Below, one piece after another: positions 1-64,000 of a stretch of DNA of 64,000 nt (positions are counted from its first letter, which is position 1; every line of letters begins with the position of its first letter). Below the pieces are notes generated by a model. It was given only the letters and a program-made list of their open reading frames with translations, made no database searches and was not told where the DNA came from. The stretch is taken from assembly GCF_012844345.1 (NCBI RefSeq), contig NZ_CP051625.1, positions 1,984,001 to 2,048,000 on the forward strand. The letters are read 5' to 3'. Both the position numbers and the translations under genes were made by a program. The DNA comes from Pseudomonas sp. gcc21. Lineage in GTDB: Bacteria; Pseudomonadota; Gammaproteobacteria; Pseudomonadales; Pseudomonadaceae.

Positions 1-280
1 TCACGACGATGGCCGCCATGGTGCCGGTGGTACCGGTGGGATAGTGAATGGTGCCGCCACCAAATCCGCTAACCAGCCCGGATACCCGGGAAGTACGTAC
101 CGAGTAGGGACCGTTGCGCGCTTCCAGCATGCTTTCGGTCGGATCAGGTCCACGCTGGTACTGATCGGTATCGCCTACGGGCGGGGGTGTCGGGTTGCCT
201 GCCATGGCAGATGCAGAAAACAGCAGCGCTCCAGCTGCAAGCATCGAGAGGAACGACTTTGACATTTTATTGTTGTTCAT
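1..280 (-). CDS. Secreted PETase-like polyester hydrolase, copy A (partial)
   Basis: The N-terminal 93 residues of a second polyester hydrolase, cut by the window edge. It starts at the ATG ending at 280 with a CGGAG Shine-Dalgarno just upstream. The signal peptide ([10 protein letters not shown], a leucine/alanine-rich core, then SAMA) and the mature N-terminus ([27 protein letters not shown]) are almost identical to the complete copy at 678-1580; the main difference is a short stretch right after the signal peptide. The reading frame is open to the edge. The two genes are tandem paralogues on the same strand about 400 bases apart. Catalytic residues lie outside the window, so activity cannot be judged. 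Confidence 0.9.
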
Positions 281-329
281 TGCGACTCCGTTTGCTTCGC
301 GTGTTTATCGTGATTCTGCCGCTGCCATT

Positions 330-343
330 TGTCCTGCAGGACA
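330..343 (-). promoter_or_regulatory. Leader hairpin upstream of hydrolase copy A
   Basis: A perfect 14-base inverted repeat, TGTCCTGCAGGACA, about 50-63 bases upstream of the copy A start codon. Copy B has a GTCC...GGAC hairpin at the same distance (1626-1641) with a different loop. It could be a 5' mRNA stem or an operator. Function is inferred. Confidence 0.4.
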
Positions 344-397
344 GCGAACACCGACGGAGTCTAGGACGCTAAATTCGGGGGTCAATGGCTCAAGGGC

Positions 398-430
398 AAT
401 TCCACCCGTATGGGTTAAACCAAAGCGTGA
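398..430 (-). promoter_or_regulatory. Conserved palindromic element upstream of hydrolase copy A
   Basis: An imperfect palindrome (TTCCACCCG, two bases, TGGGTTAA) followed by CCAA and CGTGAC. It aligns with 1695-1727 upstream of copy B, where the palindrome is perfect. Both lie about 120 bases upstream of their start codons, while the sequence between has diverged more, apart from a shared GGAGTCTAG (356-364 and 1654-1662). This is a candidate binding site for a shared dimeric regulator. Confidence 0.5.
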
Positions 431-638
431 CCCTCATCACGCGCTGTAAGCCTTTGATTTCAAAGCCCAATATAATTGATATCAACAAGCTACTAGCGAC
501 CCAGCATGGCCGCTTTTCAGAGACAGCGCCTATATCAAATGAGTCAGGGATTATTGAGGTCGATGCAGCTCGCTGGCATTTTCTGGAACCGGGATGGCAC
601 CCGGAAACGCAGCGCCCGGTAGCCGCCGCGCACAAAAC

Positions 639-665
639 TGCGGCCCCCTTAGGGGGCCACAGTCT
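639..665 (-). terminator. Rho-independent terminator after hydrolase copy B
   Basis: A GC-rich hairpin (GGCCCCC, TA, GGGGGCC) read on the minus strand just after the stop of the complete hydrolase gene and followed by GCAGTTTTG. It suggests that the two hydrolase copies are separate transcription units. Confidence 0.7.
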
Positions 666-677
666 CAAACCGCTAGC

Positions 678-1580
678 TTACGGACAGGTACTGCGGAACT
701 CATCGATATTGCGGTCACGCTCGTGGTCAGGGCCGCAGACGAACTGGAGGTAACGCTGGTCCTTGTCCAGATGCAGCTTCATCCAGGACACACCCAGACG
801 GCTCAGCTGATCGTTGAAGCGATTGTCACCGTTACCGCAATAGTGGGTGCCGTTATTCAACTCGACAAAGGCTTTCGACAGCCCGCTCGGCAACTGCTCA
901 TAAAAGCGATCAGCATGCTGACGCACCGGCGCGATAACGTCTGATTCACAGGCAAATATAAGTGTAGGTGCCTGAACGTCACTGAAGCGGGTTGTATCCC
1001 ACGGCGCCAACGGAATAGCGGCGCTGATGCGCCCTTCCGACGCCACACGCAGCGTGCCACCACCGCCCATGGACCAACCCACAACACCCAGACGGTTGAT
1101 GTCGATCATGCCGTTAATGGGACTGCGCGAGGTGTTGGTCTCATCCACCAGATAATCCAGCGCGTTGTTGATCTGGCGCGCGCGGCTCGGCGGCTGATCA
1201 AAACCGGTGTTGGTATCGATGGTCATCACCACGAAGCCGTGCGAAGCCAGCTTCGGCCCCCACCACTCGATGGATGACTCAGCCGAGACAAACCCCGGAA
1301 TTACGACGATGGCCGCCATGGTGCCGGTGGTACCCGTGGGATAGTGGATGGTGCCGCCACCGAAGCCGCTCACCAGCCCGGAAACGCGGGAGGTGCGAAC
1401 CGAAAAAGGCCCGTTGCGTGCTTCCAACATGCTTTCAGTCGGGTCTGGCCCGCGCTGATATTCATCGGTGACATCTTCAGGTGGAACGGTCGGGTTGCCA
1501 GCCATGGCAGATGCGGAAAATAGCAGCGCTCCAGCTGCAAGCATGGAGAGGAACGACTTCGATATATTTTTGTTGTTCAT
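678..1580 (-). CDS. Secreted PETase-like polyester hydrolase (cutinase family, type IIa)
   Basis: A 300-residue alpha/beta hydrolase that by family hydrolyses ester bonds of aliphatic and aromatic polyesters (cutin-like polymers, PET) outside the cell. A signal peptide ending near AMA-GN precedes the mature enzyme. The nucleophile elbow is GWSMGGG (Ser170); the other triad residues are Asp214 (ACESD) and His246 (GTHYC). The oxyanion/aromatic clamp is PGF (Phe97) and WSMGG, and the wobbling Trp is Trp194 (APWD). Four Cys (211, 248, 282, 299) match the two disulfides of type II PETases, including the extra one beside the active site. Tyr247 after the His and Phe97 place it nearer type IIa marine pseudomonad enzymes than Ideonella PETase (Ser and Tyr there). 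CGGAG supports the start. Actual activity on PET is inferred from the family. Confidence 0.92.
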
Positions 1581-1625
1581 TACGGCTCCGACTACGATTA
1601 TTTTTCTAGGAGTTGATGCGTCTTC

Positions 1626-1641
1626 GTCCAGGCGTGGACGA
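1626..1641 (-). promoter_or_regulatory. Leader hairpin upstream of hydrolase copy B
   Basis: An inverted repeat CGTCCA-GGCG-TGGACG about 46-61 bases upstream of the start codon, the same place as the hairpin of copy A (330-343). The stem is kept although the loop differs. Confidence 0.4.
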
Positions 1642-1694
1642 CGAGCACCCGAGGGAGTCTAGAAGCCGGTTCTCAATGTTCAACGTAACCAGGG

Positions 1695-1727
1695 TGATTT
1701 CACCCGAACGGGTGAAGCCAATCGTGA
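1695..1727 (-). promoter_or_regulatory. Operator-like palindrome upstream of hydrolase copy B
   Basis: A perfect 18-base palindrome TTCACCCGAACGGGTGAA at 1699-1716, followed by CCAATCGTGAC. It lies about 120 bases upstream of the hydrolase start and matches the element at 398-430 upstream of copy A. A transcription-factor operator controlling both hydrolases is the simplest reading; the regulator is not identifiable here. Confidence 0.55.
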
Positions 1728-1749
1728 CAGGATGGCGGCACGCCACCAA

Positions 1750-1776
1750 CAAAAACGCCCGCCAGAAAGGCGGGCG
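1750..1776 (-). terminator. Terminator of the PhoX-family gene
   Basis: On the minus strand CGCCCGCC, TTTCT, GGCGGGCG is followed by TTTTTG, directly downstream of the gene ending at 1794. A classical rho-independent terminator. Confidence 0.85.
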
Positions 1777-1793
1777 TACTCAACACTCAGCTC

Positions 1794-3278
1794 TTACAGC
1801 GAACCGCGCTTCCAGGGTCCCCAGATCGCAAAAGTGATACCCGGCGTCTGCACGTTAACAAACAGAAAATGCCCGCTGGGATCGAAACACGCGCCGGCAA
1901 ATTCCCGGTTGCGGTAGTCACCACCCGGCACATTTTTGCCAGCCGAAGCAGCCTCTACATCATTGAAGACGATGTTGTTCTTGGCAAAAATGTACGACTC
2001 GCCCCGGCTTGTCAGGCCGACCAGGCGCTCGCCGAATCCATAGTCGTCCAGCACTCCACCGCCGTCTTCACACAGCAATACGCCGCCGCGCGGGCTGACG
2101 GTAATGTTGTCCGGATTATTGGCGATGATCGAATCATTCGAGGCGAAGATGCAGCGGATGCGGTCGGTCTTGAGGTCGTGCATCCACACGCAGCCTTCGC
2201 CCTGCCCTTCACGCCCCTGGCTGTCGCGTCCGGCGCTGGTATCTACGATGTACGCCTTGCCCTGGTGATACCAGATGCCTTCGCCGCGACTCATGGTCAG
2301 CCCGCCCGCGGCCTTGGCCTGGGAGTACGGGCCACTGGCGCTGCCCTGCGGAGCTGCGTCCGGGTCTGCAATGTCCACCCATTCCAGCTCATACTCATCA
2401 CCGAGCTTGGGTGCCAGCAACATGGCGCCGTCTACACCTTTGACTTTCGCCGCCTGCAGCCGGCCCCCGTCTTCCAGCGCGCCCGCACGCTGGCTGGTGT
2501 TATCCGGGATGAAGCGGTAATAACCTGCGACGTTCCGCTGATCTTCAGTCTGATAGACGATGCTGGTGCGCGGATCAACGCAGACAGCTTCGTGCCTGAA
2601 GCGGCCCATCTGCACAATCGGCTGACCAGTGGTTTCATCGGCCTTCTGGCGCACTTCGAACACATAGCCATGCTTGCGCCCGCCGGACGCCGTGAGGTCG
2701 CTGGTTGTTTCCTCACAGCTTAACCATGTGCCCCAGGGCGTTACACCGCCTGCGCAATTGACCAGCGTGCCGCCCAGGCTCGGCTCGGTAGTCACCTCCC
2801 TGCCGATTCCGACCGGGAAACGGATAGTGGTGTTACCGCCGCCCGGCTGCTGGCCGTTGTCCAGCGCAACCGAATCGTAAACCGCTGGAGCCCCAATGCC
2901 ACGCGAGCTGCTGCCGACCTCGTGGTTACGGATGAGCACAATCTCACGTCCGCCGCGACCCTTGTTGACGCCCACCACACCCATGCCATCGTGTGAACCC
3001 GGCACCGGCTGCCCGTCGATCATCAGATCACCGGTCCAGGAAAATGTTTTGTAATGGAAACCATCAGGCAACTGCAGAAGCTCCAGCCCGGTGGTCATGT
3101 CCTTGACAGGTTTCAGCCTGCCGTAGGGCCCAGCCATGCGTGGCAACGGGTTGGCCGCATGCGCCTGACGCGTGGAGAAGGCTTGCAGAGTGGTCACGAA
3201 GGGAACAGCAGCAGCCAGCGCCATACCGCCCTTCAACAGGTTGCGGCGGCTGGTAACAGTCGTATCAGTAGTCATCAT
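1794..3278 (-). CDS. Tat-exported PhoX-family (DUF839) protein
   Basis: A 494-residue protein of the PhoX/DUF839 family, which includes calcium/iron-dependent alkaline phosphatases acting in the periplasm. The start is the ATG pair at 3275-3278, preceded by AGAGGA. It opens with a twin-arginine signal (TSRRNLLKGG, hydrophobic AAAVPFV, cleavage near QAHA). Family segments visible are the N-terminal PDGFHYKTFSW region, LIRNHEV, GGVTPWGTWLSCEET, RHEAVCVDP and a C-terminal GACFDPSGHFLFVN. Tat export fits a cofactor folded in the cytoplasm. It is transcribed alone towards the polyester hydrolases, so a functional link is not shown. Whether it is a true phosphatase cannot be told from sequence alone; many DUF839 members are uncharacterised. 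Confidence 0.85.
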   Translation of the reverse strand: MMTTDTTVTSRRNLLKGGMALAAAVPFVTTLQAFSTRQAHAANPLPRMAGPYGRLKPVKDMTTGLELLQLPDGFHYKTFSWTGDLMIDGQPVPGSHDGMGVVGVNKGRGGREIVLIRNHEVGSSSRGIGAPAVYDSVALDNGQQPGGGNTTIRFPVGIGREVTTEPSLGGTLVNCAGGVTPWGTWLSCEETTSDLTASGGRKHGYVFEVRQKADETTGQPIVQMGRFRHEAVCVDPRTSIVYQTEDQRNVAGYYRFIPDNTSQRAGALEDGGRLQAAKVKGVDGAMLLAPKLGDEYELEWVDIADPDAAPQGSASGPYSQAKAAGGLTMSRGEGIWYHQGKAYIVDTSAGRDSQGREGQGEGCVWMHDLKTDRIRCIFASNDSIIANNPDNITVSPRGGVLLCEDGGGVLDDYGFGERLVGLTSRGESYIFAKNNIVFNDVEAASAGKNVPGGDYRNREFAGACFDPSGHFLFVNVQTPGITFAIWGPWKRGSL

Positions 3279-3456
3279 CAGGTCCTCTTGGGATTCTTGT
3301 CGGGACCATGAGTGGAACACCCGCAGATGACGGAGCGGTGATGATCCTGTTTCGTTTCTTTTAAACCGGCGCAACTTGCTAACCAGTGGAAAACATTCAA
3401 GAAAACGCTGCCCCGGTCGATACAACCGACTCTGCCCGCCCCTCCTCAGGATCGAC

Positions 3457-5016
3457 ATGCGCAATAACCAACCCGTCACACAGCGCCAACACAGCTTCAG
3501 TCCCGATCAACGCCTGATTTCCACAACCGACCTCAGCGGGAAGATCACCTACTGCAACAAGGCTTTTATTGAGGTCAGCGGCTTCCCGCGGGAAGAGCTG
3601 CTGGGCAGTCCGCACAATCTGGTGCGCCACCCGGATACCCCAGCCGCCGTGTTCGAGCAAATGTGGCACGACCTGAAAGCAGGTCGCAGCTGGATGGGGA
3701 TCGTCAAGAACCGTTGCAAGAATGGCGATCATTACTGGGTCGATGCGTTCGTGACACCTTTCTGGGAGAACGGCAAGGTCGCCGGGTACGAGTCGGTCCG
3801 TATCAACGCCACCCCGGATCAGATCCGCCGTGCAGAAGCGATTTATGCCCGATTGAACAAGGGCCGCAAGGGCGTGGCGTTCGATTGGTCAGGTCTGTTG
3901 CAGCCCACTGTCCTGGCGGTGGCCATGGCTGGCGTAACCGGCGGACTGACAATGAGCTTCGGAGGCTGGGGCATTGCGTCCGGTTGTGTGCTGGGGCTTC
4001 TGGCCGGTTACGCATCCAAACGGGTAAGCGATAACACGCTGCAACGCGTGATCGATACGGCTGACAATGCAATAACCGACCCGCTGCTGGCACAGATGTA
4101 TACGCCTAATCACGGCGTGCTCAGCCAACTGGAAATGGCCATCCATAGCCAACAGGCACGGCTGCGTACCTGCCTGGCGCGGATACTCGACAGCGCTAAT
4201 AATCTGCAGGCCCAGGCCGGCGAAGCGAGCCACCTGGCCCATGGCAGCAATCAGGGACTGGCGCGCCAGCGTCAGGAGACCGACATGGTGGCCACCGCTG
4301 TAAATGAAATGGCGGCCGCAACCCAGGAAGTCACCAGTAACGTACACCGCGCCGCGGATGCGACATCCGAGGCCAGCACACTGGCCGAGCGCGGCAAACA
4401 GGTTGCCGGTCAGGCGCGTGAAGCAATCGAATTGCTTTCTGAGTCCGTGCGCTCGGCCAGCAGTGTTGCTAACCGCCTGTCCGAAGATGCCCGTGAAATC
4501 GGTGGGGTCGTCGATGTTATCCAGAGCATTGCAGAACAGACCAACCTGCTCGCCCTGAATGCTGCGATTGAAGCCGCCCGGGCCGGAGAACAGGGTCGCG
4601 GCTTCGCCGTCGTAGCAGACGAAGTGCGCGCCCTCGCCAGCCGCACCGCCGCCTCCACCGGCCAGATCCATACCCTTATCGGCAATCTGCAATCAGCCGC
4701 CAAACGCACCGTCGATACCATGCAGGCCGGACACGAGCAGGCCGAAATCGGTAGCGCCCGGGTAGTTGAAGTCGACGAAGCACTCGAAGGCATCCGCGCG
4801 GCAATCGAGCGCGTGAACGAAATGGCCGGACAGATCGCCAGCGCAGCGGAAGAGCAGAGCGCCGTCGCCGAAGAAATCAGCCGGAACATCACCAGCATTG
4901 CCGAGCTATCGGACATCACATCCACCCAATCCAACCGCAGCGCCGATCTCAGCGATGAGCTGGCTGATACGGCCAAAGCTCAAGCGGAACTGGTGGAGCG
5001 CTTCGCCCGGCGTTGA
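3457..5016 (+). CDS. Aer-like PAS-domain methyl-accepting chemotaxis protein
   Basis: A 519-residue chemoreceptor. An N-terminal PAS domain (residues about 10-115; [34 protein letters not shown]) resembles that of the aerotaxis receptor Aer, which senses redox state through FAD. Two closely spaced hydrophobic segments (about 150-190; [24 protein letters not shown]) anchor it with no periplasmic domain. The C-terminal signalling domain holds the invariant hairpin tip ([32 protein letters not shown]). It should pass energy or redox cues to CheA/CheW. The start at 3457 has CAGGA five bases upstream. It is transcribed divergently from the PhoX-family gene. The sensed ligand is not known. Confidence 0.9.
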
Positions 5017-5023
5017 TTCGATT

Positions 5024-5039
5024 CCTGACCTAGGTCAGG
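5024..5039. promoter_or_regulatory. 16-base perfect palindrome upstream of the alcohol dehydrogenase
   Basis: CCTGACCTAGGTCAGG, a perfect palindrome with TGAC-N4-GTCA half-sites, just after the chemoreceptor stop and about 90 bases before the alcohol dehydrogenase start. The half-site spacing resembles Anr/Dnr (FNR-family) boxes, though the outer bases deviate from TTGAC...GTCAA. An operator is likely; its protein is a guess. Confidence 0.4.
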
Positions 5040-5125
5040 TCAGAGACGGCGAGAGTGAACTAGGCTGAAGTGGATCAAGCAGATCATCACCTGATGATTT
5101 GCCCCACTACCTGGAGGCACTTTCC

Positions 5126-6223
5126 ATGGCCGAGATGATGAAGGCGGCGATTTTCATCGAGCCCGGACGAATCGAACTGGCGGACAAACCCATCCCCGAC
5201 GTCGGCCCCAACGACGCGCTGGTGCGCATAACAACCACCACCATTTGTGGCACTGACATCCACATCCTCAAGGGCGAATACCCAGTCGCCAAAGGCCTGA
5301 CCATCGGTCACGAACCCGTCGGCGTGATCGAAAAACTCGGCAGCGCGGTGCAGGGCTACAAGGAAGGTCAGCGTGTAATCGCCGGCGCCATCTGCCCGAA
5401 CTTCAACTCCTACGCTGCGCAGGATGGCCTTGCTTCACAGGACGGCAGTTACCTCACCGCCGAAGGCAAGTGTGGCTGCCACGGCTACAAGGCCACGGCC
5501 GGCTGGCGCTTCGGCAACATGATCGATGGCACCCAGGCCGAATACGTGCTGGTGCCGGACGCTCAAGCGAACCTCGCGCCCATCCCTGACGGCCTGACCG
5601 ATGAGCAGGTGCTAATGTGTCCTGACATCATGTCCACCGGATTCAAAGGTGCGGAAAACGCCAATATCCGCATCGGTGATACCGTCGTCGTTTTTGCACA
5701 GGGCCCCATCGGCCTCTGCGCCACCGCCGGCGCCCGACTGCTGGGGGCTACCACCATCATCGCCGTCGATGGTAATGACCATCGCCTGGGTATCGCCCGC
5801 CAGATGGGCGCCGACATCACGCTGGATTACCGTAACTGCGATGTAGTGGAAGAAGTGATGAAACTCACCGGCGGCCGCGGCGCAGATGCCTCCATCGAAG
5901 CCCTCGGCACCCAACAAACCTTCGCGCAATCACTGCAAGTCCTCAAACCCGGCGGCACCCTCTCCAGCCTAGGCGTCTACTCCAAAGACCTCGTCATCCC
6001 CCTAGGCGCCTTCGCCGCAGGTCTCGGCGACCACAAAATAAACACCGCCCTCTGCCCCGGCGGCAAGGAACGCATGCGACGCCTGATGAACGTTCTGGAA
6101 TCCAGCCGGCTGGATCTCGGGCCGCTGGTTACCCATGAGTACAGGCTAGAGGATATTGTTGAGGCTTATGATTTGTTCGGGAATCAGCGGGATGGGGTGT
6201 TGAAGGTGGCGGTTAAGCCTTGA
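5126..6223 (+). CDS. Zinc-dependent alcohol dehydrogenase (MDR family)
   Basis: A 365-residue medium-chain NAD(P)-dependent alcohol dehydrogenase. The catalytic zinc ligands are in TICGTDIH and GHEPVG, and the cofactor fold shows VVVFAQGPIGLCATAGARLLGA. Instead of the usual compact Cys4 structural-zinc loop there is a longer insertion (about residues 93-125) with Cys at its start and a CGC near its end, as in a subfamily annotated as isopropanol/formaldehyde dehydrogenase-like. The start at 5126 follows GGAGG. It is monocistronic and sits behind the palindrome at 5024-5039. The substrate cannot be deduced; a short-chain alcohol is most likely. Confidence 0.85.
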   Translation: MAEMMKAAIFIEPGRIELADKPIPDVGPNDALVRITTTTICGTDIHILKGEYPVAKGLTIGHEPVGVIEKLGSAVQGYKEGQRVIAGAICPNFNSYAAQDGLASQDGSYLTAEGKCGCHGYKATAGWRFGNMIDGTQAEYVLVPDAQANLAPIPDGLTDEQVLMCPDIMSTGFKGAENANIRIGDTVVVFAQGPIGLCATAGARLLGATTIIAVDGNDHRLGIARQMGADITLDYRNCDVVEEVMKLTGGRGADASIEALGTQQTFAQSLQVLKPGGTLSSLGVYSKDLVIPLGAFAAGLGDHKINTALCPGGKERMRRLMNVLESSRLDLGPLVTHEYRLEDIVEAYDLFGNQRDGVLKVAVKP

Positions 6224-6324
6224 GGCACATTTACGGCCCCGGCGTTGAAAACGACAACGCTAGTCTGACCTGGCTCATTGCCATCCAGTGGGCTATGGTT
6301 TCCTCGTTAACAATGGAGGGAACC

Positions 6325-6645
6325 ATGCGCAGGCTATTTAAGGCGTTACGCGTTATCTCGGTCCTGGCCTTTGCGGGTGGCGGCCTGACTGCACCGGTAG
6401 CCGTGGCCCAAACCAATGGCTGCGTCAATTACAGCAGCTCTGACATTCGCACCTTCCAGATCAAGCAGATCATCAAGCCTGGTATGAAGGAAGCCGAGGT
6501 GAAGCGCATCTGGGGCGAGCCGACCAAAGTTCGGCATAACTACCCCGGTGGCGACGAATGGGAATACTGGAACCCTTCCGGAGACCAGATCGTCACCTTC
6601 GGCCAGCATGGCTGCGTGACGGGTTGGTATACGGCAAGGGATTGA
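6325..6645 (+). CDS. Small exported SmpA/OmlA-like protein
   Basis: A 106-residue protein with a cleavable signal peptide (MRRLFKALR, hydrophobic AFAGGG, cleavage near AVAQ). The mature part (IKPGMKEAEVKRIWGEPTKV, DEWEYW, VTGWY) has the helix-helix then beta layout of the SmpA/OmlA (BamE-like) fold. There is no lipobox cysteine, so it is probably periplasmic rather than a lipoprotein. GGAGGG immediately precedes the start. Function unknown; it is too far from any Bam gene to assign a role. Confidence 0.7.
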   Translation: MRRLFKALRVISVLAFAGGGLTAPVAVAQTNGCVNYSSSDIRTFQIKQIIKPGMKEAEVKRIWGEPTKVRHNYPGGDEWEYWNPSGDQIVTFGQHGCVTGWYTARD

Positions 6646-6771
6646 TAGCGCCGCCCTAGGTTGCGGACCCACCGGCAGGGTAGATGTAGGCGCAACCGCC
6701 GGCGGAGCGCAGGCGCACTACACCCCCAGGTCGTATACACTCAGAACTCAACCGACTGAGGATAGCCAAAT

Positions 6772-7155
6772 ATGTCGCTGGAGAAGATCCAAAGCGTATT
6801 AGCCGAGCATCCAGAGATCCAGCTGGCCTATCTTTTTGGATCAATGGCCGCAGGCAGCGCAACAGCAACCAGCGACGCGGATATAGCGGTGCAAACCTAT
6901 TCACCTTTGACTGTAGAAGCCAAAATCTCCCTGGTTGAAGAAATCGCCATAGCGACCGGTCGGCCAGTAGACTTGATCGATCTGCGTAAAACTGGAGAAC
7001 CGCTTCTGGGGCAGATTCTACAGCACGGGATCCGCTTGAAAGGCGACGATACACTGCACGCCGAGCTAATGCGGCGCCACATATTCGATAGCGAAGATTT
7101 TCTGCCTTACGTGCGCAGAATGCTCGCGGAGCGCAGACAATCATGGACAAGCTAG
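6772..7155 (+). CDS. mntA: MntA-type nucleotidyltransferase antitoxin
   Basis: A 127-residue minimal nucleotidyltransferase. The signature GSX10DXD is exact: Gly23-Ser24, then Asp35 and Asp37 (YLFGSMAAGS, SDADIAV). In HepT-MntA modules the MntA enzyme adds AMP groups to a tyrosine of the HEPN toxin and thereby silences it. The gene overlaps the following toxin gene by 13 bases, the usual operonic arrangement, and stands at the left end of the accessory island. The motif and the partner make the assignment firm; activity has not been shown here. Confidence 0.88.
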   Translation: MSLEKIQSVLAEHPEIQLAYLFGSMAAGSATATSDADIAVQTYSPLTVEAKISLVEEIAIATGRPVDLIDLRKTGEPLLGQILQHGIRLKGDDTLHAELMRRHIFDSEDFLPYVRRMLAERRQSWTS

Positions 7156-7562
7156 TTATCGAGCGAAAGCTCGATTCGTTATACCGATGCCTGAACCGCG
7201 TCAATGAAAAGTGTCCGGCGAACCTAGCGGATCTTCTAGGCGACTTGGATCTGCAGGACGTAATCGTCTTGAATCTGAGCAGAGCCGTTCAGATGTGTGT
7301 CGATCTGGGCGCTCACATGCTATCCAGCCTGGACCAACCGCCTCCCAATACCATGGGAGAAACCTTTGACCGGATGGCCGATGCAAAAGTGCTGGACCGT
7401 CAGCTCGCGGACCGGATGAAGAAGTCGGTAGGGTTTAGAAATATTGCCGTGCATAACTATGATGACCTTGACTGGGCAATAGTCCATGCCATCGCCTCAC
7501 GTCATCTGGCCGATTTCAGCGCTTTCGCAGCGGTTATTGCCCAGTCTCTTGATGAAGACTGA
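7143..7562 (+). CDS. hepT: HepT-type HEPN ribonuclease toxin
   Basis: A 139-residue, largely helical HEPN-family protein (former DUF86). The active-site motif RX4HXY is intact: Arg99, His104 and Tyr106 (FRNIAVHNYDD). Family members cleave RNA as dimers and are inactivated when the Tyr of this motif is AMPylated by MntA, encoded directly upstream with a 13-base overlap. Likely role: growth-arrest toxin stabilising the island or defending against phage. It is followed by a non-coding stretch leading into the first RAYT copy. Confidence 0.88.
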   Translation: MDKLVIERKLDSLYRCLNRVNEKCPANLADLLGDLDLQDVIVLNLSRAVQMCVDLGAHMLSSLDQPPPNTMGETFDRMADAKVLDRQLADRMKKSVGFRNIAVHNYDDLDWAIVHAIASRHLADFSAFAAVIAQSLDED

Positions 7563-7773
7563 GCAATACCAGTTGCCCAAGCATGCCCAACTCAAACGCC
7601 GGACGTCCTGACCGAACCGGTTTCCGCCCCGACCATGCGCCAAGCCCAACTCTTCAGCCGCACCCAACGGCTCACATCGCAACCCCTATTCGACCGGATG
7701 CGACACGGCTCCCGCCGTTACTGGCCATCATCGAGCATAATCGAGGACTGATTGCAGCTACACGGACGTACTT

Positions 7774-8145
7774 ATGGCACGACGCCAGCGCCTCTCTTAC
7801 CCAGGTATCGCCCAGCACGTCATTCAACGTGGAAACAACCGTCAGGTGTGTTTCGGTGACGATGAAGACATGTATATTTTCGCTCAATGGCTGACCGATT
7901 ATGCTGCCGAGTATGGTGTTGCCGTTCATGCCTGGGTATTCATGACCAACCATATTCATGTCCTCGCAACGCCAGTCGACTTCAACAGCGTTTCCCTGTT
8001 GATGCAGGCCCTCGGCCGCCGCTACGTGCGTTATTTCAACCGCCGCTATCGCCGCACCGGCACACTATGGGAAGGTCGGTATCGCTCCTGCCTTGTCGAC
8101 TCCGAGGCTTACTTGTTAACCTGTCAGAGATTAATGTTCATCTGA
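7774..8145 (+). pseudogene. REP-associated tyrosine transposase (RAYT), truncated copy 1
   Basis: The first 118 codons match the RAYT copy at 9710 with few changes (MARRQRLSYPGIAQHVIQRG, the HUH-type metal site MTNHIHVLATP, and GRYRSCLVDSEAYLL). After LLTCQR the homology stops abruptly at about 8128 and the sequence runs into the short motif TTAATGTTCATCTGACCCC, with a stop soon after. About half the protein is missing, including the conserved YIEMNPVRAG segment. About 130 bases upstream of the start are also shared with copy 2. It is a remnant of a Y1 transposase that normally mobilises REP sequences. Confidence 0.88.
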
Positions 8146-8170
8146 CCCCAATTAATCTGACCCCAATTAA
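8131..8170 (+). repeat. RAYT-associated border motif, tandem copy
   Basis: GTTCATCTGACCCCAATTA followed directly by a second TCTGACCCCAATTAAT. The RAYT reading frame of copy 1 is cut exactly at its left edge. Five further single copies occur downstream, all in this orientation. Confidence 0.75.
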
Positions 8171-8253
8171 TCCCTTTTTCTCGTCTTCGCTCACGAACCC
8201 AAAAGGCAAGACAGGAGGCTGGTGACTATTATTGAGTCACCAGTCGGTGCCAT

Positions 8254-9375
8254 CTAGTCAAAAAAGCCCAGCAAATAGCTGGTACTGCGCCCTCCCCCCT
8301 CGGCCTTGATCAGCACTCCCCTGGCGAGCAGATCATTGATGTCGCGAAGCGCGGTATCGCTTGAACATTTGGCAATCGCAGCCCATTTTTTGTTGGTGAG
8401 TTTGCCATCGAACCCATCCAGAAGTTTATTGAGCACCTTGGTTTGCCGTTCGTTGAAGGCTGTGCCTGCCCAGTGCTGCCAGAAGCGCGCCTTGGCCAAT
8501 ACCCTGCCGAGAGTGTCGTGAGCCTCAGCCACCGCCCCACCTAGCGCCTCAAGAAACCAGGCAAGCCATGGCGTGACGTCCATCGATCCTTTTTGTGTGC
8601 GCTCAAGGATGTCGTGATAGCCATTACGCTCACGCTGGATTTGCGCAGATAAGCTATAGAAACGTTGCGGGCTACCGTCAGCGCGGGCGAGCAGGAGGTC
8701 ACCCAGCGCCCTGGCGATACGGCCGTTACCATCATCAAAAGGATGCAGGGTAACCAACCAGAGATGGGCAAGACCTGCCCTGATCAGGTCAGGCTCGTTG
8801 CCTGGCTCATTCACCCATTCAAGTAGTCTTGCCATATGCCTGTGCAGGGTATGTGCTGGGGGAGCCTCAAAATGAACCTTCTGACGCCCATAGGGGCCAG
8901 AGACAACCTGCATCGGACCCGCAGAATCGTCTCGATAGCCCCCTACCTTTAGTTTCGACATGCCGGAATAACCGGTCGGGAATAGCGCTGCATGCCAGGC
9001 AAACAATCTATCGGGCGTAACCTGCGCAAAGCAGTGATTGGTGGCGTCCAGAATCATCTCTACGACCCCTTCGACATGTCTATCTGCTGGCGCAAGGGCA
9101 CCGATGTCTACACCAAGACGTTTCGCGATGGATGAGCGGACAGAAGCGGCATCTAGGTGCTCGCCCTCGATTTCACTGGTTTTGACTACATCATCAGTCA
9201 GGGCGACCAGACTGGCCTGATCGCGCAGGTTCATGCCTACGTCGGCAAGACGCCCATGCAAAAGGCCCTGGGCCCGACTGACGTTCGCAAGGAGGATAGC
9301 TAAAGAGCCTGCGTCATAGCGCCAGAGCGGAAAGTCTGGCTGCTGCCAGATGTAGCGAGATGCTGAGGTTTCCAT
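8254..9375 (-). CDS. Fic-family protein AMP-transferase with built-in inhibitory helix
   Basis: A 373-residue Fic/DOC-type enzyme expected to transfer AMP from ATP to hydroxyl side chains of target proteins. The start chosen is the ATG at 9375 because the family N-terminal domain (DUF4172) begins RYIWQQPDFPLW. The catalytic motif HPFDDGNGRIAR is complete (His211). Upstream, TSEIEG (residues 66-71) fits the (S/T)xxxE(G/N) inhibitory helix, so activity should be self-restrained. The C-terminal about 60 residues (KKWAAIAKCSSDTALRDINDLL, GVLIKAEG) form a winged-helix DNA-binding domain, which could bind the palindrome just upstream of its own gene. It lies between the two RAYT copies. Confidence 0.88.
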   Translation of the reverse strand: METSASRYIWQQPDFPLWRYDAGSLAILLANVSRAQGLLHGRLADVGMNLRDQASLVALTDDVVKTSEIEGEHLDAASVRSSIAKRLGVDIGALAPADRHVEGVVEMILDATNHCFAQVTPDRLFAWHAALFPTGYSGMSKLKVGGYRDDSAGPMQVVSGPYGRQKVHFEAPPAHTLHRHMARLLEWVNEPGNEPDLIRAGLAHLWLVTLHPFDDGNGRIARALGDLLLARADGSPQRFYSLSAQIQRERNGYHDILERTQKGSMDVTPWLAWFLEALGGAVAEAHDTLGRVLAKARFWQHWAGTAFNERQTKVLNKLLDGFDGKLTNKKWAAIAKCSSDTALRDINDLLARGVLIKAEGGGRSTSYLLGFFD

Positions 9376-9411
9376 GGCACTGATCATATGGAGGGTGCGG
9401 TGAAAGGTCAA

Positions 9412-9458
9412 TGTATTCGCCGCAGATTATGCAGTGAATAGAGCCTGTATTCACCGCA
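9412..9458 (-). promoter_or_regulatory. Palindromic operator candidate upstream of the fic gene
   Basis: GTGAATA-N7-TATTCAC at 9434-9454 (a perfect inverted repeat) plus a third half-site TATTCGCCGC at 9414-9423, which matches TATTCACCGC at 9448-9457. The cluster lies 40-80 bases upstream of the fic start codon. The winged-helix domain of the Fic protein makes autoregulation plausible; this is inferred. Confidence 0.5.
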
Positions 9459-9551
9459 CGAACAAAGCCTTCCAGGCTCCGAGTTGTTAAGCACTGCTAA
9501 CCTTCGGATCTGAGATCGAAAACGGGCGGAAATGTAGATTTCAGCGAGACA

Positions 9552-9573
9552 TATGTTCATCTGCCCCCAATAA
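9552..9573 (+). repeat. RAYT-associated border motif
   Basis: TATGTTCATCTGCCCCCAATAA, a one-base variant of the motif at 8131, just upstream of the conserved 5' flank of RAYT copy 2. Confidence 0.65.
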
Positions 9574-9709
9574 ACCCCAGCTCAGCTTTTCAGCCGCACC
9601 CAACGGTTAGCATCGCAACCCCGACTCGACCGGATGCGACACGGCACCCGTCGTTACCTGCCATCATCGAGGATAATAGAGAACTGATTGCAGTTACACG
9701 GACGTACTT

Positions 9710-10403
9710 ATGGCACGACGCCAGCGCCTCTCTTACCCAGGTATCGCCCAGCACATCATTCAACGTGGAAACAACCGCCAGGTGTGTTTCGGTGACGATG
9801 AAGACATGTATTTTTTCGATCAATGGCTGCCCGATTATGCTGCCGAGTATGGTGTTGCCGTTCATGCCTGGGTATTCATGACCAACCATATTCATGTGCT
9901 CGCAACGCCAGTCGACTTCAACAGCGTTTCCCAGTTGATGCAGGCCCTCGGTCGCCGCTACGTGCGCTATTTCAACTGGCGTTATCGCCGCACCGGCACA
10001 CTATGGGAAGGTCGCTATCGCTCCTGCCTAGTCGACTCCGAGGCCTACTTGTTAACCTGTCAGCGCTATATAGAGATGAATCCTGTGAGAGCGGGCATGC
10101 ATGGTCACCGCTCCCGCCGGGTATCGCTGGAGCAGCTATCGCAGCAATGCGCATGGCAAGCCGTCAACATTGGTTATTCCACATGATCTTTACCGTAAAT
10201 TGGGCCCGACAGCTGAGAGTCGACAAACGGCCTACCGTGCCCTGTTCAGGGAACAGCTGCCGGCCGAACTTATCGAGAATATCAACCAATCAACATGCAG
10301 CGGGCTGGCTCTGGGTAATGATCGATTTCGGGACCAGATCGAGCTGCTGACCGGCAAGTTGGCTGGACGTGGGAAAGTTGGGCGACCGGTTAAGCAACCG
10401 TGA
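9710..10403 (+). pseudogene. REP-associated tyrosine transposase (RAYT), frameshifted copy 2
   Basis: A full-length RAYT gene broken by a single 4-base duplication. The frame is intact through MTNHIHV and RYIEMNPVRAGM; there the DNA reads GGCATGCATGGTC with CATG doubled, after which the frame would end at 10186. Removing four bases restores VTAPAGYRWSSYRSNA and continues to the stop at 10401-10403, giving 229 residues, normal for the family. The HUH histidines (TNHIH) and downstream residues are otherwise preserved, so inactivation looks recent. Copy 1 (7774) lacks this region. Sequencing error is the alternative explanation. Confidence 0.88.
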
Positions 10404-10475
10404 CCGTGAAAGCAAAGGTTCGGAGCCGGCCATAGGGAGCGTCCCCTTAGGCAACTTATTCGGTCTGGCAGAGCA

Positions 10476-10498
10476 GTTAATGTTCATTTGCCCCATCA
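10476..10498 (+). repeat. RAYT-associated border motif
   Basis: GTTAATGTTCATTTGCCCCATC, a diverged copy of the motif at 8131, about 70 bases after the end of RAYT copy 2. Confidence 0.55.
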
Positions 10499-10592
10499 AC
10501 ACCGAGGCTCTATCCACTCGTAGCGATAACCTGGGGTTGGTGAGCGTCTCGGGCCGCGTTCGGACTCGCCGACAGAGTTAATTCGTGACGAG

Positions 10593-10618
10593 ATTAATGT
10601 TCATCTGACCCCAATTGA
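10593..10618 (+). repeat. RAYT-associated border motif
   Basis: ATTAATGTTCATCTGACCCC followed by AATTGA. It separates the RAYT segment from the GFA-family gene. Confidence 0.7.
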
Positions 10619-10699
10619 TTCCCCGGCCATAGTTGCAACCAAAGAGGATCCTTGGGCTAAGCTTGAGGCACTCTTCTCGCTACGTGAAAGGTGCGCCCC

Positions 10700-11098
10700 A
10701 TGAAACTATCTGGAAGCTGTCTCTGCCGAGGTGTGCAATATGAGATTCAGGGAGCGCTGACGGATGTGTACAACTGCCACTGCTCAATGTGCCGCAAGCT
10801 GCATGCGGCGGCCTTCAGAACCAGCGCAAGAATCCGTTCCGCAGATTGGAAAACGGTACAGGGTGAAGAGCTGATCAGGTTTTACGAATCCTCCCCCGGC
10901 GAACATAAAGGGTTCTGTTCAGTGTGCAGCTCCAGCCTATATACGAAGTTCGACGCCAAACCGGAGGTCTACGGGTTCCCGCTGGGCACACTGGATACCG
11001 ATCCCCACGTCCGGCCGCAACGGCACATTTTTGTAGGTAACAAAGCGCCGTGGTTCGAAATAACCGATGAGCTACCGCAGTATACTGAGTTCGATTAA
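10700..11098 (+). CDS. GFA-family (Mss4-like fold) zinc protein
   Basis: A 132-residue protein of the GFA family (formerly glutathione-dependent formaldehyde-activating enzymes). Zinc-binding cysteines are visible in GSCLCRGVQY, NCHCSMCRK and GFCSVCSS, and the family ending FVGNKAPWFEI is present. Family function is poorly defined; some members bind glutathione-S-hydroxymethyl adducts. The ATG at 10700 follows an AAAGG; an upstream in-frame GTG at 10691 is the alternative. It stands alone in the accessory island, flanked by a border motif on its left. Confidence 0.8.
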   Translation: MKLSGSCLCRGVQYEIQGALTDVYNCHCSMCRKLHAAAFRTSARIRSADWKTVQGEELIRFYESSPGEHKGFCSVCSSSLYTKFDAKPEVYGFPLGTLDTDPHVRPQRHIFVGNKAPWFEITDELPQYTEFD

Positions 11099-11245
11099 AC
11101 CTCGTGCACGGATAAATATATGTAGTCTTGGGACGCAACCCCACGCCTACGCCCAGGCTCGATCAGATGTCTAGCGACACATTGAGGTTCGTGAACGCGT
11201 GGGGCCGCGTTCGAGATGTTCACCCTGCCCCCGATTTCTCCAAAC

Positions 11246-11275
11246 AAAAATCCCCACACGAAGCGGGGATTTTTG
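11246..11275. terminator. Bidirectional terminator-like hairpin
   Basis: AAAAATCCCC, ACACGAAGC, GGGGATTTTT: a symmetric stem with A and T runs on either side, downstream of the GFA gene and upstream of the IS4 remnant. Confidence 0.75.
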
Positions 11276-11330
11276 TAGAGATTGGAGCGTGGCTGGATCA
11301 AGCAGTCAAACTGAGGGCAAAAGGCAAGAC

Positions 11331-11837
11331 CTGACCGCGACAACTCTGTTGGACTCTAGTGCCTATAGCGCCAAAGCACTGGCTGATCTGTATCAGCAGC
11401 GCTGGGATGTCGAGCTGTTCTTCCGTGACATCAAAACGACCATGGGTATGGACGTTCTTCGTTGCAAAACACCCGACATGGTTATGAAAGAAATTCTGAT
11501 GTATCTCATTGTTTACAACGCGATCAGGCTGCTGATGAACACTGCCGGCGAGTCAGCGAATCTCGCTAGACGTCAAATCAGTTTCAAGGCGAGCGTGCAA
11601 GCCCTTAGACAATGGGAGCCAGCTCTGAGTCGGCAGGATGTAGGCAGCAAAGAAAGGCGTCGGTTGATGGCTGCGCTGTATGAGGCGATTATTGGAAATC
11701 TCCAGATAGAACGACCCGGACGACACGAGCCCCGATGCGTGAAACGAAGGCCAAAGCCATATGGCTTATTGACGACGCACAGACATGAAATGACCGAGGT
11801 CCCCCATCGTTACCGCTATCGTGCAAAAGCAGCTTAA
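11331..11837 (+). pseudogene. IS4-family transposase, C-terminal remnant
   Basis: About 168 codons of the C-terminal third of an IS4-type DDE transposase. The YREK signature Y-(2)-R-(3)-E-(6)-K is exact in YQQRWDVELFFRDIK, carrying the catalytic Glu; it is followed by LRCKTPDMVMKE. The two catalytic Asp residues and the N-terminal half are gone, and no inverted repeats are evident. There is no credible start codon or Shine-Dalgarno. It ends at TAA 11835-11837, ten bases before another border motif, so it is a dead fragment. Confidence 0.88.
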
Positions 11838-11846
11838 CTTAGTGCC

Positions 11847-11867
11847 ATTCTCATCTGACCCCAATTA
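11847..11867 (+). repeat. RAYT-associated border motif
   Basis: TTCTCATCTGACCCCAATTA, directly after the IS4 remnant stop codon. Confidence 0.7.
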
Positions 11868-11899
11868 GCTCGCGGCCAAATCCATTCTTCAGAAACAAC

Positions 11900-11925
11900 A
11901 AACCCCGGCGAACCGGGGTTGTCGT
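11900..11925 (-). terminator. Terminator-like hairpin downstream of pilA
   Basis: AACCCCGG, CGAA, CCGGGGTT; on the minus strand it is followed by the T-rich TGTTGTTTCT. It lies about 70 bases beyond the pilA stop, with a border motif between. Confidence 0.65.
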
Positions 11926-11955
11926 ACTGCAGAGGCCGAACAAATCAGCAGAAAT

Positions 11956-11978
11956 AAATGCTCATCTGACCCCAATCA
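11956..11978 (+). repeat. RAYT-associated border motif
   Basis: AAATGCTCATCTGACCCCAATC, the last copy, immediately downstream of pilA; it marks the right edge of the accessory island. Confidence 0.65.
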
Positions 11979-11991
11979 GTCCATAGAAAAA

Positions 11992-12486
11992 TTACCGACA
12001 GTTGGAAGGAGCCAGTTTCGCATCTAGAGTACCGGTTGTCGCTCCTGAAACTTTTGCCGTAGCACCACTTGCCAAGCACTGCCACTGGATCGCATCTGCA
12101 GGCGGGGTATAAATCGCAGTGTCAGCTGGCAGCGAAGCTGTAGTAGTACCGCCTGTGAACGGATAAAGAACGAGGGTGTTGCCACCTGTAGCAGCAATGG
12201 ATGCGCCATAACTGATAGTAATTTCGCCATTGTCACCAATCGTCATATCTGTGACGTTGTCTGTCGCTGCAGGTTTCGTCCAACCGCTGTCATAAGCCAC
12301 ACCGTTTGCAGCATTTTCTGCCACAGCCACTTTCGCTGAAGCGGCCAAACTAAGACCCTCGGTTACTTTCGCCCGCTTTGTATAATCCTGATAAGCCGGC
12401 AAAGCAATAGCCGCCAAAATACCAATAATCGCAACCACGATCATCAGTTCGATAAGTGTAAAACCTTTCTGCATTTGAGCTTTCAT
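11992..12486 (-). CDS. pilA: Type IV major pilin PilA
   Basis: A 164-residue type IVa pilin precursor, the main pilus fibre subunit for twitching motility, adhesion and DNA uptake. An 8-residue leader (MKAQMQKG) is cleaved by PilD before Phe1; Glu5 is present ([20 protein letters not shown]), followed by [15 protein letters not shown]. The C-terminal disulfide loop is formed by the Cys in WQCLAS and in APSNCR. It is transcribed away from pilBCD, as in other pseudomonads, from a sigma54 promoter at 12531-12549. Confidence 0.95.
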
Positions 12487-12530
12487 CGTATAACTCCATT
12501 ATGTGATTTAGCCCTTGGGCTGACACACAC

Positions 12531-12549
12531 CAAGCACCCAGCGTGCCAA
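12531..12549 (-). promoter_or_regulatory. Sigma54 (RpoN) promoter of pilA
   Basis: On the minus strand TTGGCACGCTGGGTGCTTG matches TGGCACG-N4-TTGC with the invariant GG and GC separated by 10 bases. Its -12 element is about 50 bases upstream of the pilA start. pilA is known in Pseudomonas to need RpoN and the PilSR two-component system, so PilR sites are expected within 12550-12849; that stretch has no convincing gene. Confidence 0.85.
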
Positions 12550-12849
12550 CCCGGCCGTACCGCCTTCACGAAGCGACAATCACCGCTCAAAATGCCAACC
12601 AAGCCACATCCTGCGCGCCTGACAACGAATCACTGACTTCTTCAGCTGTAGGCACCAAATCACCAAATCAGCCCCATCCATCCATCTAAATTCCAAATTC
12701 CGACCAAACCTGACAATTAACGTCACCCCATCCCGCACGCCACCCAGCCGCTTTTCATCCCCCAACGGTGTCCACAGCTCTAAACCTGTAATATAGTCAG
12801 CCGATAACACGCTATACAGCCAACACAGCTCCGAGACCAATAGTCGCCT

Positions 12850-14553
12850 ATGGATACCCCCGCGCTCTCTGGTCTGGCACGAAGGATCGTTCAGGATCAG
12901 TTGCTGGACGCAACCGTTGCCAGTAAGGCCAGCAAACAGGCCACGCTAGACAAGATTCCCCTCATTACCTATCTGGTGCAGAACAAGCTGGGCAATGCAC
13001 GCGACCTGGCCATGGTCTGCGCCGAGGAATTCGGCTACCCGTTTTTTGATCTTGCGGTGCTGGACAAAGACCATCAGCCGCAGGATCTGGTCAGCGAGAA
13101 GCTGATTCGCCAGCACTGCGTGCTGCCTCTTTATAAGCGTGGCTCGCGCCTGTTCCTGGCCATGTCCGATCCGACAAACCAGCAGGCGTTGAGCGATATC
13201 CAGTTCAACACCGGCTTGATGACCGATGCGGTCATGGTTGAGGACGACAAGCTGCAGGCTGCGATCGAGAAGTATCTTGAAAGCCCGACTGGCGGGCTTG
13301 GGGATATGGATGATTCGGCGTTGGATGATCTGGACGTCGAGTCAGTCAACGATGATGACAAGCCCACGACCAGCGGCGGCGAGGCTGACGACGCGCCCAT
13401 CGTGCGCTTCGTCAACAAGATGCTGCTGGACGCGGTACGCATGGGCTCATCGGACTTGCACTTCGAGCCCTATGAAAAACTTTATCGCGTACGCTTCCGT
13501 ACTGACGGCATTCTGCACGAGGTCGCGAAACCTCCAGTGCAGCTGGGCGTGCGCATTGCGGCACGCTTGAAGGTGATGTCATCTATGGATATGGCCGAAC
13601 GGCGCAAGCCGCAGGATGGCCGTATCAAGATGAAGATTTCACGCAACAAGTCCATCGACTTCCGGGTTAACACCCTGCCCACGCTCTGGGGCGAGAAGGT
13701 GGTTCTGCGTATTCTTGACGCCGAAAGCGCCAAGATGGGTATTGATGCGCTGGGGTATGAAGAAGACCAGAAGGAAATGTACCTCACCGCGCTGGCCAGA
13801 CCCCAGGGCATGATTCTGGTAACGGGCCCGACCGGCTCGGGCAAGACGGTATCGCTGTACACCGGCCTGAATATTCTCAACACCATGGAGCGCAACATCT
13901 CCACCGCGGAAGATCCTGTCGAGATCAACCTTGAGGGTATCAACCAGGTCAACGTGAACCCCAAGCAGGGGCTGGATTTTGCCAAGGCGCTGCGCGCGTT
14001 TTTGCGTCAGGATCCGGACATCATCATGGTCGGGGAGATCCGTGACCTTGAAACGGCCGAAATCGCGATCAAGGCGGCGCAGACCGGTCACATGGTACTG
14101 TCCACGCTACACACCAACAGCGCAGCTGAGACTTTGACGCGTTTGCGCAATATGGGCGTGCCCTCGTTCAACATCGCCACATCCGTTAATCTGATCATCG
14201 CCCAGCGTCTGGCTCGGCGGCTGTGCAAGTCATGCAAGGCGCCCTTTGAAGTGCCTCGCGAGACGCTCATTGAGGAAGGCTTCAGCCCTGAAAAAATTGA
14301 TGCAGGGTTGACTATTTACGGGCCGGTGGGTTGCGAAAACTGTAAAGACGGTTATAAAGGGCGTGTTGGTATTTATGAGGTAGTTAAGATTACGCCAGCC
14401 ATGCAACGTATCATCATGGAAGACGGCAACTCTATTCAGATTTCAGACGTAGCCCAACAGGAAGGTTTCAGAAGCTTGCGCCAGTCGGCCCTGATGAAAG
14501 CAGAACAGGGCGTTACCAGTCTGGCGGAAGTTAACCGAGTGACAAAGGATTAA
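12850..14553 (+). CDS. pilB: Type IV pilus extension ATPase PilB
   Basis: A 567-residue cytoplasmic hexameric ATPase that drives pilin polymerisation. The N-terminal GspE-N domain (about 1-150) is followed by an acidic linker ([15 protein letters not shown]) and the C-terminal motor. Walker A is GPTGSGKT (about residues 325-332), followed by the Asp box, Walker B and His box ([20 protein letters not shown]). A tetracysteine zinc site is visible (CKSCK and CENCKDG). First gene of the pilB-pilC-pilD-coaE-yacG run, with 3-base gaps to pilC and from pilC to pilD; divergent from pilA. Confidence 0.96.
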
Positions 14554-14556
14554 GTC

Positions 14557-15822
14557 ATGGCTCAGCAAGCAGCAGCGCTAAAAAGGAAGCCGGCCCCGGC
14601 GAAGAAGAAGGTAAAAGAACCCAAGATCTACCCCTTCAAATGGGAGGGAAAGGATCGCAAGGGCACCAAGATTTCCGGCGAAATTCAGGGTTCGAACCCG
14701 GCCTTGATCAAGGCCCAGCTGCGCAAGCAGGGCATTCTCGTTACCAAGATCAACAAATCCTCCACTTTGTTCGGCAAACGTAGCAAAGCGATCAAGCCGC
14801 TTGATATCGCTTTTTTTACACGTCAGCTGGCGACCATGATGGAGTCCGGCGTACCGATTGTGCAGGCCTTCGAGATTATCGCCGAGGGCTCTGAAAATCC
14901 CAGCGTTGCGAAGCTTGTTACGACCATCAAGACAGATGTAGCTGCCGGTAATACGTTGGCGGACTCCCTGCGTCAGCATCCCAAATATTTCGACGACCTG
15001 TTCTGTAACCTGGTTGAGTCCGGTGAGCAGTCAGGCCGGCTGGAATCGCTGCTGGATCGGATCGCGACCTATAAGGAAAAGACCGAAGCACTCAAGGCCA
15101 AGATCAAGAAGGCCATGACCTATCCAATCGCGGTGGTTGTCGTTGCCATCGTGGTAACGGCTATCCTGCTGTTGAAGGTGGTTCCACAATTCAAGGAAGT
15201 GTTCTCCAGCTTCGGCGCCGAGCTGCCGGCCTTTACCCTCTTCGTTATCGGCTTGTCAGAATGGCTGCAGGACTGGTGGTTCATCATCCTGATAGGGCTT
15301 ATTGCTCTGGGCTATGCATACACCCAGGTTAACCGACGATCGCTCAAGTTCCGGGACGCGCAGGACCGGGCATTACTCAAAGCCCCGATCGTCGGGAAGA
15401 TCATCTACGAGGCAGCAGTGGCCCGTTACGCCCGCACCCTCTCAACCACCTTCGCCGCCGGTGTACCGCTTGTGGATGCGCTCGATTCGGTCGGTGGTGC
15501 GGTGGGGAACGTAGTGTTCCGCAACGCAGTGATGAAGGTAAAAGAAGATGTGTCAGCCGGTTCACAGCTGAACTTCTCCATGCGTACTACCAACGTGTTC
15601 CCTTCGCTCGCTGTGCAAATGGCTGGCATCGGTGAAGAATCCGGTAACCTCGACGGCATGCTTGAGAAGGTCGCGGACTATTACGAGGCCGAGGTGGATA
15701 ACAAGGTCGACAACCTGACCACGCTGCTTGAGCCTCTGATCATGAGTGTTCTCGGCGTTCTGGTCGGCGGTCTGATCATCGCCATGTACCTGCCAATCTT
15801 CCAGCTGGGCTCTGTTGTCTAA
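14557..15822 (+). CDS. pilC: Type IV pilus inner-membrane platform protein PilC
   Basis: A 421-residue polytopic inner-membrane protein with two GspF domains (about residues 80-205 and 285-405), each ending in hydrophobic segments. Visible family signatures are FTRQLATMMESGVPIVQAFEI, NLVESGEQSGRLE and MAGIGEESGNLDGML. A lysine-rich N-terminus (KRKPAPAKKK) faces the cytoplasm. PilC links the PilB motor to the growing pilus. It lies three bases after pilB and before pilD. Confidence 0.95.
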   Translation: MAQQAAALKRKPAPAKKKVKEPKIYPFKWEGKDRKGTKISGEIQGSNPALIKAQLRKQGILVTKINKSSTLFGKRSKAIKPLDIAFFTRQLATMMESGVPIVQAFEIIAEGSENPSVAKLVTTIKTDVAAGNTLADSLRQHPKYFDDLFCNLVESGEQSGRLESLLDRIATYKEKTEALKAKIKKAMTYPIAVVVVAIVVTAILLLKVVPQFKEVFSSFGAELPAFTLFVIGLSEWLQDWWFIILIGLIALGYAYTQVNRRSLKFRDAQDRALLKAPIVGKIIYEAAVARYARTLSTTFAAGVPLVDALDSVGGAVGNVVFRNAVMKVKEDVSAGSQLNFSMRTTNVFPSLAVQMAGIGEESGNLDGMLEKVADYYEAEVDNKVDNLTTLLEPLIMSVLGVLVGGLIIAMYLPIFQLGSVV

Positions 15823-15825
15823 AAC

Positions 15826-16698
15826 ATGACTCTTATCGATTACCTGGCCAGCCACGTGCTGGCCTTTGTTTTGCTCGCGGGACTGCTGGGTTTGGTGATC
15901 GGCAGTTTTCTCAACGTTGTGATACATCGCCTGCCCCGGATGATGGAGCGGGACTGGCGTATTCAGGCACGGGAAATTCTCGAGCCTGAGACGGAACACC
16001 CCGCTGAGCCCACTTATAATCTCGTTCTACCCCATTCCCACTGCCCCCATTGCCAGACCGAAATCAAAGCCTGGCAAAACGTGCCAGTGGTGAGCTATGT
16101 ATTCCTGCGCGGCCGCTGCGCACAGTGCAAGACCCGGATCAGCCCGCGCTATCCGCTGGTTGAGCTGCTGACCGCGGTCCTATCAATGGTCGTTGCCTGG
16201 CAGCTTGGCTTCGGCTGGGCCGCGGCTGGCCTGATTTTCCTGACATGGGGCTTGATTGCCCTGAGCCTGATCGATGCCGACACCCAGTTGTTGCCTGATG
16301 TAATCGTTCTGCCGCTGTTATGGCTGGGGCTTATCGTTAACAGCTTCGGTGTCTATACCGACCTCAGCACCGCTCTGTGGGGTGCCGTGTTCGGCTACCT
16401 GAGCCTGTGGTCGGTGTACTGGCTGTTCAAACTGGTTACCGGCAAGGAAGGCATGGGTTACGGCGACTTCAAGCTGCTGGCCATGCTCGGCGCCTGGGGT
16501 GGCTGGCAAGTTCTGCCGCTCACCATTCTGCTTTCTTCTCTGGTGGGCGCAATCCTCGGCATCATCATCCTGAAATCCCGCGGCGATTCCAACGCGACCC
16601 CCCTGCCCTTCGGGCCCTATCTGGCGATTGCCGGGTGGATTGCCTTGATCTGGGGTGACACAATTACCGGCACCTATCTCAGATTCGCCGGATTATAG
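15826..16698 (+). CDS. pilD: Prepilin peptidase / N-methyltransferase PilD
   Basis: A 290-residue bifunctional inner-membrane enzyme that cleaves prepilin leaders after Gly and N-methylates the new N-terminus. The N-terminal cytoplasmic domain has the zinc tetracysteine CPHC and CAQC. The catalytic aspartates are in [11 protein letters not shown] and [10 protein letters not shown] (the GxGD motif), among eight or so hydrophobic segments. Besides PilA it should process all minor pilins encoded at 55.8-62.1 kb, since no second peptidase is seen in the window. Confidence 0.95.
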
Positions 16699-16699
16699 A

Positions 16700-17305
16700 A
16701 TGATCATTGGATTGACCGGCGGCATCGGCAGCGGCAAAAGCGCCGCCGCCGACCGCTTCGCGCTGGCTCATGGTATTCACATTGTGGACGCGGACGTTAA
16801 GTCCCGCGTCGTCGTAGAGCCCGGCCGCCCCGCATTAAGCCAGATCGTGGACCGGTTCGGTCAGCATATGTTGCTAGAGGGCGGCTTCCTCAACCGCGCT
16901 GCGCTGCGTGAAGAGGTATTCAAAGCCCCCGAGCAGCGTATGTGGCTCGAGCAATTGCTACACCCTCTGATTCGCGACGAAATCATCAGCGACCTCGCCT
17001 CTGCTACCTCGCCTTACGCCTTGCTGGTCTCACCGCTGCTGGTAGAATCCGGCCAGTACCGGATGACGCAACGGGTGTTGGTTGTGGATGTGCCCGAAGA
17101 GATACAGATCGCCCGCACCCGGCAGCGCGATCAAGTATCAGAAGAACAGATCAAAGCCATCATGCAGGCGCAGGCGAGGCGCGATGATCGGTTGCTGCAT
17201 GCCGATGATGTGATCACCAATGACAAGGACCTGGCCGCCCTGCACGCGCAAGTGGACGCGCTCCATCAACGCTACCTGGCAATCGCCGAAGGAGCCAGCT
17301 CATGA
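16700..17305 (+). CDS. coaE: Dephospho-CoA kinase
   Basis: A 201-residue kinase performing the last step of coenzyme A synthesis, phosphorylating the 3' hydroxyl of dephospho-CoA. It starts [14 protein letters not shown] with the P-loop at residues 8-15; the CoA-binding and lid regions ([21 protein letters not shown]) are present. The start at 16700 lies immediately after the pilD stop; the longer frame from 16655 would run inside pilD. The stop overlaps the yacG start. Confidence 0.95.
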
Positions 17306-17493
17306 CCCTGACCGTAGAATGCCCCACCTGCAAAGCACCCGTAACCTGGGATGACAGCTTTCCCGATCGCCCTTTCTGCTCGCATCGCTGCCGATTGATC
17401 GACCTCGGCGCCTGGGCCTCGGAGGAACACGCCATTCCCGGTAACGAGCTCGAACAGGATTTGTTCTCAGAGGATTTCCCTGAGCGGGATTAG
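17302..17493 (+). CDS. yacG: DNA gyrase inhibitor YacG
   Basis: A 63-residue zinc protein. The four zinc ligands are CPTC and CSHRC (C-X2-C and C-X3-C), and the ending is acidic ([13 protein letters not shown]). E. coli YacG binds GyrB and prevents gyrase from binding DNA. It overlaps coaE by four bases, the conserved pseudomonad arrangement. Confidence 0.92.
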
Positions 17494-17511
17494 TCTAAGG
17501 AAGCGCCATTA

Positions 17512-18456
17512 ATGCGCCGTATTCACGTGATGGCTGCGGTCATCTGCAACGCCTCCGGCAAAATTCTTATAGCCAGACGACCCGACCATGCGCATCAGGG
17601 CGGCTTGTGGGAGTTTCCCGGAGGTAAGTTGGAAGACGGCGAAACACGCTTCGATGGCCTGCGCCGCGAGCTGCGTGAAGAGCTCGGAATCGAGGTAACC
17701 CAAGCACGCCCGCTGCTGGATATCCGTCATGACTATTCTGACAAGTCGGTGAGACTCGATGTGTGGCGGGTAACCGCTTTTGCAGGAGAAGCACACGGTG
17801 CAGAGGGTCAGCCTGTGCGTTGGGTGGATGCGGCTGAGCTCGATCAGTATCCCTTTCCAGAGGCCAATGTTCCCATCGTTGCCGCTGCACAGCTGCCGGA
17901 GCTGTATCTGGTGACGCCTGATGTGGCCAACCTGGAAACCTTGATCGAGGGGTTGGAGAACGCGCGTCAGCGTGGTATCCGGCTGATTCAGCTTCGGCAG
18001 ACACATCTTGCGCCCGGTGAATATAGGATGTGGGCGGAGACGGTCCTGGAGCGCTTCGGGGCCGACTTTACGATCATGCTCAAAGGGAATCTGCCGCCAT
18101 CAGTCACCAACGCCGGCTGGCACCTCACTGCCTCGCAATTACGTGATATGGCGGTGGCAGGTCGAGACCACGCCGAATTCAATGGTTGGCTGGCAGCGTC
18201 CTGTCACAACACCGAAGAACTGGAAATGGCGTCTCGGGTCGGGGTTGATTTCGTTACCCTTTCTCCGGTACTGCCTACGCAAACGCACCCTGATGCGAAG
18301 CCGCTTGGCTGGGATCGTGCTGCTGAGTTGATCGCGCAGGTGAATATGCCGGTGTATTTGCTCGGGGGGCTGGGCGCAGCGGATCTGGAGCGAACGTTTG
18401 AAGTGGGCGGTCAGGGTGTTGCGGGTATTCGCGGGATATGGGAGTTGCCTAGCTGA
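17512..18456 (+). CDS. Nudix hydrolase / thiamine-phosphate-synthase-like fusion
   Basis: A 314-residue two-domain protein. Residues 1-130 form a MutT-type Nudix domain with an intact box (GGKLEDGE, REL, REELGIEV), predicted to hydrolyse oxidised dNTPs such as 8-oxo-dGTP and start synthesis of accurate DNA. Residues about 140-314 resemble thiamine phosphate synthase (TenI-like; RLIQLRQTHL, VDFVTLSPVLPTQTHPD, PVYLLGGLG), though it is not a complete ThiE set, so its role there is unclear. Such fusions are usual in Pseudomonas. The gene ends the pilB-to-yacG run. Confidence 0.88.
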   Translation: MRRIHVMAAVICNASGKILIARRPDHAHQGGLWEFPGGKLEDGETRFDGLRRELREELGIEVTQARPLLDIRHDYSDKSVRLDVWRVTAFAGEAHGAEGQPVRWVDAAELDQYPFPEANVPIVAAAQLPELYLVTPDVANLETLIEGLENARQRGIRLIQLRQTHLAPGEYRMWAETVLERFGADFTIMLKGNLPPSVTNAGWHLTASQLRDMAVAGRDHAEFNGWLAASCHNTEELEMASRVGVDFVTLSPVLPTQTHPDAKPLGWDRAAELIAQVNMPVYLLGGLGAADLERTFEVGGQGVAGIRGIWELPS

Positions 18457-18462
18457 AAAGCA

Positions 18463-18653
18463 AATCCCCCTAGCCCCCTTTGTCAAAGGGGGAATTGGAC
18501 TGTGCAGCCTAGTAGTTGGCGCATATAGCGACCCAAGATGTGTTTACAAGTCAAACGTAGAACTCGCCCGTGGCATCGAAGCTCGCCAAGTTCATCAAGC
18601 AAGCAGAAGGACACAGACAAGTCCCCCCTTTGACAAAGGGGGCTAGGGGGATT
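18463..18653. mobile_element. 191-base element with inverted terminal repeats (MITE-like)
   Basis: Two nearly identical ends face each other: AATCCCCCTAGCCCCCTTTG with TCAAAGGGGG at 18463-18497 and its reverse complement at 18618-18653. Each end is itself palindromic (CCCCCTTTG, CAAAGGGGG). The 120 bases between encode nothing recognisable. It fills the convergent gap between the Nudix and ispH genes, where it may also serve as terminator. Single related ends occur at 20171-20207 and 31862-31896. Confidence 0.6.
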
Positions 18654-18699
18654 CAAGGTTTCGCCGTCATCTCAAAATCCAGATAGCCCAACACTCCCC

Positions 18700-19647
18700 C
18701 TACTGAACCTCCACCACCCGCAATTCCTTGGGCATGCTGAACACAACATTCTCCGGCCGGCCCTCTAGCTCCTGCGCATCCGTCGCACCCAGCGCATGCA
18801 GGTGATCGATCACCTGGCGTACCAGAATATCCGGCGCTGACGCACCCGCCGTAATGCCGATGCGCTTAACATTCTCCAACCATTCGGCACGGATCTCCTC
18901 CGCGCCATCTATCAGATGAGCCGGGGTACCCATGCGCTCTGACAGTTCACGCAAACGGTTGGAGTTGGAGCTGTTCGGGCTGCCGACTACCAGCACCAGA
19001 TCAGACTCGGCGGCGAGTTGCTTAACTGCGTCCTGACGATTCTGCGTGGCATAGCAGATATCGTCCTTGCGCGGACCATCGATCGCCGGGAACCGCGCGC
19101 GCAAGGCGTCGATAACCTTGGCGGTGTCATCCATGGAGAGGGTTGTCTGGGTAACGAATGCCAGTTTTGACGGATCACGCACGTCCAGCTCGGCGACGTC
19201 GGTTTCATCCTCGACCAGATAAATCGCCCCACCCTTGCTGGTATCGTACTGCCCCATGGTGCCTTCGACCTCGGGATGCCCGGCATGCCCGATAAGGATG
19301 CATTCACGGCCGTCCCGGCTGTATTTGCTGACCTCAAGATGAACCTTGGTGACCAGCGGACAGGTCGCGTCAAACACTTTCAGGCCGCGTTTGTCGGCCT
19401 CCTGACGTACCGCCTGCGATACGCCGTGGGCGCTGAATATAACGATTACATCGTCGGGGACCTGATCCAGCTCTTCGACGAAGATCGCGCCGCGGTTACG
19501 GAGATCCTCCACCACGAACTTGTTGTGCACCACTTCATGACGCACGTAGATCGGCGGCCCGAAGACTTCCAAAGCGCGATTGACGATCTCGATGGCGCGG
19601 TCAACGCCGGCACAAAAGCCGCGGGGATTAGCCAGTTTGATCTGCAT
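18700..19647 (-). CDS. ispH: 4-hydroxy-3-methylbut-2-enyl diphosphate reductase
   Basis: A 315-residue iron-sulfur enzyme making IPP and DMAPP in the last step of the MEP isoprenoid pathway. The three cluster cysteines are at 12 (PRGFCAGV), 96 (DATCPLV) and 197 (DDICYAT), identical to the positions in E. coli. The gene lies 30 bases after fkpB and closes the ribF-ileS-lspA-fkpB-ispH run. Confidence 0.96.
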
Positions 19648-19677
19648 GGGAGCCTCGACGTAATGAATGCGTACAGG

Positions 19678-20115
19678 TTACGCGGGTTTTACTTCAATGA
19701 TTTCGACATCAAACGTGATGGTCTTGCCTGCGAGCGGGTGATTGAAATCCACGTCGACTGTGGTCTCGTTGACCGTTTTCACCACACCTGGCAATTCACC
19801 CCCGGCAGCGTCCTGGAAGATCACCAGCAGGCCCGGCTCAAGCTCCATTTCATCAAACTGGCCGCGGGGCACGGTCTGGATGTTGAGCGGGTTGCCCGGT
19901 CCGAATCCACGCTCCGCTTCGATCTCAAAGGAGCGCTTATCGCCTGCCTTGAGCCCGAACAAGCTCTGCTCGAATCCCGGCAACAGGCTGCCATCGCCGA
20001 CTTTGAACGTAGCGGGGGATTTGTCGACTGTTGAGTCAACCACTTCGCCGCTCGGTAGCTTGAGGGTGAAATGTAGCGTGACTTCAGTGTCTTGGCTGAT
20101 GCGGATGTCGGTCAT
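19678..20115 (-). CDS. fkpB: FKBP-type peptidyl-prolyl isomerase FkpB (SlpA)
   Basis: A 145-residue SlyD/SlpA-type FKBP with peptidyl-prolyl isomerase and chaperone activity. The start is the ATG at 20115 (MTDIRISQDTEVTLHFTLKL). FKBP segments flank an inserted IF domain (EAERGFGPGNPLNIQTVPRGQF), then HPLAGKTITFDVEIIEV. The histidine-rich tail of SlyD is absent. The gap to lspA upstream carries a palindromic repeat (20171-20207). Confidence 0.92.
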   Translation of the reverse strand: MTDIRISQDTEVTLHFTLKLPSGEVVDSTVDKSPATFKVGDGSLLPGFEQSLFGLKAGDKRSFEIEAERGFGPGNPLNIQTVPRGQFDEMELEPGLLVIFQDAAGGELPGVVKTVNETTVDVDFNHPLAGKTITFDVEIIEVKPA

Positions 20116-20170
20116 GGTTGTGTCTCTTGGTGGTGTGGCGGGGTTCGGTGTGGGCCTTGGGGTCCGCTGG

Positions 20171-20207
20171 AATCCCCCCCTGCCCCCCTTTTTCAAAGGG
20201 GGGAGTT
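20171..20207 (+). repeat. CCCCCTTT/AAAGGGGG palindromic repeat inside the lspA-fkpB gap
   Basis: AATCCCCCCC-TGCCCCCCTTT followed by TTCAAAGGGGGGAGTTGG. Same family as the ends of the 18463-18653 element; as it lies within an operon it may act as a processing or attenuation hairpin. Confidence 0.7.
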
Positions 20208-20282
20208 GGTTCCGTGCTCATTAGCTGGTCCGGTGTTTTGTCTGATGAACCGATGGCACGCCCGAGTCGCGGCGATTACGGT

Positions 20283-20777
20283 TCAGTCAGACTTTTTCTC
20301 GGTCCTGAACATATCAAATATCAACAACGCAGCACCTACTGTAATCGCACTGTCAGCAACATTGAAAGCCGGAAAATACCAGCTGTCATGCCAGTGGACC
20401 AGTATGAAATCGACGACGTGTCCGTGGACGATTCGGTCGTAGAGGTTGCCGAGCGCTCCGCCTAGCACCAGTACCAGCGCCACCGACTCGATGGCCTTTT
20501 CTTTCGGGAGGCGCGCCAGCCAGACCAGCAGCATAACGCTCACGCCCACTGCGATGGCTATAAAAAACCAGCGCTGCCAACCACCGCCGTCAGCCAGAAA
20601 GCTGAAGGCGGCGCCGGTGTTAAAGGCCAGCGTGATCGCGAAGAAATTCTCGATCAGATGCACTTTCTGGTACGGAATTAGTCGGCCAGCGACGATCCAC
20701 TTTGTCAGCAGATCGAGCGCTATTACTACTACTGCCAACCAGAGCCATACCAGCCCACTGCGCCGCCAATCAGGCAT
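20283..20777 (-). CDS. lspA: Lipoprotein signal peptidase (signal peptidase II)
   Basis: A 164-residue inner-membrane aspartyl protease cleaving prolipoproteins before the lipidated Cys. Four hydrophobic segments are visible; the catalytic aspartates lie in GNLYDR and FNVADSAI. It overlaps the end of ileS by eight bases. Substrates in this window include the lipobox proteins at 48605 and 52338. Confidence 0.95.
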
Positions 20778-23601
20778 GCTCGCGCACCTCGCCCGGCCCT
20801 TCGATGTTGCTTACGCAGCGGCCACAGATTTCAGGGTGAGCTGCATGCTTGCCGACGTCAGCGAGGAAGTGCCAGCAGCGGGCGCACTTGCCATGCCCCG
20901 ACTTGACCAGACTCAGTTTCAGGCCTGGCAGCTCGGTCTGGACAGCAGTGTCGCCTGCCTCGGACAGCGGCGCCAGATCGGCGCGTGAGGTGATGAGTAC
21001 GAAGCGCAGCTCGTCGCCCAACTTCGCCAGACTGGTATGCAGCGCGTCATCAGCGAACAAGGTTACTTCGGCCTGCAGGTTGCCACCAATCACCTTGGCG
21101 TTACGCTGAGTCTCCATTTCCTTGTTAACGGCGACCTTGACCTCCATGACCTGCTCCCAGAACGCTCGGTCCAGAGACACGTCGGCAGGCATTTCGCTCA
21201 GCCCTTCATACCAGGTGTTGAGCATCACTGACTCGTTACGCTCACCCGGCAGGTACTGCCATAGTTCTTCAGCAGTGAAGGACAGGATGGGTGCGATCCA
21301 GCGGACCAACGCCTCTGCAATGTGATACATCGCCGTCTGACAGGACCGACGCGCTGTACTGTCGGCGCCTGTGGTGTATTGACGGTCCTTGATGATATCC
21401 AGATAGAAACCGCCCAACTCCTGAACGCAGAAGTTGTGCACTTTCTGGTAGACGTTCCAGAACTTGTAGGTGTCGTAGGCCTCGACAATTTCCTGCTGCA
21501 AGAGCAGCGCGCGATCGACCGCCCAGCGGTCCAGATCCAGCATTTGCTCCGGCACGAGCAAATGTTCCTTGGGATCGAACCCGTTCAGGTTGGAGAGCAG
21601 GAAGCGCGCGGTGTTGCGAATTCGGCGGTAGGCATCGGCGCTACGCTGAAGGATCTGCTTGGAGACCGCCATCTCACCGGAATAGTCCGTCGAGGACACC
21701 CACAGACGCAGAATATCAGCGCCCAGGCTGTCGTTGACCTCCTGCGGTGCGACCACATTGCCCAGCGATTTGGACATCTTGCGACCGTTCTCGTCGACAA
21801 CAAAGCCGTGCGTCAGCAAGCCTTTGTAGGGAGCCTGGCCGTCGATGGCGCAACCAGTCAGCAAGGAAGAGTGGAACCAGCCACGATGTTGATCCGACCC
21901 TTCAAGATACAGGTCGGCACGCGGGCCTTGCTCGTGACCCATGGGGTGCGATCCGCGCATCACGTGCCAATGCGTGGTACCGGAATCGAACCAGACGTCC
22001 ATGGTGTCGTTGATCTTCTCGTACTGTTCCGCCTCATCGCCTAGCAGCTCGGCAGCGTCGAGGCTGAACCAGGCTTCGATGCCTGCCTGCTCGACACGCT
22101 TGGCCACCTCTTCCATCAGCTCAACGGTACGCGGATGCAGTTCGCCGCTTTCCTTGTGCAGGAAGAACGGGATCGGCACGCCCCAGTTGCGCTGCCGCGA
22201 GATACACCAGTCCGGACGCCCGGCAATCATGCCGTGCAGACGCGCCTGCCCCCAGGCCGGGACAAACTGGGTCTGCTCAATCGCATCCAGGGCGCGGCGG
22301 CGCAGGGAGCTGCCGTCGCTGACGACCTTGTCCATGCCGACGAACCACTGAGCGGTTGCGCGATAGATCAGCGGCGTCTTGTGGCGCCAGCAGTGCATAT
22401 AACTGTGCTGGATGGATTCGTGCTTGAGCAATGCGCCTTCTTCGCGCAGCTTTTCGACGATGGCCGGGTTAGCCTTCCAGATGAACTGACCGCCGAAGTA
22501 CGGCAGATCGGCTACATAGACGCCATGACTCTGCACCGGGCTGAGAATGTCATCGTTTTCCATGCCGTAATGCTTGCAGGTCCGGAAGTCGTCCTCGCCG
22601 TAGGCAGGAGCGGAATGCACGATACCCGTACCGGATCCCGTTTCAACGTACTCCGCCAGATAGACCGGCGAGAACCGCTCGTATAGCGGATGACGGAAGC
22701 GGATATTCTCCAGCGCAGTGCCTTCGCAGCGGGCAATGATTTCGCCCTGCAGTTCGTAGCGCTGCAGGCAGGACTCAACCAGTTCTTCTGCCAGCACCAG
22801 CAATTTGTCGCCGGTATCAACCAGCGCATAGATGAAGTCGGGGTGGACGTTCAGCGCCTGGTTGGCCGGAATGGTCCAGGGGGTGGTGGTCCAGATGACG
22901 ATGCTGGCCGGCTTGCTCAACGTAGCCTGACCGAAGGCGGCGGCTAGCTTGTCGGCGTCTTCCACTACAAAGGCGACATCGATGGCGTCGGACTGCTTGT
23001 CCTGATACTCGACCTCAGCTTCGGCGAGTGCCGAGCCACAGTCGAAGCACCAGTTCACAGGCTTCAGACCCTTGAATACAAAACCACCTTCAACCATCTT
23101 CGCCAGCGCGCGGATCTGTCCGGCTTCGTTGGGGAATTCCATGGTCTTGTAGGGACTTTTCCACTCACCCAGCACACCCAGGCGAACGAAGTCAGCCTTC
23201 TGCCCTTCGATCTGCTTGGCCGCATATTCACGGCTGCGCTCGCGGGTTTTGTCCGCAGGCTGATTCTTGCCGTAGGTGATTTCCACCTTGTGCTCGATCG
23301 GCAGACCATGACAGTCCCAGCCAGGCACGTAGGGCGCATCGAAGCCGGACAGCGTCTTGGACCGGACGATCATGTCCTTGATGATCTTATTGACCGCGTG
23401 GCCAATATGGATGCTGCCGTTGGCATAGGGCGGGCCATCGTGCAGCACGAACTGCGGACGACCCTGGCTGATCTCACGAATCTTCTGGTAGAGGTCAATG
23501 CTGTTCAGGCGCTCAAGGGTTTCCGGCTCGCGCACGGGCAAGCCAGCCTTCATTGGAAATGCCGTCTGGGGCAGGTTCAGCGTCGCTTTATAATCAGTCA
23601 T
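20770..23601 (-). CDS. ileS: Isoleucyl-tRNA synthetase
   Basis: A 943-residue class I aminoacyl-tRNA synthetase charging tRNA-Ile. The HIGH motif is [11 protein letters not shown] and the KMSKS motif is intact ([11 protein letters not shown]). The CP1 editing domain sits between ([16 protein letters not shown]). The C-terminal zinc finger is CARC and CGRC. Length is as in E. coli (938). It lies 19 bases after ribF and overlaps lspA. Confidence 0.97.
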
Positions 23602-23620
23602 TTAATCCACACTTGGTTCA

Positions 23621-24547
23621 TCAAAGGCCCCATTGGGCCCGGGCGGCGGCAAGATCAGCCTGGATTGCCAATTTCAAGGCTTCCAGCGATTCGAATCGCT
23701 GTTCATCACGCAATTTTTCATGAAACACCACAGTCACGCGGCGGCCATAGAGATCACCATCGAAATCAAACAGGTGAACCTCAAGATGCGGCTGGCCATC
23801 GCCTTCTACCGTGGGACGGGTGCCGATATTGGCGACCCCTTTCTGAATCGTGCCGTCGAGCTCCATACTCACGCGGTAGACACCGTTCAGCGGCGCGCGC
23901 AGGCGCTTGAGCTGGACATTGGCGGTAGGCGAGCCGAGCTGGCGACCGAGCTTCTGGCCATGCAGAACACGACCGGTAATGCTGAACGGGCGGCCCAGCA
24001 AGCGCTCGGCCAACTGGAAGTCACCTTCTTCGAGTACCTGGCGCAACCGGGTGCTACTGATTCGCTCGCCGCTTTCGGCAACGGTATTGGTGGACTCGAC
24101 GGAAAAGCCGTGTCGTTTGCCGCTTTCCTGCAGGAAGGCGAAATCGCCGGAACGGTCGCAGCCGAAGCGAAAATCGTCACCCACCTCCAGATGCCTTACA
24201 CCTAGTCCGTCAACCAATACCTGCTGCACAAACTCTTCGGCGCTGAGTTCACGCAAGCGTCGATTGAAAGCGAGGCAGAGTACGCGATCGATGCCCTGCT
24301 CTTCGAACAGAGCGAGCTTGTCACGCAGACGGGTAAGACGGGGCGGCGCAGCCTGAGGCGCGAAATACTCACGCGGCTGTGGCTCGAATATCACCACACA
24401 TCCGGGCAGACCAACCCGCTCCGAATGCGCGCGCAAGCGCTCGAGAATGGCCTGATGCCCGGCGTGCACACCATCGAAGTTACCGATTGTTACCACGCAA
24501 CCCCGATGTCGGGGCCGCAGGTTATGTAGGCCGCGGACCAGTTCCAT
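23621..24547 (-). CDS. ribF: Bifunctional riboflavin kinase / FAD synthetase
   Basis: A 308-residue enzyme making FMN and then FAD. The N-terminal adenylyltransferase domain (about 1-185) has TIGNFDGVHAGHQ and VGDDFRFG; the C-terminal kinase domain (about 185-305) has GRVLHGQKLGRQLGSPTAN and NIGTRPTV. It heads the ribF-ileS-lspA-fkpB-ispH operon. FAD is needed by the cresol hydroxylase flavoprotein at 35.2 kb, but no regulatory link is visible. Confidence 0.95.
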   Translation of the reverse strand: MELVRGLHNLRPRHRGCVVTIGNFDGVHAGHQAILERLRAHSERVGLPGCVVIFEPQPREYFAPQAAPPRLTRLRDKLALFEEQGIDRVLCLAFNRRLRELSAEEFVQQVLVDGLGVRHLEVGDDFRFGCDRSGDFAFLQESGKRHGFSVESTNTVAESGERISSTRLRQVLEEGDFQLAERLLGRPFSITGRVLHGQKLGRQLGSPTANVQLKRLRAPLNGVYRVSMELDGTIQKGVANIGTRPTVEGDGQPHLEVHLFDFDGDLYGRRVTVVFHEKLRDEQRFESLEALKLAIQADLAAARAQWGL

Positions 24548-24640
24548 AATGCTCGTTGATTGGTAGAGAGATCAAAGCCGGAAAGTATACAGGCTTACAC
24601 GGGTTTGCGTCATTGGCGACGGCAGGGGAATCAACGGCGT

Positions 24641-24716
24641 ATGGAGGGCCGGGTTCCATCCCGGCCAGCGAGGTATCAGCCAACTCTTCTGGTCGAGGCG
24701 GAGCTCGACCCTCCAT
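24641..24716. repeat. REPIN-like extragenic palindromic element
   Basis: An outer stem ATGGAGGG (24641-24648) and CCCTCCAT (24709-24716) encloses two hairpins, GGCCGGG-TTCCAT-CCCGGCC and GGTCGAG-GCGGAG-CTCGACC. The layout, a three-way junction of about 76 bases, is that of paired inverted REP sequences, which RAYT transposases mobilise. It lies between ribF and murJ in a stretch with no gene. Confidence 0.65.
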
Positions 24717-24780
24717 AGCGCGCTATATTTCTGCGGCTACGAGAGCCTTCAAGGCAGTGCTCACAACCCGACCCAAACCG

Positions 24781-25080
24781 CGGGGCGTCCTGCAGACGCC
24801 GTCAGGCCGAGGGCGACCTTCCTACGATGGACGGTGCAACCTTCGGATTCTTGAGCAGGAGGCGCGATCGGAGCGCCGAACCGTCACGGCGATCTGGCCG
24901 TAAGACCAGCGATTGAAAGCGCCGAATAGGCCGGCAATAAGGGATTTCAGATCAAGTTTGCATAACCCTACCCTAACCAGGGCGTCCTGCGGACGACTGC
25001 ATGGATGCAGGAGTTAGAGCGACGCAGGAAGCCAAAGCCGACGCCATCACGGCGGCGGTTCGGCGTTCCGATCGCCCTCC
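24781..25080. repeat. Extragenic repeat modules between murJ and ribF
   Basis: No credible gene between 24548 and 25116. The stretch holds a module at 24861-24900 (GGCGCGATCGGAGCGCCGAA...GCGATCTGGCCG) and a reversed partial copy at 25050-25076 (GGCGGTTCGGCGTTCCGATCG), plus GGCGTCCTGC motifs at 24784 and 24981. The same module occurs at 41662-41701. They are dispersed, non-coding extragenic repeats. Confidence 0.6.
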
Positions 25081-25116
25081 TGCAAATTGGTCCGCGGATC
25101 AGGTTCTCACACGAGC

Positions 25117-26685
25117 TTACTGCCGCAAATGCCGCATGCGCATACCCGTCGCCACAAGCATGACGACGAACGCAACGATCCCGGCAACAACCAGAACAGC
25201 CATCTCCAATGCTTTCTGCTGCCACTCCCAGGCGAACCACTGCTCCACATCCGGGACCAGCCACAGCACAACGGCAGCCATGGCGATGCAGGCCAAAACC
25301 AGGCGAATACTGAAAGCCATCCAGCCCGGCTGCGCCTGGAAAATGCCGGCCTTACGCAGCCCCCACCAGAGCAGTCCCGCGTTCAACAGCGCTGACAAAG
25401 AGGTAGCCAGGGCCAGACCCACATGCGCGAGCGGCCAGATGAGGATCAGGTTGAAGCCCATGTTGAAAACCATGCAGGTGACTGCAATCTTCACCGGCGT
25501 TTTCATATCCTGACGCGCGAAGAAACCGGGAGCCAGCACCTTGATCAGCATGAAGGTCATGACACCCAGCGCATAGGCACGCAGGGCTGCAGCGGCCTGG
25601 ACTACGTCCCGCTCGGTCATCGCACCGTAATGAAACAACGTGGCGATCAGTGGCTCGGCGAGTAGCAAAAGCGCCAGCGCAGCCGGCACACCGACAAGCA
25701 GCACCATGCGGACCGCCCAATCCAGTGTTTTAGCAAACGCCTTGGGATCGTCTCCGGCATGCTGGCGAGACAAGGCCGGAAGAATGACCGTACCGATAGC
25801 TATACCGAAGGCACCCAGCGGCAGCTCAGACAGCCGATCCGCGTAATACAGCCAGGAGATACTGCCGGTCTCGAGGAAGGATGCCAGCACCGTATCCAAT
25901 AAAAGGTTTATCTGGCTGACCGATACGCCGAACAAGGCCGGCAGCATCAGCGTCATGATGCGCTTTACGCCTTCATCCTTGCGGTTCGGCTTTGGTACTG
26001 GAAGGAGCCGTATCTGCGCCAGAAAAGGCAGCTGAAACAAGAGCTGCGCCACGCCAGCAATAAACACGCCCCACGCCAACGCCATGATCGGTTGATCAAA
26101 ATATGGCGTCAGGAATAGCGTTGCGCTGATCATGCTCAGGTTCAGCAGCACCGGAGTAAAGGCCGGCACCGCAAAGCGTCCGTAGCTGTTCAGAATCGAG
26201 CCACACAACGCTGTCATCGAGATCAAGAGCAGGTAAGGAAAGGTGATGCGCAGCATATCCGCTGCGAGCCCCAGCTTTTCTGCGTCGTCATGAAAGCCCG
26301 GCGCAAACAGGGTAATCAACAATGGCGCACCCGCCACTCCCACAGCCGTGATAGCCACCAACGTGATCCCCAGCGTCCCGGCCACGCGATCAACCAGCTG
26401 CTTCACTTCAGCAAGACTGCGCCTGGAGCGGTATTCAGAAAGAACCGGAACGAACGCCTGGTTAAATGCCCCTTCAGCGAACAAGCGGCGCATGAAGTTG
26501 GGAATTTTGAAGGCGATAAAGAAAGCGTCAGCTTCTGACTGAGAACCAAAATACGCCGCAACGACCACGTCGCGCACCATCCCCAGCACCCGCGACAACA
26601 TGGTCATGATGCTGACGACCATGCCCGAACGCAGCAAACTAGGGGCCTTGGGAACGGGAGCGACTGGTGGAGTGGTATCTGTCAT
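25117..26685 (-). CDS. murJ: Lipid II flippase MurJ
   Basis: A 522-residue MOP-superfamily membrane protein with about 14 hydrophobic segments that moves lipid II across the inner membrane for peptidoglycan synthesis. Typical stretches are [42 protein letters not shown] and [22 protein letters not shown] (first and last parts). The N-terminus is a proline-rich tail. It is divergent from rpsT, as in other pseudomonads. Confidence 0.95.
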
Positions 26686-26823
26686 GGAGCGCGGCGCCGA
26701 ATAAAAGCGCGATCATAGCGTTCGAACGGCCGCCATGCGAGCGAACAAAACCTGACATTCGTTGCGTACTGGATGTACAATGCGCGACTTCCCGATCTGG
26801 CACCTCAGAGCGCCTGGCGGGTC

Positions 26824-26852
26824 TTGACAATCCAGTAGGGCAGCGGCATAGT
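26824..26852 (+). promoter_or_regulatory. Sigma70-type promoter of rpsT
   Basis: TTGACA, 17 bases, CATAGT, about 50 bases before the rpsT start. The -35 is perfect and the -10 moderate. The promoter of rplU (30466-30494) has the same TTGACAAT start. Confidence 0.55.
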
Positions 26853-26903
26853 ACGCGGCCTTATTTATACCTTATTCATCCAGATTTTCTGAGGAGCACG
26901 ACG

Positions 26904-27176
26904 GTGGCCAACTCACCTCAAGCCAAGAAACGCGCCAAGCAGGCCGAGAAGCGCCGCACTCACAATGCAAGCCTGCGCTCCATGGTCCGTACTTACATCA
27001 AGAACGTCGTCAAGGCAATTGACGCCAAGGATCTTGAGAAAGCACAAAGCGCCTACACTGCAGCTGTCCCGGTTATTGACCGCATGGCTGACAAGGGCAT
27101 CATCAACAAGAACAAGGCCGCTCGCCACAAGAGCCGCCTGAACGCACACATCAAGGCAATGGCTACGGCCGCTTGA
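26904..27176 (+). CDS. rpsT: 30S ribosomal protein S20
   Basis: A 90-residue basic helical protein binding 16S rRNA ([48 protein letters not shown]). The start codon is GTG at 26904 behind GAGGAG; no ATG is available at the family N-terminus. Rare starts in rpsT are known from E. coli (UUG), where they assist autogenous control of translation. Own promoter and strong terminator. Confidence 0.96.
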
Positions 27177-27194
27177 TCAGCGTTACTTGTTGAC

Positions 27195-27226
27195 GAAAAA
27201 ACCGGCTCACTGAGCCGGTTTTTTTA
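27195..27226 (+). terminator. Terminator of rpsT
   Basis: AACCGGCTCACTGAGCCGGTT followed by a run of T: a classical rho-independent terminator 20 bases after the stop codon. Confidence 0.92.
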
Positions 27227-27316
27227 TGGACGCCTGGTTACTTCAGAATCTTATGCAATGCCGGATAAACCGCAACGCGACCCAAAGCTAATGCGGCTTA
27301 CCCTTGGTATGCCCGC

Positions 27317-28435
27317 CTATACCAGCACCAGGTTATCCCGATGGACCAATTCAGGCTCGTCGATATAACCGAGAAGCTGCTGCACCGAGTCCGTGCACTG
27401 ACCAATGATCCTGGCAGCATCCTGAGAACTGTAATTGACCAACCCTCGGGCGACCTCGCGGCCATCCGGCCCGACGCATACCACCATCTCACCCCGACGG
27501 AAGTTACCCTCTACCGCCATAACACCCACCGGCAGCAAACTCCGCCGCCCCGACGTCAGCGCAGCAACCGCGCCCTCGTCGATCAATAGACGGCCACGGG
27601 TCTGAAGATGCCCGGCTAACCACTGCTTACGCGCAGCCAGCATGCCTTTTTCCGGACGCAGCAGAGTACCCAGCTCCTCACCCGCCTGCAGACGCTCTAT
27701 TACACGTTCAATGCGCCCGCCCACGATAACGGTACCGGCACCGGAGCGCGCTGCCAGCCGCGCAGCACGCAACTTGGTCTGCATGCCGCCACGCCCGAGC
27801 GCGCCAGCACTGCCACCTGCCATGGCGTCCAGCTTGGGATCATCGGCCATCGCCTCTGCGATCAGCTGAGCACTGGGATCCGCGCTCGGATCAGCAGTAA
27901 AAAGCCCGTCGCGATCAGTCAGAATGACCAGCAGATCCGCCTCAACCAGATTGGTCACCAGGGCGCCAAGCGTGTCGTTGTCACCGAAACGGATTTCGTC
28001 GGTGACAACGGTGTCGTTTTCGTTGATCACAGGAATTACGCCCAGATCCAGCAGGGCGCGCAACGTGCTACGGGCGTTGAGATAGCGCTTGCGATCCGAC
28101 AAGTCATCATGCGTCAGCAGCACCTGAGCGGTCGACAGACCGTGCGCCTGAAAGCTCGACTCCCATGCCTGCACCAACCCCATCTGACCAATTGCCGCCG
28201 CAGCCTGCATTTGGTGGATTGTACGCGGCCGCTCAGTCCAGCCCAGACGGCTCATACCTGCCGCTACTGCGCCCGAGGACACCAGCACCAGCTCCGCCCC
28301 ATTCTTGCGCAAGGCGACCAGCTGATCGACCCAGACCGCCATGGCGTTCTGGTCGAGACCTCGACCATCGCCAGTCAACAAGGCACTTCCAATCTTGACC
28401 ACCCAACGTCGCGCGTCGGCTACCTTCTGTCGCAT
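27317..28435 (-). CDS. proB: Glutamate 5-kinase
   Basis: A 372-residue enzyme phosphorylating glutamate in the first step of proline synthesis. The amino-acid kinase domain (about 1-260) shows [30 protein letters not shown] and [10 protein letters not shown]; the C-terminal PUA domain (about 280-360) shows [13 protein letters not shown]. It lies 51 bases after obgE, the usual pseudomonad position. Feedback inhibition by proline is known for the family. Confidence 0.95.
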
Positions 28436-28486
28436 GCTGCTTTTTCCGTTGTGAACAGAGAAGAAGCTGCCGAAGCAGCTTCCAAA

Positions 28487-29728
<1,242 letters not shown>

Positions 29729-29750
29729 TTAAGGAATCAAGCTACAAACA

Positions 29751-29780
29751 AAAAAGCCCCGTCGCAAGACAGGGCTTTTT
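29751..29780 (-). terminator. Terminator-like hairpin between rpmA and obgE
   Basis: AAAAAGCCC...GGGCTTTTT with T run on the minus strand, 15 bases after rpmA. It probably lowers obgE transcription relative to the ribosomal protein genes. Confidence 0.8.
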
Positions 29781-29795
29781 CGAACCAGAGCTATA

Positions 29796-30053
29796 TCAGG
29801 CTTCTACGACATTCACGTAGCGACGACCGAATTTGCCCTTCACTTCGAACTTGATCACGCCAGCCGCTTTAGCAAACAGGGTGTGATCCTTGCCCATGCC
29901 GACGTTCTTGCCGGGATGGAATTCAGTGCCACGCTGGCGAACAATGATATTGCCAGGAATGATGGACTGACCGCCGTACATTTTAACGCCAAGGCGTTTG
30001 GATTCTGAATCGCGACCATTGCGCGTGGAACCGCCTGCTTTTTTGTGTGCCAT
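29796..30053 (-). CDS. rpmA: 50S ribosomal protein L27
   Basis: An 85-residue basic protein near the peptidyl transferase centre ([42 protein letters not shown]). It lies 23 bases after rplU. Confidence 0.97.
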
Positions 30054-30076
30054 GGGTAACTATCTCCTCTATGGGC

Positions 30077-30388
30077 TTAGGCAGAGATGCCGGTAATTTT
30101 GATTTCGGTGAACCACTGACGGTGGCCCTGACGCTTCATGTGATGCTTACGACGGCGGAACTTGATGATGCGGACCTTATCGCCACGACCGTGGGAGTTG
30201 ATCTCGGCAGTCACCTTGGCACCATCAACAACCGGCGCACCAATCTTGACGTCGTCACCGTTACCTACCAGCAATACGCGGTCGAACTCGATAGTTGCAC
30301 CGGTTTCGCCTTCCAGCTTTTCGACTCTGAGGTATTCACCTTCGGCGACTTTGTACTGCTTGCCACCGGTAACAATCACTGCGTACAT
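30077..30388 (-). CDS. rplU: 50S ribosomal protein L21
   Basis: A 103-residue 23S rRNA-binding protein. The start at 30388 gives the family N-terminus [20 protein letters not shown]; the conserved end is [16 protein letters not shown]. First gene of the rplU-rpmA-obgE-proB unit and divergent from ispB. Confidence 0.97.
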
Positions 30389-30465
30389 GTTGCTTTCTCC
30401 GTAATCCTGCTCACCCGGCGCTTGGGTATAATCGTTAGTGGCCGGCATGGCTGCAAGTGAACCCG

Positions 30466-30494
30466 CCTATCGGGCCCGACCTTGCCATTGTCAA
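30466..30494 (-). promoter_or_regulatory. Candidate promoter of rplU
   Basis: On the minus strand TTGACA, 17 bases, GATAGG about 80 bases upstream of the rplU start. The -35 is perfect, the -10 weak. The rest of the 435-base divergent gap to ispB shows no gene. Confidence 0.4.
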
Positions 30495-30823
30495 AACAGG
30501 GATGCTGTAAATCGGGTTTTCAGGGGCGGGGATTCTACGCAAATGCGACGCTGCGGGCAAGCTTTACCTTACCTGGAGAAGACGCCGGTAATAGCAGTCA
30601 CGCATGCACAGGCTTTGCCTCGAATCCAACATCCATCGGCACATCCATGACGCAACTATAAAAGCTGCTCGCCAAAAGGAGCTCGTCGCACATCCTGCCG
30701 TGTTTGTTACGCATTTTCAAACGCAACGGGTGACGCCAGAACCCCCATTCCCAGCCGCTTTTCTTGACAGCACAAAGCCTGCCGCCTAGCATGCCGCGCA
30801 ACACACCACAAAGCGTGCAGTCA

Positions 30824-31792
30824 ATGACAACCCTGCCTTTTTACACTGCGGTCACGGAAGATTTTGAAGCCGTCAATCAACTGATAATGCGTCAGTTGCA
30901 GTCACGTGTCCCGCTGGTGGAAAAGATCGGCAGCTATATCATCAGCGCCGGTGGCAAGCGCCTGCGGCCCCTGGTAGTCCTGTTGTCGGCGCGCGCCTGC
31001 GGCATGAAAGATCCCCGCCAGCATAGCCTGGCTACCATCATTGAGTTTCTGCATACCGCCACGCTGCTGCATGACGACGTTGTTGATACCTCCGATCTGC
31101 GACGTGGCCGCTCTACTGCGAATGCGCTTTGGGGCAATGCGCCGAGCGTTCTGGTCGGTGACTTCCTGTTTACCCGCGCCTTCGAGCTCATGGTCGAGAT
31201 GGGCGATATGGAAATCATGCGGGTATTGGCCAACGCTACTAATGTGGTTGCCGAAGGCGAAGTATTACAACTGACCAAGGTGCGCGACGCCAACACCGAC
31301 GAAGCAACCTATATGAAGGTCATTCGCAGCAAGACTGCAATGCTGTTCGAGGCCTCATCCCATACCGGCGCCATGCTCGCCGGCGCATCCGCCGCACAGA
31401 CAGAAGCCCTGCGTCGCTATGGAGACGCTCTGGGTATCGCTTTCCAGTTGATCGATGATTTGCTGGACTACAGCGGAGACGCGGAAGCCATGGGCAAGAA
31501 CGTGGGCGATGATCTGGCCGAAGGGAAGCCCACCCTCCCCCTGATCTACACCATGCGCGAAGGCACCGAAGCGCAGGCGCAGCTGGTCAGAAAAGCGATT
31601 CAAAAAGGCGGTGCGGACGAAATCGAAGCGATTCAAGCAGCAGTACGCGCAAGCGGCGCGCTTGAATATACGGAAAAGCTGGCCCGCAAGATGAGCGAAG
31701 AAGCTGTCGAGCTGCTGCAAGTCCTGCCTGAATCCGAATTCAAGGACGCTCTGGAGCAACTTGCACGCTTCGCCGTTGACCGGAAGTACTAA
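30824..31792 (+). CDS. ispB: Octaprenyl diphosphate synthase
   Basis: A 322-residue trans-prenyltransferase making the polyprenyl tail of ubiquinone. First Asp-rich motif LLHDDVVDTSDLRRG and second LIDDLLDYSGD; KRLRPLVVLL binds IPP. The ATG at 30824 (MTTLPFYTAVTEDF) matches the family start and length; in-frame ATGs at 30764 and 30791 are alternatives, with no clear Shine-Dalgarno deciding. Divergent from rplU, as in other gammaproteobacteria. Confidence 0.94.
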   Translation: MTTLPFYTAVTEDFEAVNQLIMRQLQSRVPLVEKIGSYIISAGGKRLRPLVVLLSARACGMKDPRQHSLATIIEFLHTATLLHDDVVDTSDLRRGRSTANALWGNAPSVLVGDFLFTRAFELMVEMGDMEIMRVLANATNVVAEGEVLQLTKVRDANTDEATYMKVIRSKTAMLFEASSHTGAMLAGASAAQTEALRRYGDALGIAFQLIDDLLDYSGDAEAMGKNVGDDLAEGKPTLPLIYTMREGTEAQAQLVRKAIQKGGADEIEAIQAAVRASGALEYTEKLARKMSEEAVELLQVLPESEFKDALEQLARFAVDRKY

Positions 31793-31861
31793 GCCTCGCC
31801 CCGTCTCCGCACAGCATACTGATCCGTCAGACACTCATACGAATCACCGCTGCACGGACAG

Positions 31862-31896
31862 CCCCCTCTTTGAAAAAAAGGGGGCTAGAGGGGATT
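31862..31896 (-). repeat. CCCCCTTT/AAAGGGGG palindromic repeat
   Basis: On the minus strand AATCCCCTCTAGCCCCCTTT runs into TCAAAGAGGGGGC. It matches the ends of the 18463-18653 element and sits in the convergent gap between ispB and fklB, possibly doubling as a terminator. Confidence 0.65.
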
Positions 31897-31938
31897 CAGC
31901 GCGGTTCAACCACCGCATCATCATCCCCGCCACATCCC

Positions 31939-32553
31939 TCAGAGCACCTTCAACAGTTCAATATCAAACACCAGCGTGCTGTGCGGCGGAATGCTGCCCG
32001 CAGCGCGCGCGCCGTACGCCAGCTCGGAAGGAATGTACAAGCGCCACTTCGCCCCTTCTTTCATCAGCTGCAGCGCCTCGGTCCACCCTGCAATGACACC
32101 ACCTACCGGGAATTCGGCTGGCTGACCACGCTTGTAGGAGCTGTCGAAGACTTCACCACTGATCAAGGTGCCTTCGTAATGCGTCTGCACTGTTGAGCTG
32201 GCATCCGGCGTAGCACCAGTGCCTTCGTTGATGACCTCATATTGCAGACCGGAAGGCAGCGTGACGACGCCTTCCCGTTGTGCGTTCTGCTGCAGATAAT
32301 CCGCCCCGGCCTGACCAGCGGCGCGAGCCGCCTCTTCTGCCACGACAGCCATCTTTTGCTGTAAACCCTGGAACGCAGTCTGCATGGTCTCTTCATCGAC
32401 CGGGCTGGGCTGCTGATTGAACGCGTCACGCAGGCCGGCGAGCACCAGATTGATATCCAGATCCGGGATGCCGCTGGATACCAGTTGATCGCCCATCTGG
32501 CGGCCTATGCCATAGCTGACACGCTGTTCGTCGGTATTGATTTCGTTGCTCAT
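31939..32553 (-). CDS. fklB: FKBP-type peptidyl-prolyl isomerase (FklB/Mip type)
   Basis: A 204-residue protein with an N-terminal helical dimerisation domain (about 1-95; SYGIGRQMGDQL) and a C-terminal FKBP domain (about 100-204; HYEGTLISGEVFDSSYKRGQPAEF, GWTEALQLM, IPSELAYG). No signal peptide from the start at 32553, so it is probably cytoplasmic, as E. coli FklB. It is divergent from the purine permease. Confidence 0.88.
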   Translation of the reverse strand: MSNEINTDEQRVSYGIGRQMGDQLVSSGIPDLDINLVLAGLRDAFNQQPSPVDEETMQTAFQGLQQKMAVVAEEAARAAGQAGADYLQQNAQREGVVTLPSGLQYEVINEGTGATPDASSTVQTHYEGTLISGEVFDSSYKRGQPAEFPVGGVIAGWTEALQLMKEGAKWRLYIPSELAYGARAAGSIPPHSTLVFDIELLKVL

Positions 32554-32750
32554 GGCTGTCTCCGCCGGTTGATTAGCCGTAAAGCCTGACATAATCCGCA
32601 TTCGAATTCACCCGCCGGTGAAGCGCAGGAATCACCGTGCAGCACCCGAAATCCAGACAGCCAGGCTGCTCAACCGGCCGTTTTGTTTCTGTATCGCATC
32701 CAACTAGGATAAAATGCCGCGTTTTCGGCCCCACCTAACCGAGACATCCC

Positions 32751-34043
32751 ATGCTGGAAAAGCTGTTCCACCTCAAAGCCCACGGCACCACGGTTCGCAC
32801 TGAAATCCTCGCCGGCGTAACCACCTTCCTGACCATGGCGTACATCGTCTTCGTCAACCCGATGATGATGGCCGACGCCGGTATTGATCCGGGCGCCGCC
32901 TTCGTGGCGACCTGTCTGGCCGCAGCGATTGGCTCGCTGATCATGGGTCTCTGGGCCAACTACCCGATTGCGCTCGCACCGGGCATGGGGCTGAACGCAT
33001 TCTTCAGCTATACCGTCGTTGGCTCCATGGGCTACAGCTGGCAGGTCGCGCTTGGCGCGGTATTTATCTCCGGCTTTCTGTTCTTCCTGCTGAGCATCTT
33101 CAAGGTCCGTGAATGGATCATCAACAGCATTCCAATGCCGCTACGTTCAGCGATCGCAGCCGGTATCGGGCTATTTCTGGCATTGATCGCGCTGAAAAAT
33201 GCAGGCTTCGTGGTTGACCATCCGGCTACGCTCGTCACGCTTGGCGATCTTGGCCAGCCAGCGCCACTATTGGCTGCACTGGGCTTCGCAATCATCGTTG
33301 CACTGTCCTACCGCAAGGTCACCGGCGCGGTAATGATCGGAATCTTGTTCATAACCGGCATCAGTCTGCTCTCCGGACTTTCCGAAACCAGCGGCTTGAT
33401 GTCAGCACCACCCAGCCTGGCGCCTACGTTCATGGAACTGGATCTGCGCGGCGCGCTGGATATCGGCCTGGTCAGCGTCATTTTTGCCTTTCTGTTTGTG
33501 GATCTGTTCGATACATCGGGAACGCTTATCGGCGTGGCGCAACGCGCCGGGCTGGTTGACGAAAAGGGTAACCTGCCGCGCCTCGGCCGCGCACTGATGG
33601 CGGACAGCACGGCCACCATGGCCGGCTCGGTGCTCGGTACATCAACCACTACCAGCTATGTCGAATCAACAGCCGGGACGGCGGTTGGCGGCCGTACCGG
33701 TATGACGGCCTGCGTTGTCGCTCTGCTGTTCCTGCTCTGCCTGTTCTTTTCGCCCTTGGCAGGTGCCGTTCCAGCTTTTGCAACCGCACCGGCTTTGCTC
33801 TTTGTCGCTGTATTGATGACTGGCGGCCTGGTACAGGTTGACTGGGAAGATCTGACCGAAGCCGCGCCAGTCGTGATCACCGCTCTGGTGATGCCGCTGA
33901 CCTTCTCCATCGCCAACGGTATCGCCCTCGGCTTTATCGCCTGGGTCGCGATCAAACTGCTAGCCGGACGGCATCGGGATCTGAATCTCAGCCTGTATGC
34001 ACTGGCCGGTCTGTTCGTCATCAAACTCGCGTTGTTCAGCTGA
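32751..34043 (+). CDS. AzgA-type purine permease (NCS2 family)
   Basis: A 430-residue inner-membrane transporter with about 12-14 hydrophobic segments. The family signature [17 protein letters not shown] and the second half-helix motif [13 protein letters not shown] identify the AzgA-like branch (E. coli AdeP/GhxP), which imports adenine or guanine/hypoxanthine by proton symport. Which purine is carried cannot be told. The trmA start overlaps its stop codon. Confidence 0.9.
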
Positions 34044-35128
34044 TGGGCCTGCAATTTGATCCGGCCAATTACGACGAGCAGCTCGCCGCCAAGCGTCAGC
34101 GCCTGGTTGACCTGCTCGCGCCTTTCGCGGCACCTGAACCCCAGGTGTTCACCTCTCCGCTGGAGCATTTCCGGCTGCGTGCAGAGTTTCGCCTGTGGTA
34201 TGAAAGTGGCGTTCCGCACTACGCCATGTTCGAGCAGGGTGACAACCGTAGACCGATCCTGATTGACCAGCTGCCGATCGCCAGCAAACGGATCAATGAA
34301 TTGATGGGCCCGCTGCTGGAAGCCTGCACGGCCGACCCGGTGCTTGGCAAGAAACTCTTCCAGGTCGAGTTCCTCACCACGCTCACCAACGAAGCACTGA
34401 TCACCCTTTGCTATCACCGGCCCATCGATGAGCAATGGGATGTGTCAGCACAGCGGCTTGCTGAAGAGCTCGGGATTCTGCTGATCGGACGCAGCCGCGG
34501 GCGCAAGCGCGTTTTGCAGCGCGACTACGTGCAGGAAGCGCTCAGCGTAGCCGGCCGCACCTGGCGCTATCAGCAGGTTGAGGGCGGCTTCACCCAGCCC
34601 AACGGCCAGGTAAATCAGCACATGTTGAGCTGGGCCGTTGAAGCCGCTGGCCAGAACGATGACGACCTGCTTGAACTCTATTGCGGCAACGGTAACTTCA
34701 CCCTTCCGCTGTCTACCTGCTTCCGCCGGGTCATGGCGACGGAACTGGCCAAGCGTTCGGTGCATTCGGCTGTGGCTAACATGGAAGCCAACGGAGTCGA
34801 GAACGTAACCCTGGTGCGTCTGGCCAGTGAAGAGGTCACCGAGGCGCTGACCGGCGTACGCGAATTTCGCCGTCTGCGCGGCATCGAACTGAACGACTTC
34901 AACTTTGGGACGGTATTCGTCGACCCGCCGCGTGCCGGTCTTGATCCTGCCACGCTGGAACTGGTGAAGGGTTATAAGCGCATCCTGTATATCTCATGCA
35001 ACCCCGAGACCCTCGCCGCCAACCTGGAAGAACTGAACGCAACGCACCGCATTACCCGCAGTGCATTGTTCGATCAGTTTCCTTATACACACCATATGGA
35101 ATCAGGCGTGCTGCTGGAACGACGTTAG
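34043..35128 (+). CDS. trmA: tRNA (uracil-54 C5)-methyltransferase TrmA
   Basis: A 361-residue SAM-dependent enzyme making ribothymidine (T54) in tRNA. It shows the SAM site ([15 protein letters not shown]), [10 protein letters not shown], the catalytic Cys in [12 protein letters not shown], and the C-terminal base [12 protein letters not shown]. There is no TRAM or iron-sulfur extension, which separates TrmA from RumA. Overlaps the permease gene by one base (TGATG). Confidence 0.94.
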
Positions 35129-35151
35129 GTCTCCCGTTGGCAAGACGTACG

Positions 35152-35179
35152 AAAAAGGCAGCCCTGAGGCTGCCTTTTT
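35152..35179. terminator. Bidirectional terminator between trmA and pchF
   Basis: AAAAAGGCAGCC, CTGA, GGCTGCCTTTTT: symmetric stem with A and T runs, serving both the convergent trmA and the pch operon ending at 35202. Confidence 0.92.
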
Positions 35180-35201
35180 CACTACTGCACTGATCCAAAG
35201 A

Positions 35202-36773
35202 TCAGGCCTTCTTGTAGGTATCCAGATCGATACCCGAGCGGCCCGGCGCGAGAATATTATTCGGATCCAGGGCGCGCTTGATGGCGTGCTCCACGTCCCG
35301 CTTCACAGGACCGTAGCTGCGCGCAACACGCTCCTGGAAACGCGTATTCACGCGATACACCGCATAGCCTTCCTTCTCGAACTCATCCAGCAGCTCGTTG
35401 AAGCAGGCGTCCGCGCGCTTGGTCTCTTCCTCGTTGGTGCGGTCGTACAGCACGTCGATGACGTGGTGCATATCACGTGGCGCGACGATGAACTCCGCGA
35501 CATAGTCTAGACCGTGCTTGTGCAGAATCTCCTTGGCCATGGCAGCCTGTTTTCTGCACTCACTGCCGCGCGCCTCACTGACGGGTGCGAACCACATAGA
35601 GCCGCCGCCACCGCGCCAGTTGTACAGGCCAAACTCCTGAAGATTCGGCACACCGGACATCAGCTCTGCGCGGTATTTGAAGGGCTGGGTGTCGCCGGCC
35701 TCTTCCTGGGTCACGATACGCCCCTTGCCGAGTTTCTTGAACGCGTCAGTGACGATCTTCCAGTCCACATCAACCTGTTCCTGGGTGCCGTATAGCGCAG
35801 CGTAAAGGTTCCAGGCACCCATGCCGGTATCGTCCTGCATCTTCTGCAGCACGTCATCGGGTGTATGACCCGGTTCAGTGGTGTACTGCGCACGGGTCAG
35901 GTGCGCGCTGCCGGCTTCCCACAAGACGTTAGCGATCACCACCGAATTGGGGATAGTGCCGGACATGCGCAGCGGACGCAGAATGTCGACGATTTCTACG
36001 ATGTCCTCTTCCTTGTCGAAGATGACTTCGAAGGGCTTGAAGACCGGCGGCTTGGGCATCAGCCAGAAGCCCATCTTGGTGGTGATCCCATAGTTGGCCT
36101 GGGTGAACATGCCATCCAGCGTCGGCCCGTATCCCCATTTGAAGATCTGCCAGGTATTACTGCCCTCAACGCCACCCATACCGGTGCGATAGACGTCGCC
36201 ATTGGCGAGGACTACTTCCATGCCGCACTGCATCATGAAGTGCTCACCATAAGGGGTGTAACCCACGCCACGGTCCATGGTATTGCCCACAGGGCCGGCA
36301 ATCGCCGAGGGCGCGGAGAACGACAACATTACCGGCAGGTCGTTTTTCTGTATGTACTCGTACAGCTGCCCGTAGGTCACGCCCGGTTCAACCAGCGCGG
36401 TACACATTTCCGGGTCGATATTGATGATCTTGTTCATCTTTTTCAGATCAAGGATGACCTGCCCACGGGCAACCGGGGCTGCTGAACCGTAGCCGAAGTT
36501 GCGGCCTGTAGAGATGGTCCAGATCGGTATGCTGTGCTCGTTACAGATTTTCATCACGCCCTGAATCTGCTCGACGGTGGTTGCCGTCAGCGCGGCCGAG
36601 GGTGCATGCGCTGCATTTTCCACCGGCATCATGATCTTGTTATAGGGCACCAGCTGCTCGGCCTTTACCAGCACGTTTTCTTCGCCCAGCAGCGCGCGGA
36701 ACTTCTCGACGGCCTTGTTGAATTCCTCCTGCACTACCCCTTTGGGCAATACAGCATTGTTTTGTTCAGACAT
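35202..36773 (-). CDS. pchF: 4-cresol dehydrogenase (p-cresol methylhydroxylase) flavoprotein subunit
   Basis: A 523-residue flavoprotein of the vanillyl-alcohol oxidase family. It oxidises p-cresol (and usually other 4-alkylphenols) to a quinone methide that adds water to give the 4-hydroxybenzyl alcohol and then the aldehyde, passing electrons to cytochrome PchC. FAD-binding segments are ISTGRNFGYG and GPVGNTMDRGVG. Tyr384 (FGLYNWRGGGG) falls at exactly the position that carries the covalent 8-alpha-tyrosyl-FAD in the P. putida enzyme. The C-terminus DPNNILAPGRSGI is typical. It is the last gene of pchA-pchC-pchX-pchF, 13 bases after pchX. Eugenol hydroxylase is the closest alternative function. 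Confidence 0.93.
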   Translation of the reverse strand: MSEQNNAVLPKGVVQEEFNKAVEKFRALLGEENVLVKAEQLVPYNKIMMPVENAAHAPSAALTATTVEQIQGVMKICNEHSIPIWTISTGRNFGYGSAAPVARGQVILDLKKMNKIINIDPEMCTALVEPGVTYGQLYEYIQKNDLPVMLSFSAPSAIAGPVGNTMDRGVGYTPYGEHFMMQCGMEVVLANGDVYRTGMGGVEGSNTWQIFKWGYGPTLDGMFTQANYGITTKMGFWLMPKPPVFKPFEVIFDKEEDIVEIVDILRPLRMSGTIPNSVVIANVLWEAGSAHLTRAQYTTEPGHTPDDVLQKMQDDTGMGAWNLYAALYGTQEQVDVDWKIVTDAFKKLGKGRIVTQEEAGDTQPFKYRAELMSGVPNLQEFGLYNWRGGGGSMWFAPVSEARGSECRKQAAMAKEILHKHGLDYVAEFIVAPRDMHHVIDVLYDRTNEEETKRADACFNELLDEFEKEGYAVYRVNTRFQERVARSYGPVKRDVEHAIKRALDPNNILAPGRSGIDLDTYKKA

Positions 36774-36786
36774 TGATCAGACTCCT

Positions 36787-37476
36787 TCAGGCCTCGATCG
36801 AAAAAGAAACGTAGCTACCGGTGACAGGCATGCTTGCAGCAGGCGCGCGCGGGGATGAGAACTGTCGCGTGCCCAGCGAAGCCAGCAGGTATCCAACACT
36901 GCTCGCCCACTGTCCGGACTGGTTGCCTTTGCGCGACGTGGCGGCTAAATGGCGTGGCAGCGCGGCGCTGTTCTGCCGTTCCTCGCTGACACTGAAGCTC
37001 CCGCCACATGCATGCAGCTGACGCCCGAGCTGACGTGAACACCCTTCGGCTATATCGGTATTCAGCAAGCGATGACGCGAGTGCCCGTCTTCGGCGGTGT
37101 GCTGGCCCAACCACTGGATACGCGCACCTGCACTGCGCGCCACATCGACAACCAGCGCAGCAGAGGCATCATCCAGCAGCCCGATCACCCGCATCGGCTG
37201 AGCACTACGAAGCTGGCGTTCAAAATCCATTATGAAAGCAAGGTCGCTTCCGACTCGCTGAACATGCATCTGCGAGCCAAGCGCGGTCCCGGCACCGTGC
37301 AGGAAATCCGCTTCAGCTGCACCGCCATTTACCAGGACCAACGCCGGCATCGCGATCGCACTGCCGACGGGCGCAGCGGCACGACCGGCAAAGGCCTGAG
37401 CCGGACCACCCAGCGTCAGAGCAGCGGCGCTGCCAAGCGCCATGCCTTTCAATACAAAACGACGGTTTACGCTCAT
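36787..37476 (-). CDS. pchX: PchX, Tat-signalled protein of the cresol operon
   Basis: A 229-residue protein of unknown function between the cytochrome and flavoprotein genes, the place pchX holds in the P. putida p-cresol operon. It begins with a twin-arginine signal (MSVNRRFVLKGMALGSAAA, cleavage near AFA-GR). The rest has a Rossmann-like rhythm (IGLLDDASAALVVDVARSAGARIQW) but no recognised catalytic motif. GAGGAG supports the start at 37476. A role in assembly or export of the flavocytochrome is inferred from position only: PchF itself has no visible signal, and a Tat-bearing partner could help it cross the membrane. Confidence 0.82.
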   Translation of the reverse strand: MSVNRRFVLKGMALGSAAALTLGGPAQAFAGRAAAPVGSAIAMPALVLVNGGAAEADFLHGAGTALGSQMHVQRVGSDLAFIMDFERQLRSAQPMRVIGLLDDASAALVVDVARSAGARIQWLGQHTAEDGHSRHRLLNTDIAEGCSRQLGRQLHACGGSFSVSEERQNSAALPRHLAATSRKGNQSGQWASSVGYLLASLGTRQFSSPRAPAASMPVTGSYVSFSIEA

Positions 37477-37486
37477 GACAGGCTCC

Positions 37487-37828
37487 TCACTGCTGAACTG
37501 CCGGCGCAGGGAGCGTCGACAGGTATTCAGCAACCTTGGCGATGGATTCGTCGTCGATGTAGGACGCAGGGAACGCGGGCATGGCATTGAAGCCGTTGCG
37601 CACAATCGCCTGGAGATAGACTGCCGGCAGTCCGCGACCCTCAAGAACCGGCCCCACGCCTACTTCGGGTTTATGGCAATGGCCACATACCCTCTCGTAC
37701 AGATGCTCGCCGCTCTCCCACTGGCTCGCCTGCTGGGCTTGAGCCGCACTGGCCAGCACGGCACAGGGGAATACCACTCCGGCGACAAATATCCGTTTCG
37801 CAGCCGCGCCGCTCAATGGAAATGACAT
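37487..37828 (-). CDS. pchC: 4-cresol dehydrogenase cytochrome c subunit
   Basis: A 113-residue class I c-type cytochrome with a signal peptide (cleavage near AQA-QQ). The haem site is CGHCH and the distal ligand is probably the Met in FNAMPAF. It accepts electrons from the covalent FAD of PchF in the alpha2beta2 flavocytochrome and passes them on to azurin or the respiratory chain. The start at 37828 (MSFPLSG) has GGAG seven bases upstream; an in-frame TTG at 37846 is less likely. Ten bases separate it from pchX. Confidence 0.92.
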   Translation of the reverse strand: MSFPLSGAAAKRIFVAGVVFPCAVLASAAQAQQASQWESGEHLYERVCGHCHKPEVGVGPVLEGRGLPAVYLQAIVRNGFNAMPAFPASYIDDESIAKVAEYLSTLPAPAVQQ

Positions 37829-37904
37829 TTCATGCTCCAAATTCAATGTTCATGTTGTATTGCTGCGATCTCTCAGCCTGCGCCTGGGTGGGCCAGGTCT
37901 TAGG

Positions 37905-39377
37905 CTAGAAGGGGTAGCGGCGCGGCGAGTGTTGAACGGTGATCCAGTGATCAGTCGTGAACTCTTCGATCGCCCAATCACCGTTGAAACGTCCGAGCCC
38001 TGAATTCTTCTCGCCACCAAAGGGCGCGTTGGGTTCGTCGTTCACCGGCATATCGTTTACGTGAGTCATGCCCGCGCGGATGCCCTGCGCGAACTGCACG
38101 CCGCGGGATATGTCCTGGGTAAACACCGCACTGGAGAGCCCGTACTCGCTGCTATTCGCCAGCTCGAGCGCGTGATCGGCGTCCCGGGCGCTCTGAATAC
38201 CGACCAGAGGGCCGAAGATCTCTTCACGGGCGATTTCCATATCCGGCGTCACGTTGCCGAATACATGGGGAGGCAGGACGTTGCCCTGCGCTTCGCTGCC
38301 GACCAGCTGCGTCGCGCCCTCTTCCAACGCTGTTGCGATCTTGGTCTTGAGGCCGTCCAGTTGCTTGGCATTAATCACCGGGCCGACTACTGTTTCAGGC
38401 TTCGACGGATCGCCGTAGCTCAGCGACTTGACGCGCTCGACGTAGCGACGGGTGAACTCTTCAACCAGCGGTGCCTCGACAATGATGCGGTTGATCGCCA
38501 TGCAGATCTGGCCCTGGTGCAGGAATTTGCCGACGACGGCGGCGTTCACTGCGGCATCTATGTCGGCATCGGCCAGCACCACAAAGGGACTGTTGCCACC
38601 CAACTCCAGCGCAACGTGCTTGAGGTGTTCACCACCGCTGGCGATACGACCGATGTTGCGGCCCACCGGCGTCGAGCCTGTGAAGGAAATGAATGACGGC
38701 ACCGGGTGCTCGACGAAGGCGTCACCGATCTCGGAACCCGCGCCGACTACGACGCTCAGCACGCCAGGGGGCAAACCGGCTTCCTCGAAGATATGCGCCA
38801 GCAGCAGCCCGCCGGTGATCGGGGTGTCACTGGCGGGCTTGATAACCACCGCATTACCCAGCGCCAGCGCCGGCGAGACCGAACGGGCGCTCAGGTGCAG
38901 CGGGAAATTCCACGGACTGATAACCCCCACCACGCCAAGCGGTGCGCGGTAAACACGACTTTCCTTGCCGGGCACATCGGAGGGCAGAATCCGGCCATGA
39001 ACCCGGCCAGGCAGACTCGCGGACTCCAGCGTTATAGCGCGCGCGGAGCCCCACTCGATCTCGGCCTTGATGCGAGTACTACCCGCTTCGCGGATCAGCC
39101 AGCTGACAATCTCATCCTTGCGCTCATCAAAGATCTCGACGGCCCGGCGCATGATCTGGCCCCGAGTTGTAGGTCCCATTGCAGCCCATTCAACTTGCGC
39201 CTTCTGCGCTGCGCGATAGGCCTCATCAAGGTCGTCGCGGGTGGCCATCGGCAGGCTGAGCAGGGTTTTGCCGGTGTATGGGTCGGTGACATTCAGGTTT
39301 CTCCCGGACCGTCCTTCGCGCCATGTTCCGGCGATGGGCTGTAGTTCGAGTTTCTGGTAGGCAGGCTTGCTGGTCAT
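37905..39377 (-). CDS. pchA: 4-hydroxybenzaldehyde / vanillin-type dehydrogenase
   Basis: A 490-residue NAD(P)-dependent aldehyde dehydrogenase. The general base Glu lies in LELGGNSP, the catalytic Cys in [10 protein letters not shown], and the cofactor site is in SFTGSTPVG. The [10 protein letters not shown] context is that of benzaldehyde/vanillin dehydrogenases. As first gene of the operon it should oxidise the 4-hydroxybenzaldehyde (or vanillin) released by the flavocytochrome to the acid. The start at 39377 is preceded by a GAGAGAGA Shine-Dalgarno; upstream in-frame codons belong to the leader. Confidence 0.9.
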
Positions 39378-39462
39378 GAAAGTCTCTCTCTGTTCTGAGC
39401 CCCTGAAATACGGCTGAACAGGTCGAAAAGACCTGCGCGTCAACAAAGGGGATTGGCAAGCT

Positions 39463-39482
39463 ATTTCAAGTTTTATGCCACT
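39463..39482 (-). promoter_or_regulatory. Candidate sigma54 promoter of the pch operon
   Basis: On the minus strand AGTGGCATAAAACTTGAAAT fits TGGCA-N6-TTG with correct spacing, but the invariant GC at -12 reads GA, so it is a weak match. It lies about 85 bases upstream of pchA. The divergent regulator is a sigma54 activator, which makes such a promoter expected. Partly symmetric A/T-rich sequence at 39565-39600 could hold the activator sites. Confidence 0.3.
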
Positions 39483-39621
39483 TGGAGAATAGGCGACGAT
39501 CCGCCGCAGGGCCATTTCATGGACCTCAATATCCAGGCCAGCCCAGGCCGCTCAGTGGATAAATTTCATCAAAGATGCATAATTCTGTGCTCAAACTTTC
39601 ACACCCCAGGCATCTCATTCA

Positions 39622-41448
39622 ATGAAATTGACCCCGCCAGGCGAGTCCGAGTACGCCGAAGACGCGGTGATCCAGCGACTGCTGGCGAACCGCAGAAATC
39701 TTCTGGTCGACTCGTCCAGCCAGTTCGGTACCGGCTTTCCCAGCGCCCGGCAACTGGCTGAAACCGTTGCCTTCGCCCCCAGACAAGGGAATATCTGGCT
39801 GTTCGGACGGCGCTACATGCTTATGCAGGGCGCGGCCTTCGGTCAGATCCGCAGAGAACTTGTTCATGGCCTCGGGCTGGAGAAAGCCAGAGGCATCTAC
39901 ACACGCACAGGCTGGCACGCCGGCGCCCGTCTCGCCGAACAGGTCGCCACGCAATGGCCTGAAGGCGACCACGACAGCCTGTTCGCCGCCGGCCCGCGGC
40001 TGAACATGCTGGAAGGCATGGTGAATGTGGAGCCGATTCGCTTCGAGATCGACAGCAGCGCGGGGAAGTTCTACGCCGAGATGTTCTGGCACAACTCCAT
40101 GGAAGCTCAGGAGCATCTCACCCACCACGGCCCAGGCAGCGAATGCGCGTGCTGGATGCAGACCGGTTTTGCCAGCGGTTATGCATCCGCCCTGCTGGGG
40201 CGAATGGTGGTTTTCAGAGAAGTCGAATGCCGGGCAAACGGTCACGCCGCCTGCCGCATCATCGGCAAGCCGGCCGAGCAGTGGACGGATATGGAGCGTG
40301 ATGCCTCCGACCCCGAGACAGATGTTTTCTTCAGCCATATCGTGCATGGCATGCCTGAACCACGGAAAAGCGGCACATCGGAAGCGCAGACGAACGCCCA
40401 GACCATGATCGGATCGTCCGCGGCTTTCGTCTCGGCGCAGAAGATGCTGCAACGTGTCGCGCCCACCCAGGCCACGGTGCTGCTTACCGGCGAATCCGGG
40501 GTGGGCAAGGAGCTGTTCGCACAGTATCTGCATCACCACAGCCCCCGAAGCCAGGGCCCACTGGTCACCCTGAACTGTGCATCGTTGCCTGAACACCTGG
40601 TTGAAGCCGAGCTGTTCGGCGCGGAACGTGGCGCCTATACCGGCGCGGACCGCACACGGTCCGGCCGTTTTGAACGCGCCAACGGCGGCACGCTATTTCT
40701 CGATGAGATCCCCTCGTTGAGCCTGGATGCCCAGGGCAAGATCCTGCGCGCACTGCAGGAAGGCGAGATCGAGCGCGTTGGAGGAGACAAGCCTATCCGA
40801 GTGAATGTACGGCTGGTCGCAGCCGCGAATGTGCAGCTGCGCGATGAAGTGAATGCCGGGCGATTCCGGGAGGATCTGTTCTACCGGCTGAACGTATATC
40901 CGATCCAGATACCCAGCCTGCGTGACCGGCGCGACGATATCCCGCAGCTGATGGAGCACTTCCTGCGGCGTTATTGTCAGCGTCACGAGCGCAACGTGAT
41001 CGGCTTTACCAGCAAGCTGGTGAATACCCTGCTCACCCACCCTTTCCCAGGCAATATCCGAGAACTGCAGAACCTCATCGAGCGGGGCGTCATCAGCTGT
41101 GAGGACGGCGAAGCGATGGACCTGCATCATATCGCGCTCAACGGCGATCTCACAGATCAGCCCGCGCTTCTGGGCCTGACCGCCGAGGGCAGACTGACTA
41201 TTCCTCCGCTCCCCTATTCTGACCTCAATGACCAAACGCACCCCAAGCAGCGCGCGCTGCATCCGGTGATTGAGCAGCTGAATGCGTTTCTCAGCGGATC
41301 CGATGGACAGCTCCAGACGTCCATCGAAGAGATCGAACAGCTACTGGTGACGCAAGCAATGAAACGCACCGCAGGCAACGTCACCGCGGCCGCGCAACTG
41401 ATCGGCATGAGTCGGGCACAGGTGAATTATCGGTTGAAGGGGAAATAG
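39622..41448 (+). CDS. XylR/DmpR-type sigma54-dependent activator of aromatic catabolism
   Basis: A 608-residue bacterial enhancer-binding protein. Residues about 15-115 are the XylR-N ligand-sensing domain and about 140-215 the V4R domain (EMFWHNSMEAQEH, GFASGYASALLG, ECRANGHAACRI). The AAA+ domain (about 262-480) has Walker A GESGVGKE (290-297), the sigma54-contact loop as GAYTGA (337-342, Tyr instead of the usual Phe) and Walker B LFLDEI. The C-terminal Fis-type helix-turn-helix (NVTAAAQLIGMSRAQVNYRL) binds DNA. Aromatic effectors, probably 4-alkylphenols, should release its ATPase to activate the divergent pch operon. The effector is inferred from context. Confidence 0.92.
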   Translation: MKLTPPGESEYAEDAVIQRLLANRRNLLVDSSSQFGTGFPSARQLAETVAFAPRQGNIWLFGRRYMLMQGAAFGQIRRELVHGLGLEKARGIYTRTGWHAGARLAEQVATQWPEGDHDSLFAAGPRLNMLEGMVNVEPIRFEIDSSAGKFYAEMFWHNSMEAQEHLTHHGPGSECACWMQTGFASGYASALLGRMVVFREVECRANGHAACRIIGKPAEQWTDMERDASDPETDVFFSHIVHGMPEPRKSGTSEAQTNAQTMIGSSAAFVSAQKMLQRVAPTQATVLLTGESGVGKELFAQYLHHHSPRSQGPLVTLNCASLPEHLVEAELFGAERGAYTGADRTRSGRFERANGGTLFLDEIPSLSLDAQGKILRALQEGEIERVGGDKPIRVNVRLVAAANVQLRDEVNAGRFREDLFYRLNVYPIQIPSLRDRRDDIPQLMEHFLRRYCQRHERNVIGFTSKLVNTLLTHPFPGNIRELQNLIERGVISCEDGEAMDLHHIALNGDLTDQPALLGLTAEGRLTIPPLPYSDLNDQTHPKQRALHPVIEQLNAFLSGSDGQLQTSIEEIEQLLVTQAMKRTAGNVTAAAQLIGMSRAQVNYRLKGK

Positions 41449-41746
41449 CGGGCTGGACGCTGGGCGACGCGGGGATTTGATTTGAGTCCTGCTACAAGCT
41501 GGCCTGTCGGCCAGCGTCGTGCCGAGGGCGACACTCCCACGGGTTATGTGCCGTGGCAGCGCTCAGGCTATATCACAGACCCAGCGCTCCAACTGTAGGA
41601 GGGGCGACCCGCCGCGATCGGCGGCCGCAGGACGCCCCGGGTTTGGTTCAAGCTGGCCTGTCGGCCAGATCGCCGCGGCGGTTCGGCGTTCCGATCGCGC
41701 CTCCCATTTGGGAAATCCGGCGTTTACGCCGTTCTTGTGGGACGCC
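41449..41746. repeat. Non-coding gap with extragenic repeat modules
   Basis: No gene. It carries CTGGCCTGTCGGCCAG twice (41501-41516, 41653-41668), GGCGACCCGCCGCGATCGGCGG, GCAGGACGCCCCGGG and, at 41662-41701, the reverse complement of the module at 24861-24900 with about three mismatches in 40. The structure is that of dispersed extragenic palindromes, here between the convergent regulator and dehydrogenase genes. Confidence 0.65.
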
Positions 41747-42835
41747 TCAAGCCAACTTAAGTATCGGCTTGACCGCCACGCCATTAGCGGAGTCTTCAAA
41801 GGCTTGATTGATTTGATCGAAGTTGTAGAACCGGACCAGCTTGTCGAATGGAAACTTCCCGGCCTTGTAAAACTCAACCAGCTTGGGAATAAACACTCGC
41901 GGCACTGAGTCACCCTCGATCACGCCGATCATGCTCTTGCCTTCGGCCATCACGTCGTTATGCACATCAATGTTCATTTCAGGCGTGACACCCACGATGG
42001 CAACGGTGCCCAGCGGCCGTAACGCATGCAGGCTCTGGCGCACGACCGGTGGCACGCCGGTGCTTTCCACCGCGTAATGCGTTCCGCCGCCAGTGATTTC
42101 CTTGATTTCCTTGACCACATCCACCTGCTTGCCATTCAGCGCATGGGTAGCGCCTAGCTCCTTTGCCAGCTCCAAGCGGCTATCGTGCACGTCGATTGCG
42201 AAAATCTGCTGGCAGCCTGCGATCTTCGCCGCCATGATCGCGCTCAAACCCACCGCGCCGCAGCCGTATATCGCGATGGAGGTGCCGAACTCAGGTTTCA
42301 GGCGATTGAGCACCGTACCGGCACCGGTCTGAATGCCACAGCCCAGGGGCCCCAGCAGGGCCAGATCCACTTCCTTGTCGACTTTCACCACATTGCGCTC
42401 ATGCGCAACGACATGCGTGCCGAAAGACGATTGCCCGAAGAAGGTAGCGAGCTCGGTGTCGCCCTGATGTAGCCGGCAGGTGCAATCGTCCATACGCCCT
42501 CCAAAGTTCAGCTCGTTAAACCGCGAGCACACGGTCGGGTGGCCCGTCAGGCAGTTCTCGCACTGACCACAATGCGCAAAGGACATCACAACATGATCGC
42601 CCGCGGCTAGGCTTGTCACGCTGTCTCCAACTTGCTCAACGATACCGGAACCTTCATGCCCCAACACGATGGGGTACGGGGAGATGCCCAGATCACGGGC
42701 TACCGCGTCGGTATGGCACACGCCAGTGGCAATCACCTTGATCAGCACTTCATTCGATTTGGGTGCGGAAAGCGATACCTCTTCGATGGCGAACTCATCG
42801 CCCTGAGCATGGGTGACTGCGGCTTGGATTTTCAT
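41747..42835 (-). CDS. Aryl-alcohol dehydrogenase (XylB-like, zinc MDR family)
   Basis: A 362-residue NAD-dependent alcohol dehydrogenase. Catalytic zinc ligands lie in GVCHTDAVARD, GHEGSG and PLGCGIQTG; the structural-zinc cysteines are CGQCENC and C in PTVCSRF; the cofactor site is AIYGCGAVGLSA. It closely resembles benzyl-alcohol (XylB) and coniferyl-type alcohol dehydrogenases. Beside the cresol operon it would oxidise 4-hydroxybenzyl or vanillyl alcohols to aldehydes for PchA. Start at 42835 with GGAG upstream. It is convergent to the regulator, with its own promoter region (42836-43159), in which no gene is seen. Confidence 0.88.
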   Translation of the reverse strand: MKIQAAVTHAQGDEFAIEEVSLSAPKSNEVLIKVIATGVCHTDAVARDLGISPYPIVLGHEGSGIVEQVGDSVTSLAAGDHVVMSFAHCGQCENCLTGHPTVCSRFNELNFGGRMDDCTCRLHQGDTELATFFGQSSFGTHVVAHERNVVKVDKEVDLALLGPLGCGIQTGAGTVLNRLKPEFGTSIAIYGCGAVGLSAIMAAKIAGCQQIFAIDVHDSRLELAKELGATHALNGKQVDVVKEIKEITGGGTHYAVESTGVPPVVRQSLHALRPLGTVAIVGVTPEMNIDVHNDVMAEGKSMIGVIEGDSVPRVFIPKLVEFYKAGKFPFDKLVRFYNFDQINQAFEDSANGVAVKPILKLA

Positions 42836-43159
42836 TTCAACTAACTCCGGATGTTCAGATTGTGTGAAGAACGACGCCCACCTTTGCAATGATCGGACCA
42901 GCTCAGTTTAGCCCGCATGCAGGAAGCCGCCAGCAGAGCGCGGAGGGAACCCAGGGAGTGGTACCGTCTCTAGCCCGGTGAACATAGTGACCGGCGCCAC
43001 GGCGCAAAATCCGAGCCGGAGCGCAGCAAACACATCCATCTTTTCGATAATTACGTCGTAAATATCGCCCTTTTTATATCGGATTAGCTGCCCGATAATT
43101 TCCACAGTCTTATTCAGTTCCGTCAGCAGAATCCAACCGACAATAGGAGATGCATATTT

Positions 43160-43711
43160 ATGAGTACTTACCATCTGGCTGTGATCGTGGGCAGTAACCG
43201 CCGCGAATCAACCAACCGTCAGCTAGCCCAGGCGATGGTCAAACTGCTGCCAGGCAACGTTGCGGTCAGCTATCCGCAGATTGATGATCTGCCGTTATAC
43301 AACCTCGACCTGGAAGGCGAGCGCCCAGCCAGCGTGAACCGGTTTACCGACGAGATCCGTGCAGCCGATGCCGTGTTGATTGTCACGCCGGAACACAACA
43401 GATCACTCCCGGCGGTGTTGAAGAACGCGATTGACTGGGGTTCCAAGCCAATGGACAAGAACGTCTGGTTTGATAAACCCGTTGCCATCACTGGCGCATC
43501 ACCAGGCGCAATGGGCACCGCACTGGCGCAGCAGCATCTGCGCCAGATCATGGGCATTCTCGGCTCGGTGGTATTGGGAGGCGAAGCCTATCTGCAATTC
43601 CGCCCCGGTCTGATTACTGATAACGGCGAGATCGGCGAAGACAGCCATCAGTTCCTGAAAAGCTACATGGACCGCTTCGTTAGCTTGATCGAGAAGTTGA
43701 CACAACGATAA
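43160..43711 (+). CDS. NADPH-dependent FMN reductase (ChrR/azoreductase family)
   Basis: A 183-residue flavodoxin-like protein. The FMN phosphate loop is VGSNRRESTNRQLAQ and the second FMN contact TPEHNRSLPAVLKNAIDW, both typical of the NADPH-dependent FMN/quinone reductase family (ChrR, ArsH-like). Such enzymes reduce quinones, chromate or azo dyes by two electrons and limit oxidative stress, reasonable beside an aromatic catabolic cluster, though no operon link exists. GGAG lies upstream of the start. Confidence 0.88.
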   Translation: MSTYHLAVIVGSNRRESTNRQLAQAMVKLLPGNVAVSYPQIDDLPLYNLDLEGERPASVNRFTDEIRAADAVLIVTPEHNRSLPAVLKNAIDWGSKPMDKNVWFDKPVAITGASPGAMGTALAQQHLRQIMGILGSVVLGGEAYLQFRPGLITDNGEIGEDSHQFLKSYMDRFVSLIEKLTQR

Positions 43712-43782
43712 GCGAAACCAACGCTACGCCGCATCCCGTTGGGCATGCGGCGGCACATGCCTGGCGCGCTGCCCCTATAAGC

Positions 43783-44754
43783 TCAACATCTCGCCCCTCG
43801 GCATTGCAACGCATTGAAGTCATACACAGCGGAGTGGCCCGGATCGCCTTCGGGTAACGGGACACCTTGCGGGACGAGAAAGACCGCGGAATGGGCACCG
43901 AACAAGCCGGCCGGATAGGTGAACTGCTTGAGCACAACATACGCCTTGTGCAGGCCTGGTGCCGCGGGCCTGGGGATGCCTTCGCCGGCGACAGGGGGAA
44001 CATCCAGCGCCGGCGAATTGGCAACAACTGCGTCAACCCAGGCATTGACATCTGCCGTCGTCGCGGGCCGAAGCACACCCTTGGTGATTGCACTATCAAT
44101 ACCGGGCTGCCCCGCCAAAGGCGCATCTGCATCCCTGAAGCTCGACGGCGAAACCTCAGCGGACGTAACCAGAGCAGTTCCCTGCTCGAGCGGTTCACCA
44201 ATAACGATAGCGCCCGACTTATCGCCGGGATAGACGAGATCCACCGGTGCGCCAAACAACTTCCGGGAAAGCGGGTTAAGCGCGGTGTTCCGGCCCTTGC
44301 CGATATAAACGTAACCGCAGGGGCCACGGTTGTGATAGCTGCTGTTAAATACCGGAACAGTGCTGGCGAGCCCTGCAATAGCCTGCCGGTGGTAGCCTGA
44401 TACCAGTACCGCGACGATCTCGGTACCCTGCGTCCAACCTAGATTCCAGACGGTCGGCTCATACGCGCCGAGGATCAGCGCAACCGGGCGCGACGGGCTG
44501 TTCACCGCAACATCAAACCGGGTCGCTGCGTGCCCGCTCTGGTCAATCTGAAAATCAAGCGCCCGCCCCGCATAGGCTCCCGCTGCATACACCAACAGAT
44601 CGGCAGGCAGCTCCAGATCCTCAAATGCACAGCTGACAGGACCTGCCTTGGCTTGCGCAGACTGCGGAGGAATCTCGAAGTCAAAAGCCTTGAGCTGATC
44701 CGCTGCGACCGTGCCAGACAACAGACACGCCAGCACTATTGAAATCCGTTTCAT
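43783..44754 (-). CDS. Secreted protein of unknown function
   Basis: A 323-residue protein with a short cleavable signal (MKRISIVLACLLSGTVAA-DQ). AAGGAAAA precedes the start at 44754. It has a few cysteines (VSCAFEDLE, RGPCGYVYIG and a CRGARC end) that may form disulfides in the periplasm. It has alternating hydrophobic strands, GYHRQAIAGLAS, and a C-terminal FLVPQGVPLPEGDPGHSAVYDF. No domain is recognised. It is transcribed alone between the FMN reductase and emrE genes; no function is proposed. Confidence 0.75.
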   Translation of the reverse strand: MKRISIVLACLLSGTVAADQLKAFDFEIPPQSAQAKAGPVSCAFEDLELPADLLVYAAGAYAGRALDFQIDQSGHAATRFDVAVNSPSRPVALILGAYEPTVWNLGWTQGTEIVAVLVSGYHRQAIAGLASTVPVFNSSYHNRGPCGYVYIGKGRNTALNPLSRKLFGAPVDLVYPGDKSGAIVIGEPLEQGTALVTSAEVSPSSFRDADAPLAGQPGIDSAITKGVLRPATTADVNAWVDAVVANSPALDVPPVAGEGIPRPAAPGLHKAYVVLKQFTYPAGLFGAHSAVFLVPQGVPLPEGDPGHSAVYDFNALQCRGARC

Positions 44755-44880
44755 GATTTTCCTTATTGATAACTCGCAGTCATTGCGCTGCAAACATATC
44801 GCAAAGCCAAGCTACAACCAAACTACCTGCGTCATCCCACCTCGGGCCGATAGCCTTTTGGGAGCCGGTTCATTTGCGGA

Positions 44881-45210
44881 TTACACCACCGCCTTGGAGA
44901 ACACGTTCAACACAATCACACCGGCGATGATCAAGCCCATGCCAACAAGCGCTGGCGGGTCCAATTTCTGGCCAAACAACAACCAGGCGACCGCCGTAAT
45001 AAGCACTATGCCCGCGCCCGACCAGACGGCGTAGGCAATGCCCACCGGGATTGTGCGCAGCGTCAGCGCTAATAGGTAAAAAGCAATGCCGTAACCGACT
45101 ACAACCAGCACTGATGGCCAGGGCTTGCTGAACCCGGCGCTCGCTTTCAGTGCCGTGGTCCCGATTACTTCGGCAACAATTGCAACGGTCAGGAATATCC
45201 AGCTTTTCAT
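44881..45210 (-). CDS. emrE: Small multidrug resistance exporter, EmrE type
   Basis: A 109-residue four-helix inner-membrane protein of the SMR family. The essential proton/drug-binding Glu is at position 14 ([12 protein letters not shown]), as in E. coli EmrE, and the family segments [18 protein letters not shown] and [13 protein letters not shown] are conserved. It should export quaternary ammonium and other cationic compounds in exchange for protons. The start at 45210 gives the family length. Confidence 0.92.
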
Positions 45211-45292
45211 CGGTTCGCACTCACAGGAAGACACCGAAGGATGATAGCAGCGCGCTTTCCTATACGGCACATGCGCTTCGGCGCGTTCGGAG

Positions 45293-45328
45293 CAAAAAAA
45301 GACGCCGGCTCGAGAGCGAAGCCGGCGT
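45293..45328 (-). terminator. Terminator of the TorF-like porin gene
   Basis: ACGCCGGCT, TCGCTCTCG, AGCCGGCGT on the minus strand followed by CTTTTTTTG: a strong rho-independent terminator 43 bases after the stop. Confidence 0.92.
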
Positions 45329-45370
45329 AAATGCAGTCGATGAATTTCAGGCGTGTCAGACGCCCGCGAA

Positions 45371-46069
45371 TCAGAGGGTCTTGGATACCGCGAACGTTAC
45401 GTTTGAATCGCAGTTACCATCGCAACCGCCATCAATATCGGTGTTGGAGTACATCAGAGCCAGATCAAGACCCAGTACCTGCTTGCCGAGACTTACTGCC
45501 CAGTCGCTGTAATTATCGGCGTCACTGTCGTTGGCGTCTGCGTAACCATAGTGCAAACCAAGGCCGAGGTCATAGGGGAGACTGAACCCGTAATCAAGGA
45601 AATAATAAAGCGGCTCCGGGTCGAGATCGTACGCATACTTCACACCTGCGTTGAAGCCGTAAAATCCGAGGCTGCCAATGACTTCATCGACGTCCCAGGA
45701 ACTGTTTCCCGGATAGGTATAAGTGGCCCACTGGATGTCGTAACTAACGTTATCGGTGATGTCACCGCCGTAACCGACGTAATAGTCTATTTCAATACTC
45801 GCACCATCGAAGCCATCCTCCGAGCCGTCAATGTTGGATGCCCAGGCGCCAATGTACAGACCGCTTTCATGGGCGATATCCAGACTGCCCTGAACGGCGC
45901 CAGCACCATCAGTTTGGGACTGGCCCCGCCATATGTAATCGCTGGCAAGCGTAGCAGTCATGCTTACATCGAGTTCGCCGAGTGCAGTATCAAAGGCTTC
46001 AGCCTGGGAAACGCTGGCAAAACCAATCGCGCTGGTAGCGGCAACGACAACGGCAAGTTTTTTCATCAT
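45371..46069 (-). CDS. TorF-family putative outer-membrane porin
   Basis: A 232-residue protein with a signal peptide ([16 protein letters not shown], cleavage near SQA-EA) and a series of amphipathic beta strands ([54 protein letters not shown]). The DYIWRG segment marks the TorF/Gcw_chp family of small outer-membrane barrels, thought to be porins. Acidic Asp-rich loops are frequent. The start at 46069 has GGAG eight bases upstream. The 330 bases upstream, to 46401, hold no gene. Confidence 0.88.
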
Positions 46070-46401
46070 GCGGTAGTACTCCATGTTTGCTAAATCCAAT
46101 TTGCGAAGAAGAAGAAGTTGGTATGGAGTACTTAGCATTAAGCTTGCCAATCTATAAAAACGCTTGACTATCAATTAGTTACATCAGTAAAACCATCTCG
46201 ACGTCCAGTCGACCGACCTCGCCGTTGCGTTTAAATGGTGCACCAGGGTTTCGCCTTGGTGCAAAGTGCCATTACTGACTGAAGAATTATCAGCCGACTC
46301 ACTTCGTCCGCCCTCGACCGAACCAAAGCGATAGCGCACCGCTGACTTAGCTGACCGCAGCTACACTAGAGAGCCGAACCAACGAAACGATAGAGGAAGC
46401 C

Positions 46402-46758
46402 ATGAAAGAGACCGGAAAAATCGACTATGTTGAACTGCCCTCACGCGACCTTGCAGTGACCAAGAGTTTTTTCCGTTCGGCATTCGGATGGACATTCATC
46501 GATTACGGACCTGATTACATCGCGGTTGAAAATGCCGGATTGGACGGCGGGTTTTTCAGGTCAGATAAAATAGCCACTACCGAGAATGGAAGTGTGCTGG
46601 TGGTGCTTAACAGCACTGACCTTGCGGATTCTGTTCGAAAGGTAAAACACTGTGGTGGGGTGATTCTCCAGGACATATTCGACTTCCCAGGAGGCAAGCG
46701 ATTTCATTTCGCAGACCCTAACGGGAATGAATATGCTGTCTGGTCTGATAATAGTTAG
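46402..46758 (+). CDS. VOC/glyoxalase-fold family protein
   Basis: A 118-residue single vicinal-oxygen-chelate domain with two beta-alpha-beta-beta-beta halves (IDYVELPSRDLAVTKSFFRSAFGW, DGGFFR, SVLVVLNSTDLADSVRKV, FHFADPNGNEYAVWS). The C-terminal DPNGNEYAVW, bearing the usual Glu metal ligand, is conserved. Function within the superfamily (lyase, resistance, dioxygenase) cannot be assigned. Followed by a hairpin terminator. Confidence 0.85.
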   Translation: MKETGKIDYVELPSRDLAVTKSFFRSAFGWTFIDYGPDYIAVENAGLDGGFFRSDKIATTENGSVLVVLNSTDLADSVRKVKHCGGVILQDIFDFPGGKRFHFADPNGNEYAVWSDNS

Positions 46759-46783
46759 AAAGGGCGACGTCGACGCCCTTTTC
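46759..46783 (+). terminator. Terminator of the VOC-family gene
   Basis: AAAGGGCG, ACGTCGA, CGCCCTTTTC: a short rho-independent hairpin right at the stop codon, convergent with mscL. Confidence 0.75.
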
Positions 46784-46834
46784 TCGTGGCTTGAGCCGGC
46801 GTTGTCCACTGGAGCCAGGCTCAAGCCTTCGCTA

Positions 46835-47248
46835 TCAGGGCTTATTGACCTGGCGCTGCAAAAGATCTCGGATATCCGTCAGCAGAAGTTCTTCAGTGCT
46901 GGGTGCAGGCGGGGCATCGGGTACTTCTTCTTCCTTGCGCTTCAGACTATTCATCACCTTGATCGCGACGAAAATCGCTGCAGCGATGATCAGAAAATCC
47001 ACAACGCTTTGAATGAAGGCACCATAGCCTATCGTGACCGCAGCAAGATCACCCTGCGCCTCCCGCAAGACGATAGCCAGATCACTGAAATCCACCCCAC
47101 CTATCAGCATCCCCAACGGCGGCATGACGATATTATCCACGAAGGATGACACCACCTTGCCGAACGCAGCACCAATGATGATACCCACGGCCATATCAAT
47201 AACGTTGCCGCGCATCGCGAAGGCTTTAAACTCTTGAACAAAACTCAT
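46835..47248 (-). CDS. mscL: Large-conductance mechanosensitive channel
   Basis: A 137-residue homopentameric inner-membrane channel that opens under membrane tension to release solutes on osmotic downshock. N-terminal [27 protein letters not shown] forms S1 and TM1; TM2 is [20 protein letters not shown]; the C-terminal helix LLTDIRDLL forms the cytoplasmic bundle. The start at 47248 gives the family N-terminus. Confidence 0.96.
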
Positions 47249-47425
47249 ATCTTTTTTTCTCCGATATCGCCGAGACGGCTGGTAGTAATCTGATTGCTTC
47301 GTGTGCTTAATGCAACGACTTAGCATTCAGAAAGGAGAATAGCTGATATCGGATAGCATGTGAGAAAGCAGGTTTGACAAGCCCAGGCTACTCCAGCACG
47401 TGCTCTGGAGCAGCCATCGAATGCT

Positions 47426-48529
47426 TTAGTATTCCAAGCGAGCCGTTAGCTGAAGAACCAGAGCCTTGGCTTTTTCCCAATCTGTATCGTCTGAAGCCAG
47501 CATGAATTCGAAATACCTGCTTTTCAGCCCGACGCCAGCTGATTCGGACTGAAAATCATAACTGTATTGCACCGTAGCGTGACGCAGGTGCCAGTTTACT
47601 GCCACAGAGGGAAAGAGATGGTCGTCGTATGCAAAAACAGCGCTCTCTAAACTCCAGTTCGGATTCAGCCTATACAGTGCGCCAAGCGTATATCGGCTCG
47701 GGAGCTCCTGGGTGTGATTGCGGTAACCATTTATTCCCTTCACAGCAGGGCGAAACGTGAGCGATCCATCGGGACGGTAACTCGCACGATCAGTAGCGGC
47801 TGAAGCTTCCGTGTAGGTCAGGTTTTTCCAGCGAATGCGCGAATAGACATCACGCCCGCGTATGTAGGTGCTCAAGTGTTCGGTGATGTGCCAATCGATA
47901 TCGAAATCCGCGGCAAAACCGCGTCCTTTGACAGATTCAGTCGGCCTGTCCAATAAAAGGTCTTCGGAATAACCGTAATCCAAATCGAGTTTTCCGCTAT
48001 AGCCACCGGCTTGCGTATCCACATAGCCGCTAAGGACGCCATCCTGCATCTCCGAAGCGGTGAGATAATTCAATCTGACTCGAGCGCTCAGGGATGGTGA
48101 GAATTCGTAACGGTAGCCAATTCCTACACCGCTTGAGCGCAGATGATTAGCACGCAGATGTACATCATATCGACGCCCTTTCTTCACTGGGAGGTCGTTG
48201 GCGTCCTGATAAAGGATGTCGGCCGTGTTTTCATCGAACTGCAGGTAATAATCGTAGCGCCAAAAAAAAGCTAGTTCGAAGCCGTTCCAAATTTGCCCCA
48301 CTTCCAGCTGGTTATGTGTGAACGCAAAGTCGCCTGAATCGATAGGTTTACCTTCCAGCCCATCAACCATCTGTTTGATTGGAGCTATTTCACTATAGGT
48401 TTTACTGTCTATGCTTGCGTACGTTTGAAATCGAGAATCCGCGTAAACTGGCGCGAACTGAATACAGGTTGAAGCCGCGGCGAGGCAGATGATGCGAGAT
48501 AAGTGCTGCACAGTGGAATCCTGACACAT
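47426..48529 (-). CDS. Outer-membrane beta-barrel protein, partner of the adjacent lipoprotein
   Basis: A 367-residue protein with a signal peptide (IICLAAASTCIQFAPVYA-DS) and many alternating amphipathic strands (GFELAFFWRYDYYLQF, GVGIGYRYEFSPSLSARVRLNYL, HATVQYSYDF). It ends LQLTARLEY, with hydrophobics at alternate positions and a terminal aromatic, as recognised by the Bam complex. No family is recognised. It follows the large lipoprotein gene by 75 bases, with a hairpin between, so the two are probably an operon in which this gene is expressed at a lower level. The start could be 48529 or slightly downstream. Confidence 0.75.
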   Translation of the reverse strand: MCQDSTVQHLSRIICLAAASTCIQFAPVYADSRFQTYASIDSKTYSEIAPIKQMVDGLEGKPIDSGDFAFTHNQLEVGQIWNGFELAFFWRYDYYLQFDENTADILYQDANDLPVKKGRRYDVHLRANHLRSSGVGIGYRYEFSPSLSARVRLNYLTASEMQDGVLSGYVDTQAGGYSGKLDLDYGYSEDLLLDRPTESVKGRGFAADFDIDWHITEHLSTYIRGRDVYSRIRWKNLTYTEASAATDRASYRPDGSLTFRPAVKGINGYRNHTQELPSRYTLGALYRLNPNWSLESAVFAYDDHLFPSVAVNWHLRHATVQYSYDFQSESAGVGLKSRYFEFMLASDDTDWEKAKALVLQLTARLEY

Positions 48530-48556
48530 GTATTTTGAGGGGAGAGCTCGAATAAT

Positions 48557-48583
48557 GAAAAAAGGGGAAGCCAGGCTCCCCCT
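48557..48583 (-). terminator. Attenuator-like hairpin between lipoprotein and barrel genes
   Basis: On the minus strand AGGGGGAGCC pairs with GGCTTCCCCT (one mismatch), followed by TTTTTTCATT. A partial terminator inside the two-gene unit. Confidence 0.7.
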
Positions 48584-48604
48584 TCATAAAGTTCAGAGCC
48601 GTTA

Positions 48605-50884
48605 TTACAGGCTTTCGAACTCACCGTCATTATAAGTAATAATCACAGCGCCAGTTTTATCATCCAAGGTAGCGTATTGCTTGCCTTGCCAGGTGATGTT
48701 GCCGGTCAGGGTTTTATCGCCATCCTGCTTCGCTTCAGTCAGCGTTAGCGTGACGTTGTTGTGGTTGGTCAAGGTCGCCGACTGCAAATCGCCTTGCTTG
48801 CCGTTGTATACCAAGTCGAATCGCTGGCCATCCTCATAGTTTAATGATGCAGATCCGATGATACTTTCCAGTCCGTTGTTTTTGGCGTTTGCGGTCACTT
48901 TTATTGGATAGTTCATACCGTGCAAATGCATAGCATAGGATACAGTTAAGCTAATAACACCAGAATCGGACGCATCGCAGTCGCTTATATCCTTAAGTTG
49001 CCCGCTGTAATATTCGTTTTCTATACACGTACCTGCCAGATCAGCCGCATTGAGAGAGGCAGAAGCTTCAAGGTAGTTTTGTTCGCTTTTAAGCTGTCCC
49101 GATATTACCAGACCGGCATGCCCTACCGATAGTTCCGAATTTGATTCGTCATAGTCATTCCCATCGGTGTACTCAGACATAAATTTTAGATTGTTTATAT
49201 CTAGCTCCAGCTTACCATCGAAACTGACATAATGCTCGCCGCTAACAACCATTTTTACGTCGAGAAGAGTTTTCAAGTCGGTAATTTCATACCGCTCTTT
49301 ATCATAGTCATTACCGTAATATGTGCTTTTCCAGTCCGAGCTATTATCGACAACAAGGCTACCTTTAAGTAGCGACCCAGTTTTTATGTTGATCGTGACC
49401 TGATCTGTAGCAACCGAGCCTTCCAGTGATATGTCAGCTTCCGCAGTACCGGCTTGAGTCCAACTTCCTTCAGCTGAGTCATAATGAGGATCGAAATAAT
49501 CAGGCTCTTCGAGACCTTCTTCTACAATCTCATCAGAGTAGTTAACTTTGGCGGCCAGATCCAAATATACCGGAATTGTGCGTAGCTGCCCTTCTTCTGA
49601 AATAGCAGTGTCTACAGTCTGACGAACAAAGTAGTTGGCGGAAACACGCTGCACGGTCAGTCCATCGTACTCAAAACTGTTCGCGTCGCTACCGTTTTGG
49701 TTCTCTTCAAGGGCTTGAGCGATTGCGCGCAAAGCGGCGCTAACTGCTTTAGTCGAGGCTTTAGCTTCAGGCGCGTTCAATTGAGCTACCAGCTCCACCT
49801 CTTCCCGAAAGCCTTGGAGGTTCTCCTCCAGCACTGCGAGGTTCGCCAAATCGCGAACCTGTTGCACAAAAGCTTTAGTGGCAGGAAGCCCCTCCAAACC
49901 AAGATCGGCAGGCGCGGCCCCCTTAGATGGAGTGGTCGAACCAAGCGCCGCATCCGCCTTTCCTGCTTCAAGGTTGCTTTTGACCGATGATAAAGCCGGG
50001 AGATCAACTTTTTGCTTCGCAGCTTGTGCCTCGATCTGGGCGGTAATTTGTACAGCCTGCTCCAGAATACTCTCGATGCTGGGTCCGCCAGCGCTTGAAG
50101 CAGCGTCCGCTACCCCATCCTTACTGTATTGAGCGGCGAAGCCTGCGAATGCTTCCAGCATGGATTTGCCTGGAACGCTCGCGACCGCTGCGGAGACCAG
50201 GTTGTAACCAGCCTGCGCGCTATCAGCAGCGGCTACAGCTCTGGCGTCGGTCAGATCAACAACCTTCAACGCTGTCAGATCGCTTTGCAGATTGAACCGG
50301 TTCGCAACGCGCGTGTTGGAACTAAGAGCGACTTGTTTCGGGTCCGCGGAAGGAGAGCTCTGCAACGTGGCGAGTGCCAGGTCAGCGGCGATGCTGGTCA
50401 ATGGCGTAGCGCTGATCTGCACTGTATCGGTGGTAACACCTGGAGAGATGGCAAGCAGCTTGAAGTTGGCTGGCGCGGAGAAATCTGTACCGAAGGTCAC
50501 AGCCTCGGTACTGTCCGACTTGGGTACGCAAATAGCTATGTCGCAGCGGATAAGAGTGCCATTTTTTGCCGAGATCTCGAGCAGTAGAGCTTGGCCGCTA
50601 TAGCTGGAAGGCAGTTTCAGGCTATAGGTGCCATCGCTCTTGGTTTCGGCCTCAGCGATAAGGTCACCTTTACCATTTGCTCCCACCAGATAGGCCTTTA
50701 CCAGTCCGCCTTTGACGATACCTTTAGCGGCAGTACCATTGATTGTGCTCTGCGGCTGTGCAGTGCCTGCACCACCAGTGCCACCAGTATCATCACTGCC
50801 GCCACCGCCGCCGCCGCCACATGCCGACAACACAAGTGCCGAAGAGATCGCGATTGCCAGAGGCCACTTCTTGATTTGTTTCAT
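48605..50884 (-). CDS. Large lipoprotein of unknown function
   Basis: A 759-residue lipoprotein. The lipobox LVLSAC puts the lipidated Cys at about 22, followed by a glycine/aspartate tether (seven Gly, then SDDTGGTGG), a feature often seen in surface-exposed lipoproteins. Residues about 45-125 look like a carboxypeptidase-regulatory-type beta sandwich (GIVKGGLVKAYLVG, DGTYSLKLPSS). A helical middle (about 130-400) is followed by a long beta-rich C-terminal half with acidic strands and repeating SVATDQVTINIKTGS and LKTLLDVKMVVSGEHYV type segments. No catalytic motif is seen. The second half is visibly more A/T-rich. Together with the barrel gene downstream it may form a surface complex; this is inferred. 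Confidence 0.8.
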   Translation of the reverse strand: MKQIKKWPLAIAISSALVLSACGGGGGGGSDDTGGTGGAGTAQPQSTINGTAAKGIVKGGLVKAYLVGANGKGDLIAEAETKSDGTYSLKLPSSYSGQALLLEISAKNGTLIRCDIAICVPKSDSTEAVTFGTDFSAPANFKLLAISPGVTTDTVQISATPLTSIAADLALATLQSSPSADPKQVALSSNTRVANRFNLQSDLTALKVVDLTDARAVAAADSAQAGYNLVSAAVASVPGKSMLEAFAGFAAQYSKDGVADAASSAGGPSIESILEQAVQITAQIEAQAAKQKVDLPALSSVKSNLEAGKADAALGSTTPSKGAAPADLGLEGLPATKAFVQQVRDLANLAVLEENLQGFREEVELVAQLNAPEAKASTKAVSAALRAIAQALEENQNGSDANSFEYDGLTVQRVSANYFVRQTVDTAISEEGQLRTIPVYLDLAAKVNYSDEIVEEGLEEPDYFDPHYDSAEGSWTQAGTAEADISLEGSVATDQVTINIKTGSLLKGSLVVDNSSDWKSTYYGNDYDKERYEITDLKTLLDVKMVVSGEHYVSFDGKLELDINNLKFMSEYTDGNDYDESNSELSVGHAGLVISGQLKSEQNYLEASASLNAADLAGTCIENEYYSGQLKDISDCDASDSGVISLTVSYAMHLHGMNYPIKVTANAKNNGLESIIGSASLNYEDGQRFDLVYNGKQGDLQSATLTNHNNVTLTLTEAKQDGDKTLTGNITWQGKQYATLDDKTGAVIITYNDGEFESL

Positions 50885-51235
50885 CTACCTTCCTTGTACC
50901 ACGAGTAATAGACGCAAAGGCACCAGCCATGATTAGACATGGCGCCTGAGCGAGATCGAGTAGTTGAGAAGATCAGAAAGGGGTTTCCGAAGCGCGAATC
51001 TATCGCAAGTCTCAGCAACATTAAGCCTTCATTGGCTGCAGCAGGACCAGAGGAAATCCGTTTCAGTCTCTTCCGGGCCAAAGGATATATCATTTTGATA
51101 TCACATCGCACGCCATTGTTGCAGCTCCCTCGCCTTGGCTACGCTTACATTTATCCAATCTCCAGGGTGAGCAAAACCCCTGGCAACATGGTCCAACAAC
51201 TTTGCTCACTGCCTCCCGCAACAATAGGAACGCCT

Positions 51236-51610
51236 ATGTCGATCTTCAAAACAAAATTTTTCTCCAGCCCTGTCTTCCTGTCCGGCCTTGCATTGGCCTG
51301 CGCCGTGAATATCAGCCAAGCTCAGGACAAGGCCCCGATGGACGACTCTGAAACGCAACTCGCCAAGTTTGGCGGTGCCATGCATTTGACGGCTTCAAAA
51401 TGCGGCGGTTATTCAGAAGATCAGCTCAACGAACTCAAGTCGCAGCAGAAGCAGACCCTCGCACAAAATGGCATGGACGGAGATAGCTTCGAGCAAGCGT
51501 ATGCGGCGGGTATGAAAGAAGCAGAAGCACGATGGGAAGGTCTGTCCGAAGCAGAGCAGAAAAAGACCTGTGATGAGGTTCGGGATCAATCCAACCAGAT
51601 GACCGAGTAG
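51236..51610 (+). CDS. Small exported protein of unknown function
   Basis: A 124-residue protein with a signal peptide (MSIFKTKFFSSPVFLSG, cleavage near SQA-QD). The mature part is short, charged and helical (LNELKSQQKQTLAQNG, AAGMKEAEARWEGLSEAEQKKTCDE in pieces) with two cysteines that may pair (SKCGGYS, KKTCDE). The start is the ATG at 51236 behind TAGGAA. No family recognised. The region 50885-51235 before it shows no gene. Confidence 0.7.
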   Translation: MSIFKTKFFSSPVFLSGLALACAVNISQAQDKAPMDDSETQLAKFGGAMHLTASKCGGYSEDQLNELKSQQKQTLAQNGMDGDSFEQAYAAGMKEAEARWEGLSEAEQKKTCDEVRDQSNQMTE

Positions 51611-51909
51611 GCCGGCGGTTGTATCCGAAACGGCACCGAAAGCGGCTATCAGCATCAGACTGGAATCTGAACAGTGTCAGCATCGCTATGCAGGGCGAAC
51701 ATGCCCAGCATAGCAGCGGTGCCTTTCTACTCCCTGCCAACCCTTCCTGTTCCGGACCCTGCGTCACCGCTCTAGATCAGTACATCCGCTGGCCAGCGGG
51801 CCGGGGTGAACTATACTCCGGCAGTACGAGGCCCTTGCACGCATAACTTAGCAATGTTTATGAGCGCATTCGCTCAAGGCATTACTGGATCAGCAATGAG
51901 GAACCCGCC

Positions 51910-52341
51910 GTGACCGCGACTGTCGACCGCCATTACCCGCATCGAACTATTCACCCGTTACATGCCACCCTACTCGCCGGCACCATTCCGCTCTTTCTTG
52001 GCGCGCTGTTGAGTGACGTTGCCTATTACAACACCTACCAGATTCAATGGAGCAACTTCGCCTCGTGGCTGCTCGCTGGCGGCCTGGTATTCAACGGTTT
52101 GGCAATATTATGCGCGATCATTGGCGTATTTCGCGCCGGCGCCCAGCGCGGAAAATACATCCTGTATCTCGTCCTTCTGATCGCGACCTGGATCCTGGGC
52201 TTTATCGACGCGCTTCAGCATGCCAAGGATGCCTGGGCGGTCATGCCCACCGGCCTTGTGCTCACGGTTATCGTCACCTTGCTCGCCTGTGCCGCCACCT
52301 GGCTTGGCCTTACCCACCTTCGCTCGGGAGCAGCAGAATGA
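51910..52341 (+). CDS. DUF2231-type inner-membrane protein
   Basis: A 143-residue membrane protein with four hydrophobic segments (LHATLLAGTIPLFLGALLSD, WLLAGGLVFNGLAILCAIIGVF, YILYLVLLIATWILGFIDAL, LVLTVIVTLLACAATWLGL in pieces) and the HPLHA-type N-terminal motif of the DUF2231 family. It starts with GTG at 51910 behind GAGGAA. Its stop overlaps the start of the following sugar-dehydrogenase lipoprotein gene (ATGA), and the two pair up in many proteobacteria; a redox/membrane partner role is inferred. The gap 51611-51909 shows no gene. Confidence 0.82.
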   Translation: MTATVDRHYPHRTIHPLHATLLAGTIPLFLGALLSDVAYYNTYQIQWSNFASWLLAGGLVFNGLAILCAIIGVFRAGAQRGKYILYLVLLIATWILGFIDALQHAKDAWAVMPTGLVLTVIVTLLACAATWLGLTHLRSGAAE

Positions 52342-53630
52342 AATATTCGAAAACGCTATCGTTGAGCTTGCTGGCGATGATGCTGGGCGCCTGTGGCGGT
52401 GAACAACAGGAATCAGCGAAACTGCATGGCCCCGATCCCGAACTGCCCGAACCCCAGCGCGGCCTGTTGCCGAGTATGGAAATTGCCGAACCGGAACAAT
52501 GGGGCGATAAACAACCCATCGTCCCCGATGGATTCACCGTAACGGCCATTGCCACGGAGCTGAAGATTCCTCGACAGACGCTGGTACTTCCCAACGGCGA
52601 TATTCTGGTGGCCGAAGGCCGTGGGGGTAATGCTCCAAAGCTCAAGCCAAAAGACGTGATCGCCGGCTACATAAAGGCCAAAGGCAACACCTCTGTTGAA
52701 AGCGGAAACCGGCTGACATTGCTGCGTGACAGCAATGGCGATGGTACGTACGAAGAACAGGGCGTCTTCGCGGATGATCTCAACGCTCCCTATGGGCTCG
52801 CCTTCCACGACGGCAATCTGTATGTCGCCAACCAGGACGCGCTGGTGCGCTTCGATTATGAGGAAGGCCAGACCAGGGCCAACGGCGAGCCAGAGAAAAT
52901 TGTCGACCTGCCCTCCGAGATCAATCATCACTGGACGAAGGCAATGACCATCAGCCCCGACGGACGCTTTGTGTACGTCGGCATAGGCTCCAATAGCAAT
53001 ATCACCGAACGCGGCATGGAGGCTGAGGTGGATCGGGCTATGGTTTGGGAAATCAACACCGAAACGGGCGCTTACAAGCCCTACGCCACGGGTTTGCGCA
53101 ACCCCACCGCGCTTGCTATTCAACCTGGAACCGGTCAACTCTGGGCAGTGGTGAACGAGCGCGATGAGCTCGGGCCGGACCTCGTGCCGGACTACCTTAC
53201 CTCCGTGCAGGAGGGCGGGTTCTACGGTTGGCCCTATAGCTACTGGGGCCAGAATGTCGACCCGCGGGTACGCCCGCAGGATCCGGACAAGGTCGCCGAA
53301 ACCATTACGCCCGATTACAGCCTGGGCTCGCATGTGGCCGCGCTTGGCCTGGACTTCTCATCAGACGTCATGGGCGCGGACTTTGCGGAAGGCGTCTTCA
53401 TTGGCGAGCACGGTAGCTGGAATCGGAAGAACCCGGTCGGCTACAAGGTGATATTCGTACCGTTCAGCAATGGCAGCCCTTCAGGCGAGCCTGTCGACTT
53501 TGTTACGGGTTTCCGCGATGAGGACGGCACAACCCGTGGTCGGCCTGTTGGTGTAACCGTCGATCCACGTGGCGCGCTGATTGTTGCAGATGATCTGTCG
53601 AATACCGTCTGGCGCGTGACAGCGCAATAA
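52338..53630 (+). CDS. PQQ-dependent sugar (sorbosone-type) dehydrogenase lipoprotein
   Basis: A 430-residue lipoprotein with lipobox MMLGAC (Cys at 19). The mature domain is a six-bladed beta-propeller of the soluble glucose/L-sorbosone dehydrogenase family (VLPNGDILVAEGRGG, YGLAFHDGNLYVAN, YVGIGSNSNITERG, GLRNPTALAIQPGTGQLWAVVNERDELG in pieces, GEHGSWNRKNPVGY, GRPVGVTVDPRGALIVADD). The ERD and GEHGSWNR motifs lie near the PQQ/calcium site in relatives. It should oxidise an aldose or similar substrate in the periplasm and feed the respiratory chain. No PQQ synthesis genes are in the window. Translationally coupled to the DUF2231 gene. Confidence 0.88.
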   Translation: MKYSKTLSLSLLAMMLGACGGEQQESAKLHGPDPELPEPQRGLLPSMEIAEPEQWGDKQPIVPDGFTVTAIATELKIPRQTLVLPNGDILVAEGRGGNAPKLKPKDVIAGYIKAKGNTSVESGNRLTLLRDSNGDGTYEEQGVFADDLNAPYGLAFHDGNLYVANQDALVRFDYEEGQTRANGEPEKIVDLPSEINHHWTKAMTISPDGRFVYVGIGSNSNITERGMEAEVDRAMVWEINTETGAYKPYATGLRNPTALAIQPGTGQLWAVVNERDELGPDLVPDYLTSVQEGGFYGWPYSYWGQNVDPRVRPQDPDKVAETITPDYSLGSHVAALGLDFSSDVMGADFAEGVFIGEHGSWNRKNPVGYKVIFVPFSNGSPSGEPVDFVTGFRDEDGTTRGRPVGVTVDPRGALIVADDLSNTVWRVTAQ

Positions 53631-53638
53631 CACGTCAG

Positions 53639-53674
53639 GTGAGGCCAGCGCGCGCAGGCTGCGTTGGTCTCACC
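53639..53674. terminator. Long hairpin between convergent genes
   Basis: GGTGAGGCCAGCGC and GCGTTGGTCTCACC pair over 14 bases with two G-T wobbles. No T run, but its place between two convergent stop codons suggests a shared terminator. Confidence 0.5.
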
Positions 53675-53694
53675 CGCCCTGTATTCAGTCAGCC

Positions 53695-55836
53695 TTACAG
53701 ATAGCGCCCCCAGCGCAACTCCACAGCGCCCGGCGTCGCTTCGCCGGGCGCTCCGCTCGTGCCGCCAACTTCGTTGATAACGGTACCGCCAGCAGGATCA
53801 TATCGCTGCTGCAGTTCGACCGGGACCTGCAAGTTGATGGTCGTGCTGGCCCCCATCATGTTTATGGTCGTCCCGTTATTGCGCTGGGCCAGCGAAGATA
53901 CATACCCGTACAACCTGGCATTCCCGGAACTACTGAACAGATTGCCCGCTTTGGTCGCGCCAAATACCGCTTTCTCAACACGTATATCGCCGCCGGAATA
54001 TAAACTGCTGGCGCAACCGCCCTGGCTGCCAGACGGGCAACTCCCCGCGAGCAGGGCAAAGTTACCGATAGCACCGTATGCGCGATGGTCGTAACCGCCA
54101 TCTTCGCAAAACTCGGTTGGTCGAAACGCATAGACAGGGTTGTTGCACACGCCCAGGGCCGTATGCCCCTCCACAGTGACGCCATCACGACCGGCATAAT
54201 TCGGCGCGAAGACTGCCCCGCCTGCAGTGTTGACATGAAGGTTGCCTGTCGCGATGAACGTATTGGTATAGGTCCCACTCCCGATCTCCATATCTCCATC
54301 TACCAATACAATGCCCGGGGCATGGCTATCGCCGTTGAAACTCCAGACATTATTGCGGCTGAACTGAGGTAATGGAGTGGTGTTGTTATGCGAGTGGCCT
54401 AACCGCGCAACGCAATGGCTATCCGTCTCGTCCCGGCGCGACGGTGCGTTGTTATTGATACAGGCGTAACCGGCCACGGTACGGCTGGTCCAGCCCGGGT
54501 TAGCGGGATCGATAATATTGGCGCTACGAAAGTAATAACCGTTCCGGCGCACGTCCAACGGGTTCAGCTCCTCGGCTGAGTCCCGGATACCGTCAACGCC
54601 CTGAATCTCGACTCGTACCTCCCCGTTTCTTATTGAATAGATGTAATTGGCGATATCACGCAGCCTGTTGGCATCGAACGTTTCTGGCTCCACTTCCACG
54701 GGCGGCACAGGATCCAGCAGCACGGGCTGACTGGTTTTGGTAGCCGAGCGCCTGCAGGACGAGTTATTGGTAAAACTGCCGCCATAGGTGGCCGTGCTCC
54801 ACTCCGGGGAGCATTTGTTTATGAGCAGATCACCCTCCGCCTGGACACGCCCCACACTGACACTGCTGTTGAACTCAACATGATTTTTCGAATAGATGTT
54901 CGCGATGCGCGGTGACGGATACGTGCGTACCCCAAAGGACGACGGAATCGAGCACAGCTGCGCAGCGCCGGTCGCGCACTGGGCCACCCCGGTCGGCGTG
55001 TTGGCCAGCGCTCGGATATCGCCGTGCACACCGCCGGTCACCTCGACCGAGCCATTTGCAATGATCGACTGGCTGTTGATGGTGTTCGCCAGACAGGCAT
55101 TGCGTGTCGCTTTGACATTCTCCACGGTGAAGCTGCCATTGCTCACCTGCACATCACAATTGGCATGCATTTCCAGAAAATCAGTCGAGGAGCCCCCGAC
55201 GAAACGTATCGACCGGGTTGAGCGGATCGCATCGATCCCGCCGGCGGACAACCCACCCAGATTGACGTCGCCATCCACTGTAATCTGGTAACGCTCACCG
55301 GGAAGCGTCAGCACGCGCAGATCACCGCTAATATTGAGGCCGTCCCGGAACTGAATTACCCGACGATCCGGTTGCGGCCCCTCCCCTTCGGTTAACCCTG
55401 GCGGCGTGATCTGATACACCGTTTCAAGCGTGGTAGTTGCGGCGGCTCGGGAGCCCTGCGCAGCGGTGGCGGTTATGTGCAGCGTCAAAGAGCGGGCAGA
55501 TGGCGAAGTCTCTTCATAGCCGGCGAGCCGCAATGCAATATCATCCAGCCCGGCCATGCTCAGCGAACCCGGCTGCGTCCGCGCCGCCTCGTCAAAGGCC
55601 TGCCAGTCACCGTGGGTTTGTATGACCTGTTCCAGATACTCACCAAAGGCGTCAGCCGCCAGCCAGGCGCGTTTTTGCGCCATGGTTTGCGCGTGCAGGC
55701 TGGTACTCAGCTCTTGGCTGGAGCGTAAATGTGAAACGCCGACAAGCGTAGCGGAGGCAAGCGACAAACCAAGCAGAACGACCGTGAGTATGGTCGCGAT
55801 GCCCTGTTGGTTCTTGGCCGAAAACGGAAAACTCAT
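53695..55836 (-). CDS. Large PilX/GspK-like minor pilin with beta-rich body
   Basis: A 713-residue protein with a prepilin-type start: MSFPFSAKNQQG, then IATILTVVLLGLSLASATLVG, so PilD should cut after Gly12. Position 5 of the mature protein is Leu, not Glu, as in tip pilins PilX and GspK. The helix continues as in PilX (MAQKRAWLAADAFGEYLEQ). The remaining 550 residues are beta-rich with short parallel-helix-like repeats (NISGDLRV, TVDGDVNLGGL, VEVTGGVHGDIRA, VQAEGDLLINK) and about a dozen cysteines. PilX-type pilins are usually below 200 residues, so this is greatly enlarged. It is the last gene of the five-gene pilin operon, eight bases after the PilW-like gene. A pilus-tip adhesin role is inferred. 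Confidence 0.82.
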   Translation of the reverse strand: MSFPFSAKNQQGIATILTVVLLGLSLASATLVGVSHLRSSQELSTSLHAQTMAQKRAWLAADAFGEYLEQVIQTHGDWQAFDEAARTQPGSLSMAGLDDIALRLAGYEETSPSARSLTLHITATAAQGSRAAATTTLETVYQITPPGLTEGEGPQPDRRVIQFRDGLNISGDLRVLTLPGERYQITVDGDVNLGGLSAGGIDAIRSTRSIRFVGGSSTDFLEMHANCDVQVSNGSFTVENVKATRNACLANTINSQSIIANGSVEVTGGVHGDIRALANTPTGVAQCATGAAQLCSIPSSFGVRTYPSPRIANIYSKNHVEFNSSVSVGRVQAEGDLLINKCSPEWSTATYGGSFTNNSSCRRSATKTSQPVLLDPVPPVEVEPETFDANRLRDIANYIYSIRNGEVRVEIQGVDGIRDSAEELNPLDVRRNGYYFRSANIIDPANPGWTSRTVAGYACINNNAPSRRDETDSHCVARLGHSHNNTTPLPQFSRNNVWSFNGDSHAPGIVLVDGDMEIGSGTYTNTFIATGNLHVNTAGGAVFAPNYAGRDGVTVEGHTALGVCNNPVYAFRPTEFCEDGGYDHRAYGAIGNFALLAGSCPSGSQGGCASSLYSGGDIRVEKAVFGATKAGNLFSSSGNARLYGYVSSLAQRNNGTTINMMGASTTINLQVPVELQQRYDPAGGTVINEVGGTSGAPGEATPGAVELRWGRYL

Positions 55837-55843
55837 CCTGGCC

Positions 55844-56509
55844 TCACTGGAAGTTGATCAGACAACTACTGCTATTAATCGGCAGAAAAGTGTCGGGATT
55901 GGCAGCGTCGTACGCTTCTGCCACCGGATGATGTGCGATGAGATTGACCTTCAGCGATCCGGCGCCCGCCACACCCAGCGCCTGGCAGCGCTCTTCGATC
56001 ACTTCCATCGATTCGAAAACCGCCCCGTCGAGGCTTTTGGTATAAAGTCTGGCGCGATCCTGCTCCTGCCAGCTGCCTGACAACTCTGCACCTGCACAGG
56101 GCCTGGGTTGCAGATACTGGAGGTCACCTGCGGGCGTTATGTACAGACCCGCGCACCGTTCACCAGACGTCTGCGTTCGCCATAACAGCAATTTTCCCCG
56201 TCGGCCGGTGGAGCAGCTGCCGACGGTCAGCTGACCCTGCGCCAGGTTGGCAGAACAGAATGCGAGGTCAGCTCCCAGACTAGCTTCATCTATACCGAAC
56301 CCGGCCTCCTGCAGATGCACGTGCGCGGTCAGCACCGCCGCCGACCGGTCACCGCTCATGCGGGCGTAACTGCCTGACTCCGCTGTGGTGTGCACCACCG
56401 TACGGTACAGCGCCATCATACCCATTACCGCGATAAGCGAGATCAGCAACCCGATCATCAGGCTGATAAGCGACACGCCCTGCTGATGTTTGCGCGAGCT
56501 GGCGACCAT
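55844..56509 (-). CDS. PilW-like minor pilin lacking Glu5
   Basis: A 221-residue prepilin-like protein. The leader MVASSRKHQQG precedes VSLISLMIGLLISLIAVMGMM; mature position 5 is Ser instead of the Glu normally needed for pilin-pilin contact. The body resembles PilW (ALYRTVVHTTAESGSYARMSGDRSAAVLTAHVHLQEAGFGI in pieces) with several cysteines. The ATG at 56509, four bases after the previous stop, was chosen; an upstream in-frame GTG at 56542 is possible. It is followed closely by the 713-residue gene. Confidence 0.82.
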   Translation of the reverse strand: MVASSRKHQQGVSLISLMIGLLISLIAVMGMMALYRTVVHTTAESGSYARMSGDRSAAVLTAHVHLQEAGFGIDEASLGADLAFCSANLAQGQLTVGSCSTGRRGKLLLWRTQTSGERCAGLYITPAGDLQYLQPRPCAGAELSGSWQEQDRARLYTKSLDGAVFESMEVIEERCQALGVAGAGSLKVNLIAHHPVAEAYDAANPDTFLPINSSSCLINFQ

Positions 56510-56513
56510 ACGC

Positions 56514-56912
56514 TCAGTACCCGAGCCGGAAGCTGCCGTCACCGCCGATCAGACCAGCAGGATCGTCAGTCACAACCAGCGTATCGGTCTGCACGGTGAC
56601 GGACTTCTCGATGTTTCCGATGCGCACTTGCAGCTGCAGCGTTTCTGGCTCGCGATTGAAACCGACCGTGCCACCCGCCACGTCGAACGATTCGACGTCA
56701 GGTTCTGTAAGCAGCGCCTCTCGCAGGCCCAGCAGTACCTGGTTCTGCGTCGTGGCATAGCGTTGCGTCGAAAGCCCCTGCGTCGTAACAAACGCCAGCC
56801 CCAGCCCGGTTATTGCGACCAGCAAAATGCTGATCAAGGCTTCGATAAGCGAAACACCACGCTGGCGTGATCCGCCCAGTGAACATGCTGAATTAGTGGA
56901 ATGAGTGAACAT
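56514..56912 (-). CDS. PilV-like minor pilin
   Basis: A 132-residue prepilin-like protein. The leader ends SRQRG, then VSLIEALISILLVAITGLGLAF with Glu5 intact. The early body (GLSTQRYATTQNQVLLGLREAL) resembles PilV/GspI. The start at 56912 has GGGAGG upstream and overlaps the previous gene by 20 bases, indicating translational coupling. Confidence 0.82.
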   Translation of the reverse strand: MFTHSTNSACSLGGSRQRGVSLIEALISILLVAITGLGLAFVTTQGLSTQRYATTQNQVLLGLREALLTEPDVESFDVAGGTVGFNREPETLQLQVRIGNIEKSVTVQTDTLVVTDDPAGLIGGDGSFRLGY

Positions 56913-57357
56913 CAGTCTCACCTCCCTTCGACAGACTTGCCGTAAACGGCGCAACGGGTTGTCCGCGATTGTTCAGCTCAACAGGAAAGCTCGCCCCCGT
57001 CAGGCTCAACGCCACGCCAGATGGCAACGTGGCCCGCCACAATGCGTTATCGCAGGGACCGCTCGGGGTTGTGCACACTTTCAACTCCCTTGCCGCAGGC
57101 TCAAAGGCTATGCGCGCCGCCGGCTGATCGCCCACCGCGCCCGCCGCGTTACGCAGGGCCGCTGCCTTAGCGTGGCTGTAGCCCTGATTAAGCTGACCCG
57201 CGGCGGTGTGCAGATCGGAGTTGGTCGTCCAGGAGGATGTGAGGGGCGAAGCGGCCAGTGCCAGCAACCCGATAATCAGAAGTACCACTCCCAACTCAAT
57301 CAAGGTGACGCCGGCCTCGTGGGAACGTGTTTGCACTACCACGAGGTGAACCCGCAT
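56893..57357 (-). CDS. FimT/GspH-like minor pilin
   Basis: A 154-residue prepilin-like protein. The leader ends SHEAG, then VTLIELGVVLLIIGLLALAA with Glu5. The body follows FimT/GspH (LNQGYSHAKAAALRNAAG, ARELKVCTTPSGPCDNALWRA in pieces) with two closely spaced Cys. It overlaps both neighbours, by 22 bases upstream and 20 downstream. Confidence 0.82.
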   Translation of the reverse strand: MRVHLVVVQTRSHEAGVTLIELGVVLLIIGLLALAASPLTSSWTTNSDLHTAAGQLNQGYSHAKAAALRNAAGAVGDQPAARIAFEPAARELKVCTTPSGPCDNALWRATLPSGVALSLTGASFPVELNNRGQPVAPFTASLSKGGETDVHSFH

Positions 57358-57779
57358 TCGGACGTAGCCGTCCGCTGGTTTTCCGCATCCAGACTCAACG
57401 CACAGCCCTGCATCGGGCCGCTACCTGTTGCGGTCAACCGATAGGGAGTGCCTGCGACAAAGGCGTGGGAAAAATGCTCGGCCTGGGCGGGGCTCCATTG
57501 TCCGAAAGCCGATTTGAGCGCAGCGGTGCCGGTGATATTGGTCGTTGGATAGGCAAGCGAGCGCTGAAAACGGCCTTCTACCACCGCCGCTAATGAAACC
57601 AGATCGGCCGCCGCGGTCTTGGCACGGCTCTTCTTTATATAGCCCTGGTATGAAGGCAGCGCGATGGACGCGAGAATGCCGACAATCACAATGACGATCA
57701 GCAGTTCCATCAAGGTGAAACCGCGAGCGCCGGACCGGCGAATTCGTAGCTTGTGTTCGCAAAAAAAACTCGAACGCAT
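57336..57779 (-). CDS. PilE-like minor pilin, first gene of the second pilin operon
   Basis: A 147-residue type IV pilin-like protein. A long leader (MRSSFFCEHKLRIRRSGARG) precedes FTLMELLIVIVIVGILASIA with Glu5. The motif YQGYIKKSRAKTAAADLVSLAAVVEGRFQR is that of PilE/ComP-like minor pilins, and two Cys near the end (GCALSL, SECGFTSW) form the usual loop. The start at 57779 has GGAG eight bases upstream. It heads the operon of five pilin-type genes on the minus strand. The upstream gap 57780-58159 has no gene and no promoter I can recognise. Confidence 0.82.
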   Translation of the reverse strand: MRSSFFCEHKLRIRRSGARGFTLMELLIVIVIVGILASIALPSYQGYIKKSRAKTAAADLVSLAAVVEGRFQRSLAYPTTNITGTAALKSAFGQWSPAQAEHFSHAFVAGTPYRLTATGSGPMQGCALSLDAENQRTATSECGFTSW

Positions 57780-58116
57780 ACATAAGCTCCGATTGGGTAG
57801 AGGAAACACGATCAACAATCGGGACACGCCGGCACTCACTCGAAGCCGCAGCAACCCTGATCAACCTGGACCGTTCTTGAGCGTTGTTAGGGTTGTGACA
57901 ACGGAAGGGGCCAAAGGGTCGTTGTGCATTTGGTGGGTTGGCGAAGCACCTGGGGCGAATCGTGACCGCTTGATTTTACCGGAGCGGCACAACCGGGCCG
58001 TTCCGATCAGCTTGAATTTCTGAGGTGGAGAGAATTCATCCCGCTTGACCTCGTGCGACGTCTGAACGCGGGATCACGAGCTATTACTGCGTAGAGCCGA
58101 AGGGGAAACAACCGAA

Positions 58117-58139
58117 GCTCGGAGAGAAACCTTCCGAGC
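58117..58139 (-). terminator. Hairpin downstream of the NylB-like gene
   Basis: GCTCGGA, nine bases, TCCGAGC about 20 bases after the stop at 58160; the following T-rich run is weak on the minus strand. Confidence 0.45.
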
Positions 58140-58159
58140 GTCGATCATTGCAGTGGAAA

Positions 58160-59473
58160 TCAGTCTGGGTTTGGGCGCAACAAGTCCGCCAGCGCTTCCA
58201 TTGCGGCAATGGTGGCGGGCATCGTTTCCGCACTGGTTGCGACCGGGTGCGAAGACAACCGCACCATGACCATACCGACTGCAGGGTTAATGTGAATCAT
58301 CTGGCCATGCACACCCAGCGCCTCGAACGCACCATCGTCGTTATGGCTGATCCACCACTGGTTGCGATAGGAATAGCCGGGCTGGAAGTCCCGCCCTGCG
58401 GCCTTGAATGCTTCGCGGTCGCCGCCTTTGCGGATCGTCTGTATCACCGCGGGGCTGACCACTTGCTGCCCGTTGAATTCTCCGTTCAGGCGCACCATCT
58501 CCGCGAAGCGGGCCAGGTCACGTAGCGTGACGTTGAAGCCAGCGCCCGCCCACTCTGTCCCCTTGGAATCGAGCAGCATGTAACCGTCCTGCTCCGCACC
58601 CAGCTTGCTCCAGATGCGCTGCTCGATCAGCGCAGCCGTGGACAGACCGGTAACGCGTCTAAGAATCCAACCCAGGGTTTCAGTATGCGTAGTGCGATAG
58701 CGAAAGGCCGTGCCGTGCTCATCTACACCTGCCCCAATGGTCGGCAGATAGCTGTACAGGTCTTTGGCACCGGTGTAGTCATGAGGTTGCGGACTCATCC
58801 CAGCAGCGCGTGAATACTTGGCGACATCAGACGTGCGATCAGCGTAGATCTCGCTGTAATTAATGTCCGCCGTCATGTTCAGCACCTGCTGAACCGTAGC
58901 GCCCTTCCAGCCGCTTGGCTCCAGCTCCGGAAGGTAATCGGTAACCAATGCCTGCGGATCCAGCTTCCCTTCTTCAATCAGCTGCGTAGCCAGCAGGCCT
59001 ACCACCGATTTGGTCACCGACCAGAGAATATGCGGCTCATCCTGCGGCACGCCGGCCTGATACTGCTCGAACAGCACCTTGCCGTGCTGCATGATCAGCA
59101 CGCCATCGACATAGGTTGAATCCAGATATTGGGCGAAGCTCATTGGCTTGCCGTCAGGACCTGCGAAAGTCAGATCAGCGATCTGCTGTTCCCGGCCCTC
59201 AAGGCGCGGCAAAACGTACACGCCCTCATTAGCACGCGCCACCCTCCGCGACGGAAACAGCTCGCGCGCATGATGAAAACTCCACCGCGGGTTGGGATAG
59301 GGCCGCATGAAACCGGCGTGAGTAATCTGCTTCTCCGCCGGCGGCGGAAACCCCTCCATCAACTGCAATCGATCGGTACGCACCGACTCAGGATCAGGCA
59401 GCTCAACGGCGGGAACCTGCGCGGACGAAAGGACAATAGCCAAAGTCACCCCCAGTATTTTTGTTGTGTTCAT
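58160..59473 (-). CDS. Exported serine hydrolase, 6-aminohexanoate-dimer-hydrolase (NylB)-like
   Basis: A 437-residue protein of the class C beta-lactamase/DD-peptidase fold. A signal peptide (VTLAIVLSSAQVPAVE) is followed by the nucleophile motif SVTK (Ser152, Lys155). NYSEIYADRTSDVAKYSRAAG (in pieces) matches the loop that carries Tyr170 in the nylon-oligomer hydrolase NylB; here Tyr210 lies 58 residues after the Ser, the same distance as in NylB (112 to 170). FRYRTTHTETLGW supplies the third catalytic Tyr (Tyr259), and HGQMIHINP the C-terminal box. Family members are carboxylesterases, some with amidase activity on short nylon oligomers. The natural substrate is unknown. It is flanked by two pilin loci and unrelated to them by sequence. 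Confidence 0.85.
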   Translation of the reverse strand: MNTTKILGVTLAIVLSSAQVPAVELPDPESVRTDRLQLMEGFPPPAEKQITHAGFMRPYPNPRWSFHHARELFPSRRVARANEGVYVLPRLEGREQQIADLTFAGPDGKPMSFAQYLDSTYVDGVLIMQHGKVLFEQYQAGVPQDEPHILWSVTKSVVGLLATQLIEEGKLDPQALVTDYLPELEPSGWKGATVQQVLNMTADINYSEIYADRTSDVAKYSRAAGMSPQPHDYTGAKDLYSYLPTIGAGVDEHGTAFRYRTTHTETLGWILRRVTGLSTAALIEQRIWSKLGAEQDGYMLLDSKGTEWAGAGFNVTLRDLARFAEMVRLNGEFNGQQVVSPAVIQTIRKGGDREAFKAAGRDFQPGYSYRNQWWISHNDDGAFEALGVHGQMIHINPAVGMVMVRLSSHPVATSAETMPATIAAMEALADLLRPNPD

Positions 59474-59647
59474 GACCTAAGCACTCAGGCTTGTTTTGTA
59501 ATGGTTTGAGACTAAACAAGCGGGGGCGATAGTGCCAATGGGGTTAGCGTCGATTGGCGAGGTGAATGATTAGGGATCAGGGTTGCGGCTAAGGCCGGTT
59601 CTCGACGATGGCAAACTCCTTTCGTGGTTCCTTTTCGTTCCTTAAAA

Positions 59648-59659
59648 ATGACCGGTCAT
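59648..59659. promoter_or_regulatory. 12-base palindrome upstream of fimU
   Basis: ATGACCGGTCAT, a perfect palindrome about 65 bases before the minor-pilin operon start. A possible operator; the regulator is not identifiable. Confidence 0.3.
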
Positions 59660-59723
59660 CGCGCCAGACGAGACCTTGTGAAACTGACCGCATATAGTCC
59701 AACCACTGCAAGGAGGCCAAAGT

Positions 59724-60203
59724 ATGTTTCGTATTAAGGGATTCACGTTAATAGAACTGATGGTTGTAGTGGCGCTAGTCGCCATCATTGCAACCATAGC
59801 GGTTCCCAGCTTCGGCATACTAATAAGCGACAACCGTGCCGAGTCACAAGCCGAAGAACTCAACTCTCTTCTTCAGTATGCCCGCAGCGAAGCAGTGATC
59901 CGTAAGGTTACTTCCACAGTCGCGATTGATACTGGCACAGCCGAGATCACAGTTTCCGCAAACGGGCAGCCGCTGCGCAGCTCTGTTTTGAGCCTCGGCA
60001 ATGTCGTCTTCGCTACCACTGCGACTACGCTCAGCTACCACCCCAACGGTACAGCCAGCACACCAAGCTTCCGCGCGATATTTTGTAGCGACAACAAAGC
60101 CGCTACGGGCCGGCTGCTTACAGTCTCAGCCAGCGGCGCCACCAAGCTGCATCATAAAGGAAAGAAGCCGGACGGTAGCGCACTAGGGAGCTGTTCCATA
60201 TGA
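59724..60203 (+). CDS. fimU: Minor pilin FimU/FimT
   Basis: A 159-residue GspH/FimT-family minor pilin. The short leader MFRIKG precedes FTLIELMVVVALVAIIATIA with Glu5; the helix then shows SEAVIRKVTSTVAI typical of FimU. Two Cys (FCSDNK, GSCSI) may form a disulfide. First gene of fimU-pilV-pilW-pilX-pilY1; AAGGAGG is its Shine-Dalgarno. Minor pilins of this set prime pilus assembly and carry the PilY1 adhesin. Confidence 0.9.
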   Translation: MFRIKGFTLIELMVVVALVAIIATIAVPSFGILISDNRAESQAEELNSLLQYARSEAVIRKVTSTVAIDTGTAEITVSANGQPLRSSVLSLGNVVFATTATTLSYHPNGTASTPSFRAIFCSDNKAATGRLLTVSASGATKLHHKGKKPDGSALGSCSI

Positions 60204-60718
60204 GAAGCATGAAATGTAGTGGTTTCAGCCTGCTGGAAGTTTTGGTCACCGTTCTTCTAACGGCCATTGGCATTCTCGGCATGGTCGCGATGCAAGGTAA
60301 AGCGATCCAATACACGCAGGACTCTGTCGAGCGTACTCATGCGGTAATGCTCGCCAACGAGCTGATGGAAATAATACGTTCCACTCCTAGTAGCCTTCAG
60401 CCCAACGCAGCTGACTCCCCACTGTTCGACTCGCTCCCCGCTGGCGCTACAGATAACTGTCTTGTAATCGACGATGCATTGCTCGAAACGCAGGTAGCAT
60501 GCTGGGCATCCAGGGTTCGGATGCTTTTACCCGATGCAGACCAAGCATCCGACGCGTTCGTCGCATGCACCTCAACCACTCCCGGCACATGCGACGATGA
60601 TGGCGCTGCGATTGAAATCCGATTGGCGTGGAGCGCTGCTGGCGAAGGTTGCCTGGACGCAGCCGCAGAAAGTCTAGATGACACACTGTGCACCTACACG
60701 TTCAGGAGCCAGATATGA
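60200..60718 (+). CDS. pilV: Minor pilin PilV
   Basis: A 172-residue minor pilin. The leader MRSMKCSG precedes FSLLEVLVTVLLTAIGILGMVAMQ with Glu5, followed by ERTHAVMLANELMEIIRS, the PilV signature. Six Cys follow. Four-base overlap with fimU and with pilW. Confidence 0.9.
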   Translation: MRSMKCSGFSLLEVLVTVLLTAIGILGMVAMQGKAIQYTQDSVERTHAVMLANELMEIIRSTPSSLQPNAADSPLFDSLPAGATDNCLVIDDALLETQVACWASRVRMLLPDADQASDAFVACTSTTPGTCDDDGAAIEIRLAWSAAGEGCLDAAAESLDDTLCTYTFRSQI

Positions 60719-61482
60719 AAAAAACTAGCCCTTTGAACATCCGCCAACAGGGTTTGTCCCTGATCGAACTGATGGTCGCGCTTTTACTGAGCACGCTACT
60801 GATCCTGGGAATCACGCAGTTGTACATAGACAACAAACGTAACTACGTATTCCAGCAAGGACAATCGGATAACATCGAAAACGCGCGCTACACACTAATG
60901 CTGTTTGAAGAAGAACTCTACAGGACTGGTTACAGGAGCCGTCCCGATGACAGCTACGAGAATGTGTTTCGTGCGGCCAGCACTGATAACTGTACCTTCA
61001 AGGCAGGAGAAGTCATTACGTTTGATGGCGAAAATCAACTGTTGTGCCTTCGCTATCAGCCCAACCTTAAAACAACTAGATCTTGTGATGGTACTACTTT
61101 GACCGGCGGCAACGAGCCCTACGACGTCAACGTCTCCCCGGTTATTACTGAGATCCAAATTCTCGACAATTCTTTGCGATGTAACGGCGTGCCGCTAGTC
61201 GACAACCTTGTTGACATAAAATTGCTATTCGGCACCAGCGACGATACCGCACGGGAAACCCAGGAGTTCAAAACAGCTCCGGCGGCTACAGACCGCATAC
61301 GCTCAGTTCGCTACGCAGCATTGTTAAAAAGCCGATCCCAGAATCTAGCTGACGCCAACTCCAGCACTGCCTATCAGGCCTGGCGCAGTAAGTGGTATGG
61401 AGAGTCGAATGCTACAACTCCCGATCGCGCTCTTTATCTTACGACTGAAAGCACCCTTGCGCTCAGGAACCTCTCACGATGA
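60715..61482 (+). CDS. pilW: Minor pilin PilW
   Basis: A 255-residue minor pilin. The leader ends NIRQQG, then LSLIELMVALLLSTLLILGIT with Glu5; FQQGQSDNIENARYTLMLFEEELYRTGYRS (in pieces) is characteristic of PilW. The start at 60715 overlaps the pilV stop. Unlike the PilW-like protein at 55844, this one keeps Glu5. Confidence 0.92.
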   Translation: MKKTSPLNIRQQGLSLIELMVALLLSTLLILGITQLYIDNKRNYVFQQGQSDNIENARYTLMLFEEELYRTGYRSRPDDSYENVFRAASTDNCTFKAGEVITFDGENQLLCLRYQPNLKTTRSCDGTTLTGGNEPYDVNVSPVITEIQILDNSLRCNGVPLVDNLVDIKLLFGTSDDTARETQEFKTAPAATDRIRSVRYAALLKSRSQNLADANSSTAYQAWRSKWYGESNATTPDRALYLTTESTLALRNLSR

Positions 61483-62066
61483 ATAACTCCACCTCAAACC
61501 ACGCCGCCCATAAAAACCAGCGCGGTGCGACATTGCTTATCGCGCTCGTTTTCCTTTTGATTCTGACGACCTTGGCGATTACGAACATGAGAGAAGTTTC
61601 TCTTGAATCGCGTATCACCGGAAACCTGATTGACCAGAAGCAGCTATTCAATGCCTCGGAAGCCGGCCTGAAAGACGGTGAGTACAGGACGATCGGCACC
61701 CTGGTAAAAATACCTGGAAAATATAGTTTCGAAGCTGCTCTCCGCCCGGTGAACGCCACCAATAGCTGCGGTACGAAATTCGTGGATGTCTGTGTCCTCA
61801 ACCAAGCTCCTCAATATACCCAAAGCTTCGATGAGAACGACCCGGTAAAGGCCTATGCACCGGATGACGTCACGGATTTCAGCGAGGATATCAGCTGGTA
61901 CGCCATTCCCACTCCTGGTGGCGCAGCCCAAGGTGAAAACGAAAACCCCGAATATGGAAACATGGCAATGGGCATCGGCATCTTCCGTTATGAGATAAAT
62001 AGTCGCGCAAGCAGCGACTACGGCGAGGTACGCCTTCGTTCAACCGTTTCGCGTGTCTATAACTAA
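61479..62066 (+). CDS. pilX: Minor pilin PilX
   Basis: A 195-residue minor pilin. The leader ends HKNQRG, then ATLLIALVFLLILTTLAITNM; position 5 is Ile, the natural absence of Glu5 in PilX. ESRITGNLIDQKQLFNASEAGLKDGEY (in pieces) is the usual start of the body. It overlaps pilW by four bases and is followed 16 bases later by pilY1. Confidence 0.92.
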   Translation: MNNSTSNHAAHKNQRGATLLIALVFLLILTTLAITNMREVSLESRITGNLIDQKQLFNASEAGLKDGEYRTIGTLVKIPGKYSFEAALRPVNATNSCGTKFVDVCVLNQAPQYTQSFDENDPVKAYAPDDVTDFSEDISWYAIPTPGGAAQGENENPEYGNMAMGIGIFRYEINSRASSDYGEVRLRSTVSRVYN

Positions 62067-62082
62067 GCCAGGACGGCCAACC

Positions 62083-64000
62083 ATGAACATTTTAACTAAT
62101 ACGGGCAGAACTTTTTATAGCGCAGGTGTTTTCGCTCTATGCTTTCACGCTGCAGGCTCTCATGCCTCAAACCTGGATATCAGCCAAAGCCCGCTCATGC
62201 TGGTAGACTCGGTAGCGCCGAACCTAATATTCACGCTTGATGATTCTGGAAGCATGGAGTTCGCTTACGCCCCAGACGGCTTAAGTGATAAAAACTTCAA
62301 AGTCAATGGAGTTACAGTTTGCCCCGACGACTCTAACGGATGTCGCGGCACTCGCAGAGCTAAATCGTCAGACTTTAATCCGATTTATTACAACCCTGAT
62401 GTTGATTATATCATTCCAAAAAAGGCAGATGGCTCCAGCTATAGCACCTCTTTTACGTCGGCCCCATGGAACGGATTTACCGGATATAATAAAACTAATC
62501 TTTCTAATAACTACATGCCGGTTTGGAACAATGATTGGAGCGGTGGGACTAAATGGGCGAAGCATCCAATCAACTCAGGATTCAATGATCGCGATAAAGG
62601 AGCAAAAGCATATTACTATGTATACGACGAATCACTGAATAACTGCTCCGGGGTCAAACACGACGATAGGTGCTATAGGAAAGAAGAACCAGACACTAGC
62701 GATGAAAAACAAAATTTCGCTAACTGGTATTCATTTTACCGAACCCGCGGTCTGGCCACGCTGAGCGCAGCCCATTTAGCGTTTTACGAATTGCCTTCAT
62801 CCGTACGATTCAGTTGGCAGCGCATCAATCAAAGTAACAGCCCTCTCAGCACAAACTTTTCGGTTTACAGTAGCGATCACAAAACAGATTTTTTTAAATG
62901 GATGAAAGACAATAGCTCTTTTAACGGCAGCACCCCCCTTCGCAGAGCAATGAAGCGCGCTGGCGTATTTCTCACCAGCGACAAAGCTTGGCAGAACGAA
63001 ATTGGATCGGGAAATAGCGGAAAGTATTCTTGTCGACCCGCCTATCACGTAATGATGGCAGATGGTATCTGGAACGGCAGCACACCCTCCGACCCTTCCC
63101 CATATAAGCATGACGATAAATCATGGAACACTCCCGACGGAACCAGCTATTCTCCGAAAGCTCCTTATGAAAGCGACGATGACGACACGCTCGCTGATTT
63201 GGCAATGCATTATTGGGCTACAGATCTCCACTCGATTGATAACAACGTAAAACCATTTACTAAATATAAAAGCACTAACCAAGACACCGAATACTGGGAT
63301 CCCAGAAACAACCCCGCCACATGGCAAAACATGGTCAACTTTACTGTCGGCCTTGGACTAACAACCTCATTAGTTGAGACCAACTTAGAATGGGAAACGG
63401 GCAAAGGAACTTTTGACAGTTCAGGCTATAAAAATATCGCAAGTGGAAGCGAAGATTGGCCTAGTGTCTCGTCGAATAACGGTAAAGTATATGATCTTTG
63501 GCACGCGGCAATAAACTCACGCGGCGAGTTCTTCAGCGCCGACAGCCCTGAAACCTTGGTGCAATCCTTCAAAGACATCCTCAATAGGATCGCCGAGCGC
63601 ACTTCGACTGCCGCAGCCGCAGGCTCCACCACCTCCGTAAGCGCTGACGACCCGGATGATCCTTACAATCTGACCATCCTAAACCGTGCTTTCTTTCCAG
63701 AATATAACAGTGAAGACTGGTCAGGTGATGTCAAGCGTTATGACATCAAACGTCTGCCTAACGGCGGCTCGAAGCGCGAACTAATATGGTCTGCCAAGAG
63801 CCTACTGACGAGCTCCGAAAACCGGAATGTTAAAATCGCTGGGGGGGATGCGGACAGCGGTCTCAGAGACTTTTCTTACGACAACCTGGGCGATGAGGTG
63901 CAATCGATTTTCGATATGAATCCAGATGCCTCCGGAGTGGTTACCGATAATAAGGGTTCCAACCGAGTTCGTTACCTACGCGGAGCCCGCGATGCCGAGG
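62083..64000 (+). CDS. pilY1: Type IV pilus tip adhesin PilY1 (partial, N-terminal)
   Basis: The first 639 codons of PilY1; the frame stays open to the window edge. A signal peptide (VFALCFHAAGSHA-SN) is followed by LDISQSPLMLVDSVAPNLIF and a von Willebrand A domain whose metal site DxSxS is Asp53-Ser55-Ser57 (TLDDSGSM). WYSFYRTRGLATLSAAHLAF, GSTPLRRAMKRAG and FKDILNRIAERTSTAAAAG are PilY1 hallmarks. The C-terminal calcium-binding beta-propeller lies beyond the window. PilY1 promotes extension, adhesion and surface sensing. The coding sequence is clearly more A/T-rich than the core genes, which suggests transfer or relaxed selection. The start at 62083 follows GGACGG. Confidence 0.92.
   Translation, partial: MNILTNTGRTFYSAGVFALCFHAAGSHASNLDISQSPLMLVDSVAPNLIFTLDDSGSMEFAYAPDGLSDKNFKVNGVTVCPDDSNGCRGTRRAKSSDFNPIYYNPDVDYIIPKKADGSSYSTSFTSAPWNGFTGYNKTNLSNNYMPVWNNDWSGGTKWAKHPINSGFNDRDKGAKAYYYVYDESLNNCSGVKHDDRCYRKEEPDTSDEKQNFANWYSFYRTRGLATLSAAHLAFYELPSSVRFSWQRINQSNSPLSTNFSVYSSDHKTDFFKWMKDNSSFNGSTPLRRAMKRAGVFLTSDKAWQNEIGSGNSGKYSCRPAYHVMMADGIWNGSTPSDPSPYKHDDKSWNTPDGTSYSPKAPYESDDDDTLADLAMHYWATDLHSIDNNVKPFTKYKSTNQDTEYWDPRNNPATWQNMVNFTVGLGLTTSLVETNLEWETGKGTFDSSGYKNIASGSEDWPSVSSNNGKVYDLWHAAINSRGEFFSADSPETLVQSFKDILNRIAERTSTAAAAGSTTSVSADDPDDPYNLTILNRAFFPEYNSEDWSGDVKRYDIKRLPNGGSKRELIWSAKSLLTSSENRNVKIAGGDADSGLRDFSYDNLGDEVQSIFDMNPDASGVVTDNKGSNRVRYLRGARDAE

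Follow-up and report, generated by a model that had tools for sequence, protein, structure and literature searches.

Comparison with known polyester hydrolases

The solved structures nearest to the two proteins described here (copies A and B) are PbauzCut, PsCut, PE-H and Ple628/629, with 73-80% identity. PbauzCut from Pseudomonas bauzanensis (8ait) and PsCut from P. saudimassiliensis (8ais) share the fold of A and B (rmsd 0.9-1.4) at 79-80% identity, whereas about 20% of residues differ; the genomes taken as those of the two species (G003 and G022) carry a single copy at the locus examined, compared with two in our source genome, Pseudomonas sp. gcc21 (G000). PE-H of Pseudomonas aestusnigri (6sbn) shows 75-77% identity with A and B; the loop that follows Trp194 differs by two additional residues. 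Tyr247 of A and B aligns with the position altered in the Y250S mutant of PE-H (6scd, as opposed to 6sbn). Ple628 and Ple629 (7vmd and 7vpa), derived from a marine consortium according to the structure titles, have the same fold and 73-78% identity. The PETase of Ideonella sakaiensis (IsPETase; 6eqd and others) aligns with A and B at the triad, Trp159, Trp185, the four cysteines and the extended loop; however, identity is 47-50%, and Tyr87, Ser238 and Arg280 are replaced by Phe97, Tyr247 and Asn291.

Two intact PETase-like genes in tandem

The window analyzed here is a stretch of 64,000 nucleotides (G000:C1:1984001-2048000) from a genome in a single contig of 3,983,233 bases. Copy B, a complete PETase-like polyester hydrolase gene of type IIa, occupies positions 678..1580 of the minus strand and encodes 300 aa with the triad S170-D214-H246. 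Its predicted signal peptide, read by eye, comprises residues 1-27 (1500..1580, minus strand) and ends in ASAMA at a putative cleavage site. In the AlphaFold2 model of copy B, the mean pLDDT is 87.1 and residues 1-38 fall below 50. The window holds the first 93 codons of copy A (2..280, minus strand), and the remainder lies to its left. The whole gene, at G000:C1:1983378-1984280 (L009:11378-12280, minus strand), is one open frame of 300 aa with 0 internal stops, and the genome sequence left of the window shows its triad and four cysteines to be intact. The two genes lie on the same strand, B first, with a gap of 397 bp. The head-to-tail tandem proposed in the preliminary description is therefore borne out; a truncated copy A, or one without the triad, would have refuted that account, but the gene proved to be whole with its triad.

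A and B differ at 26/300 residues (92% identical) and at 133/903 nucleotides. Three differences fall in residues 1-30, five in residues 31-40 and one in residues 41-93, in line with the earlier observation of nearly identical N-termini with a differing stretch between. A chance origin of the likeness is excluded by the search of the source genome itself, in which copy A was found at E 1.4e-190, and by the Pfam PETase matches (E 4e-117 for B and 6e-117 for A).

The PF12740 PETase profile covered the whole domain and gave 390.8 bits for B and 390.2 bits for A (whole protein) against a curated cut-off of 28. With NF051441, the bis(hydroxyethyl) terephthalate hydrolase equivalog, copy B scored 306.9 bits, below the 520-bit cut-off. 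All of the residues first described for copy B are present in the ORF: the GWSMGGG elbow (W169-S170-M171-GGGG), Ser170-Asp214-His246, W194, F97, Y247 and the cysteines C211/C248/C282/C299. In 68/68 aligned proteins, A and B among them, these triad residues and cysteines are unchanged. The IsPETase stretch used for alignment agreed letter for letter with PDB 9m8h (257/257). In this alignment Ser160 corresponds to S170, Asp206 to D214, His237 to H246, Trp159 to W169, Trp185 to W194, Tyr87 to F97, Ser238 to Y247 and Arg280 to N291; cysteines 203/239/273/289 correspond to C211/C248/C282/C299. We take type IIa PETases to be defined by the triad with a GWSMG elbow, Trp159, a second disulfide, Phe or Tyr at position 238 and an extended loop. 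Both copies have the S170, D214 and H246 triad with the GWSMG elbow and W169 (Trp159 of IsPETase), four aligned cysteines that are predicted to form two bonds, Y247 at IsPETase position 238 in place of Ser, and a loop past the catalytic His (IsPETase 237-247) that aligns without gaps. Thus, the PF12740 match, triad, cysteines, Y247 and loop support the type IIa identity proposed earlier, and A and B are by sequence PETase-like polyester hydrolases of type IIa with predicted activity on polymers. The pair is neither a new enzyme class nor evidence for plastic use. A search for MHETase-like tannase genes (PF07519) gave 0 matches in the source genome and likewise 0 in control genomes, a result that does not establish absence.

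Membership in PF12740 is no proof of polymer activity, and the neighbors of the pair encode a wax-ester synthase (WS/DGAT) and a patatin-like phospholipase; the proteins could be general esterases or lipases that in nature act on an ester of short or medium chain length or on a natural lipid. However, the best 10 Foldseek rows for copy B comprise cutinases, PE-H, PET44 and Ple628/Ple629 from the marine consortium, with 8ais, 8ait and 6sbn as the best PDB chains, and the cleft residues are those expected for type IIa PETases as we understand the class. We consider a general esterase role quite unlikely, and a polyester hydrolase function is preferred.

Locus and age of the duplication

The pair lies at a conserved locus with the order PhoX - PETase - WS/DGAT - patatin. 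The flanking PhoX-type phosphatase gene (1794..3479, minus strand) was assigned from PF05787 and synteny. Among named genomes, P. profundi (95%) and P. saliphila (90%) come closest, and both have a genus code in common with H. bauzanensis and H. pertucinogena; this agrees with the prior statement that the P. pertucinogena lineage has such enzymes. P. profundi M5 (G017) and P. saliphila (G021) share with G000 the neighbors ADH, MCP (window 3376-5016 in G000), PhoX, WS/DGAT, patatin, HemD-like and LonB, and each carries one PETase gene. Since two syntenic relatives have one copy, the duplication at G000 appears to be local.

The dS values are nearly equal (A-B 0.76, B-G017 0.73 and A-G017 0.78), which indicates that the duplication and the species split were close in time. 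In a protein tree of 68 rows, B groups with G017 (99/74). A DNA tree of 16 rows joins A and B (72/88), with B+G017 not rejected (p 0.161); the corresponding protein tree of 16 rows joins B and G017 (71/48), with A+B not rejected (p 0.415). In the 180 bp immediately upstream of the start codons, identity is 79.9% for B-G017, 55.3% for A-B, 65.5% for A-G021 and 62.2% for A-G009_1, one of the PETase genes of genome G009. The promoter comparison is clearer than the trees and favors B+G017. The tentatively favored history is a duplication just before the P. profundi split, followed by loss of A in P. profundi.

PETase genes across the genus

At least one PETase gene at ≥65% identity was found in 36/37 genus genomes searched (53 genes, a count that omits two short fragments at contig ends in G029 and G031). 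The source genome has eight clear PF12740 members: A, B, one further gene of their type and five diverged genes. The third gene (G000:C1:461432-462337, 303 aa) lies 1.5 Mb away and is 72% identical to B and 74% to A. Adjacent same-strand copies occur in nine of the 36 PETase-bearing genomes (G000, G008, G009, G018, G019, G020, G024, G027 and G030), with 265-612 bp between matched stretches and three copies in G019. Nine is a lower bound, since many genomes are drafts. Pairs were also seen in Marinobacter zhanjiangensis (L028) and Proteobacteria bacterium 005FR1 (L050), among 16 other loci that include G029 again (L034).

The 68-gene tree comprised the complete genes of 71 found; the three omitted are cut at contig ends, one being a second G029 record. 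Array copies are mutually nearest in two genomes only, G019 (100/98) and G030 (100/100). The G000 pair forms a clade with G017, and the G018 pair with G010 (95/98). G008 and G024 have one duplication in common, with copies grouping by position; the array copies of G020 and G027 are intermingled in one clade, and those of G009 fall in separate clades. This pattern is consistent with repeated duplication at different times together with losses, and conversion in the older arrays is compatible with it. A neighbor comparison of 43 genus loci placed PETase genes at several distinct sites. Loci were joined on two common neighbors, and the G000/G017/G021 locus joins the largest group through one two-gene pair, G010-G017.

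G035 is the sole genome of the 37 with no PETase gene at ≥65% identity; it has diverged paralogues only (27-33%), at a completeness of 92%. In the source genome, three tandem hydrolase ORFs of 295, 321 and 292 aa with a GHSQGGGG elbow lie at G000:C1:517554-520686 (L011:5554-8686, minus strand) and score 45-59 bits to PF12740. With E ≤1e-112, the first of them matches PDB 9w68 (titled 'PETase'), 9k0h, 9hl5 and 2fx5 ('lipase'). A 'third type' of PETase is known from Halopseudomonas, to which the triplet may correspond. G009, G019 and G034 have similar triplets of neighboring matches. Diverged PF12740 genes were also found at G000:C1:1615534-1616301 and 3623337-3624110 (45-54 bits), and two more places in G000 are borderline (24-26 bits).

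Divergence between the two proteins

The preliminary description held that the copies may have split in substrate preference or in expression. As to the former, T245/D252/R254/F255 in B against S245/G252/S254/Y255 in A might lead the two enzymes to prefer different polymers; 254 and 255 are cleft positions, and nearby residues 197-201, 213, 245 and 252 differ too. However, among 16 positions that we take to form the cleft from IsPETase work, only these two are among the 19 A/B differences in residues 40-300, which is the level of chance (P 0.33), and the orthologue pairs have 0 to 5 (B-G021 2, A-G021 0, G017-G021 1, B-G017 1 and B-G009_1 5). Within three residues of the cleft positions (57 positions), six of the 19 differences were found (P 0.21). 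Divergence focused on the cleft is not supported by these counts.

Sixteen of the 19 differences lie past residue 180 (P 0.0005). A similar bias occurs in orthologue pairs (B-G021 21/26, A-G021 21/27, G017-G021 16/21 and B-G017 10/14), and is weaker in the more distant pair B-G009_1 (24/37). The sites that differ between A and B are those that vary in the family, with a mean entropy of 1.93 compared with 0.85. By the Nei-Gojobori method, dN is 0.044 and dS 0.76 for A-B, a pairwise dN/dS of ~0.06 that cannot tell which copy is more constrained; dN is 0.004 in codons 76-175, and dN/dS ~0.05 in codons 176-300 also speaks against split preference. Altogether, the protein differences look like ordinary drift under strong constraint. 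With cleft differences at chance level and an orthologue-like C-terminal bias, the substrate part of the earlier proposal finds no support in the sequence pattern, and we regard different substrate preferences as improbable.

A/B gene conversion was considered for the near-identical middle (codons 81-160) and is unsupported; the longest identical run has P 0.615 in 10,000 permutations.

Control DNA of the two genes

A palindromic promoter box precedes each gene, ACCCGTTCGGGTGAAA for copy B (1698..1713, minus strand) and ACCCATACGGGTGGAA for copy A (400..415, minus strand), both with zero mismatches to the 16-nt consensus. The core is ACCC-N4-GGGT at A and B (CCCC in G021_1). Written as ACCCATACGGGTGAAATTGCC, the box is a candidate activator target. 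Copy A has a sigma-70-like promoter, -35 TTGACC and -10 TAGACT (358..385, minus strand), that passes the promoter scan; the counterpart of copy B, TTGAAC and TAGACT (1656..1683, minus strand), is weak, falls below the scan threshold and was recognized from sequence and offsets. In A, B, G017_1, G021_1 and G009_1 alike, the TTGAMY -35 starts 30 nt and the TAGACT -10 52 nt past the box start, and in A as in B a spacing of 7 separates the box from CRTTGA.

In the G000 genome, zero-mismatch matches to the 16-nt form ACCCRTWYGGGTGRAA occur at A and B alone. One mismatch adds three sites, compared with one for the reversed control pattern; one of the three is copy A's own on the other strand, and those at L165 and L166 have no clear theme. 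With a 21-nt form of the box and ≤2 mismatches, 38 sites were found across the 37 genomes, compared with 2 for the control. Half of them (19/38) lie 121-176 bp upstream of a PETase gene (19/53 genes), and the other 19 lie elsewhere. Sites with 0-1 mismatch are all at PETases (15/15), and those with two mismatches in 4/23 cases. The pattern was derived from the same promoters, which by construction accounts for part of the enrichment at PETases but not for the scarcity of the pattern at other sites. The box is not universal, since 34/53 PETase genes lack it at ≤2 mismatches.

Upstream of copy A, an inverted repeat GTGA-N6-TCAC (427..440, minus strand) can be read as a CRP/Vfr-like site or as a terminator-like hairpin; it is absent at B. 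The repeat starts at -160 in A, -162 in G021_1 and -167 in G009_1, with differing spacers, and is missing in G017_1 as in B. It occurs in 3/53 genus PETase genes, compared with 0.15-0.45% of shuffles of those three upstream stretches. We take it to resemble the CRP/Vfr consensus, and CRP-type HTH domains (PF00325) have two matches in the source genome. A terminator for the upstream unit is a rival reading, since the repeat appears on the scan's list of terminator-like sequences. Downstream of copy A the scan found a strong terminator-like hairpin; copy B has a downstream hairpin with a short T run that was seen by eye and is not on the scan list. Given these hairpins, A and B are probably separate transcription units.

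The control DNA of A and B has diverged more than the active sites. The promoters share an activator-like box yet are 55% identical, and one inverted repeat differs; this gives some support, as a prediction, to the expression part of the proposed split.

Possible role of the pair

The products of A and B would be secreted serine esterases that belong to the type IIa PETase (cutinase-like polyester hydrolase) family. The signal peptide would direct export, and two predicted disulfides would brace the fold. In the surface cleft, Ser170-His246-Asp214 may cut ester bonds in polymeric or oligomeric polyesters. The tandem duplication probably arose between PhoX and the wax-ester synthase gene, about or before the P. 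profundi split, and purifying selection appears to have retained both copies. As probably separate units, they would share an activator-like box and differ in upstream elements that putative regulators may recognize. The likely benefit is a higher dose of one activity whose two genes are differently controlled, with no new chemistry. We are fairly confident in this reading, that is, a secreted type IIa PETase pair formed by local duplication and kept under purifying selection, with dosage and differing control as the gain.

A simpler account has a sizable chance of being right, though somewhat below even: the duplicate supplies more of one enzyme, the promoter differences are drift, and the repeat at A is the terminator of the upstream unit. 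The arrays of two to three copies in 9/36 PETase-bearing genomes, the almost identical A and B proteins and the terminator-like score of the repeat are consistent with dosage only. However, the box and the -35/-10 offsets are equal in the five genes compared, and A, G021_1 and G009_1 retain the repeat with differing spacers, whereas B and G017_1 have lost it.

A less probable reading is that PETase arrays in the genus are repeatedly gained and lost (1-3 copies, in several lineages and at three or four loci), with catalysis alike, promoters rewired and an activator box nearly private to PETases. If so, these bacteria would possess a control system that is dedicated to sensing polyesters and predates plastic. 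That a type IIa PETase is duplicated in its known lineage is of modest weight; the pattern of regulation is what merits follow-up. A and B are two natural, near-identical PETase paralogues from a single genome and lend themselves to comparisons of small loop differences. The palindromic box and the one-copy inverted repeat form a testable control element for PETase genes of the Halopseudomonas lineage, and if a dedicated activator binds the box, its inducer would reveal the natural polymer served.

Other elements in the window

Overlapping genes for a nucleotidyltransferase (Polbeta) and a HepT-like protein, assigned from domain matches, lie at 6772-7562 (plus strand), a layout that we take to be an MNT/HepT toxin-antitoxin pair. 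Closely similar IS200-like (Y1) transposase genes at 7774-8145 and 9710-10186 (plus strand) flank a Fic/DUF4172 gene; in the left copy the similarity fades near the 3' end. A DDE transposase ORF at 11199-11837 (plus strand) matches only the end of its profile (139-199 of 200) and is perhaps an insertion-sequence remnant.
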